This document shows positions 1 to 64,000 of a DNA stretch of 64,000 nucleotides, one piece after another. Both the position numbers and the translations under genes were made by a program. This stretch comes from Variovorax sp. 54. Its GTDB lineage: Bacteria; Pseudomonadota; Gammaproteobacteria; Burkholderiales; Burkholderiaceae_C. Location: contig NZ_PEFF01000001.1 in NCBI RefSeq assembly GCF_002754375.1, forward strand, positions 6,403,501 to 6,467,500, given 5' to 3'. The notes under the pieces were generated by a model. It had not been told where the DNA came from. It worked only from the letters and a program-made list of their open reading frames with translations, and did not search any database. Each line of letters begins with the position of its first letter. Within the stretch, counting starts at the first letter, position 1.

Positions 1-1
1 C

Positions 2-820
2 CCGTCGGGCGTGGGCAAGACAGAAACTGCGTTGGCACTGGCCGAGGCCATGTATGGCGGTGAGCAGAACCTCATCACCATCAACATGAGCGAGTTCCAG
101 GAGTCGCACACGGTCTCGACCTTGAAGGGAGCGCCTCCGGGTTATGTCGGCTACGGCGAAGGTGGCGTGCTCACGGAGGCCGTGCGCCGCAAGCCCTACA
201 GCACGATCCTGCTCGATGAAGTGGAAAAAGCCCACCCGGATGTCCACGAGATCTTCTATCAGGTGTTTGACAAGGGCTGGATGGAAGATGGAGAAGGGCG
301 TCGTGTCGATTTCAGGAACACCACGATCCTGTTGACGAGCAACACCGGTGCAGAACTCATTGCCGCTCTCTGCGAAGACCCCTTGCTGGTGCCTGAAGTT
401 GATGTCCTGCGTGATGCGCTTCAGCCGTCGCTGCGAACAGTTTTTCCTGCCGCCTTCCTCGGTCGATTGACCGTGGTGCCTTACCTGCCTTTGGCCCCGG
501 GCGCGCTGCGCGACATCGTGAGCTTGCATCTGGATCGCGTGGTCGAACGCATGCGTGCGCAGCACGACATCGCGTTGGACTACACGCCTGCGCTGCTCGC
601 CAAGATCGTCGGCCAGTGCGGCGCCTATGAAACGGGGGCTCGTCGTCTGATCGGCTTCATCGAACAACGAATCCTGCCGATTCTTTCCCGGCAATGGCTG
701 GATGCGCTTCAAGCGCGGCGAAAGATCAAGCGCATGACTGCCGACGTGAAGGCGAGCGACAACGCCAACCCAGCCTTGCAAGGAGGAGGCGCCATCGTCT
801 GTCACACCGAGTTCGGCTGA
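2..820 (+). CDS. tssH: TssH (ClpV) AAA+ ATPase of type VI secretion, C-terminal part
   Basis: The 3' end of a ClpB-class ATPase that disassembles the contracted TssB/TssC sheath in the cytoplasm. The window opens inside the Walker A of the second AAA+ module (PSGVGKTE), so the N-domain and first AAA+ module lie outside. Visible are the pore loop GYVGYGEGG, Walker B ILLDEVEKAHP, sensor TSNTGAE and the C-terminal small domain with YETGARRLIGFIEQ, the typical ClpV form of the ClpB GARP motif. The long degenerate tail and ClpV-type ending separate it from ClpB and from the ClpA further on. The next gene downstream is a broken tssB, so this ATPase may have lost its local substrate. Confidence 0.9.
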   Translation, partial: PSGVGKTETALALAEAMYGGEQNLITINMSEFQESHTVSTLKGAPPGYVGYGEGGVLTEAVRRKPYSTILLDEVEKAHPDVHEIFYQVFDKGWMEDGEGRRVDFRNTTILLTSNTGAELIAALCEDPLLVPEVDVLRDALQPSLRTVFPAAFLGRLTVVPYLPLAPGALRDIVSLHLDRVVERMRAQHDIALDYTPALLAKIVGQCGAYETGARRLIGFIEQRILPILSRQWLDALQARRKIKRMTADVKASDNANPALQGGGAIVCHTEFG

Positions 821-916
821 ATCCACCGAGTGGCCTCGTTGGCCCTAGAGATGCATCGCCGCTTCGAAGCCGCGTGATGCCAGTTTCTTGTTTGTTTTTC
901 ATCAGGGAGTTTTTTC

Positions 917-1336
917 ATGGCTACCAACAACAGCAGCAGTCAGAAGTTCATTGCCCGCAACAGGGCGCCGCGTGTGCAGATCGAGTACGACGTGGAAATC
1001 TACGGGTCCGAGAAGAAGATCGAGCTGCCCTTCGTGATGGGCGTCTTGTCCGACCTGTCTGGCAAACCGGCACAGGCCTTGCCGCCGGTGCCCGAGCGAA
1101 AGTTTCTCGATATCGACATTGACAACTTCGACGAACGGATGAAGGCGATCCAGCCGCGCGTTGCATTCGCGGTGCCTAACACGCTGACGGGTGAAGGCCA
1201 GCTCATGGTCGACATCACCTTCGAGAGCATCGAAGACTTTTCGCCGGCCGCCGTCGCTCGAAAAGTGGAGCCGCTCAGCCGGCTCCTGGAAGCCCGCACG
1301 CAGCTGGCCAACCTGCAGACCTACATGGACGGCAAG
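917..1336 (+). pseudogene. tssB: tssB fragment (type VI sheath small subunit), 3' end missing
   Basis: Starts at an ATG behind CAGGGAG with a near-perfect TssB N-terminus (QKFIARNRAPRVQIEYDVE). The match runs without a break through FVMGVLSDLSGKP, the TFESIEDFSPAAVARKV block and ARTQLANLQTYMDGK at residues 126-140. Family members continue for about 30 more residues after this MDGK. Here the frame changes to unrelated low-complexity sequence and ends at 1828. The sheath-interlocking C-terminal helix and the ClpV-proximal end are therefore gone. The following bases, read in another frame, encode the C-terminus of TssA, so this is a deletion junction and not a simple frameshift. tssC, hcp, tssE, tssF and tssG, which commonly lie close by, are absent. 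Confidence 0.85.
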
Positions 1337-1725
1337 CCGCCGAGGCTGCGGCGCAGATCGTCGCCTGGGCCGGCCAGCACCTGGGGCAGGACACGCCTTC
1401 ACTGCACGCGCTGGTGCGATTGCTGGCCCCGTTCCAGCGAACCGGCTCATCGGCACCGCCTGCCGCGGTCGCAACAATGCCAAGCCTGCTCCCGTCGTGG
1501 CCGGCAAGCACGCCAGTCGGCGAGGGCCTGGCGACACGCGACGACATCCTGCGTGACATTCGCAAGGCCCGCCGATGGTTCGAGAACCACGAACCGAGCA
1601 GTCCCGTTGCCGTGTTGCTCAAGCAGGCCGAACGCATGTCCGGTCAGCGGTTTTCACAGGTGGCCGATGCCATTCCGCTCGATCTGTTGCGCAAATGGGA
1701 TGCCGACGAGGAGGTTCCGCTGTGA
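1336..1725 (+). pseudogene. tssA: tssA fragment (type VI cap/baseplate protein), C-terminal ~130 codons
   Basis: In the frame starting at 1336 the sequence reads AAEAAAQIVAWAGQHLG and ends with DDILRDIRKARRWFENHEPSSPV, LLKQAERMSGQRF and DAIPLDLLRKW. This matches the C-terminal domain of ImpA/TssA proteins, whose EP-SPV-LL-RAER signature is recognisable. No start codon or ribosome site belongs to it: the frame is entered directly from the tssB remnant, one nucleotide out of phase. The N-terminal ImpA_N domain is missing. The stop overlaps the GTG start of the next gene (GTGA), so that gene may have been translationally coupled to an intact tssA. GTG at 1414 could initiate a small peptide, but nothing supports that. 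Confidence 0.75.
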
Positions 1726-2333
1726 CGCTGATCCAGGTCAATTTCCTTGTCGTCTGCTTCGCGGTCGGCGTCGCCGGGGCCTTGCTCGGTTTCTGGGTGT
1801 TCTCGCAACGGCTCGGCAGGCAGCTTGAGGCGCAGCGCCGTGCCCTGGATGCAGAGCGCGACCAGACGCGGCAGGTGATCCGCGCCGAATTGGAGTTGCT
1901 GGGTCAACAACAGATCGCGCACCAGGACGTGCAGCGCCTGGCCCTGGCGCTTTGGCAGGCCGAACAGGATGCGCGGCGCCGGGCCGAATGGCAGGCCTTG
2001 CGGCCAACGCCCCCGACCTTGCTGGCAAAAAGAGAGGGGCCGCTTGAGCGGCCTCTCGCACCACCGCAGCCAGTGCAGCCAGTGCAGCCAGTGCAGCCAG
2101 TGCAGCCACGATCGTCGCCGCCAGTCCCGGCGGTGCCCCCCGATCCGGAGCTGGCGACTTCACCGGCCCCCCTCGCACTGCCGACGGCGGCGCGCTGGGA
2201 AGCTCTGGCGCCACCCGAGCGCGAACTCACCGACGAAGAAATCGACGCCTTGCCGCCCGATCTACCGGTCGCGACCCGGGTGCCGGGCCGGAAGTTGCCG
2301 GCCCCCAAAGGCCCCGTGCTGCGCAATCTGTAA
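1722..2333 (+). CDS. Membrane-anchored protein with coiled coil and PVQ repeats, function unknown
   Basis: 203 residues from a GTG overlapping the tssA stop by four bases. One N-terminal membrane helix (residues 5-26) is followed by an Arg/Gln-rich helical stretch (27-85), a Pro-rich segment with tandem VQP repeats (about 115-128) and an acidic C-terminus with [15 protein letters not shown]. The topology suggests a single-pass inner-membrane protein; which side the tail occupies cannot be told. I do not recognise the family. Its position next to tssA suggests an accessory of the type VI locus, but that is only proximity. A longer upstream in-frame extension to 1575 lies inside the tssA fragment and is rejected. 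Confidence 0.6.
2027..2057 (-). terminator. Intrinsic-terminator-like hairpin on the minus strand inside a coding gene
   Basis: GGCCGC (2038-2043) pairs with GCGGCC (2048-2053) around TTGA. GAGA (2032-2035) pairs with TCTC (2054-2057) across a two-base bulge. Five A residues at 2027-2031 become a T tract on the minus strand directly after the stem. No minus-strand gene runs into it here. Confidence 0.35.
2067..2108 (+). repeat. 9-bp tandem repeat (CAGCCAGTG), four copies plus a partial
   Basis: In-frame units starting at 2067, 2076, 2085 and 2094 encode the VQP repeats of the gene starting at 1722. This is a microsatellite-like tract likely to vary in copy number. Confidence 0.85.
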
Positions 2334-2338
2334 AAAAG

Positions 2339-2361
2339 ACCGGCAATCTGCCGGTTTTTTT
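2339..2361 (+). terminator. Rho-independent terminator
   Basis: ACCGGC/GCCGGT stem with an AATCT loop followed by seven T. It sits just after the stop at 2333 and closes the type VI remnant. Confidence 0.85.
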
Positions 2362-2473
2362 ACGTCTGTCTTCGTGCTGTCGTACACGACGCATGCCCCT
2401 TGATTTGTCGAATAGGCGTCACCAAGTCTGTTGGCGTCGGCACGGTGCTTGCACGCTCTATAGAATCTTTTTC

Positions 2474-2833
2474 ATGGCAACGAGAATTCCCAAAACTCCC
2501 AGCACCCCACCGGCGCAGAAACCGGCGGGCGACGACGGAGATTCGGTCGTTCTGGAGCGCCGCCCGCAAAAAACGGCACCGCCCCAGATGTACCAGGTCG
2601 TCATGCTGAACGACGACTACACACCGATGGAGTTCGTGATCGTCGTCCTGCAGGAATATTTCAGCAAGGACCGAGAAACGGCGACCCAGATCATGCTCAA
2701 GATCCACCTCGATGGCCGGGGTATTTGTGGGGTTTATTCCCGCGACATGGCGGCCACCAAGGTCAATCAGGTGATGGAGGCGGCGCATCAGGCGGGACAC
2801 CCGCTGCAATGTGTCAGCGAACCGGTCGCGTGA
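2474..2833 (+). CDS. clpS: ClpS, adaptor of the ClpAP protease
   Basis: 119 residues. ClpS binds the ClpA N-domain and delivers N-end-rule substrates with bulky hydrophobic N-termini to ClpAP. The first ~38 residues are a flexible Pro/Lys-rich tail. The core shows the [16 protein letters not shown] substrate-pocket motif (residues 41-56), LQEYFSKD and the [15 protein letters not shown] helix-strand segment. The longer frame upstream to 2393 lacks family similarity, so the ATG at 2474 was chosen. The usual partner clpA follows 67 bases later. The intervening sequence has a good ribosome site for clpA (AAGGAAA) and may carry a weak second promoter. Confidence 0.95.
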
Positions 2834-2900
2834 ACCAGTTGAATTGCACGCGCTCCAACCCATCTGAGAACTTATTTACAGCAAGGCAAAAGGAAATCAC

Positions 2901-5222
<2,322 letters not shown>

Positions 5223-5247
5223 TCAAGCGCCTCTGAGGAACCCCGTC

Positions 5248-5281
5248 AAAGGCCGGTAGCATTCGCTGCCGGCCTTTTTCT
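5248..5281 (+). terminator. Rho-independent terminator after clpA
   Basis: AAAGGCCGG and CCGGCCTTTT arms around a short loop, with a T run at 5275-5279. Confidence 0.85.
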
Positions 5282-5322
5282 TTGGGCAGGCCCCAAACAC
5301 TCCGCCTTCATCCGCTTTCGCC

Positions 5323-6771
5323 TTGATCCTTCCCGAACTCAGCCACGAATGGAAAACCGGCCTCTCCCTGGCGTGGAGCGGCTACATCGCCGTGCTGTCG
5401 ATCTGGATCGTGATGCAAAAGCGCGCGCCGGTGTCCACCATGAGCTGGATCCTGTCGCTGGCGCTGCTGCCGTTCGCGGGCTTCATCGTCTATTACTTCC
5501 TGGGACCGCAGCGGCTGCGCAAGCAGCGGCTCAAGCGCCTGCGCATCCGGGCGAGCGCGCATGCACAGGCCGACCTGGCGCGGCTGCGGGACGCCTCGCA
5601 GCATGCGCCGCCGGCGCTGCAGCAGATGGCCCGGCTGGGCACGGCCGCCTGCGGCCTGCCGGTGTCGAGCGCCACGAGCGTCGAGTTGCTGTCGGGCGGC
5701 GCGCGCACCTTCGACGCCATCTTCGAGGCCGTGCGCGCGGCGCGCGACCACATTCACCTCGAGTACTACATCTTCGAGCCTGACCGGATCGGCACCGCCT
5801 TGCGCGACCTGCTGATCGAGCGCGCGCAGGCCGGCGTGCGGGTGCGCCTGCTGCTCGACGCGCTCGGCTCCAAGCGCATCGGCCGAAAGTTCATGGCGCC
5901 GATGCTCGCGGCGGGCGTGGAGGTGGCGCTGTTCCACGACACCAAGATCGGCCGGCGCCTGCGCCCCGTGACCAACTACCGCACCCACCGCAAGATCGTG
6001 GTGTGCGACGGCCGTGTCGGCTTCACGGGCGGCGTGAACATCACCGACGAGGAAGACAAGCGCACCAACCCCAAGGACGCCTACCACGACGTGCATGTGC
6101 GCATCGAAGGCAGCGCGGTGCGCTGGTTGCAGACCACCTTCCTCGAAGACTGGAGCTACGCCACCGGCAAGAACCGGCACCGCTCGGACGAGCTCCTCGA
6201 CGTGCTGCTGCCCCAGGTGGAAGCGGGCGACATCCCGGTGCAGATCGTCACCAGTGGCCCCGACAACGCACTCGAAGCCATCCACCGCATGCACGTCGAG
6301 GCCATCCATTCGGCCACGCGCCGGGCCTGGCTGACCACGCCGTACTTCGTGCCGGGCGAGCCTGCGCTGATGGCGCTGACGAGCGCTGCGCTGCGCGGCG
6401 TCGACGTGCGGCTGCTGGTGCCGCGCCGCAGCGATTCGGCCATCGTGAGCGCCGCGGCGCGTTCGTACTTCGACGAACTGATCGCCGCGGGCGTCAAGGT
6501 CTGGGAGTACAAGGAACGCATGCTGCACTCCAAGACGCTGGTGGTCGACGACCATTGCGCGATGATCGGCACCGCCAACTTCGACAACCGCAGCTTCCGG
6601 CTCAACTTCGAGGTCTGCGCCGTCGTCTACGGGCCCGCGCTGACCCAGCCGCTGGCGGCGCAGTTCGAAACCGACCTGCACAGCTCCGGCTCCGTGCGTG
6701 CCCATCGGCCGCAGACTTTCTGGCGCCGCCTCGGCGACGCCATTGCGCGACTGTTTTCTCCCTTGCTCTGA
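5323..6771 (+). CDS. cls: Cardiolipin synthase (two-domain phospholipase D type)
   Basis: 482 residues. It condenses two phosphatidylglycerols (or an equivalent donor) to cardiolipin at the inner membrane. Two N-terminal membrane helices (about 14-32 and 40-60) match the usual PLDNc region. Both HKD motifs are intact: HRKIVVCDGRVGFTGG near residue 224 and HSKTLVVDDHCAMIGTANFD near residue 402. No ATG precedes the first helix in this frame. TTG at 5323 is the only start that keeps it, and the ribosome site is weak. The stop abuts the ATG of sbcB without a gap, so the two are likely cotranscribed. Confidence 0.92.
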   Translation: MILPELSHEWKTGLSLAWSGYIAVLSIWIVMQKRAPVSTMSWILSLALLPFAGFIVYYFLGPQRLRKQRLKRLRIRASAHAQADLARLRDASQHAPPALQQMARLGTAACGLPVSSATSVELLSGGARTFDAIFEAVRAARDHIHLEYYIFEPDRIGTALRDLLIERAQAGVRVRLLLDALGSKRIGRKFMAPMLAAGVEVALFHDTKIGRRLRPVTNYRTHRKIVVCDGRVGFTGGVNITDEEDKRTNPKDAYHDVHVRIEGSAVRWLQTTFLEDWSYATGKNRHRSDELLDVLLPQVEAGDIPVQIVTSGPDNALEAIHRMHVEAIHSATRRAWLTTPYFVPGEPALMALTSAALRGVDVRLLVPRRSDSAIVSAAARSYFDELIAAGVKVWEYKERMLHSKTLVVDDHCAMIGTANFDNRSFRLNFEVCAVVYGPALTQPLAAQFETDLHSSGSVRAHRPQTFWRRLGDAIARLFSPLL

Positions 6772-8211
6772 ATGAACCACACCTTTCTCTGGCACGACTA
6801 CGAAACCTTTGGCGCCGTGCCGCGCCGCGACCGTCCCTCGCAGTTCGCCGCGATCCGCACCGACGCCGAACTCAACGAGGTCGGCGAGCCGCTGATGATC
6901 TATTGCAAGCCCGCGCCGGACTACCTGCCCAGCCCCGAGGCCTGCCTGATCACAGGCATCACGCCGCAGATCTGCCTGGAGCGCGGCATTCCCGAGCACG
7001 AGTTCGCTGCGCACATCGAGCAAGCCTTCTCGCAGCCCGGCACCGTCGGCGTCGGCTACAACACCATCCGCTTCGACGACGAGGTCACGCGCTTCCTGTT
7101 CTGGCGCAACCTCATCGACCCGTACGCACGCGAATGGCAGAACGACTGCGGCCGCTGGGACCTGCTCGACGTGGTGCGCCTCACCTACGCGCTGCGCCCC
7201 GACGGCATCGAGTGGCCGAAAAAAGAAGACGGCAAGCCCAGCTTCAAGCTCGAAGACCTGGCGCGCGCCAACGGCCTGCTGCACGAGTCGGCGCACGATG
7301 CGCTGTCCGACGTGCGCGCCACCATCGCGCTGGCCCGGCTCATCCGCGACAAGCAGCCCAAGCTGTTCGATTTCGCCTTCAGCCTGCACAAGAAGGACCG
7401 CGTGGCGATTGAGCTCAGCCTGCCCGCGATGCGCGAGACGGCCAAGCCCTTCCTGCACGTGTCGGGCATGTTCCCAGTCGAGCGCGGCTGCCTGGCCGTG
7501 ATGTGGCCGCTGGCCAGCCACCCGACCAACAAGAACGAGCTGCTGGCCTGGGACCTGTCGCAAGACCCGAGCGAGCTGCGCGACCTCGACGCCGAGACGC
7601 TGCGCCTGCGCCTGTTCACGCGCACCGCCGACCTGCCCGAAGGCGTGACGCGACTGCCGATGAAGAGCGTGCACCTGAACAAATCGCCGATGGTGGTCGG
7701 CAACCTGCGCACGCTGGCACCGGCGATGGCCGAGCGCTGGGGCGTCGACATGGACACCGCCATGCGCCACGCCGCCATCGCGCGCGACCTGCCCGACATG
7801 AGCGCCATCTGGTCGCAGGTTTTCTCCCGTCCGAAGGAGGCGACGCCCGATGTCGATGAAGACCTCTACGGCGGCTTTGTCGGCAACGGCGACCGCCGGC
7901 GCCTGAACCAGCTGCGCGGGTTGTCGCCCGAAGGACTCGCCAAGGAGCGCGTGGCCTTCGACGACGGGCGGCTCGACGAAATCCTTTTCCGCTACCGCGC
8001 GCGCAACTGGCCCGAGTCGTTGAACGAGGAAGAGACCGAGCGCTGGGAAGCGCTGCGCGTGGCGCGCCTGTTCAAGGGCGAGGGCGGGGCGCGCACCATC
8101 GAGGCGCTGTTCAGCGAGGTCGATGCGCTGTCCGAGAACGCGGACGAGCGCGGCGAGGAAATCCTTGGCGCGCTGTACGAGTACGCCGAGATGATCGCGC
8201 CCGAGGCCTGA
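6772..8211 (+). CDS. sbcB: Exodeoxyribonuclease I
   Basis: 479 residues. This is a single-strand 3'-5' DNA exonuclease acting in mismatch repair and recombination. The DEDDh-type exonuclease domain is at the N-terminus: FLWHDYETFG (motif I), VGVGYNTIRFDDEVTRF (motif II) and HDALSDVRATIALARLI (motif III). The SH3-like region and C-terminal extension (LFRYRARNWPESL) are present, and length is as expected. The start follows the cls stop directly. Confidence 0.96.
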   Translation: MNHTFLWHDYETFGAVPRRDRPSQFAAIRTDAELNEVGEPLMIYCKPAPDYLPSPEACLITGITPQICLERGIPEHEFAAHIEQAFSQPGTVGVGYNTIRFDDEVTRFLFWRNLIDPYAREWQNDCGRWDLLDVVRLTYALRPDGIEWPKKEDGKPSFKLEDLARANGLLHESAHDALSDVRATIALARLIRDKQPKLFDFAFSLHKKDRVAIELSLPAMRETAKPFLHVSGMFPVERGCLAVMWPLASHPTNKNELLAWDLSQDPSELRDLDAETLRLRLFTRTADLPEGVTRLPMKSVHLNKSPMVVGNLRTLAPAMAERWGVDMDTAMRHAAIARDLPDMSAIWSQVFSRPKEATPDVDEDLYGGFVGNGDRRRLNQLRGLSPEGLAKERVAFDDGRLDEILFRYRARNWPESLNEEETERWEALRVARLFKGEGGARTIEALFSEVDALSENADERGEEILGALYEYAEMIAPEA

Positions 8212-8231
8212 AGAAAGACCGAGGTGCCGGC

Positions 8232-8663
8232 ATGAGCGTCGCACGTCACACACTGTCTCGCGCAGGCGTGGCGGGCGCATTGGTCGCTGCGGTGCTTGCA
8301 GGTTGCGCCGCAGGGCCGCCCGGCAACTGCGCCACAGGCTTCGATGCCTTCGAGCGCGACACCCTCTATTTCGGCCGCGCCATCCCCACGGGCGGTCAGG
8401 TGTCCGACACCGACTGGGCCGACTTTCTCGACACCCGCGTGACCCCGGCCTTTCCGCAAGGCTTCACCGTGATCGACGCCGCCGGCCAGTGGTGGGGCGC
8501 GTCGGGGCAGGTCGTGCGCGAGCCTTCGAAGCTGGTCGTGCTGCTGCACCCGCGTGACACGAAGACCGATGACGCCATCGCCACGTTGATCGACACCTAC
8601 CGCCAGCGTTTCGCGCAAGAGGCGGTGTTGCAGGAAAGGCAGTCCGTCTGTGCCCGTTTCTGA
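8232..8663 (+). CDS. DUF3574 family lipoprotein
   Basis: 143 residues with a lipoprotein signal (VAAVLAGC, lipid-modified Cys at 25). The body has the FGRAIPTGGQVSDTDWADFLDTRVTPAFPQGFTV block of DUF3574. The function of this family is not known. It is likely exported and attached to a membrane. The 3' end overlaps the next gene by 14 bases. Confidence 0.8.
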   Translation: MSVARHTLSRAGVAGALVAAVLAGCAAGPPGNCATGFDAFERDTLYFGRAIPTGGQVSDTDWADFLDTRVTPAFPQGFTVIDAAGQWWGASGQVVREPSKLVVLLHPRDTKTDDAIATLIDTYRQRFAQEAVLQERQSVCARF

Positions 8664-9201
8664 CATCGTTCCCCACGTTCGCCGGTTGGCCCCCATCGAC
8701 GCGCCGGCCTACCGCGCGCTGATGCTCGACGCCTACGCGCGGCACCCCGAGGCCTTCACCTCCACGGTCGAGGAGCGCGCCAGCCTGCCGCCGACGTGGT
8801 GGGAGACGCGCCTGCGCACGGACGCCGACGCCGCCGAAGTGGTGTACGGCGCCTTCGATGCCGATGGGGTGCTCATCGGCGCAGCGGGGCTCGGCCGCGA
8901 ATCGCGGCAGCGCACACGCCACAAGGCCACTTTGTTCGGCATGGTGGTGGCGGAGCCAGCACGGCGCGCGGGCGCCGGTCGGCAACTGGTGCTGGCCTTG
9001 CTCACCCATGCACGCGCGCTTGACGGCGTGCGTGTGGTGCAGCTGACCGTGACGGAAGGCAATCGCCCGGCGCAGGCGCTGTACGAGCGTTGCGGCTTTC
9101 AGGTCTTCGGCGTCGAGCCGATGGCCACCGTGCTCGATGGTGCGTTTTCGTCGAAGGTCCACATGTGGTGCGACCTCGAGGCCGCACCGTCTTCGACTTA
9201 G
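8650..9201 (+). CDS. GNAT-family N-acetyltransferase
   Basis: 183 residues from a GTG within the end of the DUF3574 gene. The acetyl-CoA loop is recognisable as VAEPARRAGAGRQLV (Q/RxxGxG/A form), followed by QLTVTEGNRPAQALYERCGFQVFG, the usual beta6-alpha4 block. The substrate cannot be told. The WWETRL N-terminal segment is common in GNATs of unknown role. It converges with the minus-strand gene at 9198, the stop codons overlapping by four bases. A shorter start at 8722 would remove the first strand and is less likely. Confidence 0.85.
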   Translation: MPVSDIVPHVRRLAPIDAPAYRALMLDAYARHPEAFTSTVEERASLPPTWWETRLRTDADAAEVVYGAFDADGVLIGAAGLGRESRQRTRHKATLFGMVVAEPARRAGAGRQLVLALLTHARALDGVRVVQLTVTEGNRPAQALYERCGFQVFGVEPMATVLDGAFSSKVHMWCDLEAAPSST

Positions 9202-9707
9202 CCGCCGCGCTCGCGCACCATCAGCAGCGCGGGCCCGTCGGGCGTGACCACTTCGCCCAGCGCGCGAAAGCCAGCCTTGGCGTAGCTGCGGATCGCGCGT
9301 GCGTTGCGTGGTGACGGATCGGTCTGAATGCGCGTCACCGCCGGGTCGGCGAACAACTGGTCCGTGAAGGCCCGCACCATCGCGCTGCCGAGTCCGCGAT
9401 TCAGCTGGTCCGCGTGCGCCAGGAACTGGTCGATGCCCCGAGCGCCCGGGTCGCGTTCGTCTTCCCACCAGCCATCGCCCGAACCCACCACGACGTACGA
9501 CTGGATGAATCCCAAGGGCTGCCCGTCGCGCAGCGCGACGTAGCCGCGATCCGTCGAGTCGGGCGCGAGCATCGGCGTGAAGTCGGCCTCGACCTCGGCG
9601 AGCGTGGGAACGGGCATCCACCATTCGGCCACGTGCGGGCGGCACAGCCAGTCGTGGAGCATCGCGAAATCGGAAGCGTGTAGCGGTCGGAACGAGATCG
9701 AATGCAC
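9198..9707 (-). CDS. AAC(6')-Ib-like acetyltransferase
   Basis: 169 residues. The order and wording of blocks closely follow plasmid-borne aminoglycoside 6'-N-acetyltransferase Ib: AMLHDWLCRPHVAEWW, PLGFIQSYVVVGSGDGWW, GARGIDQFLAHADQLNRGLG, VTRIQTDPSPRNARAIRSY, KAGFRALGEVVTPDGPALLM. The acetyl-CoA loop is QLNRGLGSAMV. The protein may acetylate aminoglycosides, or a related polyamine or siderophore as other members of this subfamily do. No integron features (attC, integrase) surround it, so it looks resident. The stop overlaps the convergent GNAT gene. Confidence 0.8.
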   Translation of the reverse strand: MHSISFRPLHASDFAMLHDWLCRPHVAEWWMPVPTLAEVEADFTPMLAPDSTDRGYVALRDGQPLGFIQSYVVVGSGDGWWEDERDPGARGIDQFLAHADQLNRGLGSAMVRAFTDQLFADPAVTRIQTDPSPRNARAIRSYAKAGFRALGEVVTPDGPALLMVRERGG

Positions 9708-9717
9708 GGCGGGTGTC

Positions 9718-10791
9718 CTAGCGGGAAATCCGGTCCACGATGTCCTGCGCCAGCGACGCGATGGTCAGTGGCGCGCAGCCTTCGGCGTTGTTGCTCACGG
9801 TGACGAAGGCGTTCTGTCCGGCGCCCGTGGTGCCGGCAATCACCTTGGCCAGCGCGGCGCGCGTTTCGGGGTCGGGGTCCAGCACCTTGTCGAAAGGGCC
9901 GTAGAGCTTTTCGGCGTCTTCATAACCGAAGCGGCCGTGGCGGCGGTGCAGGTTCCAGCGGCACACGAGCGGTCCGGGCCACAGCGCGCGCAGCATCGGC
10001 AACTGGTCTTCGATGGGCGGCATCTTCGCGTGCAGGCCCATGCAGAAGGTCGCGCCCACGCTGCGCAGCATGTCGGCGAAGGCGGGGCACAGCAGCTGCG
10101 GGTCGCGCACCTCGACGGCGAGCACGGCGTCGGGCGCGGTCGGCTTCAGGTCGGGCATCGCCGCCAGCATCGTGCCGATGCGCGCGATCAGCGCGGGCTG
10201 GTCGGCCAGCAGGTGCGCGGGAATCGGGCTCAGCTGAAACACCAGCGCGCCGATGCGATGACCCAGCCCGTCGAGCGCCGGCTGCACGAACTCCTGCAGC
10301 GCGATCTCGTGGCTCAGGAACACCGGGTTGGCCTGCGTGCCGCGGCCGCTTTCGTCGCGCACGGTGGCGTCGGTCACGAGGCTCGGGGCCTTCACGACGA
10401 AGCGGAAATCGTCCGGCACCATGGCCGCATAGCGCGCGTACTGGCTGGCGGTGAGGGCGCGGTAGAAGTTGCGGTCCAGGCTCACGGTGCGAAGCAGCGG
10501 GTGCTGGGCGAGCGCCGACAGGCCATTCTTCGAGAGCACGGTTTCGGCGTAGTCGCCGTCCCAGACCAGGCCGGCCCAGCCGGGGTAGCTCCACGACGAA
10601 GTGCCCAGCCGCAGTTGCGGTGGCAACTCGGCGGACAGGGCGACCAGCGCCGCGTCGGGTGCCACCGGCTTCACTGTGGCGCCGCGCGATTTCTTCGGCG
10701 AAGGCGATGGCGCCTCGGCCTCCTCGGTCGCCGCGGTCCGGCGCGGAAGTTCGGGGAGATCGGAAAAGAGGGAGTCCTGCACGTCAGCCAT
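9718..10791 (-). CDS. DUF72 domain protein
   Basis: 357 residues from ATG at 10791 (MADVQDSLFSDLPELP); longer starts reach into the divergent kinase promoter and are disfavoured. A Pro/Ser/Lys-rich N-terminus of about 60 residues precedes a TIM-barrel-like DUF72 fold beginning LRLGTSSWSYPGWAGLVW and containing SLDRNFYRALTASQYARYA, FRFVVKAPSLVTD and AVEVRDPQLL. The biochemical activity of DUF72 is not established. It ends 10 bases upstream of the acetyltransferase gene in the same direction, so the two are probably cotranscribed. Confidence 0.85.
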   Translation of the reverse strand: MADVQDSLFSDLPELPRRTAATEEAEAPSPSPKKSRGATVKPVAPDAALVALSAELPPQLRLGTSSWSYPGWAGLVWDGDYAETVLSKNGLSALAQHPLLRTVSLDRNFYRALTASQYARYAAMVPDDFRFVVKAPSLVTDATVRDESGRGTQANPVFLSHEIALQEFVQPALDGLGHRIGALVFQLSPIPAHLLADQPALIARIGTMLAAMPDLKPTAPDAVLAVEVRDPQLLCPAFADMLRSVGATFCMGLHAKMPPIEDQLPMLRALWPGPLVCRWNLHRRHGRFGYEDAEKLYGPFDKVLDPDPETRAALAKVIAGTTGAGQNAFVTVSNNAEGCAPLTIASLAQDIVDRISR

Positions 10792-10852
10792 GTCTGGGTC
10801 GGCATTTTCGGCCAAGCGGGGAGGCCTGTCGGCGCCGGGCACAATCCGCGCC

Positions 10853-12331
10853 ATGACACAGTGGTTGCGTACGCGAGGTGGTTGGTGGCTGGCGTGGGTG
10901 GTGCTCACGGCCGCCGGCGCCGTGTGGTTCGCGCGCGCCGAGTTGACCAGCCTTCAGCAGGATTTCGAGACCGACGCGCGCATCGCGCACCGGCTATTGA
11001 GCCAGCAGGTGGTGCAGTACGACGCCGTGCTGGCCACGCTCGCACTGCTCGAGCCCAACGCCGGCGCCGACTTCCCCGAGCGGCGCCTGCCGTCGGTGTA
11101 CTCGTCGATCCTGCGCGTGCAGCGGCGCGCGGCCGACGAGCCCTGGCCCGATGCCGAGCACGCCGACGCGCTGGCCGCCGCCGAGGCTCGCTCGCGCGCC
11201 GAACGCCGTGCCGACCTGGCCGTGCTCGATCTGCCGCACGGCCGCTACCAGCTCGTGATCGGCTCCGAGCCGCTCAGCTACGCACTCGAGATCGACCTCG
11301 TCGGCTCGGTGCCCTGGCGTGACTGGCCGATGAACCCGCAGCGCAGCCCGGTGCGCCTGATCCTGCAGCGCGACGGCCAGCAGCTGGTGCTGCAACCCGG
11401 CCAGTCGGCCGAACACGGCTGGCGCTACAGCCTGAGCAAGGCGCTCGCGTCGCCGAGCCAGCCCTTCGAGCTGGTGGCCGAGCGACAGGTCGGCTGGGCC
11501 GAGCTGCCGTGGCGCACTATTGGCGGCTGGGCCGTGGCGATGGCGCTGCTGCTGGCGGGCCTCTGGGCTGCGCAGCGCCAGCGCATTGCGCGTCGCCGCG
11601 CCGAAGAGCTGCTGCGCCTGGGCCAGGTCGCGCGGCTCAATGCGCTGGGCGAGCTGTCGGCCGGGCTGGCGCACGAACTCAACCAGCCGCTCACGGCCGT
11701 GCTGGCCAACACCCAGGCCGCGCGCCGCCTGCTCGACGATGAGCCGCCGGATCTCGCCACCGCGCGCGATGCGATGGGCCAGGCCGTCGAGCAGGCCCGC
11801 CGCGCGGCCGGCGTGGTCGGCCGCCTGCGCCGCGTGATCGAGCGGCCCGAGGCCGGCGGCGACGTGAAGCCGCTGGTGCTGCAGGAGGTGGTGCGCAGCG
11901 CCATGCACCTGCTGGCGCCCGAGTTCGCACGCCATGGTGTTGCGGCCCAGTTCGACGCCGCCGCGCAGGCGCCCGTGCGCGTGCAGGCCGAGGCCGTGGC
12001 GCTGGAGCAGATCGTGCACAACCTGCTGATGAACGCGACACAGGCGCTCGACCTCGTGCCCGCGGCCGAACGGCGCCTCGTGGTCTCGGTCGGCCGCAAT
12101 GGCGAGGAGGGCGTGCTGACCGTCACCGACAACGGCCGTGGCATCGCGCCCGAAGCGCTCCCGCGCGTGTTCGAACCCTTCTTCAGCACGCGCGAAGGCG
12201 GCCTGGGACTCGGCCTGAGCCTGAGCGAAACGCTGGCCATCGGCATGGGCGGCAGCCTGAGCGCGGCCAACGCCTCGCCGCGTGGCGCGCGCTTCACCTT
12301 GCTGCTGCCGCTGGTGGCACCCTCGACATGA
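10853..12331 (+). CDS. Membrane sensor histidine kinase
   Basis: 492 residues. The first membrane helix is at about 11-27 and the second at about 221-240, enclosing a ~190-residue periplasmic sensor domain of unknown fold. The HisKA domain has LSAGLAHELNQPLTAVL with the phosphorylated His near 274. The HATPase domain has HNLLMNATQAL (N box), TDNGRGIAPEALP (G1) and GGLGLGLSL (G2). The AHELNQPL form is typical of kinases paired with FixJ/LuxR-type regulators. It overlaps the regulator gene by four bases (ATGA). Confidence 0.93.
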   Translation: MTQWLRTRGGWWLAWVVLTAAGAVWFARAELTSLQQDFETDARIAHRLLSQQVVQYDAVLATLALLEPNAGADFPERRLPSVYSSILRVQRRAADEPWPDAEHADALAAAEARSRAERRADLAVLDLPHGRYQLVIGSEPLSYALEIDLVGSVPWRDWPMNPQRSPVRLILQRDGQQLVLQPGQSAEHGWRYSLSKALASPSQPFELVAERQVGWAELPWRTIGGWAVAMALLLAGLWAAQRQRIARRRAEELLRLGQVARLNALGELSAGLAHELNQPLTAVLANTQAARRLLDDEPPDLATARDAMGQAVEQARRAAGVVGRLRRVIERPEAGGDVKPLVLQEVVRSAMHLLAPEFARHGVAAQFDAAAQAPVRVQAEAVALEQIVHNLLMNATQALDLVPAAERRLVVSVGRNGEEGVLTVTDNGRGIAPEALPRVFEPFFSTREGGLGLGLSLSETLAIGMGGSLSAANASPRGARFTLLLPLVAPST

Positions 12332-12981
12332 CCACGCCGACTGCCGACCAGCCCCAATCGCCCCTGATCCACCTGATCGACGACGACCAGGCCGTGCGCG
12401 ACAGCCTGTCGCTGCTGATCGGCACGGTCGGCCTGCGCGTGCAGGGCTGGGCCGATCCGCAGGCCTTCATCGACGGCTTCGACCGCGCGAGCGTCGGCGC
12501 CATCGTGCTCGATGTGCGCATGCCCGGCATCAGCGGCCTCACGGTGCTCGACCGGCTGGTGGCGCAGGGCGTCGACCAGCCCGTGATCATGCTGACCGGC
12601 CACGGCACGGTCGAGATGTGCCGCCGCGCCTTCAAGGCCGGCGCGGCCGAGTTCCTCGAAAAGCCGGTGGACGACGAGCAGTTGCTCGAAGCCCTGCAGC
12701 AGGCGGTGCGCCAGCACGTGCGAACGCGCGAGCGCTCGCAGGCCGACCACGCGGCGCGGGAGCGGGTGGCGCAGCTGTCGGAGCGCGAGCGCGAGGTGCT
12801 GGCCTTCATCGTGCAGGGGCTCACCAACAAGGAGATCGCGCGCGTGCTGGCGCTGTCGCCGCGCACCGTCGAGACCCACCGCGCGAACCTGTTCGCCAAG
12901 CTCGACTGCGACTCGCTCGCGCAGCTGATCCGGCGCTACGCCGTGCTGGCGTCGGATGCGGGAGAAGAGGGCGCTCCGTAG
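12328..12981 (+). CDS. FixJ/LuxR-type response regulator
   Basis: 217 residues. The receiver (about 10-125) has acidic pocket IDDDQ, phosphoacceptor VLDVRMPG, the Thr of MLTGHG and the Lys of EKPV. A helical linker leads to a GerE-type HTH (about 148-205; LSEREREVLAFIVQGLTNKEIA, PRTVETHRANL). It is the cognate partner of the upstream kinase. A palindrome covers its stop codon and may be the binding site for this class of regulator in front of the HbpS-like gene. Confidence 0.94.
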   Translation: MTTPTADQPQSPLIHLIDDDQAVRDSLSLLIGTVGLRVQGWADPQAFIDGFDRASVGAIVLDVRMPGISGLTVLDRLVAQGVDQPVIMLTGHGTVEMCRRAFKAGAAEFLEKPVDDEQLLEALQQAVRQHVRTRERSQADHAARERVAQLSEREREVLAFIVQGLTNKEIARVLALSPRTVETHRANLFAKLDCDSLAQLIRRYAVLASDAGEEGAP

Positions 12982-12991
12982 AACTACGGAG
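12974..12991. promoter_or_regulatory. Perfect inverted repeat CTCCGTAG-AA-CTACGGAG
   Basis: Eight-base arms two bases apart straddle the regulator stop codon, extendable with GC/GC and a G-T pair. It lies about 45 bases before a TACAGT -10-like hexamer (13036-13041) preceding the HbpS-like gene. With no T tract directly after it, an operator fits as well as a terminator. Confidence 0.45.
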
Positions 12992-13097
12992 TGCCGGGCG
13001 TAGCCGTACGAATGGCCGCGGCGGGCTGGTTTTTTTACAGTGACACCGCTGTCGGCACAGGCCGGCACGAACCCTCTCATCACTGGAGAAAAACACC

Positions 13098-13598
13098 ATG
13101 CAATCGATCATCCGCGTGGGCGGCCTCGCCGTTCTGCTCGCTGCTTCCGTCGCCCAGGCCCAGACGCCGGCCCCCGCTGTCCGCACCGAGAAGAACATCT
13201 CGCTTGCGCTGGCCAACCAGATCGCCGCAGAGACCGTGGCTGCCTGCGCCGCCAACGGCTACAACGTCGCCGCTACGGTGGTCGACCGCGCCGGTCTCGT
13301 GCGCGCCGTGCAGCGCGCCGACAACGCCGGCCCGCACACGCTGGCATCGAGCGAGCGCAAGGCCTGGACCTCGGCTTCGGCCAAGAGCCCCACGCAAGCC
13401 ATGATGGAAGGCGCCCAGAAGAACCCCGGCGCCGCCAACCTCGTCTACCTGCCGGGCTTCCTGCTGCTGGGCGGCGGCGTGCCGATCAAGTCGGGCAACG
13501 AAGTGATCGGTGCCGTGGGCGTGGGCGGTGCGCCGGGCGGCCACCTCGACGAGCAGTGCGCCAACGCCGCGCTCGAGAAGGTCAAGGGCCAACTCTGA
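13098..13598 (+). CDS. Secreted HbpS/GlcG family haem-binding-type protein
   Basis: 166 residues with a Sec signal peptide (VLLAASVAQAQ, cleavage near residue 22). The mature part is a complete GlcG/HbpS (Haem_degrading) domain: ALANQIAAETVAACAANGYNVAATVVDRAGLVRAV, AWTSASAKSPT and GGGVPIKSGNEVIGAVGVGG. In Streptomyces reticuli the extracellular HbpS binds haem/iron and modulates the SenS-SenR two-component system. Here a kinase/LuxR regulator pair lies immediately upstream, which invites the same arrangement. A ribosome site CTGGAGAA precedes the ATG. Confidence 0.85.
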   Translation: MQSIIRVGGLAVLLAASVAQAQTPAPAVRTEKNISLALANQIAAETVAACAANGYNVAATVVDRAGLVRAVQRADNAGPHTLASSERKAWTSASAKSPTQAMMEGAQKNPGAANLVYLPGFLLLGGGVPIKSGNEVIGAVGVGGAPGGHLDEQCANAALEKVKGQL

Positions 13599-14296
13599 TG
13601 ACGGCGCGCGGTCTCTGGTCGGCGGTGCTCGCCGCCGCGATCGGCTGGAGCGCCGCGCCCGGTGCGGCGGCCCAGGTGCCGCCGCTGGCTGCCGAAGTGC
13701 TGGCCTATGAAGGCCTGCACCGCGCAGCCTGGCACGGCGATATGCCGAAGCTCAAGAGCCTGATCGCCTCCGGCGCCAGCCTCGATGTGCGCGACGCGCG
13801 CGGCCGCACGCCGCTGCAGGTCGCCACCTATGCGCGCCAGCGCGACGCCGTGAAGCTGCTCGCCAAGGCGGGCGCGAACATCGACCTGCTCGAAGACGAC
13901 CGCTACGACGCCGTGACGATCGCGTCCGTGGCCGACGACGTGACCACGCTCACGCTGCTGCTGCAACTGGGCGCCAAGCCCGGGCAGACCACCAGCCGCT
14001 ACGACGGCACCGCATTGATCGCCGCCGCGCACCTGGGGCACGACGAGGTCGTGCGCCGGCTGGTCGCAGCGGGTGCGCCACTGGACCACGTGAACAACCT
14101 GCACTGGACGGCGACGATCGAATCGATCGTGCTGGGCGATGGCGGTGCACGCCACCAGCGCACCCTGGCCGCATTGATCGCCGGCGGCGCCAACCTGCAA
14201 CTGGCCGACCGCCAGGGCCTCACGCCGCTGCAACTGGCGAAGGCGCGCGGCTACAAGGAGATGGTGAAGCAGCTGGAAGCGGCACGCGCTAAGTAG
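13598..14296 (+). CDS. Exported ankyrin-repeat protein
   Basis: 232 residues starting at an ATG that overlaps the stop of the HbpS-like gene (ATGA). The signal peptide ends near GAAAQ (residue 26). About five ankyrin repeats follow: HRAAWHGDMPKLKSLIASGASLDV, GRTPLQVATYARQRDAVKLL, an imperfect DAVTIAS unit, GTALIAAAHLGHDEVVRRLVAAGAPLD, and GLTPLQLAKARGYKEMVKQL. It is probably a periplasmic scaffold or partner. The tight coupling suggests it works with the HbpS-like protein. Periplasmic ankyrin proteins linked to haem catalases are known in Pseudomonas, but no catalase is present here. Confidence 0.85.
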   Translation: MTARGLWSAVLAAAIGWSAAPGAAAQVPPLAAEVLAYEGLHRAAWHGDMPKLKSLIASGASLDVRDARGRTPLQVATYARQRDAVKLLAKAGANIDLLEDDRYDAVTIASVADDVTTLTLLLQLGAKPGQTTSRYDGTALIAAAHLGHDEVVRRLVAAGAPLDHVNNLHWTATIESIVLGDGGARHQRTLAALIAGGANLQLADRQGLTPLQLAKARGYKEMVKQLEAARAK

Positions 14297-14360
14297 CCTG
14301 CTGCATGAGAAGCCGGGGCGACTCGGGGACAATCGGAGCTCCCCACGAGGAACCCGCCCC

Positions 14361-14996
14361 ATGTACATGCCTCCGCAGTTCAACGCCAAGGACCCGGCCG
14401 TCGCGCTGGGCCTGATGCGCGCACACCCCTTTGCCAACCTGATCTCGAACGACGACGAGGGCTCGCCCTTCGTCACCCATCTGCCCATCGTGGCCGAGCC
14501 GCGCGAGGGCGATGCGCTCGTGCTGCTGGGGCACTGCGCCAAGCCCAACCCGCACTGGCGCTACCTGCAGGCACGACCGCGCGCGGTCGTGGTCTTCCAG
14601 GGGCCGCATGCTTACCTGTCGCCCTCGGTCTATCCCGACCTGGCGCGGGTGCCGACCTGGAACTACCTCGCGGTCCATTGCACCGTTGAAGCCCGGCTCG
14701 TCGAGACGCCCGAGGCCAAGGATGCGCTGCTCAAGAAGCTCATCGGCGACCACGAACCGGCGTATGCCCAGCAGTGGAAAGACCTCGGCGAAGAGTTCCA
14801 GCGCAAGATGCTGGCCGGCATCATGGGCTTCGAGCTGCACGTGACGGCGCTGCAATGCAAGATCAAGCTCAATCAGCACCGGCCCGAATCGCATGCGGCG
14901 ATGGGCGAGGTCTACCGCACCGGCTCGCCGGACGAGCAGGCGCTGGCCGTGTGGATGGAACGGCTCGGCATGGTCGCCGCACCGGAGGCACGCTGA
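14361..14996 (+). CDS. paiB: PaiB-family FMN-binding regulator
   Basis: 211 residues. It has the PaiB/FMN_bind_2 split-barrel fold: MYMPPQFNAKDPAVALGLMRAHPFANLIS at the N-terminus, THLPIV, GHCAKPNPHW, AYLSPSVYPDLARVPTWNYLAVH and KMLAGIMGFEL. In Bacillus paiB is tied to negative control of sporulation and protease genes; in proteobacteria the role is unclear, and enzyme activity on small molecules is possible. Spacing of one base to the next gene suggests a paiB-small protein-tadA-ldcA operon. Confidence 0.88.
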   Translation: MYMPPQFNAKDPAVALGLMRAHPFANLISNDDEGSPFVTHLPIVAEPREGDALVLLGHCAKPNPHWRYLQARPRAVVVFQGPHAYLSPSVYPDLARVPTWNYLAVHCTVEARLVETPEAKDALLKKLIGDHEPAYAQQWKDLGEEFQRKMLAGIMGFELHVTALQCKIKLNQHRPESHAAMGEVYRTGSPDEQALAVWMERLGMVAAPEAR

Positions 14997-14997
14997 G

Positions 14998-15222
14998 ATG
15001 CGGATGTTCGGATTGATCGGCCTCGTGCTCGCACTGGTCGTCGTCGGCCTGCTGGCGAAGCAGCAGCTGTCGCGCACCGCCATCGCGAAGCAACCGGCCG
15101 CACCCGGTGCCTCGGCCCCCGCGGCTGCCGATGTGCGTACACAGGCGCAGCAGGTCCAGCAACAGGTCAAGGACGCCCTCGACGCCGCGGCCCAGGCCCG
15201 CAAGATGCCCGATGACAACTGA
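14998..15222 (+). CDS. Small single-pass membrane protein
   Basis: 74 residues. One N-terminal membrane helix (FGLIGLVLALVVVGLLA) is followed by an Ala/Gln-rich helical tail (TQAQQVQQQVKDALDAAAQA). The family is not recognised by function; such proteins occur widely in Comamonadaceae. It sits one base after paiB and overlaps tadA by 11 bases, which supports its being translated. Confidence 0.7.
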   Translation: MRMFGLIGLVLALVVVGLLAKQQLSRTAIAKQPAAPGASAPAAADVRTQAQQVQQQVKDALDAAAQARKMPDDN

Positions 15223-16327
15223 GCCGGTCGCATCGACATCGGACGCGCACTGGATGGCGCTCGCGCTGCAGGAAGCGCAGCGCGCGGCTGACGCGGGCGA
15301 GGTGCCGGTGGGCGCGGTGCTGGTGAAGGACGGGCAGGTCATCGCGACCGGCCGCAACACGCCCGTGGCGCAGCACGACCCGAGCGCGCATGCCGAGATC
15401 AACGCGCTGCGTGCCGGCGCTGCCGCGCTCGGCAACTACCGGCTCGATGGCTGCGAGCTGTTCGTCACGCTCGAGCCCTGCGCCATGTGCGCGGGTGCGA
15501 TGCTGCATTCGCGGCTGGCGCGCGTGGTGTTCGGCGCCGCCGACCCCAAGACCGGTGCCGCGGGCTCGGTGCTCGACCTGTTCGCCGAGCCGAAGCTGAA
15601 CCACCACACGCGCGTGCAGGGTGGCGTGCTGGCCGACGACTGCAGCGCGTTGCTGCAGCGCTTCTTCCAGCAGCGCCGCAGTGTGGCGCGCGCGCAGGCC
15701 GAGCCGCTGCGTGATGACGCCTTGCGCACGTCGGTCGAGCGCTTTGCAGCGCTTGCCGATTTCGACTTCTCGCCGCACCACGTCCAGGACTTGCCGATCC
15801 TGCAGGGCTGGCGTCTGCACTGGGTGGATGAGAGCGGTCCGGTCGGCAGCGACGGCCACGTGGCTGACTGCCTGTGCCTGCATGGCCCGGGCGAGTGGGG
15901 CTACGTCTTTCGCCACCTCGTCGGCGCACCGGGCTTGCGCACGCTGGTGCCCGACCTGATCGGCTTCGGCAAGAGCGACAAGCCCAAGCGCGAAGCCACG
16001 CATCGGCTCGAATGGCACCGCGACGTGCTGCTGGCGTGGCTCGATCAGGTCCATCCCGAACCGCTCGTGCTGGTGCACAGCAAAGCAGCCGGCGAACTGG
16101 CAACGCTGCTGCAAGCGGCAGCACCAGGCCGCTTCGTCGCGAGCCTCATCGCCCCCGACAGCGGCGTGCGCGCCAAGGATGCCTGGCGTGCCCCATTCCC
16201 CGACCGGGGCTACGAAGCCGCACTGCGTGCGCTCGGTCCGCGTGCCACGTCGGGTGGGCCGACCACCGCGCAGGCCGCCCCCCTGGCCCGGCAGATCCGG
16301 GACGCAATGGGATACTCGACGCCGTGA
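15212..16327 (+). CDS. tadA: tRNA adenosine deaminase TadA fused to a degenerate alpha/beta-hydrolase
   Basis: 371 residues. Residues ~8-160 are a complete TadA, which makes inosine at A34 of tRNA-Arg: HAEINAL (zinc His and proton-shuttle Glu) and EPCAMCAG (zinc cysteines). From about 200 on the sequence becomes alpha/beta-hydrolase of the haloalkane-dehalogenase type: CLHGPGEWGYVFRHL, LVPDLIGFGKSDKP, LVLVHSKAAGEL (Ser 290-region elbow) and FPDRGYEAALRAL. The cap region appears missing. No late catalytic Asp/His pair is visible before the end, so the hydrolase is probably inactive or structural. It ends overlapping the ldcA GTG by four bases. Confidence 0.88.
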   Translation: MTTEPVASTSDAHWMALALQEAQRAADAGEVPVGAVLVKDGQVIATGRNTPVAQHDPSAHAEINALRAGAAALGNYRLDGCELFVTLEPCAMCAGAMLHSRLARVVFGAADPKTGAAGSVLDLFAEPKLNHHTRVQGGVLADDCSALLQRFFQQRRSVARAQAEPLRDDALRTSVERFAALADFDFSPHHVQDLPILQGWRLHWVDESGPVGSDGHVADCLCLHGPGEWGYVFRHLVGAPGLRTLVPDLIGFGKSDKPKREATHRLEWHRDVLLAWLDQVHPEPLVLVHSKAAGELATLLQAAAPGRFVASLIAPDSGVRAKDAWRAPFPDRGYEAALRALGPRATSGGPTTAQAAPLARQIRDAMGYSTP

Positions 16328-17307
16328 CTTCGCAACATATCTACATCTACTCCCCCTCCAGTGCCATCCGCGACAAAGCCGCTTTCCGGCGCGGCGTGGC
16401 CCGGCTCAAGGCCCTCGGCCATGAGGTCGAAATCGACGAAGCCGCGCTCACGGCGCACCAGCGTTTTGCCGGCGACGATGCGACCCGGCTCGCCGCCATC
16501 TCACGCGCCGCCGCGAGCGGCGCCGACGTGGCGCTGATCGCGCGCGGCGGCTACGGCCTCACGCGCATCCTCGATGCGCTGCCGTACAAGGCGCTGGCCA
16601 AGGCGATCGACAAGGGCATCGAGTTCGTCGGCTGCAGCGACTTCACGGCGCTGCAGAACGCACTGCTGGCCAAGAACGGCGCCATCACCTGGTCCGGCCC
16701 CGCGGTCGGTGAAGACTTCGGCGCCGAAGGCGGCCCCGACGACATCATGGAAGCCTGCTTCGACGACCTGTTGAGCGGGCAGGGCGAAGGCACCGGCTGG
16801 CGCATGCCGGTGCGCGACGCCGAACTCAAGGTCAAGCCGATCGAAGACGCCGTGCTCTGGGGCGGCAACCTCTGTGTGCTGACCAGCCTGCTGGGCACGC
16901 CGTACTTCCCGGTGGTCGACAAGGGCGTGCTGTTCATCGAGGACACCAACGAGCACCCGTACCGCATCGAACGCATGCTCGACCAGCTGAAGCTCGCGGG
17001 CGTGCTGGCGCGCCAGAAGGCCGTGGTGTTCGGCCAGTTCACGGGCGTGCGCAATATCGCCGGTTACGACCGCGGCTTCGGCATGAACACGGTGATCGAC
17101 CGGCTGCGCGCCAGCCTGAAGAAGGTGCAGGTCATTGCCGGTCTGCCGTTCGGCCATGTGCAGACCAAGGTGCTGTTGCCGGTGGGCGCAAAGGTGGCAC
17201 TGGCCGCCGAGGGGCGCGACGTGTTCCTGGTGTGGGGCCATCGGCATGGCCATCACGACCATGGCCATGATCACCACGGTCACGACCATCACCCCCACGA
17301 TCACTGA
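16324..17307 (+). CDS. ldcA: LD-carboxypeptidase with His-rich C-terminal tail
   Basis: 327 residues from GTG at 16324. It cleaves the terminal D-Ala of tetrapeptides during murein recycling in the cytoplasm. Peptidase S66 features: ARGGYGLTRILDAL, GCSDFTALQNALL (nucleophile Ser region), WGGNLCVLTSLLGTPYFP, FIEDTNEHPYRIERML (catalytic Glu) and GLPFGHVQTK (catalytic His). Normal enzymes end near VALAAEGRDVFLV. Here roughly 20 more residues contain repeated HGHDHH units and are mostly His, Asp and Gly, which looks like a metal-binding tail. Confidence 0.92.
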   Translation: MTSQHIYIYSPSSAIRDKAAFRRGVARLKALGHEVEIDEAALTAHQRFAGDDATRLAAISRAAASGADVALIARGGYGLTRILDALPYKALAKAIDKGIEFVGCSDFTALQNALLAKNGAITWSGPAVGEDFGAEGGPDDIMEACFDDLLSGQGEGTGWRMPVRDAELKVKPIEDAVLWGGNLCVLTSLLGTPYFPVVDKGVLFIEDTNEHPYRIERMLDQLKLAGVLARQKAVVFGQFTGVRNIAGYDRGFGMNTVIDRLRASLKKVQVIAGLPFGHVQTKVLLPVGAKVALAAEGRDVFLVWGHRHGHHDHGHDHHGHDHHPHDH

Positions 17308-17324
17308 GCGCCCGCGCAGGCGCC

Positions 17325-17365
17325 GACACCTTGCAACAGCGGCCGGCAAGGCCGCTGCGGGTGTC
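17325..17365. terminator. Long two-part hairpin between convergent genes
   Basis: GACACC (17325-17330) pairs with GGTGTC (17360-17365). Inside, CAGCGGCC (17337-17344) pairs with GGCCGCTG (17350-17357) around GGCAA. There is no T tract on either side. Its place between ldcA and the minus-strand gene suggests a bidirectional stop or transcript-end structure. Confidence 0.5.
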
Positions 17366-17379
17366 GCTCGGTCAGGCTC

Positions 17380-17715
17380 TTACTGGTTGGTGAAGCGCTG
17401 ATGGACGCGTGGGCCCATCGAGCCGGGCAGGCCGCCCTTGAACATGCTGTTGATTTCTTTCATCTGGCGCCGTGCGGCCGATTCGCCGTCGATGGCGCTC
17501 AGCGCAACCATCACGTCCTGACGCAGGTACCAGAGGGTTTCGACATCGACCGCAAAGCGCACGCGTTGGCTGATGCGCTGGACCGATTGGCCGCTTCGGC
17601 CCTGAAGCACCGACAGCATCGCCGTGCGAATGCGGCCGAGCTGACTTTCACCAGCCCGCTGCGATCCCAGGCCGGGTACGTTCAGGAGCTGAAAAAGGCG
17701 GCGAAAGAGCAGCAT
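17380..17715 (-). CDS. Hypothetical protein, basic, 111 residues
   Basis: No known family recognised. The sequence is basic and helical (LLFRRLFQLL at the N-terminus, SVQRISQRVRFAVDVETLWYLRQDVMVAL in the middle, MKEINSMFKGGLPG near the end) with no signal peptide. The middle stretch WYLRQDVM and the C-terminal GGLPG give it the look of a conserved small soluble protein. It converges on ldcA, the two 3' ends separated by the hairpin at 17325-17365. Upstream is the AT-rich spacer that could hold its promoter. Confidence 0.6.
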   Translation of the reverse strand: MLLFRRLFQLLNVPGLGSQRAGESQLGRIRTAMLSVLQGRSGQSVQRISQRVRFAVDVETLWYLRQDVMVALSAIDGESAARRQMKEINSMFKGGLPGSMGPRVHQRFTNQ

Positions 17716-18046
17716 GTCACGAAAAGCGTATTGCCGGGAGCTGGGACGGTCGCTACCTTAAGCCTCAGTTCGCCGCGACACAAGATGTGAAACACCGTTT
17801 CTTGTTTGCAAACAACACGCTTTAGCGGTCACTTTTGTTGTTATTTGAATTTTGAGTTCAAAAGTATTAAAAAACTTTAGAACTCATCTGCACGATGCGC
17901 CAAGTCGCCCCCTCGTGCAAAGTCGACAAGAAGGTTCTGCGGATCGTTCCTTGCATGTGATGGCGCATGTCGGGGAAACTTCTCGCAGGAGCGGCGAAAG
18001 GTCCTGAGCAATATAACCAGCGCTTGCTGCCACAAGAAAAAACAGT
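17716..18046. other. 331-base AT-rich divergent intergenic region
   Basis: No gene seen. The stretch 17760-17880 is strikingly AT-rich for this genome and contains an inverted repeat TTTGAA-N7-TTCAAA (17844-17862) and a run of A residues. A TATAAC hexamer at 18012-18017 could be the -10 of the cyclase gene. It probably serves as promoter region for both flanking genes. Confidence 0.5.
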
Positions 18047-18997
18047 ATGGGTGTCAATTCCACAGTCGTTTTCGCGGACTTGACCGGAAGTACCAGGGTC
18101 TTCGAGGCCATGGGGAATGCACGTGCCACCGAGACCGTCACACGGTTGACGCAATGGATCGGGCGTGTGTGCGAGGCCCACGGCGGCCGGGTCGTGAAGT
18201 CGTTGGGCGATGGCGTGTTCGCCATCTTCACGAGCGGCGCCGCCGCCACGCACGCGGTGATCGAGTTGCAGCGCTACCACCAGAAGCGCCTGGCCGGCTG
18301 GCCCGTGCCGCTGCGCATGGCGCTGCAGATCGGCGTGGCCAGCGGTGACGTGGTCGAGGTCGAGGGCGACTGCTTCGGCGACGCCGTCAACCTGGCCTCG
18401 CGCCTGAGCGACCTGGCCGGCCCCGGCCAGATCTGGGTCACCGAGACGGTGATCATGCAATTGCACGAAGGCGCCGTGCAGCACCGCGACCTCGGGCCCA
18501 TCAGCATCCGCGGGCGCAGCGAGATGTCGATCGTCCACCGCATCGACTGGCAGGAAGACCTCACCAGCTTCCTCACCGTGCCGGCCGCGCTGCTGCCGGC
18601 GCGGCTGCCGCCCGATTCCACCTTCGGCCACATCGAGCTCGCGTGGCTCGACGTGCGCTCGATGTTCCGCATCGACCAGCTGCCCATTCACCTGGGCCGC
18701 GTGGGCGATGCGCAGTTCGTGGTCAACGACCCGCGCGTGTCGCGGCTGCATGCGCGCATCGAGGTGCGGCAGGGCAGTTGCGTGCTGATCGACGTCAGCA
18801 CCTACGGCACCTGGGTGCGCTTCCATGGCAACGGCGGGCCGAGCAACGAGATCGCACTGCGGCGCGACGAGTGCGTGCTGCATGGCCGCGGCGAGATCGG
18901 CCTGGGCGCGCCATTGAGCGACTTCAGCGCGCCGACCATCGCCTTCAACACGACCGGCGACGACGTGATGCTGTCGCGCCGCGCGATCGTGGGCTGA
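18047..18997 (+). CDS. Class III adenylate/guanylate cyclase domain fused to an FHA domain
   Basis: 316 residues. The N-terminal ~175 residues form a cyclase homology domain: VVFADLTGSTRVFEAMG with the first metal Asp, HGGRVVKSLGDGVFAIF with the second, and FGDAVNLASRLSDLAGPGQI. The C-terminal domain (about 205-300) is FHA: IHLGRVGDAQFVVNDPRVSRLHARIEV with the phosphothreonine-binding Arg/Ser/His pattern, then DVSTYGTWVRF. It is cytoplasmic and soluble. The FHA part would recruit phosphorylated partners; none is obvious beside it. Whether it makes cAMP or only binds nucleotide cannot be told. Confidence 0.85.
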   Translation: MGVNSTVVFADLTGSTRVFEAMGNARATETVTRLTQWIGRVCEAHGGRVVKSLGDGVFAIFTSGAAATHAVIELQRYHQKRLAGWPVPLRMALQIGVASGDVVEVEGDCFGDAVNLASRLSDLAGPGQIWVTETVIMQLHEGAVQHRDLGPISIRGRSEMSIVHRIDWQEDLTSFLTVPAALLPARLPPDSTFGHIELAWLDVRSMFRIDQLPIHLGRVGDAQFVVNDPRVSRLHARIEVRQGSCVLIDVSTYGTWVRFHGNGGPSNEIALRRDECVLHGRGEIGLGAPLSDFSAPTIAFNTTGDDVMLSRRAIVG

Positions 18998-19119
18998 CGG
19001 ACGACTGCGAATCTCGTTCACGTTTGGCAACCAGCTGGTGACGTTTGACGTGCACCACGCGGGGGCGTGCGACGTTGCAGGACGACCTCGGCGCCGTTCG
19101 CGCCGGGCCTGGAGCCACC

Positions 19120-19476
19120 ATGCATTCCCAAAGTGATTCTTCTGTTTTCAGATGGGCAGCCGTCGCCGCCATTGCGGCCGGCGCGCTGCTCGCCACGAGT
19201 GCCGCCAGCGCACGCACCAGCTGGTCGGTGCAGATCGGCACACCCGGCGCGGTCTATGCGCCGCCGTACTACGTGCCGCCGCCCGTCTACGGCTACCCGG
19301 CCCCGATCTACTACGCACCCCCGCCACCGCCGCGGGCCTACTACCGTCCGCCGCCACCCGTGTACTACCGGCCGGCCCCGATCTACGTGCCGCCGCGCGG
19401 ACGCCTGTACTACGGTCCCGGCTATCCCTACCGTGCGCCGAACGATGACGACGACGAGGATGACGACCGCGATTGA
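19120..19476 (+). CDS. Exported Pro/Tyr-rich protein
   Basis: 118 residues from ATG at 19120, behind GGAG. A signal peptide ends near SAASA (about residue 32). The mature part is dominated by PP-Y repeats (YAPPYYVPPPVYGYPAP, YYRPPPPVYYRPAP) and ends in an Asp/Glu-rich tail (NDDDDEDDDRD). Low-complexity envelope proteins of this kind are common in Burkholderiales; no function is assigned. A longer start at 19045 would prefix the signal peptide with polar sequence and is rejected. Confidence 0.65.
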   Translation: MHSQSDSSVFRWAAVAAIAAGALLATSAASARTSWSVQIGTPGAVYAPPYYVPPPVYGYPAPIYYAPPPPPRAYYRPPPPVYYRPAPIYVPPRGRLYYGPGYPYRAPNDDDDEDDDRD

Positions 19477-19599
19477 CCCGCCGCCCGCATGCACGCGGGC
19501 ATGCCAATTCTTGGCCTGACTCCTGACGAAAACGTCACAATCAGTCACATTTGTAAGTTCAAAGAATTCATTTCATGCCTGGAAGAGGGTTTCAGTCCG

Positions 19600-19615
19600 G
19601 GGCATGACACTTGCC
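19600..19615 (+). promoter_or_regulatory. Sigma-54 (-24/-12) type promoter
   Basis: GGGCATGACACTTGCC fits the RpoN consensus TGGCACG-N4-TTGCW at the GG and GC pairs with correct spacing. The predicted transcription start is near 19625, giving a ~37-base leader to the small gene at 19662. No adjacent enhancer-binding protein gene is present. Confidence 0.5.
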
Positions 19616-19661
19616 TCGCATCGTTCAACCGGCGCGGAGGGTGCCGAAGGAGCGACAAAAA

Positions 19662-19892
19662 ATGCAGACCAGCGTTCGGCCTTTCACCAATGTCGAGGCT
19701 GCCATTGCGGCGGTGGAGGCCCTGGACGGCGAACTCCGTAAGTTCGAGCTGGCCGTAGGGGACAACCTCCAGGACAGCATCGGCCTGCAGATGGCGCAGA
19801 TCACCGACCGTGCACTCGCACGCGGGTGGGAGCCCAGCGGCTTCATCCAGAAGGAAGGTTTTCGCCTCTACCGCTACCGCGCGATGCGCTGA
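19662..19892 (+). CDS. Small conserved-looking protein, 76 residues
   Basis: Starts at ATG 19662 behind AAGGAG with good spacing. A helical N-terminal half (VEAAIAAVEALDGELRKFELAVGDNLQDSIGLQ) is followed by MAQITDRALARGWEPSGFIQKEGFRLYRY. There is no signal peptide. It is not recognised; similar small proteins with a WEPSGF-like motif occur in related genomes to my recollection. It is probably expressed from the sigma-54-like promoter just upstream and converges on the lone receiver gene at 19911. Confidence 0.65.
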   Translation: MQTSVRPFTNVEAAIAAVEALDGELRKFELAVGDNLQDSIGLQMAQITDRALARGWEPSGFIQKEGFRLYRYRAMR

Positions 19893-19910
19893 AAGGCGAG
19901 GGAGCCTGGC

Positions 19911-20270
19911 TCAGCCCGGCGTGAGGATGCGCTCGAGCGCCCCGATGTCGATCGGCTTTTGCAGGTGGTGGTCGAACAGCACCTCGCCCGGCGCTGCATT
20001 CGCCGCGTCCCGTTCCGAAAAACCAGAAATTGCCACCAGCAACCGTGGCGCGCCTTGGGCCGTGCCGGCGCGCAGGCGGCGTGCCACCTCGGTGCCCGGA
20101 AAGTCGGGCAGGGTGAGGTCGATCAACGCCACATCGAAGCGCTCGCCGGCGGCGGCATCCAGCGCCTGTTGCGCCGTGTAGGTGCAGCGGGCCGTGTGGT
20201 CCTGCAGCGTCAGCAGCTCCCGCAGCAGGTCGGCTGCGGCCTCGTTGTCGTCGACGATCAGCACATTCAC
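19911..20270 (-). CDS. Single-domain response regulator (CheY-like)
   Basis: 119 residues, receiver only: VLIVDDNEAAADLL (acidic pocket), ALIDLTLPDFPG (phosphoacceptor Asp), VAISGF and the Lys of LQKPIDIGAL. It has no output domain. It is the last gene of the minus-strand signalling operon, 85 bases after the receiver-kinase, and probably relays phosphate from one of the kinases upstream. Confidence 0.9.
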   Translation of the reverse strand: MNVLIVDDNEAAADLLRELLTLQDHTARCTYTAQQALDAAAGERFDVALIDLTLPDFPGTEVARRLRAGTAQGAPRLLVAISGFSERDAANAAPGEVLFDHHLQKPIDIGALERILTPG

Positions 20271-20355
20271 AGTTGTTTTCTCTCGGCATCCATTGATTGC
20301 GATCCCGCAGTATCGACGCAGCGCCTACGGGAATCCGTGACAGGGGCCTTGTTTG

Positions 20356-21573
20356 TTACTTCTCGGCGTCGGGTGCGGCGGCAGGCGTCTGCAGCGGCAG
20401 CTCGACGAAAAAGCGCGCGCCCTGGCCCGGCGTGCTCTCCACGCCGATGCGGCCCGCATGCAGGCTCACGATCTTGTGCGTGATGTACAGCCCCAGGCCC
20501 AAGCCGGCCGCGTGCTTGCGGCTGACGTCGGTGCGCTCGAACTGTTCGAAGATGCGCTGATGGTCTTCGGTCGAAATGCCGATGCCCTGGTCGCGCACGC
20601 TCACGACCGCCTGGTCGCCGTCCAGCCGTACCGTCATCTCGACCGGCTTGCCGCCGCCGTAGCGCAGCGCGTTGGTCAGCAGGTTGGTCAGCACCTGTTC
20701 GATACGGAACTCGTCCCACACGCCGCGCAGCGTGTCGGGTGCCTCGAGCGTGATCGTGCTGCCCGCCGCTTCGGCCTGGTGGCGCAGGTTGTCGACCACG
20801 GCGCGGGCCAGCTCTGCCAGGTCGACGGGCTTGGTCTGGATCGACAGCGCATCGCGCCGCAGCCGCGTCACGTCGAGCATGTCGTCGATGAGCCGCACCA
20901 TGTTGCGGATCTGCCGCTGGTCGCGTTCGATCATCGTGGGCAGCTTGTCGGGCGCGAAGCTGTCGAGCTTGCCTTTGGCCAAGTGCAATTGCCGCAACTG
21001 CGCTTCAAGGTACAGCGTGTTCAGCGGCGTGCGCAGCTCGTGCGACACCATCGACATGAAGTCGTCGCGCATGCGCACCGCGCGCTCCAGCTCGCGCTGC
21101 GTGTGCTGCAGCTGCTGCACCAGTTCTTCCTGCTTGCGGTGCGCGGCGGCCAGCGATTCCATCTCGTGGCGCAGCGCCTTGCGATGCTGGTGCAGGTCGA
21201 CGAACACGCTCACCTTGCTGACCACCGCGTGCGGGTCGAGCGGCTTGTGCAGGAAGTCGACCGCGCCGCTCTCGTAGCCCTGGAAGGCGTAGTTCATCTC
21301 GCGCCCCGCGGCGCTCACGAAGATGATCGGAATGTGCCGCGTGCGCTCGGTGCCGCGCATCAGTTCGGCCAGCTCGAAGCCGTTCATGCCGGGCATCTGC
21401 ACGTCGACGATGGCGAGCGCGAATTCATGCTCCAGCAGCAGCGTCAGCGCCGCCTCGGCCGAGCCGGCGCGGAACACCAGCCGACCCGGCGCGCGAATCA
21501 GCGCCTCGAGTGCCAGCAGGTTCTCGGGCAGGTCGTCGACGATCAGCAGCTTGCTTTCGACCTCAATGGGCAT
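20356..21573 (-). CDS. Receiver-histidine kinase hybrid
   Basis: 405 residues from ATG 21573. Receiver first (LLIVDDLPENLLALEALI, ALAIVDVQMPGMNGFEL, LHKPLDP), then a coiled coil (about 125-160), HisKA with [21 protein letters not shown] and a HATPase domain with TNLLTNALRYGGG, VRDQGIGIS and GLGLGLYITHKIV. There is no membrane segment. It is a cytoplasmic phosphorelay kinase whose activity can be set by its own receiver. The start overlaps the CheB-like gene by 11 bases. Confidence 0.92.
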   Translation of the reverse strand: MPIEVESKLLIVDDLPENLLALEALIRAPGRLVFRAGSAEAALTLLLEHEFALAIVDVQMPGMNGFELAELMRGTERTRHIPIIFVSAAGREMNYAFQGYESGAVDFLHKPLDPHAVVSKVSVFVDLHQHRKALRHEMESLAAAHRKQEELVQQLQHTQRELERAVRMRDDFMSMVSHELRTPLNTLYLEAQLRQLHLAKGKLDSFAPDKLPTMIERDQRQIRNMVRLIDDMLDVTRLRRDALSIQTKPVDLAELARAVVDNLRHQAEAAGSTITLEAPDTLRGVWDEFRIEQVLTNLLTNALRYGGGKPVEMTVRLDGDQAVVSVRDQGIGISTEDHQRIFEQFERTDVSRKHAAGLGLGLYITHKIVSLHAGRIGVESTPGQGARFFVELPLQTPAAAPDAEK

Positions 21574-22177
21574 GGACGGGCTCCAGTTGCTGCAGCAGGG
21601 TGCGCAGGTCACGCAGGGGAAGCACGTGGTCGGGCGTGTGGCGCGCAATGGCGGCGAGGGGCATGGTGGGAACCAGGGCTTCTTTCGGGTCTTGCACGGC
21701 GGTGAGCCCGCCGGCGCGGTGGATGCGCAGCAGGCCTTCGGCGCCGTCCTCGTTCGCGCCGGTCATGAGGAAGCCTGCCACCGACGGCCCGTAGGCGTCG
21801 GCGGCCGAGGCCATGAGCACATCGATGGAAGGGCGCGAATACAGCACGGGCGGCTCGCAGCTCAGCGAGAAGCGCCGCCCGCGTTCGATCGACAGGTGGT
21901 AGCCCGGCGGCGCGAAGTACAGGCAGCCGTCTGCGATCGGCATCTTGTCGAGCGCCTCGTGCACGGGAATCGGCAGGCGCTGCGCAAAGATTTCGGCCAG
22001 GTGGCTCTCGTGCGATTCGGGCAGGTGCAGCACCACCGCCATCGGAATGCGCCAGCCTGCAGGCAGGCCGTCGAGCACCGCACTGAGCGCGTCGATGCCG
22101 CCGGCCGAGGCGCCGAGCACCACGGCCTCGACGCGGCGAACCGGAAAGGAGCGGTGCTGTGTGCTGCCGCGCTTCAT
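21563..22177 (-). CDS. CheB-type methylesterase, catalytic domain only
   Basis: 204 residues. The Ser-His-Asp triad of CheB is visible: LGASAGGIDAL (Ser near 24), LPESHESHLAEIF (His near 53) and FLMTGANEDGAEGL (Asp near 142). The usual N-terminal receiver is absent. The usual role is demethylation/deamidation of chemoreceptor glutamates, but no receptor or CheW is nearby, so its substrate may be the hybrid kinase of the operon or something else. It overlaps the CheR gene by four bases. Confidence 0.92.
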   Translation of the reverse strand: MKRGSTQHRSFPVRRVEAVVLGASAGGIDALSAVLDGLPAGWRIPMAVVLHLPESHESHLAEIFAQRLPIPVHEALDKMPIADGCLYFAPPGYHLSIERGRRFSLSCEPPVLYSRPSIDVLMASAADAYGPSVAGFLMTGANEDGAEGLLRIHRAGGLTAVQDPKEALVPTMPLAAIARHTPDHVLPLRDLRTLLQQLEPVHAH

Positions 22178-23052
22178 GCGACCTTGCGGTAGATGCGCTC
22201 GGCGCGCGCGTGGGCGTCGAAGCGGTCGGCGTAGCCCGAGAAGTCGATGCTCTCCTTCGAGCCCAGTCCGAGAAAACCGCGGTGCGACAGCGACTCGTGG
22301 AACAGCCCGAGCGCGCGGTCCTGCAGCTGGCGGTTGAAGTAGATCAGCACGTTGCGGCATGACACCAGCTGCGTCTCGGCGAACACGCTGTCGGTGGCCA
22401 GGCTGTGGTCGGCAAAGATCACGTCGGCGCACAGCGAAGGGTCGAAGCGCGCGGCCTCGTAGGCGGCGGTGTAGTAGTCGGAGAACGCGCTGAGCCCGCC
22501 CGCGCGCTGGTAGTTCGACGTGTAGCCGCGAATGGCCTCGAGTGGAAAGATGCCCTGGCGCGCCTTCTCGAGCGAGGCCGGGTTGATGTCGGTGGCGTAG
22601 ATCTGCGTGCGTTCGAGCAGGCCTTCCTCGCGCAGCAGGATCGCCAGCGAGAACACCTCTTCGCCCGTGCTGCAGCCCGCCACCCACACCTTGACCGAGG
22701 GGTAGGTGTGCAGGATCGGCACCACATGCTGGCGCAGCGCCAGGAAGTAGGCCGGGTCGCGGAACATCTCGCTCACCGGGATCGTCAGGAACTGCAGCAG
22801 CTGGCCGAACAGCGTGGCATCGCGCAGCACGCGGTCCTGCAGCACCGAGATGCTGGGCAGCTCCAGCTGCTCCAGCGCGTACAGCACGCGGCGCTTCTGC
22901 GAGGCGGTGGTGTAGTTGCGGAAGTCGTAGCTGTACTTGAGGTAGATGGCCTCCATCAGCAGGCGCAGCTCGATCTCGGTGTCGCTCAGCGGTTGCGCCG
23001 CCGGCATGGCCGGCATGGCCGCAGGTGAGGCAGGGAGGGGCTTGCGGGTCAC
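22174..23052 (-). CDS. CheR-type methyltransferase
   Basis: 292 residues from GTG at 23052, which overlaps the stop of the hybrid kinase (GTGA). SAM-dependent methyltransferase of the CheR family: the N-terminal helical domain with [19 protein letters not shown], then [31 protein letters not shown] (SAM motif I), [19 protein letters not shown] and [15 protein letters not shown]. It pairs with the CheB-like protein. No TPR tail. The normal target is receptor glutamates; here the context gives no receptor. Confidence 0.93.
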
Positions 23053-26000
23053 AGGCGCTCCATCTTCGGCATCCACACGCGCAGCAGCGAGAACAGGCGC
23101 TCCAGGTCCACCGGCTTGGCCAGGTAGTCGCTGGCGCCTGCGGCCAGGCATTGGTCGCGGTCGTCCTTCATGGCCTTGGCGGTGATGGCAATCACCGGCA
23201 TCTTCACGAAGCGCGGGTCGGCACGCAGCCGGCGCGTGGCTTCCAGGCCGTCCATCTCCGGCATCATCACGTCCATCAGCACGAGGTCGATCTCGCTCAC
23301 CTGGTCGAGCCGCTCCAGCGCCTCGCGGCCGTTGCGCCCGATCTCGACCGTGGCGCCGCGCTGCTCCAGCGCGCTCGTCAGCGCGAAGATGTTGCGCACG
23401 TCGTCGTCCACCAGCAGGATCGTGCGGCCCTCGAAGATGCGGTCGCGTCCGCGTGCCGTCTTCAGCATGCCCTGGCGCTCGCTCGACAGCTCGGCTTCCA
23501 CCTTGTGCAGGAACAGCGTCACCTCGTCGAGCAGCCGCTCGGGCGAGCGCGCGCCCTTGATGATGATCGAGCGCGAGTAGCGCTGCAGCTCCGTCTCTTC
23601 GTCGCGCGTGAGGTTGCGCCCGGTGTAGACGATGACGGGCGGGAACGACACGATCTCTTCCGCCGCCATCTGCTTGAGCAGCTCGCTGCCCTGCATGTCG
23701 GGCAGGCGCAGGTCGGTGACCATGCAGTCGAACACGCGCGTGCGCAGCAGCGCCAGCGCCTCTTCGCCGGAGCCGACCGCGACGATCTCGATGTCGTCGT
23801 CGCCGATCAGCCGGATCACGCTCTCGCGCTGCAGCGCGTCGTCTTCGACCAGCAGCACGACCTTGACCTTCTGCGTGAGCTTTTCTTCCAGGCGCGCGAA
23901 CACTTTGGTCAGCTCTTCGCGCGTGGCCGGCTTCAGCGCGAAGCCGATGGCGCCCATGTGCAGCGCGGCGGCCTGCGCGTTGTCGGCGGCCGAGACCACG
24001 TGGATCGGAATGTGGCGCGTGTGCGGCGAATCCTTGAGCTTTTGCAGCACGTCGAGGCCGGTGCTGTCGGGCAGGCGCATGTCGAGCAGGATCGCGTCGG
24101 GCACGAACTGCGTGGCCAGCTCGAAGCCGTCGGCCGCGCCGTGCGCCACCAGGCAGCGGTAGCCCAGCTCGTGCGCCAGGTCGTACAGGATGTGGGCGAA
24201 CTGGGGCTCGTCTTCGATCACCAGCACGCGGCGCACCTGGTCGCGCGGAATCGATCGGTCGTCCGCGAAGCGCGGGGCCGGCACAACGGGCGCCGGGGCA
24301 GGGGGCGCGAGCGGCGGCGGCGACAGCACGGCGGGCGCATGCGACGGCGACGACGTCGACATGGACCGCAACGTGCCCACGGGCGAGGCCGGCGCGGGCA
24401 TGGTCTGCGGCGCGCGCGGCGGCAGCTGCAGCGTGAAGGTGCTGCCCTGGCCCGCTTCGCTCTTCACCGTCAGCGTGCCGCCGAGCAGCTGCGTGAGGTC
24501 GCGTGAGATCGACAGGCCCAGGCCCGTGCCACCGTAGCGCCGGCTCGTGGTGCCGTCGGCCTGTCGGAAGGCTTCGAAGATCAGCTCGTGCTGTTGCGGG
24601 TCGATGCCGATGCCCGAGTCGTGCACCGCAAAGGCCGCGCCGCCGTCGGCCGTGGCCGACACCGTGAGCGCCACTTCGCCGCGCTCGGTGAACTTGATCG
24701 CGTTCGACAGCAGGTTCTTCAGAACCTGCTCTACGCGCTGCCGGTCGGTGACCAGCAGGGCCGGCGTGTCGGGACGCAGCTCCAGCCGGAACTCCAGGTT
24801 CTTGTCGGTTGCGATCGGGCGGAAGGTGCTTTCGAGGCTCTGGGCCAGCTTGTCGAGCGGCACCTCTTCGGGCACCAGCTCCAGCTTGCCGGCTTCGACC
24901 TTGGCGATGTCCAGGATGTCGTTGATCAGCACCAGCAGGTCGTTGCCCGAGGCGTAGATCGACTCGGCGAACTTCACCTGCTCCAGCGACAGGTTGCCCT
25001 GCGGGTTGTCGCCCAGCAGCTTGGCCAGGATGAGCGCGCTGTTCAGCGGCGTGCGCAGCTCGTGCGACATGTTCGCCAGGAACTCCGACTTGTAGCGGCT
25101 GGCGCGCTGCAGCTCGTCGGCGCGGTCTTCCAGGTCGCGCTGCACGCGGCGCAGCGCGGTGTTGCGCTGGTCGAGTGCCTCGGTGCGTTCCGACAGCTGG
25201 CTGTTGGTCTGCTCCAGCTCGGCCTGCTGGTTCTCCAGCATGGCCTGCGAGGCGCGCAGCGCGCGCGACTGTTCTTCGAGCTCTTCGTTGGCGGTGCGCA
25301 GCTCTTCCTGCTGCACCTGCAGTTCTTCATTGAGCTGCTGCGTTTCGGCGAGCACGTCCTGCAGCTGCTCGCGGTAGCGCGCCGCCGCCAGCGAGATGCC
25401 GATGTCGTCGGCCACCAGGTCGAACAGCTGCTCGCTGCGCGCGTCGGGCGTGCCCGGCAGGCCGAGTTCGAGCACGCCGTTGACGGCGCCGTCGCTCGAC
25501 ACCGGCAGCAGCAGCACGGCCCTGGGCGCCATCTCGCCGAGGCCGGAATTCACCTTCAGATAGTCGGCCTGCACCGGGTCGATCAGCATGCGGCGCCGCT
25601 CGGCCGCCGCCTGGCCGACCAGGCTTTCGGTGGGGGAGAACACCTGCGGCGAGGCTTCGGCCTCGCTGGAAAAGCCGTAGCTCGCGGCGCGGCGCAGCGG
25701 GCCGTGGCGTTCGCGCACATAGAGCGCGCCGACCGAGCTGCCGAGGTGGCGCGAGAAAAACGCCAGGATCTTGCGGCCCATGTCGGGTGCGCTGAGTTCG
25801 CCGACCAGCTCGCCCACCAGCTCGGTCTGCGCATTGCGCAGCCAGGCCTCCTGCGCCAGGCGCTCGGCGTGCGCCGCTTGCTCGCCCAACACCGTGTCGT
25901 AGCTGTCGGACAGCCGCATCAGCTGCCGGCGCCCGAAGAACGCCACCAGCCCGGAGTACACCAGCGTGAACAACAGGAACAGGCCGACCACCCACCAGCT

Positions 26001-26549
26001 CGTGCGGTTGGCCTCGTTGTTGCGCTGGAAGCGCAGCGCCTGCTCGGTGTCCATGAAGGCCGTGTACTCGGCGCGCATCTCGTCGGTCAGGTGCTTGCCG
26101 CGGCCCAGCCGGACCGTGGCCTGTACGTCCTGGCCCGTGCGACGCGCCTCGATCATCTCGCGCGAGAACGCCAGCCAGGAGTCCTGCAGGCCGGCGATGC
26201 GCTCGATGCGCTCCACCTGCCGGCGGTTGTCCGACACCAGTGTGCGCAGCGCCTCCGTGTCGGACTTCAGGCGCGGCTCGGCATTCTGGTAGGGCTCCAG
26301 GAAGGTCTCTTCACCGGTGAGCAGGTAGCCGCGCATGCCGGTTTCCATGTCGATCGAGCGGCGCTGCAGTTCGCTGGCCGCGCGCGTGACCTGGTCGGTG
26401 TGCTCCACCCAACTGATGGTCGACAGCAGATACAGGATGAGCGCGACGAACGCCACGGCCCCGACCAGGCCGCCGAACAGCGGCAGCTTGAGGTTGCGGC
26501 TGAGCAGGCGGTCGAATTCAACCGGGTCGATCGCGGAGGGAGTTTTCAT
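23049..26549 (-). CDS. CHASE3-GAF hybrid histidine kinase with three receiver domains
   Basis: 1166 residues from ATG 26549. Order: first membrane helix (about 15-38); CHASE3 sensor ([33 protein letters not shown] begins it); second helix (about 190-210); GAF (about 240-390); long coiled coil; HisKA with [18 protein letters not shown]; HATPase ([19 protein letters not shown]); Pro-rich linker; three receivers ([30 protein letters not shown]). It heads the minus-strand operon with CheR, CheB and two more phosphorelay proteins. Coiled-coil methylation by CheR/CheB is an attractive idea. A TTG 18 bases upstream is a weaker start. Confidence 0.93.
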
Positions 26550-26662
26550 GAATGCATTTGTAAGCAAAACTTGTCAAGTCTTGCCGAAAAAGATCAATTG
26601 ACCTGTCGGAGAAGACCTCGATAGCGCTTTGTGTGACGTATTGCCGCATTCGGCGCTCGCTA

Positions 26663-26682
26663 TACTGTGATTTCATCCAGTA
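26663..26682. promoter_or_regulatory. LexA (SOS) box
   Basis: TACTGTGATTTCATCCAGTA matches the palindrome TACTGT-N8-ACAGTA with one mismatch. It overlaps a TATACT -10 hexamer (26661-26666) and lies 9 bases before the helicase ATG, so LexA binding would block RNA polymerase. Confidence 0.75.
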
Positions 26683-26690
26683 TCGGCAGC

Positions 26691-29018
26691 ATGCCTTCCG
26701 AACCCCATTCCGTTCCGTCAGCCGCTGTTTCAGCGGCGCACGTCGTGTCCGTCAAGGCCTTGTGCGCGTTCGGCGCCAAGGCGGGCGACCTCGACCTGCG
26801 CTTCGTGCCTGCGCCCAGCGCGCTCGAAGGCATGGCCGGCCACGCGCTCGTGCAGGCCCGGCGCGGCGGCGACTACCGCAGCGAGGTGCCGCTGGACACC
26901 ACCTGCGGCCCCTTGCGCGTGCGCGGCCGGGCCGACGGCTACGACCCGGCGCAGGCGCGGGTGGAAGAAATCAAGACCTTCCGCGGCGACTTCGACGCCA
27001 TCCGCGCCAACCACCGCGCCTTGCACTGGGCGCAGGTGCGCTGCTACGGCTGGATGCTCTGCGAGCAGGAAGGGCACGACACCCTGACCGTCGCGCTGGT
27101 CTACCTCGACCTGGCCAGCGGCGACGAAACCGTGCTCGAAGAGCAGCACACGCGCGACACCCTGCGCAGCCACTTCGAGACCCTGTGCGCTTGCTACAGC
27201 GACTGGGCACAGCGCGAAGCAGCGCATCGCGGCGCGCTCGACGCGGCGCTGGTGCGGCTCGAATTTCCCCACGCCGCCTTCCGCACCGGCCAACGCGAAC
27301 TGGCCGAGGCGGTCTACCGCGCGGCCGTCGGCGCGCGCTGCCTGCTGGCGCAGGCGCCCACGGGCATCGGCAAGACGCTGGCCACGCTGTTTCCGCTGCT
27401 CAAGGCGCGGGCGGCACACCGGGTCGACAAGGTGTTCTTCCTCACCGCCAAGACCTCCGGCCGGCCCGTGGCGCTCGACGCCTTGCGGGTGCTGGGGCAG
27501 GGCGGCGCCCGGCCGCGCGTGCTCGAGCTTGCGGCCCGCGAGAAGGTCTGCGAGTACCCCGACCGCGCCTGCCACGGCGAAGCCTGTCCGCTGGCGCGCG
27601 GCTTCTACGACCGCCTGCCCGCCGCGCGCGCCGAGGCCGCACGGGCGGGCTGGCTCGACCGCGAGGCCCTGCGCCAGGTCGCGCTCGCGCACGAGGTGTG
27701 CCCCTATTTCCTGGCGCAGGAGATGACGCACTGGAGCGACGTCATCGTCGGCGACTACAACTACTACTTCGACAGCAGCGCCTTCCTTTTCGCCAGCATG
27801 AAAGACGCCAACTGGCGCGTCGCCGTGCTGGTCGACGAGGCGCACAACCTGCTGGAGCGGGCGCGCGGCATGTACACCGCCAAGCTCGAAGGCGCCGCGC
27901 TCGAAGAAGCGCACCGCATCGCACCCGCCGCCGTGCGCGGCCCGCTCGCACGGCTGTTCCGCGAATGGGACACGCTGCAGCAGGCGCAGACCGCCGACTA
28001 CGACACCGCCGACGAGATTCCCGAGCGCTTTTTGCGCACGCTGCAGGCCGCCAACACCGCGATGGCCGAGCACTTCGCCGCCACGCCCGACGCCGCGCAG
28101 GGGCCGCTGCAGCGCTTCTTCTTCGACGCGCTGCACTTCGCGCGGCTGGCCGAGGTCTTCGACGACCACTCGGTGTTCGAGCGCACCTTGGGCAGCACGC
28201 AGGAACAGCGCGGCCTCGCCATCCGCAACCTCGTGCCCGGGCCGTTTCTCGAAGGCCGCTTTGCCGACGCGGTGTCGGTCACCTGCTTCTCGGGCACGCT
28301 GTCGCCGTTCGCGTTCTATCGCGACGCGCTCGGCCTGCCCGAAGACACGGCGCTGCTCGACGTGGCGTCGCCGTTCAGCAGCCGGCAGCTGCGCGTCGAG
28401 GTGGCGACCGGCGTCTCCACGCGCTTTCGCGACCGCGCCGGCTCGCTGCGCCATGTGGCGGACATCATCGGCGCGCAGTTCGAGCGCCTGCCCGGCAATT
28501 ACCTGGCCTTCTTCAGCAGCTTCGACTACCTCGACAAGGCCTGCGCCGCGTTCTCGCTGCGCCACCCCGGCGTGCCTGTGTGGGCGCAGACGCGCGGCAT
28601 GCGCGAGGCCGACCGCCACGGCTTCGTCGCGCGCTTCGAAGAGGGCGGGCAGGGCATCGGCTTCGCCGTGCTCGGCGGTGCGTTTGGCGAGGGCATCGAC
28701 CTGCCGGGCAGCCGATTGATCGGCGCCTTCGTCGCGAGCCTGGGGCTGCCGCAGTACAACGAACTCAACGAAATCACGCGCGAGCGCATGCAGTCGCGCT
28801 TCGGCAAGGGCTACGAGTACACCTACCTCTACCCGGGCCTGCAGAAGGTGGTGCAGGCCGCGGGCCGCGTGATCCGCACCGAGGCCGACACCGGCGTGCT
28901 GCACCTGCTCGACGACCGCTTTGCACGCGCCGAAATCCGCGAGCTGCTGCCGAGCTGGTGGCATGTGCAACTGGCCGGGGAGGCCGGAGAAGACGATGCG
29001 CGCCACCCGACGCCTTGA
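26691..29018 (+). CDS. DinG/XPD-type helicase with N-terminal PD-(D/E)XK nuclease-like domain
   Basis: 775 residues. Residues 1-190 contain RGRADGYDP and ARVEEIKTFRGD near 90, the D...E-x-K pattern of Cas4/RecB-type nucleases. The helicase core follows: Walker A AQAPTGIGKTL (about 220), an iron-sulfur cluster insertion with four cysteines (KVC, RAC, EAC near 286-300 and EVC near 340), Walker B VLVDEAHNLLERA (about 380), VTCFSGTLSPFAFY, GAFGEGIDLPGS and QAAGRVIRTEAD. This is an SF2 5'-3' DNA helicase with damage-repair relatives. The ATG follows a LexA box, and the 3' end overlaps the AlkB gene by 23 bases. Confidence 0.9.
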   Translation: MPSEPHSVPSAAVSAAHVVSVKALCAFGAKAGDLDLRFVPAPSALEGMAGHALVQARRGGDYRSEVPLDTTCGPLRVRGRADGYDPAQARVEEIKTFRGDFDAIRANHRALHWAQVRCYGWMLCEQEGHDTLTVALVYLDLASGDETVLEEQHTRDTLRSHFETLCACYSDWAQREAAHRGALDAALVRLEFPHAAFRTGQRELAEAVYRAAVGARCLLAQAPTGIGKTLATLFPLLKARAAHRVDKVFFLTAKTSGRPVALDALRVLGQGGARPRVLELAAREKVCEYPDRACHGEACPLARGFYDRLPAARAEAARAGWLDREALRQVALAHEVCPYFLAQEMTHWSDVIVGDYNYYFDSSAFLFASMKDANWRVAVLVDEAHNLLERARGMYTAKLEGAALEEAHRIAPAAVRGPLARLFREWDTLQQAQTADYDTADEIPERFLRTLQAANTAMAEHFAATPDAAQGPLQRFFFDALHFARLAEVFDDHSVFERTLGSTQEQRGLAIRNLVPGPFLEGRFADAVSVTCFSGTLSPFAFYRDALGLPEDTALLDVASPFSSRQLRVEVATGVSTRFRDRAGSLRHVADIIGAQFERLPGNYLAFFSSFDYLDKACAAFSLRHPGVPVWAQTRGMREADRHGFVARFEEGGQGIGFAVLGGAFGEGIDLPGSRLIGAFVASLGLPQYNELNEITRERMQSRFGKGYEYTYLYPGLQKVVQAAGRVIRTEADTGVLHLLDDRFARAEIRELLPSWWHVQLAGEAGEDDARHPTP

Positions 29019-29604
29019 GCACGCCGGCCAGCCCGACCTGTTCGGCGAGGCGCCCGTCGCCGCCATCGAGGGCCTGCGCTACGAACCCGAATTCCTGTCG
29101 CGCGACGAAGAGGCCGATCTGCTGCGCATCGTGCAGGGCCTGCCGCTCAAGGAGATGCGCTACAAGGAATACACCGCGCGCCGGCGCGGCACCAGCTTCG
29201 GCGGCAGCTACGACTTCGACACCCACCGCCTCAAGCCCGGCGCGCCGCTGCCCGAGGTGCTGCATCCGCTGCGGGCCAAGGCCGCCGCCTGGGCCGGCGT
29301 CGCGCCCGAAGACTTCACGCACCTGCTGATCGCCGAGTACCGCCCCGGCACGCCGCTGGGCTGGCACCGCGACGTGCCCGACTTCGAGGACATCGTCGGC
29401 GTCTCGCTGCACGGCGATGCGGTGATGCAGTTCCGGCCGTACGTGCCCGCCTCCGGGCCGGCCGCGCTCGAGGTTCTCATCGAGCCGCGCTCCGTGTACC
29501 TGCTGCGCGGACCGGCGCGCTGGGCATGGCAGCACGCCATTGCGCCGACCGAGGCGCTGCGTTATTCGATCACCTTGCGCACCCGCTCGCACGCCAGGCG
29601 GTAG
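28996..29604 (+). CDS. alkB: AlkB-type 2-oxoglutarate/Fe(II) dioxygenase
   Basis: 202 residues from ATG 28996 inside the helicase end. It removes alkyl groups from damaged bases by oxidative dealkylation. Features: YKEYTARRRGTSFGGSYDF, LLIAEYRPGTPLGWHRDVPDFEDIVGVSL with the HxD iron ligands near 125, SVYLLRGPARWAWQHAI with the third His, and ALRYSITLRTR with the Arg residues that hold 2-oxoglutarate. It is closer to the AlkB2/AlkB-like group than to E. coli AlkB. It is translationally coupled to the helicase and so probably SOS-controlled. Confidence 0.9.
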   Translation: MRATRRLEHAGQPDLFGEAPVAAIEGLRYEPEFLSRDEEADLLRIVQGLPLKEMRYKEYTARRRGTSFGGSYDFDTHRLKPGAPLPEVLHPLRAKAAAWAGVAPEDFTHLLIAEYRPGTPLGWHRDVPDFEDIVGVSLHGDAVMQFRPYVPASGPAALEVLIEPRSVYLLRGPARWAWQHAIAPTEALRYSITLRTRSHARR

Positions 29605-29896
29605 TTGCGAAAATCGGCCAGATCGCCTGTCTGAAAGCAGGAATGCGCCAGGCACCACCAGCGAAAAGCGGACATTCCTTCGCCATCTGTGGCGGCAGCC
29701 GGACAACTTGCAATAGCCCTCCGGTGGCGCGGCCTTCGAGGAAGTCGCCAGCTTGCGCGACGTTGCCCTGAACGCACACGCTACGCCGCCCAACCTCAGT
29801 CATTGCACCTTCTTTTTGCTCGCGTCCCGGGCGTTTGCCGGGGCGCGTTCGCGTCGATACGATCCGCCGCCTTGCCCTCCAGAAAGGAACGCGCGG

Positions 29897-31312
29897 GTGC
29901 CTCCCTCGAACGTTTTCTCCCCCACGACCGCCCCCAGCGCTCCTGCCAACGCCAACGCGGACTGGCAACAACGCAGCCGCCGCCACGTCTGGCACCCCTG
30001 CACCCAGAGCATCCGCCTGGAGGTCGCGCCGCCGCTGCCCATTGCGCGCGGCGAGGGCGTCTGGCTGACCGACCACGAAGGCCGGCGCTACCTCGACGCC
30101 ACCAGCTCGTGGTGGGTCAACCTGTTCGGCCACGCCCACCCGGCGATCAATGCCGCGCTCAAGGCGCAGCTCGACACGCTGCCGCATGTGATGCTCGCGG
30201 GCTGCACGCACGCGCCCGCAGTCGAGCTGGCCGAGCGGCTGGCGGCGCTCACGGGCCACGCGCTGGGCCATTGCTTCTATGCCTCCGACGGCGCCTCGGC
30301 CGTGGAGATCGCGCTCAAGATGAGCTTCCACGCCTGGCGCAACGCGGGCCGCGCCGACAAGCGCCGCTTCGTGGCGCTGCGCGGCGGCTACCACGGCGAG
30401 ACGCTGGGCGCGCTGCACGTCACCGACGTGCCCGTGTTCCGCGACGCCTATGCGCCGCTGCTCGCCAGCGCGCACCTCGTGGCCTCGCCCGACGCGCGCG
30501 CCGCACGGCCCGGCGAAGACGCCGCTGCCGTGGCGAACCGCGCCGCCGACGAACTCGAGGCGCTGCTGGCCGCGCAGCACGACAGCATCGCCGCCGTGAT
30601 CGTCGAGCCGCTGGTGCAGTGCGCCACCGGCATGGCGATGCACGACCCGGCCTACCTGCGCCGCCTGCGCGCGCTGTGCGACTGCTTCGGCGTGCACCTG
30701 ATCGCCGACGAGATCGCGGTCGGCTGCGGGCGCACCGGCACCTTCTTCGCGTGCGAGCAGGCGGGCATCTGGCCCGACTTCCTGTGCCTGTCGAAAGGCA
30801 TCAGCGGCGGCTACCTGCCGCTGGCGCTGGTGATGACGCGCGACGCCATCTACCAGGGCTTCGTCGACGACGACGCCACGCGCAGCTTTCTGCATTCGCA
30901 TTCCTACACCGGCAATGCGCTGGCCTGCCGTGCGGCGCTCGCCACGCTCGACCTGTTCGACGCAGAAGACGCGTTGAACCGCAACAAGGATCGCGCCGCG
31001 CGCCTGTTCACCCGCCTGCGCGAAGGGCTGGCCGGCCAAGCCGTTGATCACCTGCGCCAGCGCGGAATGATCACGGCCTTCGACGTGCGCGCGCCCGGCC
31101 CGCGCTTCGCCGAGCGCTTCCACCTCGCGGCGCGCGACCACGGCCTGCTGATGCGACCCATCGGCGCGACCGTGTACCTGATGCCGCCGTATGCCATCGC
31201 CGACGACGAGATCGATCAACTGGTGGACGGCACGCTCGCGACGCTCAATGCCGTCACCACCGCATCCGGCGCCATTGCCGAAGAAGGAGTCCGCGATGCT
31301 GCGCTTGCTTGA
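29897..31312 (+). CDS. bioA: Adenosylmethionine-8-amino-7-oxononanoate aminotransferase
   Basis: 471 residues from GTG at 29897, behind AGAAAGGAA. Transfers the amino group of SAM to KAPA to give DAPA in biotin synthesis. Class III aminotransferase features: [71 protein letters not shown] and [18 protein letters not shown] with the PLP lysine. The frame open to 29753 has no start with similarity. Upstream 29605-29896 holds no convincing gene and probably the bio promoter. First gene of bioA-bioF-bioD; bioB and bioC are not in the window. Confidence 0.95.
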
Positions 31313-32528
31313 ACGCCTGCAGAACGAAATCACCGCACTCGACGCGCGCTCGCTGCGCCGCCGCCGGCAGATCGCCGAAACAGCCTGCGCGCCCGAGCAG
31401 ATCCTCACGCTGGCCGGCGCCACTGCGCCTCGCACCATGCTCGGCTTCAGCAGCAACGACTACCTGGGCCTGGCCGCGCACCCCGCGCTGGCCGAGGCGC
31501 TGGCCGAAGGCGCGGCGCGCTACGGCACGGGCAGCGGCGGCTCGCACCTCATCCTGGGCCACTCGCGCGCCCACGCGCAGCTCGAAGAACGGCTGGGCGA
31601 ATGGATGGCGCCGCACATTCCCGAGGCGCGCAGCCTGTTCTTCTGTACCGGCTACATGGCCAACCTGGCGGTGCTGTCGGCGCTGGGCGACGGCGAGGCG
31701 GTGATCTTCTCGGAGACGTTGAACCACGCCTCGCTGATCGACGGCGCGCGGCTGGCCCGTGCCCGCGTGGAGCGCTACCCGCACTGCGACCTGCAGGCGC
31801 TCGACGCGCAGCTCGCCGCCTGCGACGCGCCGGTCAAGATCATCGTGAGCGACGCCGTCTTCAGCATGGACGGCCACATCGCCCCGGTGGCCGGCCTGCT
31901 CGCGCTGGCCGAGCAACACGACGCCTGGCTGGTGATCGACGACGCGCACGGCTTCGGCGTGCTCGGCGCCACCGGGCGCGGCGCGCTGCAGGCGCTGGCG
32001 CTGCGCTCCGAGCGGCTGGTGCTCATCGGCACGCTGGGCAAGGCGGCCGGCGTGTCGGGCGCCTTCGTGGCGGCGCACCGCACGGTGATCGACTTTCTGG
32101 TGCAGCGCGCGCGGCCCTACATCTTCACCACGGCCGCGCCGCCGGCGGTGGCGCATGCACTGCTGACGAGCCTGGCGCTCATCGAGGGCGAGGAGGGCGT
32201 GCGCCGCCGCGCGCAGCTGCGTGCCCGCATCACGCAACTGCGCAGCGGCCTGAAGCAGGTGCTGCCCGTCGACGGCAGCGCCTGGCTGGCCGATTCGCCG
32301 ACCGCGATCCAGCCGCTCATCGTGGGCGACAACGCGCGCGCCATGCAGACCATGGAACGGCTCGACGCGCACGGCCTCCGGGTCGGCGCGATCCGTCCGC
32401 CGACCGTGCCCGCAGGCACCGCGCGGCTGCGCATCGCGCTCTCGGCGAGCCACACCGAGGCCGACGTGGCACGGCTGATCGGTGCGCTGGGCGAAGCCCT
32501 GGCCGAATCGTGGCCGGAGGCCGCATGA
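31296..32528 (+). CDS. bioF: 8-amino-7-oxononanoate synthase
   Basis: 410 residues; ATG 31296 behind AAGAAGGAG, overlapping bioA by 17 bases. PLP enzyme joining pimeloyl thioester and alanine to KAPA. Motifs: [76 protein letters not shown] and [15 protein letters not shown] with the PLP lysine. Length is slightly above typical because of an extra segment after [17 protein letters not shown]. Confidence 0.96.
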
Positions 32529-33283
32529 CAACGACGGCAGCAGCGACACAGCGCCGCTGGTTCGTCACCGGCACCGACACCGGCGTCGGCAAGACGCTGG
32601 TGAGCAGCGCCATGCTCGCGTTGCTGGCCGCCTCGGGCCTGCGCGCGGTCGGCATGAAGCCGGTGGCGGCGGGGCTCGATGCCATCGATGGCGAATGGCG
32701 CAACGAAGACGTCGAGCGCCTGCAGGCGGCCGGCAACGTCGATGCGCCGCTCGCCTGGCGCTGCCCCTACGTGCTGAAGGCGCCCATGTCGCCGCACCTG
32801 GCGGCGCGGGAAGAGGGCGTGCATGTCTCGCTGCCCGTGCTGCTCGACGCCTTCGAGCGGCTGTCGGCGCAGGCCGATGCGGTGGTGGTCGAAGGCGTGG
32901 GCGGCTTCTGCGTGCCGTTGGGCGACGACCTCGACACCGCCGACCTCGCGGTGGCGCTGGGCCTGCCCGTGATCCTCGTGGTCGGGCTGCGGCTGGGCTG
33001 CCTCAACCACGCGCTGCTCACCGCCGAGGCGATCCGTGCGCGCGGGCTGGTGCTCGCGGGCTGGGTCGCGAGCGTGGTCGAGCCGCAGATGCTCTCGCCC
33101 GAGGGCAACCTGCAGACGCTGCGCGCCCGGCTCGGTGCGCCGCTGCTGGGCGTGGTGCCGCACCTGGCGGAACCCGAGGCCGCGCGCGCCGCCGAGCACC
33201 TCGACCTGCGCGCGCTGCGGGCGAGCGCGGCCCATGCCGCGCGTCGCACCGAGGCCCCGCTCGTGTCAGCCGCGACGGCCTGA
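32525..33283 (+). CDS. bioD: Dethiobiotin synthetase
   Basis: 252 residues, overlapping bioF by four bases (ATGA). ATP-dependent carboxylation of DAPA to dethiobiotin. Walker A is [21 protein letters not shown], the metal-binding [12 protein letters not shown] and the [18 protein letters not shown] block follow. The 3' end overlaps the convergent aldo/keto reductase gene by 18 bases. Confidence 0.95.
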
Positions 33284-34318
33284 GTCGATCAGCCGCTGGG
33301 CGCGCACGCCGCCCTGGCGCGTGAGCATCCAGCCCGGGTACTCGGGCGCCAGCGCGCTGGCGGTGTCGAGCGCCGCCAGCTCGTCGGCCGTGAGCTTCAC
33401 CTCGGTGGCGGCGATGTTGTCGTTCAGCTGGTCGATGCGCTTGGCGCCGACGATCACGCTGGTCACCACTGGCTGGTGCAGCAGCCAGGCCAGCGCGATC
33501 TGCGCCACCGACACGCCGCGTGGTTCGGCGAACTGACGCATGAGGTCGATGCAGTCGTAGGCGCGCTCCACGTTCACCGGCGGAAAGTCGAAGCTCGCGC
33601 GGCGGCTGCCTTCCGCGGTGGCCGTGTGGCGGTCGACCTTGCCGCTCAGCAGGCCGCCGGCCAGCGGGCTCCAGACCATCAGGCCGAGCTGTTCGCTGCG
33701 CAGCATCGGCACCAGCTCGCGCTCCAGGTCGCGCCCGGCCACGGTGTAGTAGGCCTGCAGCGACTCGAAGCGCGCGAGCCGGTCGCGCTCGGCAATGCCC
33801 AGCGCTTTCGCGATCTGCCACGCGGCCCAGTTCGACACGCCCACGTAGCGCACATGGCCCTGGCGCACGAGGTCGTCGAGCGCACGCACCGTTTCCTCGA
33901 TGGGCGTGAGCGGGTCGGTGCCGTGGATCTGGTACAGGTCGATGTGGTCGAGCTGCAGCCGCTTCAGGCTGGCCTTCACGCCGTCCATGATGTGATAGCG
34001 CGAGGCGCCGGCGGAGTTCACGCCCTTGCTGCCGGTCTCGCCGAGCACCTTGGTGGCGACCACCACGCGGTCGCGCGGCACCTTCAGGTTCTTCAGTGCC
34101 TGGCCGGTGATGGTTTCGGACAGGCCGTCGGAGTACACGTCGGCGGTGTCGATGAAGTTGATGCCGGCGTCGAGCGAGCGGCCGATGAGGCCTTCGGCCT
34201 CGCCTTGCTGCAGCTGGCCGATGTGGTCCCAGATGCCGGGCGCGCCGCCGAAGGTCATCGTGCCGAGGCAGAGTTCGGAAACCAGGAGGCCGGTGCGGCC
34301 GAATTTGCGGTATTGCAT
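33266..34318 (-). CDS. Aldo/keto reductase
   Basis: 350 residues from ATG 34318. NADPH-dependent carbonyl reductase of the YajO/tas-like group: [36 protein letters not shown] with catalytic Asp/Tyr, VVATKV with the Lys, and [17 protein letters not shown] with the His. [13 protein letters not shown] is the cofactor-binding end. The substrate is not known. Divergent from an AraC-type regulator 245 bases away, the usual arrangement for a regulated reductase. Confidence 0.92.
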
Positions 34319-34430
34319 CGAAAGTGGTCCTTTGCGTGAGGAGAGGCCGTCCGGCTTGCACGGTCTGCAGGAATGCCGGTGGTTGCGAAAAGTATCCGGC
34401 CGGCGCCCCCTGGCGGGCGAGCGCGTTTCT

Positions 34431-34443
34431 GCAAAGTCTTTGC
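34431..34443. promoter_or_regulatory. Inverted repeat GCAAAG-T-CTTTGC
   Basis: A perfect six-base palindrome in the divergent region between the aldo/keto reductase and the AraC regulator. A plausible operator, though AraC proteins more often use direct repeats. Confidence 0.3.
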
Positions 34444-34563
34444 CTATTCCTCCAGACCTCGCGCCGGGGCCGTGCAGATTCGAAGGTGCGGCGCTAAGCT
34501 GCGGGCAGCCCAATCCTCCATGGCCGTGACCGCGGCCGCGCCCCTTTTGTCAGAGGCCCACCC

Positions 34564-35556
34564 ATGTCCGACGAAACCCCCGACACCGCCACCGTCCTCG
34601 CCATGCCGATGCCGCTGGACCCCGAACTCGATGCCGCCCGCGAAGAGCTGGTGCAGCTCATCCGCCACATCACGCGCGGGCAGGACGGCACGGTCGAGTG
34701 CGCCGTGCCCGGCCTGCAGGTGCACTGCATCAGCAAGCCCGACGGCCCCAAGCACGGCTTCGCCACGCCGGCGCTCGGCCTCATTGCGCAGGGCTCCAAG
34801 CGGATCATCGTGGGCGACGACATCTACGTGTACGACCCGATGAACTACCTCGTCACCTCGGTCGACCTGCCGGTGTGCGGGCAGGTGTGCGTGACCAGCG
34901 AGAACGAGCCCTACCTGGGCGTGCGGCTGGAGCTGGCGGTCGACGAGATCGGCGACCTCATCGGCGACGAAAAACTGCCGGCCAAGGCCAATGCTCCGGC
35001 CTCGCGCGGCATGTACGTGAACCGCATCGCCATGCCGGTGCTGGAGCCCGTGCTGCGCCTGCTGCGGCTGCTCGACACGCCCGAAGACATTCCGATCATG
35101 GCGCCGCTCATCAAGCGCGAGATCATGTACCGGCTGCTGGTGAACGGCGAGGGCGCGCGGCTGCGCCAGATTGCGCTGCACGACAGCCACACGCAGCGCA
35201 TCGCCAAAGCCATCAGCGCGCTGCGCACGAACTACGCGCAGTCGCTGCGCGTGGAAGACATGGCGCGCGCGGTGCACATGAGCGTGTCGTCGTTCCACCA
35301 CCACTTCAAGGCCGTGACGGCGATGAGCCCGCTGCAGTACCAGAAGCAGCTGCGCCTGCAGGAAGCGCGCCGCCAGATGCTGATCGCCGGCACCGACGTG
35401 GCGAGCGCCGCGCACAACGTCGGCTACGAAAGCCCCTCGCAGTTTGCGCGCGAGTACGGCCGCATGTTCGGCGCGCCGCCGTTGCGCGACAAGCGGCGTT
35501 GGCTCGGCGAAGCCGGCAACGACGCGTTGGGTGCGGCGTCGATGGAAGCCGCATGA
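34564..35556 (+). CDS. AraC-family transcriptional regulator
   Basis: 330 residues. N-terminal AraC_N-type domain (GLQVHCISKPDGPKHGFATPALGLIAQGSKR, DPMNYLVTSVDLPV), then a C-terminal double HTH (about 220-315): VEDMARAVHMSVSSFHHHFKAVTAMSPLQYQKQLRLQEAR and VASAAHNVGYESPSQFAREY. This subfamily usually controls the neighbouring oxidoreductase, here the divergent aldo/keto reductase. The ligand is unknown. Confidence 0.92.
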   Translation: MSDETPDTATVLAMPMPLDPELDAAREELVQLIRHITRGQDGTVECAVPGLQVHCISKPDGPKHGFATPALGLIAQGSKRIIVGDDIYVYDPMNYLVTSVDLPVCGQVCVTSENEPYLGVRLELAVDEIGDLIGDEKLPAKANAPASRGMYVNRIAMPVLEPVLRLLRLLDTPEDIPIMAPLIKREIMYRLLVNGEGARLRQIALHDSHTQRIAKAISALRTNYAQSLRVEDMARAVHMSVSSFHHHFKAVTAMSPLQYQKQLRLQEARRQMLIAGTDVASAAHNVGYESPSQFAREYGRMFGAPPLRDKRRWLGEAGNDALGAASMEAA

Positions 35557-35591
35557 GCGAGGCCGCCGCCGCGCCCTGAGCCACAGCACGT

Positions 35592-36398
35592 TCAGCAGAG
35601 CGAGCGGTACTGCGAAGGCGTGAGGCCGCAGGATTGCTTCCACGCGCGCACCAGGTGCGCCGAATCGAAGAAGCCCGAGGCATGCGCGATGGCGGTGAGC
35701 GATTCGCCGCTCGTGCTGCACATCGCATGGCTTGCGAGCGTCAGGCGCACGGCCTGGCGCAGCAGGCGAAAGCTCAGGCCGGCCTGCGTGAAAGCGCGCT
35801 GCAGCGTGCGGCGTGAAGCGCCTACCGCATCGGCACATTGGTCCAGCTCGGCGAAGGGGTCGGCATACAGGCTGTCGACGCTGTCTCGCAACGCGGCGTT
35901 CGCATAGCCGAGTTCGCCGAAGTGGCGTGCGAGCGGCCTGATTTCGTCGTTGCGTTGGCGCAGCGGGCTGTCTGCGGCCATGAGGTGCGACACGCAGATC
36001 GCGCCCGCCTGCTCGCGCATCTCGTCTTGCAGCCCGGCAGCGCGCGTCTCGCGTTGCAGGCGAAGACCGGCATCGCAGGAGACCAGCGTTTCCACGCCCA
36101 GCGGCGCCATGCGGTTGAAGCCGTTCCATCGCATCTGGAAAGCGGATGCATCGTGGACCGTGCGCATCAGCTCTGCGACGGGGTTCGCATCGAGGGCCAT
36201 GAGCTGCAGCATGCGCCGCTCCGCGCGCTGCATGGCGCCTTGCCGCGTGGCGGCCTTCGCAACGGTCTGCGAATAGACATCGTGATCGGTGAGGCCATCG
36301 ACCACGCGCTCGACCGCCCAACGGAACAGCGAGGCCGGGGCATCGTCCGTGTCGGCAAAGGATTCGCCGAGCAGGTGATAGCTTTTCCAGTGCGTCAT
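35592..36398 (-). CDS. AraC-family transcriptional regulator
   Basis: 268 residues from ATG 36398. A poorly conserved N-terminal sensor half (MTHWKSYHLLGESFADTDDAPASLF) and a C-terminal HTH: DQCADAVGASRRTLQRAFTQAGLSFRLLRQAVRL, then LTAIAHASGFFDSAHLVRAWKQSCGLTPSQYR. Divergent from the amidase gene 114 bases away, which is its likeliest target. Confidence 0.85.
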   Translation of the reverse strand: MTHWKSYHLLGESFADTDDAPASLFRWAVERVVDGLTDHDVYSQTVAKAATRQGAMQRAERRMLQLMALDANPVAELMRTVHDASAFQMRWNGFNRMAPLGVETLVSCDAGLRLQRETRAAGLQDEMREQAGAICVSHLMAADSPLRQRNDEIRPLARHFGELGYANAALRDSVDSLYADPFAELDQCADAVGASRRTLQRAFTQAGLSFRLLRQAVRLTLASHAMCSTSGESLTAIAHASGFFDSAHLVRAWKQSCGLTPSQYRSLC

Positions 36399-36511
36399 GG
36401 TCTTGGGGAAGGTGGCCGGGATTCTAGTGACGGCCCGTGGCGCACAGATACAAGCCTCGGACGCAGGTCGCGAAAAACAATGCGGCTCCATTCATCAGGA
36501 GCGCATTCACC

Positions 36512-37984
36512 GTGGACAGACGTCAACTTCTTTCAAGCGCCGGCGCCAGCCTCGGCGGCATCGCCCTGGCCGGCTGCGCCGCCTTCGAGCGCCCGACGGC
36601 CGCGCGACGCGACGACTTCGCCGGCCTGGACGCCACCGCGCAGGCCGAACTGGTGCAGCGCCGCGAGGTCACGCCCGGCGAACTGCTCGAAGCAGCGATC
36701 GCGCGCATCGAGGCGCTCAACCCCAGGCTCAACGCCATCGTGACGCCGCTGTACGAGCGTGCGCGCGGCGAGGTTCGCACCCCGCTGCCGGCAGGACCAT
36801 TCCAGGGCGTGCCCTACGCCATCAAGGACATGCTGGACCTGCAGGGCACGCGCCGCACCTCGGGCTCGCGGCTGCTGGCGCGCAACATCTCGCAGGACAC
36901 CAGCGCGATCGTTGCGCGCTCCACGGCGGCAGGCCTCGTGATCCTGGGCAAGACGAACACGCCGGAGTTCGCGCTCAACGGCTCCACCGAGCCGGTGCTG
37001 TTCGGGCCTTCGCGCAATCCGTGGGACGCGGCGCGTTCCTCCGGCGGCTCGTCGGGCGGTGCCGCCGTCGCGGTGGCCTCGGGCATGGTGCCGATCGCGC
37101 ATGCCAGCGATGGCGGCGGCTCGATCCGCATTCCCGCGTCGTGCTGCGGTCTTTTCGGTCTCATGCCGAGCCGCAGCCGCATGGTCGGCTCGCGCGCCAC
37201 CGATTCAGGTGTGGATCATTGTGTGAGCCGCTCTGTGCGCGACAGCGCGCGCCTGTTCGCATGGAACCAGCGACAGGATGCACAGGCGCCGCTGAAACCC
37301 GCGCCGGTGCTCGAACCGCTGGGCGCACGGCGGCTGAAGATCGGCTTCTCGACCGCCAATGTGTTCGGGCAGCAAGCCACGCCTTCTGTTCGTTTAGCGC
37401 TCGAAGAAAGCGCAGGGCTCTGCGCGAGCATCGGCCACCATGTCGAACCGGCGCGCCTGCCCGTGGATGGCGAAGCGTTTTTCACGCATTTCATGGTGGC
37501 GTGGAGCAGCGGCGCCGATCACATGCGGCGCATGGCCGAGAAGCAGGGCCTGCGAGCCGAAGACGTGCTGGAGCCCTGGACGCTGTACCTCAGCGCGCAT
37601 TTCCGCAGGCAACCCGCCGATGCCGGTGCGAAGGCCGGTGTGTATTTCGCGGAACTCTCGCGGCGCTTCGACGCCTTCTTCCAGGCCTTCGATGTGATGC
37701 TGACACCGGTGCTTCACGAAGAGCCGCCCCCCTTGGGTTTCCTGGGGCCGGACGTGCCCGGTTCGCAGATGTTCGAGCGGCTCCTGACCTACGTGTCGTA
37801 TACGCCGATCCACAACGTGGCGGGCACGCCCGCGATGTCGGTGCCACTCGGCCAGAGTGCATCGGGCTTGCCCATCGGCAGCCAGTTCGCGGCACGCGTG
37901 GGCAACGAATCCACGCTGTTCGGCCTGGCCTTCGAGCTGGAGCGCGCCGCGCCCTGGGTGCAACGCAAACCGGGAGCCGTGTAG
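36512..37984 (+). CDS. Tat-type amidase-signature hydrolase, putative lipoprotein
   Basis: 490 residues from GTG 36512, behind CAGGAG. The N-terminus DRRQLLSSAGASLGGIALAGC carries a twin-arginine and a lipobox Cys, so export folded via Tat and lipidation are likely. Amidase-signature triad: VPYAIKDMLDL (Lys), SSGGSSGGAAVAVASG (cis-Ser) and DGGGSIRIPAS (nucleophile Ser). The C-terminal region (TPIHNVAGTPAMSVPLG) is typical. The amide substrate is unknown. An in-frame GTG at 36437 would bury the signal. Confidence 0.88.
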   Translation: MDRRQLLSSAGASLGGIALAGCAAFERPTAARRDDFAGLDATAQAELVQRREVTPGELLEAAIARIEALNPRLNAIVTPLYERARGEVRTPLPAGPFQGVPYAIKDMLDLQGTRRTSGSRLLARNISQDTSAIVARSTAAGLVILGKTNTPEFALNGSTEPVLFGPSRNPWDAARSSGGSSGGAAVAVASGMVPIAHASDGGGSIRIPASCCGLFGLMPSRSRMVGSRATDSGVDHCVSRSVRDSARLFAWNQRQDAQAPLKPAPVLEPLGARRLKIGFSTANVFGQQATPSVRLALEESAGLCASIGHHVEPARLPVDGEAFFTHFMVAWSSGADHMRRMAEKQGLRAEDVLEPWTLYLSAHFRRQPADAGAKAGVYFAELSRRFDAFFQAFDVMLTPVLHEEPPPLGFLGPDVPGSQMFERLLTYVSYTPIHNVAGTPAMSVPLGQSASGLPIGSQFAARVGNESTLFGLAFELERAAPWVQRKPGAV

Positions 37985-37997
37985 CAGGGCTCTGAGA

Positions 37998-38014
37998 GGG
38001 CGGAGGGTCCGCCC
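37998..38014. terminator. GC hairpin after the amidase gene, no T tract
   Basis: GGGCGGA and TCCGCCC around GGG, 14 bases after the stop. It could act with Rho or stabilise the 3' end. Confidence 0.4.
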
Positions 38015-38157
38015 GGCCAATCTTCCGACCTAGCACTTGCCGCGATTTCTTGCGTCGTCGTGGAAATGCAGGTTTCGCAAAATCTCGTTATCGTTTTGTT
38101 GCTGCAGCACCCCATCCGTCCGTGGAGGCGGGACTACTCAACAACTCGGAGAGATGC

Positions 38158-39387
38158 ATGCTTTGGGAAAAGAAGCTGGCGCAGTGGAGCGCCGCGGTTC
38201 GCGCACGGGCCAACCTGCCCGCGCGGCTCACCTTGTGGGACGGCCAGTCCTACGACTTCGGTGACTTCAGCGGGCCGGCGGTCACGCTGCACGTGAAATC
38301 GCCCGCGGCGCTGTCGCTGATGCTGCAGCCCACGCTCGACAACCTGGGCGAGGCCTACGTCAAGAGCAAGATCGACATCGAAGGCAAGCTCAGCGACGTG
38401 ATCGACATTGCCTACGGCCTGGCGAAGACCTCGCTCGACAAGCCCGGCGGTGCGCTGCAGAGCATGGCCCGCTACTTCGCGCACACCAAGTCGTCGGACA
38501 GGAAATCCATCGAGTACCACTACGACGTGTCGAACGCGTTCTACCAACTCTGGCTCGACGCGAACATGGTCTATTCGTGCGCCTACTTCGAGAACGGCGA
38601 CGAAGACCTGGCCACCGCGCAGCTGAAGAAAATAGACCACATCCTCACCAAGATCGAACTCAAGCCGGGGCAGACACTGCTCGACATCGGCTGCGGGTGG
38701 GGCGCGCTGGTGATCCGCGCGGCGCAGAAGTTCGGTGCGCGCTGCGTGGGCGTCACGCTGTCGCAGAACCAGTTCGACCTGGCGACCGAACGCGTGAAGG
38801 CCGCCGGCCTGCAAGACCGCATCGAGATCCGCCTGCAGGACTACCGCGACGTGACCGGCCAGTTCGACCGCATCACCAGCGTCGGCATGTTCGAGCATGT
38901 GGGCCGCAAGAACCTGCCCGAGTACTTCAGGCGCGTGCAACAGCTGCTGGCCGACGACGGCATCGTCATGAACCACGGCATCACCTCGTCCGACCCCGAG
39001 GGCGGCGGCGTATCGTACGGCGGCGGCGACTTCATCGACCGCTACGTGTTCCCCAACGGCGAGCTGCCGCACATCAGCCTCGCGCTGCAGGCCATGCAGC
39101 AGGGCGGGCTCGAAGCCTTCGACGTGGAGAACCTGCGCCGCCACTACGCGCAGACGCTGCGCCACTGGAGCGACGCCTACGAGGCCCATGCCGACGAGGC
39201 GCGTGCGCTGGTCGACGAAGAGAAGTTCCGCATCTGGCGCATCTACCTCGCGGGCTGCGCCTATGCCTTCGAGAACGACGACGTGGCGATCTACCAGATC
39301 GTCGGGCGCAAGGCGGGCAGGGCGGCAAGCACGCTGCCGTGGTCGCGCCGTTTTATCTACGAAGGCACATCGGCGCTGCGCGCCTGA
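38158..39387 (+). CDS. cfa: Cyclopropane-fatty-acyl-phospholipid synthase
   Basis: 409 residues from ATG 38158, behind CGGAGAG. Methylenates cis double bonds of membrane phospholipids with SAM. The N-terminal lipid-binding domain (about 1-110) precedes the methyltransferase: EYHYDVSNAFYQLWLD, MVYSCAYFENGDEDL, LLDIGCGWGALVIRAAQKFGA (SAM motif I), GVTLSQNQ, RITSVGMFEHVGRKNLPEYF and YVFPNGELPHIS. Length is slightly above E. coli Cfa. Induction under acid or stationary phase is usual for the family. Confidence 0.95.
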   Translation: MLWEKKLAQWSAAVRARANLPARLTLWDGQSYDFGDFSGPAVTLHVKSPAALSLMLQPTLDNLGEAYVKSKIDIEGKLSDVIDIAYGLAKTSLDKPGGALQSMARYFAHTKSSDRKSIEYHYDVSNAFYQLWLDANMVYSCAYFENGDEDLATAQLKKIDHILTKIELKPGQTLLDIGCGWGALVIRAAQKFGARCVGVTLSQNQFDLATERVKAAGLQDRIEIRLQDYRDVTGQFDRITSVGMFEHVGRKNLPEYFRRVQQLLADDGIVMNHGITSSDPEGGGVSYGGGDFIDRYVFPNGELPHISLALQAMQQGGLEAFDVENLRRHYAQTLRHWSDAYEAHADEARALVDEEKFRIWRIYLAGCAYAFENDDVAIYQIVGRKAGRAASTLPWSRRFIYEGTSALRA

Positions 39388-39408
39388 CCCGTCAAGGCCG
39401 CGTTGCGG

Positions 39409-39615
39409 CTACTCGAGCGTGAAGCCGATCTTCACCGTCACCTGCCAGTGCGCGATCTTGCCGTCCACCACATGGCCGCGCGTCTCGGTGACGGTGAACC
39501 ACTGGATGTTGCGCACCGTCTCGTGCGCCTTGGCGATGGCGGTCTGCACCGCGTCTTCGATGCTCGTGGGGGACGAGCCGGTCAGCTCGAGCGACTTGTA
39601 GACATGGTTCGACAT
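39409..39615 (-). CDS. Dodecin flavoprotein
   Basis: 68 residues behind AAGGAGCAG. Complete dodecin fold: [45 protein letters not shown] (flavin-stacking Trp), [16 protein letters not shown]. Forms a dodecamer that stores or buffers flavin. Its nearness to three flavin-dependent monooxygenases may be meaningful. Confidence 0.95.
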
Positions 39616-39717
39616 GGCGGCTGCTCCTTGGGTGTTTGCGTGCCCATCGTAGCCAGTGCACGGGGGGCGGGGCAACTCCTTTGAGCGCGTGGATGCGATG
39701 CAAACCGCATCAGCACA

Positions 39718-39760
39718 TTCGCAATCCGTCGTTGGCAAGGGCGCGGGTGCTTCGCAGAAT
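39718..39760 (+). promoter_or_regulatory. Candidate promoter of the organosulfur operon
   Basis: TTGGCA (39732-39737) and CAGAAT (39755-39760) are 17-18 bases apart. TTCGCAATCCGTCGTTGG just upstream resembles the element before the rhodanese gene (49064-49086). An activator site of CysB type is possible. Confidence 0.4.
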
Positions 39761-39791
39761 CGGCGGCATTGATCCAGGGAAACCGCCCGCC

Positions 39792-39992
39792 ATGCCACTG
39801 CACACCGTCGTCTCTTCGTCTCCCGCCGCACAGGCCCGACACATCCTCGCGCTGACCGCCATCGCCTGGTGCATCGCCACACCGTCGCCGCATGAAGTGG
39901 CACGCCGCGCGCCGCACGGCCATGTGCCGCTGCGCGTGCGCAGGAGGCTGCACGCCACGGCCGTGGCGGCACTTCTTCCGTATGCATGGTGA
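39792..39992 (+). CDS. Possible small protein or leader ORF, 66 residues
   Basis: ATG 39792, 13 bases after AGGGAA, in the ~490-base space between dodecin and the first monooxygenase. Sequence [26 protein letters not shown] is followed by an Arg/His-rich tail. No family recognised. It would lie in the 5' leader of the operon if the promoter at 39718-39760 is real. The rest of the space shows only a TATCGATA palindrome near 40018. Confidence 0.3.
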
Positions 39993-40107
39993 GCCGCGCG
40001 ACCCCGCAGATTCCAGATATCGATAGAGGAATTCAGCGCAAACGGCCCGCGCGATGGCTCGCAGAATTTGAAGCACACCCGCTTCCACTGCGCCATCGCC
40101 GAACACC

Positions 40108-41115
40108 GTGTCCTACTCGCTTTCCCTGCTCGACAAGAGCCTGATCCCCGAAGGTGCCGACGCCGCGCAGGCGTTCCAGCACACCATCGCGCTGGCCCAG
40201 CGCGCCGAACGTCTGGGCTACCGGCGCTACTGGCTGGCCGAGCACCACGGCAACCGCACCTATGCGGGCTCGGCGCCGGAAGTGCTGGCCTCGCATCTGC
40301 TCGCGAAGACCTCGCGCATCCGCATCGGCACTGGCGGCGTGATGCTGCAGCACTACAGCCCGTTCAAGGTCGCGGAGACCTTCAAGGTGCTGGCCTCGCT
40401 GGCGCCCGGCCGCGTCGACCTGGGCATCGGCAAGGCGCCGGGCGGCCTGCCGCTGACCAGCAAGGCGCTGCAATCGCTGCACGATCCGGTGAAGGCGAAG
40501 GCGCTCGATTTCGAAGCGCGCCTGCAGGAGCTCGATGCCTTCCTGCACGACGGCGTGCCTGCCGACCATGCACTGGCAGGTGCGGTCGCCACGCCGTTCC
40601 CGCCGCAGCCGCCGCAGCGCGTGCTGCTCGGCGGCAGCCCCGAGAGCGCGTTGCTTGCGGCGCGGCTGGGTTGGCAGTTCGTCTACGCGGGTCACTTCAA
40701 CGGCGACCCCGTGAACATCGAGCAATCGATCGACGCGTATCGCACCGCGACCGGCCGCGCGCCGCTGCTCGCGCTCTTCGCCTTTGCGGCCGAGACGCAC
40801 GACGAAGCCGCGCAGTTGGTGGGCGCATTGCGCAGCTTCCGCGTGACCCTGTCCACCGGCCAGAGCGTGAACCTGCCGAGCCTCGAAGCCGCTGCCGAGT
40901 TCGCACGGCAGGCCGGCGCCAGCGACTACCGCACCGAAGAACGGCGTCCGCATGTCATCGCCGGCACCGGCGACGAGGTGCGCGACGCGCTCGATGCCCT
41001 CAGCGCGCGCCACGGCATCGAGGAGTTCGTGATCGACATCCCGGTGGCGAACTTCGCCGCGCGTGCCACGGCGGTCGAGCTGCTGGCGCAGGCCCGCGAG
41101 CCCGCACTGGCCTGA
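40108..41115 (+). CDS. LLM-class flavin monooxygenase, MsnO8/CmoO-like
   Basis: 335 residues from GTG 40108. Luciferase-like TIM barrel: [79 protein letters not shown] and [14 protein letters not shown], the hallmark blocks of the MsnO8 subgroup to which Bacillus subtilis CmoO (YtmO) belongs. Needs reduced FMN from a separate reductase, not seen here. First gene of a tight operon with a CmoJ-type monooxygenase, M20 deacylase, GNAT and amino-acid ABC importer. That set is the logic for C-S cleavage of N-acetylated cysteine conjugates. Confidence 0.9.
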
Positions 41116-41158
41116 GCGTCTTCTCTTTTCCTTTCTTCCCATCACAAGAACGATCGTC

Positions 41159-42499
41159 ATGAGCAACATCCAGTTCGGCGTCATGCTGCAAGGGGCCGGC
41201 AGCCACATGAATGCCTGGAAGCACCCGGGCGGCCCGGCCGATGCCAGCGTCAACCTCGACTTCTTCATCCGCAACGCGCAGAAGGCCGAGGCCGCGGGCA
41301 TTGCCTTCGCCTTCGTGGCCGACGGGCTCTACATCAACGAGAAGTCGATCCCGCACTTTCTCAACCGCTTCGAGCCGATCTCCATCCTCTCGGCGCTGGC
41401 CGCCGTCACCTCGAAGATCGGCCTGGCGGGCACCATCTCCAGCTCGTACAGCGACCCGTTCACGGTGGCGCGGCAGTTCGCTTCGCTCGACCTCATCAGC
41501 GGCGGGCGCGCGGGCTGGAACGTGGTGACCACGCCGCTCGAAGGCAGCGCCAAGAACTACAGCCGCGCGCACCCCGAGCACGCGCTGCGCTACGAGATCG
41601 CCGACGAGTACCTGGCCGTGACGCAGGGCCTGTGGGACAGCTGGGACGACGACGCCTTCGTGCGCGACCGCGAGAGCGGCCAGTTCTTCGACCGCGACAA
41701 GCTGCACACGCTGGACCACAAGGGCCGCTTCTTCCAGGTGGCGGGGCCGCTGAACATCCAGCGTTCGCCGCAGGGCCAGCCGGTGATCTTCCAGGCCGGC
41801 TCGTCGGACGCGGGCATCGGCCTCGCGGGCAAGTACGCCGACGCGGTGTTCACGCATTCGCCGTCGCTCGAAGACACGCGCGCGTTCCTGAAGCAGGTGA
41901 AGGCCAGTGCCGTGGCGCAGGGGCGGCAGGCGGGCGACGTGAAGATCTTCCCGGGCATCGGCCCGGTGGTCGCTGCCACCGAGGCCGAGGCCGAGGCCAA
42001 GTACCTCGCCATCCGCGCACTGCTGACGGTCGAAGAGGCGTTGGCCTACCTGGGCCGCTTCTTCGACCACCACGACTTCAGCCAGTACCCGCTCGATGCG
42101 CCGTTTCCCGAACTGGGCGAGATCGGCCGCAACAGCTTCCGCTCGACCACCGACCGCATCAAGGCGAATGCCAAGGCCAAGGGCCAGACGCTGCGCGAAG
42201 TGGCGCTCGAAGTCGCCACGCCGCGCACGCAGTTCGTGGGCACCGGCGAACGCATCGCCGACGAGATCATCCGCTGGGTGGACGAGGGCGCGGCCGATGG
42301 TTTCATCCTCGGTTTTCCGGTGCTGGGGCAGGGCCTGGACGACTTCATCGAGTTCGTGGTTCCCGCACTGGAGGCCCGCGGTCGCTACCAGCGCACGCTG
42401 CCCGGCCAGACCCTGCGCGACCACCTGGGCCTGCCGCGCAAGGCGAGCCGCCATGCGCTGCCCCAAGGCGACGCTGCCATCGAGCGGAAAGCCGCCTGA
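41159..42499 (+). CDS. NtaA/SnaA/DszA-family flavin monooxygenase, CmoJ-like
   Basis: 446 residues from ATG 41159. Features of the NtaA/SnaA/DszA family: [106 protein letters not shown] and [17 protein letters not shown]. Uses reduced FMN to oxidise a sulfur- or nitrogen-containing substrate. Bacillus CmoJ (YtnJ) is of this family. The spacer from the previous gene is a pyrimidine tract with no clear ribosome site. The stop overlaps the M20 gene (TGATG). Confidence 0.9.
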
Positions 42500-43719
42500 T
42501 GGGCGCCGCATTGCCACGCCCGGCCCTCAAGGACATCCACCGCGTCGAATCGACCATCGCCGGCTACGGCGACGCGTTCATCGCGCTGCGACGCGACATT
42601 CACCAGCACCCCGAGCTGTCGTTCAAGGAGCACCGCACCTCGGCGCTCGTGGCCGAGCGGCTCGCGGCCTGGGGCTACGAGGTCACGACCGGCCTGGCCG
42701 GCACCGGCGTGGTGGGCACGCTGCGGCGCGGGCCGGGGCGCAGCCTCGGCATCCGCGCCGACATGGACGCGCTGCCGATCCACGAAGCCACCGGCCTGCC
42801 GTATGCGAGCGAAAACGCGGGCGTGATGCATGCCTGCGGCCACGACGGCCACACGGCGATCCTGCTTGCGGCGGCGCGCTTCCTCGCCGAAGCGGGCGCC
42901 TTTCGGGGCACCTTGCACCTGATCTTCCAGCCCGCCGAAGAACTCGGCGCAGGTGCCAAGAAGATGATCGATGAGGGCCTGTTCACGCGCTTCCCGTGCG
43001 ACGCCGTCTTCGGCCTGCACAACTGGCCCGGCGTGAGCACGGGGCATGTGGGCTGCGTCACCGGGCCCGCGATGGCGGCCATCGACCAGGCACACATCAC
43101 GGTGCGCGGCAAGGGCGGCCACGGCGCACAGCCGCACGAGACGGTCGACCCCGTGGTCGCGAGCGCGCACCTGATCGCGGCGCTGCAGACCTTGGTGTCG
43201 CGCAACGTCGATCCGCTGGACATGGGCGTGATCACGGTGGGCTCCATCCACGGCGGCGAGGCCTCCAACGTGATTCCGAACACCGTCGAGCTCAAGCTCA
43301 CGGCACGTTCGTTCAAGCCCGAGGTGCGCGCGCTGCTGGCGCGGCGCATCCCGGCACTGGCGCGGGCGCAGGCCGAGAGCTTCGGCGCCGAGGCCGAGGT
43401 CGACTACCGGCCGGGCTTTCCGCCAGTGGTCAACCATGTGGAAGAAACCGCCTTTGCGCGCGCGGTGGCGCTCGACACCTTCGGCGCGGAGCGGGTCGAT
43501 CCGGCCTTCCGCCCGCGCACCGCCAGCGAAGACTTCGCCTACATGCTGCAGGCGCGCCCCGGCAGCTACGTGTTCTTCGGCAACGGCGAGAGCGCCTCGC
43601 TGCACAGCCCGCGCTACGACTTCAACGACGCGATCCTCGCGCCCGCGGCCGTGTACTGGGCGCGCCTGGCCGAGCGCTTTCTTTCCGCCGACAGCGACCT
43701 GCAGGAAACCACCCCATGA
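42499..43719 (+). CDS. M20-family N-acyl-amino-acid deacylase
   Basis: 406 residues. Metal-dependent amidohydrolase of the M20D group: [72 protein letters not shown] (catalytic Glu), [17 protein letters not shown] and [11 protein letters not shown]. In this context the likely substrate is N-acetylcysteine or a related N-acetylated product, as for SndA/SndB of Bacillus subtilis. Overlaps the genes on both sides by 1-4 bases. Confidence 0.9.
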
Positions 43720-44248
43720 GCGAACAGTTTGTCTACACCACGCCGTTGGACCCACGGGCCCGGCCGTTGATCGAAGGGCTCACCTTCGAGTACGACAGCC
43801 GCTACGGCGATGTGATGCGCGAGCCCGGCGCACCGCGCGAGATCGACCGCTACGCGCCCGAGGTGTTCGCACCGCCGCACGGCAACTTCGTGCTGCTGCT
43901 GCGCGACGGCGTGGCGATCGGCGGCGGCGCCTTCATGCGCCACGACGAGCGCACCGCCGAACTCAAGCGCGTGTGGACGCACGGCGCGCTGCGCCGCCAG
44001 GGCCTCGCAAGCCGCGTGTTGGCCGAGCTGGAGGCGCAGGTGCTGCGCCAGGGCTACGAGCGCATCTACCTCACGACCGGCTTTCGCCAGCCCGAGGCCG
44101 TGGGCCTGTACCGCAGCCATGGCTACACGGCGCTGTTCACGGACGACGCCGATCCCGAGACGCCGCGCAAGCTGCCGTTCGAGAAGCACCTGGCGCAGTG
44201 GGCCGCGCAAGGCCGTGCCGGTGCAGCGCTGAGCGGGGCGGTGTCGCG

Positions 44249-44252
<4 letters not shown>
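43716..44252 (+). CDS. GNAT acetyltransferase, SnaA/SnaB-like role
   Basis: 178 residues, overlapping the M20 gene by four bases. GNAT features: [31 protein letters not shown], the acetyl-CoA loop [16 protein letters not shown], then [24 protein letters not shown]. Size and place between an M20 deacylase and an amino-acid importer match the N-acetyltransferases SnaA/SnaB, which acetylate S-substituted cysteines before cleavage. The substrate is inferred from context only. Confidence 0.85.
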
Positions 44253-46075
<1,823 letters not shown>

Positions 46076-46116
46076 GCTTTTTCTTCTTTTCTCCTTTTTC
46101 CAACCGACCGCTTTTC

Positions 46117-47040
46117 ATGACCCATCGACGCCATCTCCTGTTCGTTCTTCTGGCCGCTTTGCTGCCGATCGCCGCCACGGCCCAGACCGCCCCGGCGCCC
46201 GACCTGAGCCCCGAGCAGCCGGGCCGCCCGCGCGCGCAGAGGATCGAAGAGGCCGTGCGGCTCGCGAAGGACTTCAAGTTCCAGAAGGAAGGCGTGCTCG
46301 TCGTCGGCACCACCACCGGCCGGCTGCCGTTCGCGGCCTACGCCACCGACACCAAGACGCCCGTGGGCAACGCGCCCGACATCGCGCAGCTCGTGGCCGA
46401 CAGCCTGGGTCGCAAGCTGGAGCTGGTGTCCACCGCCTGGGCCGACTGGCCGCTAGGCCTGCAGTCGGGCAAGTTCGACGTGGTGGTGTCGAACGTGACT
46501 GTCACCGAAGAGCGCAAGGAGAAGTTCGATTTTTCGACCTACCGCAACGACCAGCTGGGCATCTACGTCAAGTCGGACAGCAAGCTCGGCGCCATCAAGG
46601 AGCCCAAGGACATCGCGGGCCTGAAGCTCATCGTGACGGCCAGCACGAACCAGGAGCAGATCCTGCTGCGCTGGAACAAGCAGAACCTCGCCGCCGGGCT
46701 CAAGCCCATCGAGATCCAGTACTACGACGACGATGTGGTGCAGCGCCTGGCCATCCAGTCGGGCCGCGCCGATGCGTACGTCGGCCCCAATGCGATCGCG
46801 GCCTACGAGGCACGCGACGGCAAGACCCGGCTCGCGGGCCTGGTGTCGGGCGGCTGGCCGCTCAACGCCGAGATCGCCGTCACCTCGCGCAAGGGCTCGG
46901 GCATTGCCGAGGCCGTGACGCTGGCGCTGAACACGCAGATCAAGAACGGCAACTACGGCAAGGCGCTGTCGCGCTGGAACCTGGCATCGGAGGCGATCGA
47001 GGTGGCACGCACCAACCCGCCCGGCCTGCCGAAGCACTGA
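46117..47040 (+). CDS. Family-3 amino-acid ABC substrate-binding protein (copy 1)
   Basis: 307 residues with a signal peptide (FVLLAALLPIAATAQ). SBP_bac_3 fold: GVLVVGTTTGRLPFAAYATDTKTPVGNAPDIAQLVADSLG, AWADWPLGLQSGKFDVVVSNVTVTEERKEKFDFSTYR and YYDDDVVQRLAIQSGRADAYV. It delivers an amino-acid-like solute, probably an S-substituted cysteine. Closely resembles the next gene, so a tandem duplication. The spacer from the permease-ATPase gene is a pyrimidine tract without a ribosome site. Confidence 0.9.
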   Translation: MTHRRHLLFVLLAALLPIAATAQTAPAPDLSPEQPGRPRAQRIEEAVRLAKDFKFQKEGVLVVGTTTGRLPFAAYATDTKTPVGNAPDIAQLVADSLGRKLELVSTAWADWPLGLQSGKFDVVVSNVTVTEERKEKFDFSTYRNDQLGIYVKSDSKLGAIKEPKDIAGLKLIVTASTNQEQILLRWNKQNLAAGLKPIEIQYYDDDVVQRLAIQSGRADAYVGPNAIAAYEARDGKTRLAGLVSGGWPLNAEIAVTSRKGSGIAEAVTLALNTQIKNGNYGKALSRWNLASEAIEVARTNPPGLPKH

Positions 47041-47052
47041 GGGGCGGGGACC

Positions 47053-47979
47053 ATGTCGCTCAAGAAAAAACTGGGGGCGCTGGCCGCCCTCGGGCTGATC
47101 GCGCTCGCGCCGGCCCAGGCCGCCGACCCTTTCGACTTCAGCCCCGCGCAGCGCAGTCGCCTGCACACGGGCAAGGACGCCGAGGCCGTCAACGCCATTC
47201 CGCCCAACTTCAAGTTCGTGAAGGAGGGCGTGCTGACCATCGCCATCGCGCCGTTCGCACCGCCGATCTCCACCTACGCCACCGACGCGAAGACCGTGGT
47301 GGGCTTCGACCCCGACTTTGCCCACCTCATCGCCGAGGCGCTGGGCCTGAAGCTGGAGCTGCAGCCCATCGCCTGGGCCGACTGGCCGCTGGGCCTGAGC
47401 TCGGGCAAGTACGACGCCGTGATCTCCAACGTGGGCGTGACCGAGCAGCGCAAGGAGAAGTTCGACTTCTCGACCTATCGGCTCGGACTGCACGGCTTCT
47501 ACGTGCGCACCGACAGCGCCATCCAGTCGATCAAGGAGCCGAAGGACGTGGCGGGCCTGAAGCTCACGACCGGCGCCGGCACCAACCAGGAACGCATCCT
47601 GCTCGAATGGGACCGGCAGAACGTGGCCGCGGGCCTGAAGCCGGTGTCGATCCAGTACTACGACGACGATGTGACGCGCTGGCTGGCGGTGACGACCAAG
47701 CGCGTCGATGCCAACTTCAACCCCAACGCGCCGCAGGCCTACGAGGCCGCGAAGAACGGGCTACTGCGGCTCGCAGGGACGGTCAACGCGGGCTGGCCGC
47801 TGAAATCGGACGTGGCCGTGGCCACGCGCAAGGGCAGCGGCCTGGCCGTGGCGCTCACCACCGCGGCCAACGGCCTGATCCGCAGCGGCACCTACGCCAA
47901 GGCGCTCGCGCGCTGGCGCCTCGCGGAAGAGGCGTTGCCGAAGTCCGAGGTCAACCCGCCCGGATTGCCGAAGTTCTGA
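47053..47979 (+). CDS. Family-3 amino-acid ABC substrate-binding protein (copy 2)
   Basis: 308 residues, signal peptide ending near APAQAA. Same blocks as copy 1: EGVLTIAIAPFAPPISTYATDAKTVVGFDPDFAHLIAEALG, AWADWPLGLSSGKYDAVISNVGVTEQRKEKFDFSTYR, YYDDDVTRWLAVTTKRVD. The GTTTGRL loop of copy 1 is replaced by IAPFAPPI, which would lie near the ligand pocket, so the two may bind different solutes through the same permease. Twelve bases after copy 1. Confidence 0.9.
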   Translation: MSLKKKLGALAALGLIALAPAQAADPFDFSPAQRSRLHTGKDAEAVNAIPPNFKFVKEGVLTIAIAPFAPPISTYATDAKTVVGFDPDFAHLIAEALGLKLELQPIAWADWPLGLSSGKYDAVISNVGVTEQRKEKFDFSTYRLGLHGFYVRTDSAIQSIKEPKDVAGLKLTTGAGTNQERILLEWDRQNVAAGLKPVSIQYYDDDVTRWLAVTTKRVDANFNPNAPQAYEAAKNGLLRLAGTVNAGWPLKSDVAVATRKGSGLAVALTTAANGLIRSGTYAKALARWRLAEEALPKSEVNPPGLPKF

Positions 47980-47998
47980 CCCTGCGAGCCACACGACC

Positions 47999-49039
47999 AT
48001 GACCATCCACCACATCGGTTTTCTCACGCCCGGCAACTACGACGAGGCCGACCCGCACGCGGGCCTCGAAGCTGCGCTGCGGCTGTTCGAGTTCGGCGAG
48101 CGGCGCGGCTTCGACAGCGCCTGGGTGCGCCAGCGCCACCTGGAGCGCGCCGTGTCGTCGGCGCCGACCTTCCTGGCCGCCGCCACGCAGCGCACGCGCC
48201 GCATCGAACTCGGCGCGGCCGTGATCCAGATGGGCTACGAAAACCCGTTCCGGCTGGCCGAAGACCTCGCCACCGTCGACGTGCTCTCGCGCGGGCGCCT
48301 GCAGGTGGGCCTGAGCGCGGGCGCGCCGCCGCATGGCGCCTTGCTGGGCGGTCGCTTCCAGGACGCACCGCCGGCCACCATCGACTTCACGCACAAGCGC
48401 GTGGCGCGGTTGCGGGCCAACCTCGAAGACGTGCTGCTGGGCGATGAAGACACGGTGATCGAATCCGCCGGCGGGCGCGTGCGTCCGCGCGTGCAGCCCT
48501 ATGCGCCCGGCCTGGTCGGGCGGCTCTGGTACGGCGGCGGGTCGCTGCGCTCGGCCGAATGGGCGGGGCGCAACGGCTTTCATCTGCTGCTGGGCAACGT
48601 GCTCACGGGCGAGACCACCGACGATTTCCTCGAAGCCCAGACCGGCCTCGTCGAACGCTACCGCGCCAGCGAAGTGCCGGGCGCACGCGGACGGATCGCG
48701 TTGGGTCGCGTGATCGTGCCGCTCGATGGGGCCGATGCCGCCACGCGACGCCGCTACCGCGCGTTCGCGGCCGGGCGCGTCGAACGCACGCAGACGCCGC
48801 AGGGCGAACGCCGCACGCTGTTCGCCGGCGACCTCGTGGGCAGCGCCGACGAGATCCTGGAGCGTCTGCATCGCGACCCGGTGCTGCCGCTGGTGAGTGA
48901 GCTGCGCGTGGAGCTGCCCTACAACTTCGACAGCGAGGCCTACGAGCAGATTCTTGACGACATCGCCGTGCGCATCGCGCCCGAACTGGGCTGGCGCGTG
49001 CGTGCCGAACTATCACGAGAAGCAGTAGCGCTCGCCTGA
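47999..49039 (+). CDS. LLM-class flavin monooxygenase (third of the cluster)
   Basis: 346 residues. Bacterial-luciferase-like barrel: IHHIGFLTPGNYDEADPHAGL, GERRGFDSAWVRQRHLERAVSSAPTFLAAATQRTRRIELGAAVIQMGYENPFRLAEDLATVDVLS with GRLQVGLSAG, then PGLVGRLWYGGGSLRSAEWAGRNG. Different subgroup from the first LLM of the operon. Twenty bases after the second binding protein, so part of the same transcript. It probably widens the range of C-S compounds handled. Confidence 0.88.
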   Translation: MTIHHIGFLTPGNYDEADPHAGLEAALRLFEFGERRGFDSAWVRQRHLERAVSSAPTFLAAATQRTRRIELGAAVIQMGYENPFRLAEDLATVDVLSRGRLQVGLSAGAPPHGALLGGRFQDAPPATIDFTHKRVARLRANLEDVLLGDEDTVIESAGGRVRPRVQPYAPGLVGRLWYGGGSLRSAEWAGRNGFHLLLGNVLTGETTDDFLEAQTGLVERYRASEVPGARGRIALGRVIVPLDGADAATRRRYRAFAAGRVERTQTPQGERRTLFAGDLVGSADEILERLHRDPVLPLVSELRVELPYNFDSEAYEQILDDIAVRIAPELGWRVRAELSREAVALA

Positions 49040-49063
49040 GCCTCAGAAGCTTTGGGTATGCGC

Positions 49064-49109
49064 TTATCGCAAACGCTTCGTTGGTGATCGCGCGATGCCT
49101 GCCTAGAGT
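49064..49109 (+). promoter_or_regulatory. Candidate promoter of the rhodanese gene
   Basis: TTGGTG (49081-49086) and TAGAGT (49104-49109) are 17 bases apart. TATCGCAAACGCTTCGTTGG upstream resembles the element at 39718-39736. Confidence 0.4.
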
Positions 49110-49158
49110 TCGCTCTGATCTGTTTCAGATGTCTTCCATTCAACACAAGGAGTCCCGC

Positions 49159-50109
49159 ATGTCGATCTTCAGCAGATGGTGGCGCGCCGCGTCCCTCGCC
49201 ACGCTGACCTTTCTGGCCACCGCGCCCGCTGCCTTTGCCCAGGCCTCGGCCGACGGCAGCGGCCCGCTGGTCTCGACCGACTGGCTCGAGAAGAACCTGC
49301 GCAACCCGAAGCTGCGCGTGATCGAGGTCAGCGTGAACCCGGGCCTGTACGAGCGCGGCCACATTCCGGGCGCGGTGAATTTCTCGTGGCACAACGACCT
49401 CAACGACCGCGTGCGCCGCGACATCGTGAGCCAGGCCGAATTCGAGAAGCTGCTGTCGACCGCCGGTGTCGACAAGGACACCACCGTCATCCTCTACGGC
49501 GACACCAACAACTGGTTCGCGGCCTGGGGCGCCTGGGTGTTCGACCAGTACGGCGTGCAAAACGTGAAGCTGCTCGACGGCGGACGCAAGAAGTGGGAAG
49601 CCGAGAACCGCGTGCTCGACAACCGCGCGCCCGAACACGTCGCCACGCGCTTCAAGGTGACGCAACCCAACCCGCAGCTGCGCGCAAGGCTGGCCGATGT
49701 GCTGGCCGTGGCCGAGGGCCGCTCCGACGCGAAGCTGGTCGACATCCGCTCGGCCGACGAGTACAGCGGCAAGATCTTCGCGCCGGCCGGCGCCGCCGAA
49801 CTGGCGGTGCGCGCGGGCCACGTGCCCGGTGCGGCCAACGTGCCCTGGGGCCGTGCGGTGAATGAAGACGGCACCTTCAAGTCGGCCGCCGAGCTGAAGG
49901 CGATCTACGCGGCCGTGGGCATCGACGGCAGCAAGCCGGCCATCACCTACTGCCGCATCGGCGAACGCTCGAGCCACACCTGGTTCGCGCTGCACAAGAT
50001 CCTGGGCTACAAGAACGTGCGCAACTACGACGGCTCGTGGACCGAGTACGGCAACGCCGTCGGTGTGCCGGTCAACAACCCGGCCGGCACGGTGTGGGCG
50101 TCCAAATGA
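49159..50109 (+). CDS. Exported sulfurtransferase (two rhodanese domains)
   Basis: 316 residues from ATG 49159, behind AAGGAG. A signal peptide (LATLTFLATAPAAFAQ) places it in the periplasm. First rhodanese domain inactive-looking (about 35-155; VIEVSVNPGLYERGHIPGAVNF, VILYGDTNNWFAAWGAW). Second has the active loop ITYCRIGERSSHTWF with the catalytic Cys and ends with YDGSWTEYGNAVGVPV, the 3-mercaptopyruvate/thiosulfate sulfurtransferase signature. It moves sulfane sulfur from thiosulfate or similar donors. Ends before a strong terminator. Confidence 0.92.
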   Translation: MSIFSRWWRAASLATLTFLATAPAAFAQASADGSGPLVSTDWLEKNLRNPKLRVIEVSVNPGLYERGHIPGAVNFSWHNDLNDRVRRDIVSQAEFEKLLSTAGVDKDTTVILYGDTNNWFAAWGAWVFDQYGVQNVKLLDGGRKKWEAENRVLDNRAPEHVATRFKVTQPNPQLRARLADVLAVAEGRSDAKLVDIRSADEYSGKIFAPAGAAELAVRAGHVPGAANVPWGRAVNEDGTFKSAAELKAIYAAVGIDGSKPAITYCRIGERSSHTWFALHKILGYKNVRNYDGSWTEYGNAVGVPVNNPAGTVWASK

Positions 50110-50185
50110 TTGAGTTGAGGTGAGATGAGTTCGAGGTGAGTCGGCGTTGGAGGGACCTCGCGGCCTCTCTGATGAGCGACATTGG

Positions 50186-50211
50186 GCGAGCCCTCGGGCT
50201 CGCTTTTTTTT
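50186..50211 (+). terminator. Rho-independent terminator
   Basis: GCGAGCC (50186-50192) and GGCTCGC (50197-50203), then eight T. It closes the rhodanese transcript and lies only 25 bases before the next start codon. Confidence 0.9.
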
Positions 50212-50236
50212 GGGGTCAACACAAAGGGGCCGGGGC

Positions 50237-51448
50237 ATGTCCGCTTCGTCAATCAACGCGGCGCCTGCGCCGCTTTCTCGCACGGGCCTGGCCGCTGCTG
50301 TCGTGGTGTTGCTGCTGATCGCGGCCGGCGTGCATCTGCTGGGCGGGCGCAGCGGCGGCCGCGCGCTGGCCTTCGCACTTGGGCTGGGCGCGGTGCTCGG
50401 CGTGGTGCTGCAGCGCTCGCGCTTCTGCTTCTATTGCCATGCGCGCGACTACTTCGAGGGCGGCGATGCGCGCGGCCTGCTGGCCATCGTGGCCGCGCTC
50501 GCGGTCGGCACCGTGGGCATGCACGTCGTCATGACCGGCTGGCTGCCCGTTCCGCAGCCGGGGCGGTTGCCGCCCGATGCGCACATCGGCCCGGTCAGCG
50601 GCGCGTTGGTGCTGGCAGGGCTGGCGTTCGGCGCGGGCATGGTGGTATCGGGCTCGTGCATCAGCGCGCACTGGTACCGGTTGGGCGAGGGCTCGCCGAC
50701 CGCACCGTTCGCGTTGCTCGGTTCCGCAGCGGGCTTCCTGCTCGGCTTCGCGAGCTGGAACTGGCTTTACAGCGCCACCATCGCCACCGCGCCCGTGGTG
50801 TGGCTGCCGCATCACCTGGGCTATGCGGGCTCGGCCGCGCTGCAGTTGGCGGTGCTCGCGGTGCTGAGCGCCTGGCTCTGGCGAAAGCTGCCGGCGGGAG
50901 AGGCTGCATTGCCCGCACCGCGCAGCTTCATCGACGCGGCGCGCCGCCTGCTGCACGGGCGCTGGCCGTATGCCTGGGGCGGCCTCGCGGTCGGCGCGAT
51001 CGCCGTGATCGTGGTGTTTCGGCTGCGCCCGCTGGGCGTGACGGCTGCGTTGGGCAGCGCCGCGCGCGACCTCGGCAACGCACACGGCCTGCTGCCGCAG
51101 CGCCTGGACGGGCTCGACGGGTTCGGTGGCTGCGTCACGTCGGTGGTCGAAAGCCTTTGGCAAACACCCAATGCGTTGCTGGTCGGCGGCCTCGTGGCGG
51201 GCGCGCTGGCCGCAGCGCTCGCGAGCGGGCAGTTCAAGCCCACCTGGCCGAGCGTGGGGCAAGTCGTTCGCGGGCTCGGCGGCGGCGTGCTGCTGGGGTG
51301 GGGCGCGATGACCGGGCTGGGTTGCACGGTCGGCAACCTGCTCTCCGGCACGATGGCCGGTGCGCTGTCGGGCTGGGTGTTCGGTGCGAGCGTGCTGCTG
51401 GCGGTGTGGGGTGGGCTGCGGTTGAAGCGCCTTGCGGCGAGGGCGTGA
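50237..51448 (+). CDS. YeeE/YedE-family sulfur-compound transporter
   Basis: 403 residues with about nine to ten membrane helices. Cys-containing motifs of the YeeE (TsuA) thiosulfate transporter family are present: LQRSRFCFYCHARDYFEG, MVVSGSCISAHWYRLGEG and GLGCTVGNLLSGTMAG. The periplasmic rhodanese just upstream fits a thiosulfate or sulfane-sulfur path. Its ATG lies directly after a terminator, so expression needs readthrough or a promoter in 50110-50185. Direct repeats GAGTTGAGGTGAG / GAGTTCGAGGTGAG lie there. Confidence 0.9.
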   Translation: MSASSINAAPAPLSRTGLAAAVVVLLLIAAGVHLLGGRSGGRALAFALGLGAVLGVVLQRSRFCFYCHARDYFEGGDARGLLAIVAALAVGTVGMHVVMTGWLPVPQPGRLPPDAHIGPVSGALVLAGLAFGAGMVVSGSCISAHWYRLGEGSPTAPFALLGSAAGFLLGFASWNWLYSATIATAPVVWLPHHLGYAGSAALQLAVLAVLSAWLWRKLPAGEAALPAPRSFIDAARRLLHGRWPYAWGGLAVGAIAVIVVFRLRPLGVTAALGSAARDLGNAHGLLPQRLDGLDGFGGCVTSVVESLWQTPNALLVGGLVAGALAAALASGQFKPTWPSVGQVVRGLGGGVLLGWGAMTGLGCTVGNLLSGTMAGALSGWVFGASVLLAVWGGLRLKRLAARA

Positions 51449-51475
51449 CCGCCGTTGATCGCTGCGCGGCAGACA

Positions 51476-51493
51476 CCGCATTTCCATATGCGG
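51476..51493. promoter_or_regulatory. Inverted repeat CCGCAT-N6-ATGCGG
   Basis: A perfect six-base palindrome 119 bases before the peptide-type importer operon. Possible operator. Confidence 0.35.
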
Positions 51494-51611
51494 AGTCCTT
51501 CTTTCGGAGCGGTGCGGCGCAGGGCACAGTCCCTCACGCATCGACAGGCACGTGTCCACGCACAGCGGCCATCTGCCTGTTTCAACTTCACAAGAACACC
51601 CGAGGGATTCC

Positions 51612-53201
51612 ATGTTCCGACCACTTCTGACCGCGGCCCTGCTGGCCGCCGGCCTGCTGCAGGCGTCCGTCGCCACCGCCGAAACCGTGCGATGGGCGCG
51701 CAGCGCCGACCCGGCCACGCTCGACCCGCATGCGGTCAACACCGGCACCAACTTCGGGTTGCTGCACCAGATCTACGAGCCGCTGATCCTGCGCGGCGCC
51801 GACAGCAAGCTGCAGCCCGCGCTGGCCACCTCGTGGAAGCTCACGGCCGACCCGACGGTGTGGGAGTTCAAGCTGCGCCCCGGCGTCAAGTTCCATGACG
51901 GCGCGCTGCTCACGGCCGACGACGTGGTGTTCTCGCTGCAGCGCGCGCAGGCGCCGAGCTCGGCGCTCAAGTCGCTGCTGTCGTCGGTGGCCGAGGTGAA
52001 GAAGGTCGATCCGCTCACGGTGCACGTGCGCACCAAGGGCCCGAACCTGATCTTCCCGAACAACCTCACGAACCTCTTCATCCTCAACGAAGCCTGGGCC
52101 AAGGCCAACAAGGCCGAGCAGTCGCAAGACGTGGCCAGCAAGACCGAGAACTTCGCGACCCGCAACGAGAACGGCACCGGCCCCTACGTGCTGGCCTCGC
52201 GCGAGGTCGATGCGCGCACGGTGCTCAAGCAGTTCCCGCAGTACTGGGGCCGCGGCCAGTTTCCGCTGGACGTGACCGAGCTGGTCTACGTGCCGATCAA
52301 GTCGCCCGCCACGCGCGTGGCCGCGCTGCTGTCGGGCGAGGTCGATTTTGTTCAAGACCTGCCGGCGCAGGACGTGGGCCGGCTCAAGGCCGACAAGCGC
52401 CTGCGCGTGACCGAAGGGCCCGAGAACCGTTCGATCTTCCTGGGCCTGAACGTGGGTGCGAAAGAGCTCAAGTACGCCGACGTGAAGGGCAAGAACCCGC
52501 TGGCCGACCCCAAGGTGCGCGAGGCCATCGGCGTGGCGATCGACCGCGACGCGATCAAGGCGGCCGTGATGCGCGGCCTGTCGAACCCCTCGGGCATCAT
52601 CGCGCCGCCTTTCGTGCACGGCTACGAGAAAGGCTTCGCGGCCTACCCGAAGGCCAACGCCGCGCAGGCGAAGAAGCTGCTGGCCGAAGCCGGCTACCCG
52701 AACGGCTTTGCGATCACGCTGCACACGCCGAACGACCGCTACGTGAACGACGAAGCCATCAGCACGGCGGTGTCGGGCTTTCTGGGCCGCATCGGCATCA
52801 AGACCACGGTGGCGGCGCGCCCGATTGCGCTGCACAGCACCGCCATCAACTCGGCCGACACCGACTTCTACCTGTTCGGCTGGGGCGTGCCGACCTACGA
52901 CTCGGCCTACATCTTCGATTACCTGGTGCACACGCGCGGCAAGGACGGCCGCGGCCCGACCAACGCCACCGGCTACAGCAACGCCGAGGTCGACGCGCAG
53001 ATCGCATCGCTGGCCGCCGAAAGCGACAAGGCCAAGCGCGACGCCACCATCAAGCGCATCTGGCAAACCGTGCAGAAAGAGCGCATCTACATCGCGCTGC
53101 ACGACCAGGTGCTCAACTTCGCCTCGACCCCGAAGCTCGACATTCCGGTCAGCCCCGACGGCAGCGTGTTCTTCAAGAACGTGAAGGTGGCGAAGCCTTA
53201 A
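51612..53201 (+). CDS. Family-5 (peptide/nickel type) ABC substrate-binding protein
   Basis: 529 residues from ATG 51612 with signal peptide (AGLLQASVATAE). SBP_bac_5 fold: VRWARSADPATLDPHAVNT, IYEPLILRGADSKLQPALATSWKL, WEFKLRPGVKFHDGALLTADDVVFSLQRA, NGTGPYVLASREVDARTVLK, LADPKVREAIGVAIDRDAI and a late LFGWGVPTYDSAYIFDYL. First gene of a complete four-gene importer. The solute could be a peptide, glutathione or another conjugate; the sulfur neighbourhood points to glutathione-like molecules, which is inference. Confidence 0.92.
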   Translation: MFRPLLTAALLAAGLLQASVATAETVRWARSADPATLDPHAVNTGTNFGLLHQIYEPLILRGADSKLQPALATSWKLTADPTVWEFKLRPGVKFHDGALLTADDVVFSLQRAQAPSSALKSLLSSVAEVKKVDPLTVHVRTKGPNLIFPNNLTNLFILNEAWAKANKAEQSQDVASKTENFATRNENGTGPYVLASREVDARTVLKQFPQYWGRGQFPLDVTELVYVPIKSPATRVAALLSGEVDFVQDLPAQDVGRLKADKRLRVTEGPENRSIFLGLNVGAKELKYADVKGKNPLADPKVREAIGVAIDRDAIKAAVMRGLSNPSGIIAPPFVHGYEKGFAAYPKANAAQAKKLLAEAGYPNGFAITLHTPNDRYVNDEAISTAVSGFLGRIGIKTTVAARPIALHSTAINSADTDFYLFGWGVPTYDSAYIFDYLVHTRGKDGRGPTNATGYSNAEVDAQIASLAAESDKAKRDATIKRIWQTVQKERIYIALHDQVLNFASTPKLDIPVSPDGSVFFKNVKVAKP

Positions 53202-53222
53202 GCACACACACGCACGCACACC

Positions 53223-54188
53223 ATGTGGGTTCATCTCTTGCGCCGGCTCGGCCAGTCCGTGCTGGTGCTGCTGGCGGTGTCGTTCGTGTCCTTCCTGGTG
53301 TTCCGCCACATCGGCGATCCGACCATCAGCCTGCTCGGCGAAGACGCCACGATCGAAGAACGCGCCGCGCTGACGGCCGAACTGGGCTTCGACCGCCCGG
53401 TGCCCGTGCAGTACCTGCGCTACGTGGGCCATGCGCTGCAGGGCGACCTGGGCGTGTCGTACCGGCTCAAGCGGCCGGTGGTCGAACTCATCGCCGAGCG
53501 CTTGCCGGCCACGCTCGAACTGGCGCTGGTGGCGGCCGTGCTGGCGGTGGCGGGCGGCGTGGCGCTGGGCGTGTACACCGCGATCCGGCGCGACAGCGTG
53601 GCGAGCCGCGCGGTCATGGCGGTGTCGCTGGTGGGCGTGTCGCTGCCCACCTTCCTGATCGGCATCGGGCTCATCTACCTGTTCGCGGTCGAGCTGCGCT
53701 GGCTGCTGTCGTTCGGGCGCGGCGACACGGTGCAGCTGGGCGGCTGGAGCACCGGGCTGCTCACGGCCTCGGGCTGGGCCTCGCTGCTGATGCCCGCGCT
53801 GACGCTGGGCTTGTACAAGCTGACGCTGATCATGCGGCTGGTGCGCGCCGAGATGCTGGAGGTGCTGCGCGCCGACTACATCCGCTTCGGCCGCGCGCGC
53901 GGGCTGCGCGAGCGCGACCTCAACTACGGCCACGCGCTGCGCAACACGCTGATCCCGGTCATCACCATCACGGGGCTGCAGATCGGCTCGCTGGTCGCCT
54001 TTGCCATCGTCACCGAGACGGTGTTCCAGTGGCCGGGCGTGGGCCTGCTGTTCATCACGTCGATCCAGGGGGTGGACGTGCCGGTGGTGGCGGCCTACCT
54101 GCTGCTGATTGCGCTGCTCTACGTGGCGATCAATTTCATCGTCGACCTGTTGTATGTGCTGGTCGATCCGCGCCTGCGGCGCGCCTGA
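53223..54188 (+). CDS. DppB/GsiC-type ABC permease
   Basis: 321 residues, six membrane helices. LLRRLGQSVLVLLAVSFVSFLVFRHIGDP is the usual start; GFDRPVPVQYLRYVGHALQGDLGVSYR and the cytoplasmic loop YIRFGRARGLRERDLNYGHALRNTLIPVITITG contact the ATPase. Second gene of the importer. Confidence 0.95.
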   Translation: MWVHLLRRLGQSVLVLLAVSFVSFLVFRHIGDPTISLLGEDATIEERAALTAELGFDRPVPVQYLRYVGHALQGDLGVSYRLKRPVVELIAERLPATLELALVAAVLAVAGGVALGVYTAIRRDSVASRAVMAVSLVGVSLPTFLIGIGLIYLFAVELRWLLSFGRGDTVQLGGWSTGLLTASGWASLLMPALTLGLYKLTLIMRLVRAEMLEVLRADYIRFGRARGLRERDLNYGHALRNTLIPVITITGLQIGSLVAFAIVTETVFQWPGVGLLFITSIQGVDVPVVAAYLLLIALLYVAINFIVDLLYVLVDPRLRRA

Positions 54189-54209
54189 ATCTTTTTCCCT
54201 CTTTCCCGA

Positions 54210-55147
54210 ATGACGTCTTCTTCTTCGACCGGCGCCCCCGCGCCGCGCCGCTGGCGCAACGCCGAGTCGCCCGTGCTGCGTGCCTTTGCACGCTCGCGCA
54301 CCGTGCAGCTGGCCGCCTTCGTGCTGCTGCTGGTCGCACTGGCCTCGCTGTTCGCGCCGTGGATCGCGCGGCAAGACCCCTTCGATCCGGCTGTGCTCGA
54401 CCTGATCGACGCCTTCACGCCGCCGGGGCAGCAGGGCGCTTCGGGCGCCTTCTATCCGCTGGGCGCCGACGACCAGGGGCGCGACGTGTTCTCGGCCATC
54501 CTCTACGGGCTGCGCATGTCGTTGCTGGTGGGCGTGAGCGCGGTCGGGCTGTCGCTGGCCATCGGCGTGCCGCTCGGGCTGGCGGCCGGCTATGCGGGCG
54601 GCTGGTTCGATACGCTCGTGATGCGCGTGGCCGATGTGCAGCTGACCTTTCCGGTGCTGCTGGTGGCGCTGCTGATCTTCGGCATCGCGCGCGGCCTGCT
54701 GCCCGCGGGCTACCGCGACGACATGGCGGTGTACGTGATCGTCGCGGCCATCGGGCTGTCGGAGTGGGTGCAGTACGCGCGCACGGTGCGCGGCGCGGTG
54801 ATGCTGGAAAAGCACAAGGACTACGTGGCCGCCGCGCAGATCATCGGCCGCTCGCACACCGGCATCCTGGTGCGGCACATCCTGCCGAACCTGCTGGCGC
54901 CGATGCTGGTGATTGCCACCATCAGCTTCGCGCTGGCCATCGTGGCCGAGTCGACGCTGTCGTACCTGGGCGTGGGGCTGCCACCCACGCAGCCGTCGCT
55001 GGGCACGCTGATCCGCATCGGGCAGGGCTTCCTGTTCTCGGGCGAGTGGTGGATCCTGCTGTTTCCCGCGCTGGTGCTGCTGGCGCTGGCGCTGTCGGTC
55101 AACCTGGCGGGCGACTGGCTGCGCGACGCATTGAACCCGAGGCTGCA

Positions 55148-55151
<4 letters not shown>
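54210..55151 (+). CDS. DppC/GsiD-type ABC permease
   Basis: 313 residues, six membrane helices. DppC-type blocks: FYPLGADDQGRDVFSAILYGLRMSLLVGV, DVQLTFPVLLVALLI, DYVAAAQIIGRSHTGILVRHILPNLLAPMLV (EAA loop) and STLSYLGVGLPPTQPSLGTLI. The spacer from the previous gene is a pyrimidine tract with no ribosome site. Ends overlapping the ATPase gene by four bases. Confidence 0.95.
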
Positions 55152-56908
<1,757 letters not shown>

Positions 56909-56915
56909 ATCGCTT

Positions 56916-58814
56916 TCAGGGCACGCGCTGCAGCTGCTCCCGCAGGATGCGCCGGATCTCCAGGATCGCCAGCGGGTTCTCCTGCACGCTGTGCGCCGAC
57001 GGAATCACCAGCTCCGATACCGCGCCGTCGAGGTGCGCGCTGGTGTAGGGCACGATGCCGTCGCTCGACTCGGCCAACGGCACACCGGGTGTGTCGTTGC
57101 CGATGATGGAGTGGAAGCGCACCTTCGGGCTCAGCGGCAGCTGTGACGACACGCGCACGAAGGGGTCGCGGTCGCTGAGGTTGTCGATGCTGTTGGGAAT
57201 GCGCAGCGGGCCCAGGTCCTGCGAGCTGGGCGCCAGGCGCATCAGCTCGCGCGAGACGTCGTTGAGCTGACCCAGCATCGCCACGGGCAGCGTGATGAGG
57301 TTGGCCACCCAGCGCGAGATGCGCTTGTTGGCGAACGAGGTGCCGCGGTGCGGCGAGGCGATGAAGATGACGTCGCTGACCTCCGGCAGGGGTTCGAAGC
57401 GCAGGTACGGCCCGAGTCCTTGCTCGATGCGGCGGCGTTGCGCGCCCTGCATGGGGTAGCCCTCGCTCAGCGCGTCCCACAGTACCTCGCCCGACGACGA
57501 CACCAGGAGGCGCGAGAGCACGCCGCCCATGCTGTGGCCGATGAGCGTGACGTTGCGCGACGCCTCGGCGCGGCCCTGCGGATCGAAGTGCGCGAGCGTC
57601 TGCGTGATGGCTTCGCGGATGGCGAGGTTGTTCAGCGGCAGCGGGGCGTTGGTCGGGTAGTACACCTGCCAGATCTGGTAGCGGCGGCGCAGCGTTTCGT
57701 CGCCGAGCACTTCGTTCGCGACGTTGATCCAGGCCTCGGGGCTGCTGGCCAGGCCGTGCAGCATGACGATGGTGCGGCGCTTCGGGTCGTAGGGCTGCAT
57801 CAGGTAGATGTGCGGCCGGGTCAGGCCTTCGGCGCCGCCGAACAGGCTGCGCAGCGCCTGCAGCGCGAAGTCGGAGCGGGCCAGCCACAGGCCGTAGCCC
57901 GAGGTGAAGTTGGCGGCCAGCGGAATCTCCTCGCCGGCCAGCTGGATCGTGCTGGTGCGGTAGGGGTCGAACACGGCGATGCGCAGCGTGCGCGTGGCCA
58001 GCACGTCCTGCAGGGTGGTGCCGTCGAACTGCAGCAGCGCGGTGAGGGCGGGGAAGGGGGTTTCGCTGAAAGGCGGCGCGTCTTCTTTGGCCTGGGCATC
58101 GGTCGGCCGCTCGTTGCTCGCGGCCACCAACTCGGCACCGAAGCCGTCGCGGCGGTAGATGTTGCGCAGGCCCGAGAAGGTCAGCGAGGCGGCGGGAATC
58201 AGCTCTTGCGGCGGCGGCGTGTCGGGCGCGAGTTGCACCGCCGACAGGTCGGCGTCGATGCGCCAGCCGCTCACCTGCGGAATGCTGGCCACCGGCATGT
58301 CGTCCTTGCGGTAGCGGCTGAACAGGCCGGTGATGGCGCGCTGCACCGCGTAGTTGTAGTAGTCGCGCACCTGCGTCTGGCGGTCTTCGAAGGCGCGGTC
58401 GCGCGGCTTGCGTGCGGTGAAGAACAGGTAGGCGTAGGCATGGCGCGCGGTCTCGAGCCAGGCGTCGATGGCCTCGGGCGCGGTGGGCTGCGCGGCCGAG
58501 CCGCCATCGCCACCCGCCAGCGCGAGCTGCAGCCACACCTCGGACAGCGCCGACAGCCGCTGCTCGTCGCTCAGGCCGGCCGAGGTGGCGAGGTTCTGGC
58601 GGCAGGCACGGCCGTCCTTGCGGCACTGGTCGGCGTCGGAGCCGATGACGCGCAGCACCTCTTGCGCGGAGCTGCTGAGCGTGCCCGTGGTGAGCACGTC
58701 GCCGCGCCGCTGCGCAAGGTACTCGGCCGGCGAGATGGTGCCGACCGTGACGCCGGCGCAGCCGGTGAGCAGCGACAGGGCCAGCAGCAGGGCGAGGAAG
58801 CTGATGCGCCTCAT
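56916..58814 (-). CDS. Lipoprotein alpha/beta-hydrolase
   Basis: 632 residues from ATG 58814. Lipoprotein signal LLLALSLLTGCAG. The first ~330 residues are a helical region of unknown fold. The hydrolase part starts at RRTIVMLHGLASSPEAWINVANEVL, with nucleophile elbow VTLIGHSMGGVLSRLLV, a RGTSFANKRISRW lid segment, a late Asp (SSDGIVPYTSAHL) and His (IPSAHSVQENP), so a full Ser-Asp-His triad. Likely an esterase or phospholipase anchored at the outer membrane. The start overlaps the DUF4105 gene by four bases. Confidence 0.88.
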   Translation of the reverse strand: MRRISFLALLLALSLLTGCAGVTVGTISPAEYLAQRRGDVLTTGTLSSSAQEVLRVIGSDADQCRKDGRACRQNLATSAGLSDEQRLSALSEVWLQLALAGGDGGSAAQPTAPEAIDAWLETARHAYAYLFFTARKPRDRAFEDRQTQVRDYYNYAVQRAITGLFSRYRKDDMPVASIPQVSGWRIDADLSAVQLAPDTPPPQELIPAASLTFSGLRNIYRRDGFGAELVAASNERPTDAQAKEDAPPFSETPFPALTALLQFDGTTLQDVLATRTLRIAVFDPYRTSTIQLAGEEIPLAANFTSGYGLWLARSDFALQALRSLFGGAEGLTRPHIYLMQPYDPKRRTIVMLHGLASSPEAWINVANEVLGDETLRRRYQIWQVYYPTNAPLPLNNLAIREAITQTLAHFDPQGRAEASRNVTLIGHSMGGVLSRLLVSSSGEVLWDALSEGYPMQGAQRRRIEQGLGPYLRFEPLPEVSDVIFIASPHRGTSFANKRISRWVANLITLPVAMLGQLNDVSRELMRLAPSSQDLGPLRIPNSIDNLSDRDPFVRVSSQLPLSPKVRFHSIIGNDTPGVPLAESSDGIVPYTSAHLDGAVSELVIPSAHSVQENPLAILEIRRILREQLQRVP

Positions 58815-59824
58815 GGCGCAGCGCCCGGCAGGCCGTGGCGGATGGCTTGCGAGAAGTTCACGCCGGGTTGCTTGTCCGTGGCGAGGGCCCGGTCGGTGAT
58901 GCGGCCGGCGCTGCGCAGCGCGTCCATGCTCAGCCCCGGCGTCAGGCCGCCCACGTCGTGCAGGTACTCGGGCAGGTAGCCCGAGGCCAGCAGGCGGTAG
59001 TCCATCGGCAGGCCGGGCACGACATGTTTGGCGAGGTCGTAGACGATGGTCGTGCAGTTGGCCGTGAGCGTGTTGTAGAAGCTCGGCGCGCGCGCCAGGG
59101 CCTCGGCCTCGCCCACATAGCCGAGGAACAGCGAGCGCATCTCGGCCGGCGGCAGCTGCACGCGGTACATGTAGACGTCTTCGCCGCGCACATTGGTGCG
59201 CACGCGCAGGATGTCGTGCTCGTCGGCCGCCACCAGGCTGTTCTCGAACTGCTTGAAGAAGCCGCCGATGGACGAGAAGCTCTCGCCGCGTTCCTTGCGG
59301 ATTTCGATGGAAAACGTGACGAACTGACCGTCGTCGAAGCCGAAGGACACCAGCGTGTGGGCGATGGCCGGGCCGGTCCAGTACGACAGCGACACGTCGA
59401 CCGAGCGCAGACGGTCGAGGTCGTAGCGGCGCGTGTCCCAGCGCACGGTGTAGTCGGTGTTGCTGCGCCAGTCGAAGTTGCGCATGTTCTCCATCGTGAC
59501 CACGTTGCCTTCGACGCGCGGCTTCAGGTGGCGCGCCACATCGTCGGCCCATTCGCGGTCCTGCGAAGGCTGGATGGTGTTCCACCACCCGAGCAGCATG
59601 GCGAAGCCGATGGCATACGACAGCAGCGGCCGGGCCGCCTTGCCGCGCCACACGAGCACGATCGCCGCCAGGCCGAAGAGGCCCCACAACACCATCGCGC
59701 CGACCTTGAGCGGCGCGGCCACCGGCAACTGATACCAGAGGGCCGCGCAGGCCCAGGCAGCGGACAACAGCACGGCGAAGCTCACCAGCAGACGGCCGAG
59801 GGAGCGCAGAAGGATTCGGAGCAT
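58811..59824 (-). CDS. DUF4105 membrane protein
   Basis: 337 residues. Two N-terminal membrane helices (about 12-32 and 40-60; a third possible at 68-84), then a periplasmic DUF4105 domain: NMRNFDWRSNTDYTVRWDTRRYDLDRLRSVDVSLSYW, IAHTLVSFGFDDGQFVTFSIEIRKE and YNTLTANCTTIVYDLA with a Cys followed by Thr-Thr. DUF4105 domains resemble NlpC/P60-like transglutaminase folds; function unknown. Coupled to the lipoprotein hydrolase downstream. Confidence 0.85.
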   Translation of the reverse strand: MLRILLRSLGRLLVSFAVLLSAAWACAALWYQLPVAAPLKVGAMVLWGLFGLAAIVLVWRGKAARPLLSYAIGFAMLLGWWNTIQPSQDREWADDVARHLKPRVEGNVVTMENMRNFDWRSNTDYTVRWDTRRYDLDRLRSVDVSLSYWTGPAIAHTLVSFGFDDGQFVTFSIEIRKERGESFSSIGGFFKQFENSLVAADEHDILRVRTNVRGEDVYMYRVQLPPAEMRSLFLGYVGEAEALARAPSFYNTLTANCTTIVYDLAKHVVPGLPMDYRLLASGYLPEYLHDVGGLTPGLSMDALRSAGRITDRALATDKQPGVNFSQAIRHGLPGAAP

Positions 59825-59885
59825 GAAGAAACGCGGAGGTGGAGGGCGGCCGATTCTCGTCGAGTTGCAGCCACCCTCCGATGGG

Positions 59886-62579
59886 CTACAGCGGGTAGGT
59901 CACGAGCTTGAAGTCCGGGTCTTCGGGGAACGACTTCACCGTGAAGCCCAGCCGGCGCACCAGCTTGAGCATGTCGGGGTTGCCGGCCAGCACCAGTCCG
60001 TCCATTTCGGACAGGCCGCGGTCGCGCGCCACGTCGATGATGCTTTCCATCAGGCGCGAGCCGATGCCCTTGCCGCTGAACTCGTCGGCCACCACGAGCG
60101 AGAACTCGCAGCTGGTCTGGTCGGGGTTGGTGATGTAGCGCGACACGCCCACGATGCGCTCGGTGTCGAGCACGGTGCCGTCGGGCGCGGTGCTGCGTTC
60201 CATGATGGTGGCGACCAGCGCCATCTCGCGGTCGTAGTCGATGAGCGTGAAGCGCGACAGCATCGACGGCGGCAGCTCGTGGAAGCGCGAGACAAAGCGG
60301 AACCAGCGGCTCTCGGGCGACAGGCCCTGCACCAGCGCCTGCAGCATCTGCGCGTCGTTCGGGTGCACCGGCCGCACGACGTACGCGCCACCACCCGGCA
60401 GCGGCCATTCGCGCCGATAGCGCGCGGGGTACGGCATGATGGCCAGGTGCTGGTAGCCGTTGCCCACGGGCCCGCCCACCGCCTGCGTGCTGCTGTCGAC
60501 CACGATGCGCGCATCGACCGACACCGCGCCGTGCTCGTCCACGATGATGGGGTTGATGTCCATCTCGCGCAGCTCGGGCAGCTCGCACACCATTTCAGAC
60601 ACGCGCAGCAGCACGTCTTCAATGGCCTCCATGTTCACCGCGTTGGCGCCGCGCCATTCGCCCAGCGTCTCGGCCACGCGCGAGCGCTCGATGAGGTGGC
60701 GCGCCAGAAACTGGTTGAGCGGCGGCAGCTCCATGGCGCGGTCGTTCATGAGTTCGATCATGGTGCCGCCCGCGCCGAAGACGATCACCGGGCCGAAGGG
60801 CTGGTCGGTCACGAGGCCGACGTAAATTTCGCGCCCGCGCCGCGCGCGCACCATCTTCTGCACGGTCACGCCGTTGATGCGGGCGTCGGGCGCGAGCTGC
60901 GCGACGCGCTCCATCATCTCCAGGTAGGTGTCGCGTGCGCTGGTGCCGTTCATGACGTTCAGCGCCACGCCCTCGACGTCGGACTTGTGCGAGATGTCGG
61001 GCGAGTCGATCTTCAGCGCCACCGGAAAGCCCAGCTGCGTGGCGATCATCATGGCCTCGTTGGCGCTGCGCGCGAGCAAGGTGCGCGTGATCGGGATGTG
61101 GAAGCACGACAGCAGCGACTTCGACTCCATCTCGGTCAGCACCTTGCGCCGCTCGGCCAGCACGCTCTCGATGAGCAGGCGTGCGCCGTCGATGTCGGGC
61201 TTGGCCAGCGCCGAGAGCGGCGGCGGTGTCTGCTGCAGCAGCTGCTGGTTCTGATAGAAGGCCGCGATGTTGCCGAAGGCGCCCACGGCCGCCTCGGGCG
61301 TGCGAAAGCTCGGAATGGTGGCCTCGGCCAGCACGGCCCGTGCGTTGCCCACTGAGGCATCGCCCATCCAGCACGCCAGCAGCGGCTTGGGCATGGGGCG
61401 CGGAACGTCGGCCAGCGCGCGCGCTGTGGCAGCAGCGTCGACGCCGGCCTTGGGCGAGAAGATGGCGAGCACGCCGTCGATCTGGCTGTCGGCCGAGGCC
61501 GTGTCGATGGCCGCCCGAAAGTGCGCGGGCGTGGCGTCTTCCGACAGGTCGATGAGGTCGGTGAGCGACGCGAGCGCGGGCAGCGAGGGCTGCAGCAGCT
61601 TCTGCGCGGGCGCCGAGAGACGGCCCAGGTCGAGGCCGATCTCGTTGATCCAGTCGGCTGCGAGCACGCCGGGGCCTCCGCCGTTGGTGACCACGGCCAG
61701 CCGCTTGCCCACGGGCCGGTAGCGCGAGGCCAGGCACTTGGCGGCCGAGAACAGCTCGATGAAGGAGCGCACCCGCACCGCGCCCGCGCGGCGCAAGGCG
61801 GCGTCGAACACGTCGTCGCTGCCCACGATGGCGGCGCTGTGCGTCTGCGCGGCCTCGTTGCCGGCGGGCTTGCGGCCCGCCTTGAGCACGACCACCGGCT
61901 TGGCGTGCGAGGCCGAGCGCAGCGCGCTCATGAAGCGGCGCGCGTCGGCAATGCCTTCGAGGTACACGATGATGCTGTGCGTGGCGGCGTCGTTGGCCAG
62001 GAAGTCGAGCACCTGCGGAATGTCGACCGAGGTGTGCGGCCCGAGCGAGACCACGCTCGAAAAACCCACGCCGTTCTGCCGCGCCCAGTCGAGCATCGAC
62101 GCCGTGAGCGCGCCCGACTGCGACACCAGCGCCAGCGGCCCGGTGCGCGCAAGCGGGCCGGCCACACTGGCGTTCAGATGCAGCGGCGGGCGTTGGAAGC
62201 CCAGCGAGTTGGGGCCCAAGAGGTGCACGCCTTCGCGGCGCGCGATCTTGCGCCACTGCGCGGCCTGGTCGGCGGCGATGCCGGTGGAGATGACCACCGC
62301 GGCCTTGCAGCCGATGCGGCCCGCGATTTCGAGCGCGGCGGCCACGTCGCGCGGCGCCAGCGCGATCAGCGCCAGGTCGGCATGCGTCTGCGCCAGCTCT
62401 TCGAGCGTGCCCTGCGTGCGGATGTCGATGAAGCGCAGCGTGCCGTCGAAGCGGTCGGCGCGGAAGGCTTCGCGCAGCGTGCGGCCCAGGGCGGTCTGGC
62501 CGCCCGGATCGCTGGGCTCGCCGACGAAGGCCGCGATCGACGCGGGGGCGAACAGGGGGGTCAGGAAATGCTTGTCCAT
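59886..62579 (-). CDS. pat: Pat-type protein: NDP-forming acyl-CoA synthetase domains plus GNAT
   Basis: 897 residues. CoA-binding Rossmann domain (about 1-140), succinyl-CoA-ligase-like domains (LVSQSGALTASMLDWARQNGVG; NEAAQTHSAAIVGSDDVFDAAL near 246), ATP-grasp part (FPVALKIDSPDISHKSDVEGVALNV, GVTVQKMVRARRGREIYVG) and a C-terminal GNAT (DQTSCEFSLVVADEFSGKGIGSRLMESIIDVAR). Such proteins acetylate acetyl-CoA synthetase and other lysines. The conserved active-site His of true synthetases appears kept here. The gene is divergent from hom. Confidence 0.9.
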   Translation of the reverse strand: MDKHFLTPLFAPASIAAFVGEPSDPGGQTALGRTLREAFRADRFDGTLRFIDIRTQGTLEELAQTHADLALIALAPRDVAAALEIAGRIGCKAAVVISTGIAADQAAQWRKIARREGVHLLGPNSLGFQRPPLHLNASVAGPLARTGPLALVSQSGALTASMLDWARQNGVGFSSVVSLGPHTSVDIPQVLDFLANDAATHSIIVYLEGIADARRFMSALRSASHAKPVVVLKAGRKPAGNEAAQTHSAAIVGSDDVFDAALRRAGAVRVRSFIELFSAAKCLASRYRPVGKRLAVVTNGGGPGVLAADWINEIGLDLGRLSAPAQKLLQPSLPALASLTDLIDLSEDATPAHFRAAIDTASADSQIDGVLAIFSPKAGVDAAATARALADVPRPMPKPLLACWMGDASVGNARAVLAEATIPSFRTPEAAVGAFGNIAAFYQNQQLLQQTPPPLSALAKPDIDGARLLIESVLAERRKVLTEMESKSLLSCFHIPITRTLLARSANEAMMIATQLGFPVALKIDSPDISHKSDVEGVALNVMNGTSARDTYLEMMERVAQLAPDARINGVTVQKMVRARRGREIYVGLVTDQPFGPVIVFGAGGTMIELMNDRAMELPPLNQFLARHLIERSRVAETLGEWRGANAVNMEAIEDVLLRVSEMVCELPELREMDINPIIVDEHGAVSVDARIVVDSSTQAVGGPVGNGYQHLAIMPYPARYRREWPLPGGGAYVVRPVHPNDAQMLQALVQGLSPESRWFRFVSRFHELPPSMLSRFTLIDYDREMALVATIMERSTAPDGTVLDTERIVGVSRYITNPDQTSCEFSLVVADEFSGKGIGSRLMESIIDVARDRGLSEMDGLVLAGNPDMLKLVRRLGFTVKSFPEDPDFKLVTYPL

Positions 62580-62733
62580 GCCCTAGTTTGCCCGGATCGG
62601 GGCCTGCCGCAAGCACCGCGTGTACACTCGCCGGCTCATGTCGTGCCTTTCACTTTCCCCTGTTGCAGCATCCAGCGCCGCCGTTATCGGCCGCACGATG
62701 CCGTGCGCCGCTTGCGTGCGAACGAGCGACGCA

Positions 62734-62778
62734 GTGAATGCACGAATGATTACCACCATGACCGCCGCGGCCCCCTAG
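62734..62778 (+). CDS. Possible leader peptide of the hom attenuator
   Basis: GTG 62734 or ATG 62746 opens a short frame ending in MITTMTAAAP-stop, with three Thr, one Ile and two or three Met codons, the end-products of the pathway hom starts. The same frame is open back to ATG 62638 (46 codons). Ribosome site weak. It ends seven bases before the first hairpin. Confidence 0.5.
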   Translation: MNARMITTMTAAAP

Positions 62779-62784
62779 CTCGCG

Positions 62785-62810
62785 CAGGTGGCCGCTCCGG
62801 CAGCCACCTG
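62785..62810 (+). promoter_or_regulatory. Hairpin 1 of the hom leader
   Basis: CAGGTGGC pairs with GCCACCTG, eight perfect pairs. GCCACCTGG (62803-62811) can instead pair 8 of 9 with CCAGCTGGC (62838-62846) inside the terminator, which would be the antiterminator. Confidence 0.5.
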
Positions 62811-62835
62811 GTGTCTCTTCTCCCGAATGAACGAA

Positions 62836-62860
62836 ACCCAGCTGGCAGCTGGGTTTTTTT
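62836..62860 (+). terminator. Leader terminator before hom
   Basis: ACCCAGCT-GGC-AGCTGGGT followed by seven T, 36 bases before the hom start. A terminator here only makes sense as an attenuator. Confidence 0.8.
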
Positions 62861-62896
62861 GTTTTTGTCTTGTTCGTTCGTTGTTTGGAGAAGCCC

Positions 62897-64000
<1,104 letters not shown>

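Follow-up and report, generated by a model that had tools for sequence, protein, structure and literature searches.

A Variovorax operon that probably salvages sulfur from S-alkylated cysteines

We found that a compact operon of eight genes in Variovorax sp. 54 probably serves to salvage sulfur, as cysteine, from S-alkylated cysteines. Judged by sequence and by trees, its two main enzymes are tied to CmoO and CmoJ of the Bacillus ytm operon. Such chemistry has been described in Bacillus; the Variovorax operon departs from the Bacillus version by one additional enzyme and by several exchanged components. The earlier note had read the operon as a system for disposal of S-(2-succino)cysteine, merging two Bacillus pathways, ytm and yxe. 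The comparison below corrects that guess at the substrate and locates in a proteobacterial genus, with a list of its parts, a pathway that was elucidated in Bacillus.

Gene content of the operon

The operon lies on the plus strand at positions 40108-49039 of the window (the whole 64,000-nt stretch analyzed). Neighboring genes overlap or are separated by at most 43 nt: three junctions are overlaps of 1, 4 and 4 nt, and the remaining four are gaps of 12-43 nt. All eight open reading frames were found, each in frame, and lay at or close to the stated coordinates; their protein families were assigned with Pfam and NCBIfam profiles. The first two genes encode luciferase-family enzymes: a CmoO-like (YtmO-like) monooxygenase (40108-41115; TIGR03558), the putative S-oxidase of N-acetyl-S-alkylcysteine, and a CmoJ-like (YtnJ-like) monooxygenase (41159-42499; TIGR03860), putatively responsible for oxidative C-S cleavage of the sulfoxide. 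They are followed by an M20 deacylase (42499-43719; TIGR01891), a putative N-acetylcysteine deacetylase, and a GNAT N-acetyltransferase (43716-44252; PF00583) that would acetylate S-alkylcysteine, so that a putative acetyltransferase and a putative deacetylase are both encoded in the operon.

The remaining genes encode an ABC importer of the polar amino-acid family and a third luciferase-family monooxygenase. The importer consists of a fused permease-ATPase (44249-46075) and two family-3 periplasmic binding proteins with SBP_bac_3 domains, SBP1 (46117-47040) and SBP2 (47053-47979), which are 57% identical to each other. In the 608-aa fusion, BPD_transp_1 spans residues 110-306 and ABC_tran residues 375-533. 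The importer belongs to the same broad family as TcyJKLMN; its ATPase half is 49% identical to both TcyN and YxeO, and the binding proteins have 21-27% identity to TcyJ/K. The last gene (47999-49039; Bac_luciferase) encodes the third monooxygenase, here called LLM3. Coordinates and domains thus bear out the gene set proposed earlier, with CmoO-like, CmoJ-like, deacylase, GNAT and importer genes in one operon, the transporter fused, and an extra monooxygenase present.

By analogy with Bacillus biochemistry, from which we infer every reaction, the binding proteins and the fused transporter would take up an S-substituted cysteine, and the GNAT would acetylate its amino group. The CmoO-like enzyme would then convert the thioether to a sulfoxide, and the CmoJ-like enzyme would use reduced FMN and O2 to cleave the C-S bond of the sulfoxide, yielding an aldehyde and N-acetylcysteine sulfenic acid. 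The sulfenic acid would be reduced by a thiol or a redoxin, and the M20 enzyme would take off the acetyl group. Reduced flavin would be supplied by reductases encoded elsewhere. As had been noted before, no flavin reductase was found locally: neither the operon genes nor the scanned neighbors yielded a Flavin_Reduct or FMN_red domain. The genome has three PF01613 genes at other sites.

Kinship with the ytm and yxe operons

We compared the operon with the ytm operon at B. inaquosorum locus L078, where most gene names are our presumptive assignments by order, family and identity to the solved YtnJ, and with the yxe/scm operon at locus L109 of the same species. In the B. subtilis group we take the ytm operon to comprise YtmI, TcyJKLMN, YtmO (CmoO), YtnI (CmoI), YtnJ (CmoJ), RibR, YtnL and YtnM. 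In the available text of the published accounts, CmoO and CmoJ of the ytm type act in salvage of S-alkylcysteine via a sulfoxide in Bacillus (PMC10863075), and S-(2-succino)cysteine in B. subtilis is handled by YxeL, YxeK and YxeP of the scm operon, with the lyase 2SL in the place of YxeK in other bacteria (PMC9706529, PMC12757645).

The CmoO-like protein scored 337 bits against the MsnO8 profile TIGR03558 (cut-off 167) and was 43% identical to YtmO over 329 aa. In the tree it grouped with YtmO and homologues from Psychrobacillus in a clade of 25 rows (SH-aLRT 98), to which neither four further Bacillus paralogues nor a paralogue from its own genome (L123) belonged. The CmoJ-like protein scored 519 bits against the NtaA/DmoA profile TIGR03860 (cut-off 280). 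It was 57% identical to YtnJ and 46% identical to YxeK, both from B. inaquosorum, and it shared a 33-row clade with YtnJ that had YxeK outside it (SH-aLRT 99). Both trees were quick IQ-TREE runs with SH-aLRT as their one measure of support, and several long branches were flagged in the two families. Matches to the CmoJ family were taken down to an E value of 1e-100, and the protein searches reported the best 120 of at most 8000 scored candidates. A second CmoJ-family protein in the genome (L120) was considered as a YxeK orthologue and rejected: it is 44% identical to YxeK and 40% to YtnJ, but sits in the other large clade, and no GNAT or M20 match was found among its called neighbors.

Gene content follows the same division. 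CmoO, CmoJ, M20, GNAT, two tandem family-3 binding proteins and a polar amino-acid ABC importer are combined in one operon in ytm as in Variovorax. A CmoJ-clade monooxygenase and an adjacent CmoO partner, two of the marks of a CmoO/CmoJ operon, are both present; no operon gene encodes a YxeK-branch monooxygenase or 2SL, either of which would mark a yxe/scm operon. The yxe/scm operon (YxeK, YxeL, YxeMNO, YxeP) shares acetylation, a monooxygenase, deacetylation and a family-3 importer with the Variovorax operon, but its one monooxygenase, YxeK, is of a separate branch, whereas the Variovorax operon uses the CmoJ clade. No CmoO was found among the open reading frames of the yxe locus at L109. The variant with 2SL follows a common pathway logic with a lyase instead of a monooxygenase (available text of PMC9706529), and the Variovorax operon proteins contain no lyase domain. 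The M20 enzyme is 44% identical to the ytm-linked YtnL, its best match in B. inaquosorum, compared with 41% to the product of another gene and 38% to YxeP, and it has the HACGHD, PAEE and LHN motifs in common with YtnL. Both the M20 and GNAT proteins of yxe/scm resemble the Variovorax proteins less than their ytm counterparts do.

These results argue against disposal of S-(2-succino)cysteine, in which the CmoJ-like enzyme would take the role of YxeK, with N-acetyl-S-(2-succino)cysteine as its substrate. We consider this unlikely, because YxeK lies outside the clade of the CmoJ-like protein, the CmoO partner belongs to the ytm locus, and the M20 enzyme is nearer YtnL than YxeP, even though the ATPase half is equally close to YxeO and TcyN and the logic of acetylation, breakdown and deacetylation is common to both pathways. 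Given the 46% identity to YxeK, the substrates may overlap.

It seems similarly improbable that the family labels mislead and that the operon scavenges sulfur from some other organosulfur compound or amine, such as a sulfonate, a nitrilotriacetate-like chelator or a non-cysteine thioether. The NtaA/DmoA family is broad, LLM3 has no known substrate, and the PDB entry nearest to the CmoJ-like protein (3sdo, 638 bits) is titled nitrilotriacetate monooxygenase, a title that we take to be an annotation and not the result of an assay. However, among the other PDB proteins YtnJ scored 549 bits, compared with 259 for DszA, 225 for DmoA and 222 for EDTA monooxygenase, and with its GNAT, M20 and polar amino-acid importer the operon as a whole agrees with ytm.

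Swapped parts and the third monooxygenase

Relative to ytm, salvage of S-alkylated cysteines in Variovorax would run with several different parts. The permease-ATPase is a single fused chain, and no LysR gene was found among the scanned neighbors. The CmoI redoxin, RibR and YtnM of ytm have no equivalents among the eight Variovorax genes. Nothing in the Bacillus operon corresponds to LLM3, and the GNAT is not recognizably YtmI: similarity to YtmI was weak (31% over 67 aa), and YxeL gave no BLAST match at an E value of 1. Orthology to either was rejected, as hhalign gave 94.5% and 93.6% probability, respectively, over thin alignments. These values, being alike for both, indicate a GNAT fold and nothing further. 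The earlier claim that the GNAT is a component of the Bacillus pathway therefore stands as to its presence, but its orthology to YtmI or YxeL is unsupported.

The M20 gene was detected at five of the 24 loci in the genus and was undetected at the other 19. The four operon-bearing genomes that were searched and lack an operon M20 have other M20 homologues, the best at 53-61%. Patchiness of this kind is in keeping with the available text of PMC12757645, which describes N-acetylcysteine deacetylases as redundant in B. subtilis. An AstE/AspA deacylase lies near two of the four orthologous loci without M20, both elsewhere in the order (L058 and L059), and is absent near the other two (L063 and L067); at none of 20 genus loci, 18 of them without M20, was it found, and we rejected it as a general substitute for M20. 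A role in detoxifying imported N-acetylcysteine (mercapturate) conjugates instead of in sulfur nutrition, at least where the genome lacks M20, would accommodate the frequent lack of this gene but is very improbable, because the GNAT, needless if conjugates arrived already acetylated, is kept at 24 of 24 loci and the Variovorax sp. 54 locus has M20.

CmoI homologues occurred in nine loci, from Bacillus, Psychrobacillus and Paenibacillus, and we treated the redoxin as a trait of Firmicute loci, not as defining for CmoO/CmoJ operons. None of the eight Variovorax proteins has a redoxin domain, and the intergenic gaps are too small for a CmoI-like gene. A DUF3088 gene adjoins the operon in six of 15 orthologous loci. 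This protein combines a thioredoxin/GST-N-like (GST/glutaredoxin-like) fold with a conserved cysteine, and may take the place of CmoI. A direct match of the DUF3088 and CmoI profiles was sought and rejected (probability 0.2%), so the proposed equivalence draws on fold, cysteine and neighborhood. The available literature gives DUF3088 predicted roles in glutathione, electron-transport and Fe-S pathways. No DUF3088 was found in the Variovorax sp. 54 genome; proteins named from other Variovorax species were among the matches listed. Neither DUF3088 nor AstE/AspA was detected in the 20 longer genus loci; with M20 also mostly absent, these loci would depend on a distant deacetylase and redoxin, or form another product.

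LLM3 was confined to the operon within a 300-genome sample and was missing from four of 14 orthologous loci. Homologues at 65-71% among the matches listed came from Burkholderia, Paraburkholderia, Cupriavidus and Bosea, among others. In the available text of PMC9706529, PMC12757645 and PMC10863075, no enzyme of this type is described for S-alkylcysteine salvage. We would guess that LLM3 broadens the range of substrates, perhaps serving as a second S-oxidase or as a dealkylase. More tentatively than for salvage itself, and as something possible but short of probable, we suggest that the order carries a distinct salvage of S-alkylcysteine with three monooxygenases, in which the helper slots vary (M20 or AstE/AspA; DUF3088 or nothing local, versus CmoI in Firmicutes) and LLM3 is a dedicated third enzyme for C-S cleavage or S-oxidation. 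This offers a lead, at the level of a pathway, to what DUF3088 and LLM3 may do; if active, LLM3 would contribute a further step to flavin-dependent C-S cleavage, a route that already stands out for its enzymatic Pummerer rearrangement.

Conservation and flanking sequences

The module is conserved but patchy within the genus: of 101 genomes, 24 had an orthologue at 90% or more, that of Variovorax sp. 54 among them. A counterpart in Acidovorax sp. GW101-3H11 was 86% identical. The trio of CmoO, CmoJ and GNAT is kept at all 24 genus loci, the window included, and a CmoO-like gene accompanies CmoJ in all 15 orthologous loci of other genomes (one from the same genus). This frequency indicates that the pairing of CmoO with CmoJ is not due to chance. 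Two of the 15 have flanks outside the data, L068 being a short contig and L071 beginning at the first gene.

A dodecin gene (39409-39615, minus strand) adjoins the operon, as reported before, but is not a constant partner. It was found at nine of 20 genus loci, on the other side in two of the nine, and at two of the 15 orthologous loci (L063 and L069), and we rejected it as a functional partner. Downstream genes for a rhodanese, YedE and an oligopeptide importer were likewise rejected as operon members (four, four and two of 20 genus loci, respectively).

The sequence upstream of the operon is also conserved. The motif TATCGATA was present about 90 nt upstream in all 21 comparable regions of the genus, the window included; L199, with too little sequence there, was left out. 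It was found in three of 13 upstream regions from other loci (L064-L066) and was absent from the remaining 10. In the window, the conserved element ATATCGATA is at 40017-40025 on the plus strand, about 90 nt before the CmoO-like gene.

Gene content and kinship of the operon

The eight genes listed in the earlier note were all found on a single strand (window 40108-49039), and the names given to them match the domain assignments of the encoded proteins. The genes overlap at three junctions, by 1 base at CmoJ/M20 and by 4 bases at both M20/GNAT and GNAT/ABC fusion. The host genome is a single contig of 6.64 Mb, and the CmoJ proteins in nr that are 98% identical to that of the window are named from Variovorax boronicumulans.

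We used B. inaquosorum, a close relative of B. subtilis, as the reference for both Bacillus operons, ytm (L078) and yxe (L109). The CmoO-like protein is 43% identical to YtmO, and the CmoJ-like protein is 57% identical to YtnJ compared to 46% for YxeK. In the same comparison the M20 deacylase is 43% identical to YtnL and 38% to YxeP. When M20 was searched against the whole B. inaquosorum genome, the ytm-linked gene ranked first (44%), another gene second (41%) and the yxe gene third (38%). The ATPase half of the ABC fusion is 49% identical to both TcyN and YxeO, and the binding proteins share 21-27% identity with TcyJ/K and about 28% with YxeM. The GNAT protein matched YtmI at 31%, over 67 residues only, and no similarity to YxeL of B. 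inaquosorum was found.

In a tree of the CmoJ family (82 rows), the window protein fell with YtnJ and proteins from Psychrobacillus and Paenibacillus in a clade of 33 rows (SH-aLRT 99), with YxeK outside it. The CmoO tree (42 rows) grouped the window protein with YtmO and Psychrobacillus homologues (support 98), apart from four other Bacillus paralogues and one from the same genome (L123); a second own-genome paralogue (L122) paired, on a long branch, with LLM3, the third luciferase-family monooxygenase of the operon. Among solved structures, the CmoJ-like protein scored highest against 3sdo (638 bits), deposited as a nitrilotriacetate monooxygenase and, according to its title, from Burkholderia pseudomallei, followed by YtnJ (549), DszA (259), DmoA (225) and EDTA monooxygenase (222).

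CmoO is described as forming the sulfoxide, which CmoJ cleaves in a flavin-dependent, Pummerer-type reaction to an aldehyde and N-acetylcysteine sulfenic acid; reduction and then deacetylation follow, in a pathway that the authors regard as widespread among soil bacteria (PMC10863075). In B. subtilis, N-acetylcysteine deacetylation is reported to be redundant, with three enzymes, ScmP, YhaA and YtnL (PMC12757645). In contrast, breakdown of S-(2-succino)cysteine is attributed to YxeK, or to 2SL in its place (PMC9706529). The genes present therefore indicate salvage of S-alkylcysteine, and the earlier proposal of S-(2-succino)cysteine disposal mixes two pathways. In gene set and kinship, the operon represents a version of the CmoO/CmoJ salvage type already known; the reactions and substrate assigned to it, and any role of LLM3, are putative.

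Patchy distribution and the M20 gene

CmoJ was found at ≥79% identity in 6 of 300 genomes of the order and at ≥78% in 11 of 250 of the family, own genome included in each. Orthologous loci of other genomes retained the CmoO-like gene (15/15), GNAT and the ABC fusion (14/15; the remaining contig ends), M20 (11/15) and LLM3 (10 of the 14 of sufficient length). At two of these loci (L058 and L059), GNAT lies elsewhere in the cluster rather than between CmoJ and the transporter.

A CmoJ orthologue at 90-100% identity was present in 24 of the 101 genus genomes, the window's own among them. All 24 loci contained the CmoO-like and GNAT genes, and 5 contained M20; among the 20 longer loci, LLM3 was present in 19 and M20 in 2. 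Dodecin was found in 9 of these 20, rhodanese and YedE in 4 each, and the oligopeptide importer in 2; AstE/AspA, DUF3088 and FMN reductase genes were found in none. In the window, the rhodanese, YedE-type sulfur transporter and oligopeptide-type ABC importer lie immediately downstream (49159-56908), an adjacency seen in only a few genus loci.

Since M20 holds the same position in relatives outside the genus, the more parsimonious view is that it was lost within the genus. Of six genomes tested, all four lacking the operon M20 had M20 homologues elsewhere (best 53-61%). AstE/AspA-type deacylase genes lie near operons without M20 at L058:781-1773 and L059:2881-3915, possibly as non-orthologous replacements.

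A conserved upstream element

The core TATCGATA (window 40017-40025) was found in 21/21 comparable genus sequences, ~90 nt ahead of the first gene and inside a conserved block of ~95 nt beyond which the upstream sequence diverges. Outside the genus, 3 of the 13 upstream regions contained it and 10 did not. It also precedes a CmoJ-family gene at L023 by about 130-140 nt (L023:2890) and, in the window's own genome, lies in the interval that separates an ABC ATPase gene from a divergent gene (L120:13166). The sister of the L023 gene is a CmoJ-family paralogue at L120 (L120:8742-10028; genome 1568756-1570045), in a locus with, by eye, a methionine- or sulfonate-like ABC importer. The L120 element adjoins the importer, some 3 kb past the end of the paralogue and not in front of it. 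The window operon, the L023 gene and the L120 importer may share a regulon through this putative regulatory element.

Other neighbouring genes

DUF3088 genes adjoin the CmoO/CmoJ operon at L058:13077-13421, L060:14934-15278, L069:13686-14027 and L072:13585-13929, and also at L061 and L062. Their products have a GST/glutaredoxin-like fold with an invariant Cys-Pro, and the neighbourhood gives a functional lead for this poorly characterised family. Downstream of the orthologous operon at L069 are an NADPH-dependent FMN reductase and another luciferase-family monooxygenase (L069:1773-3520). A further locus, L073, has CmoO-like and CmoJ-like genes, an oligopeptide importer and an ORF with, by eye, a YtmI/YxeL-like GNAT motif (L073:17710-18021), and may represent a second arrangement of the pathway.
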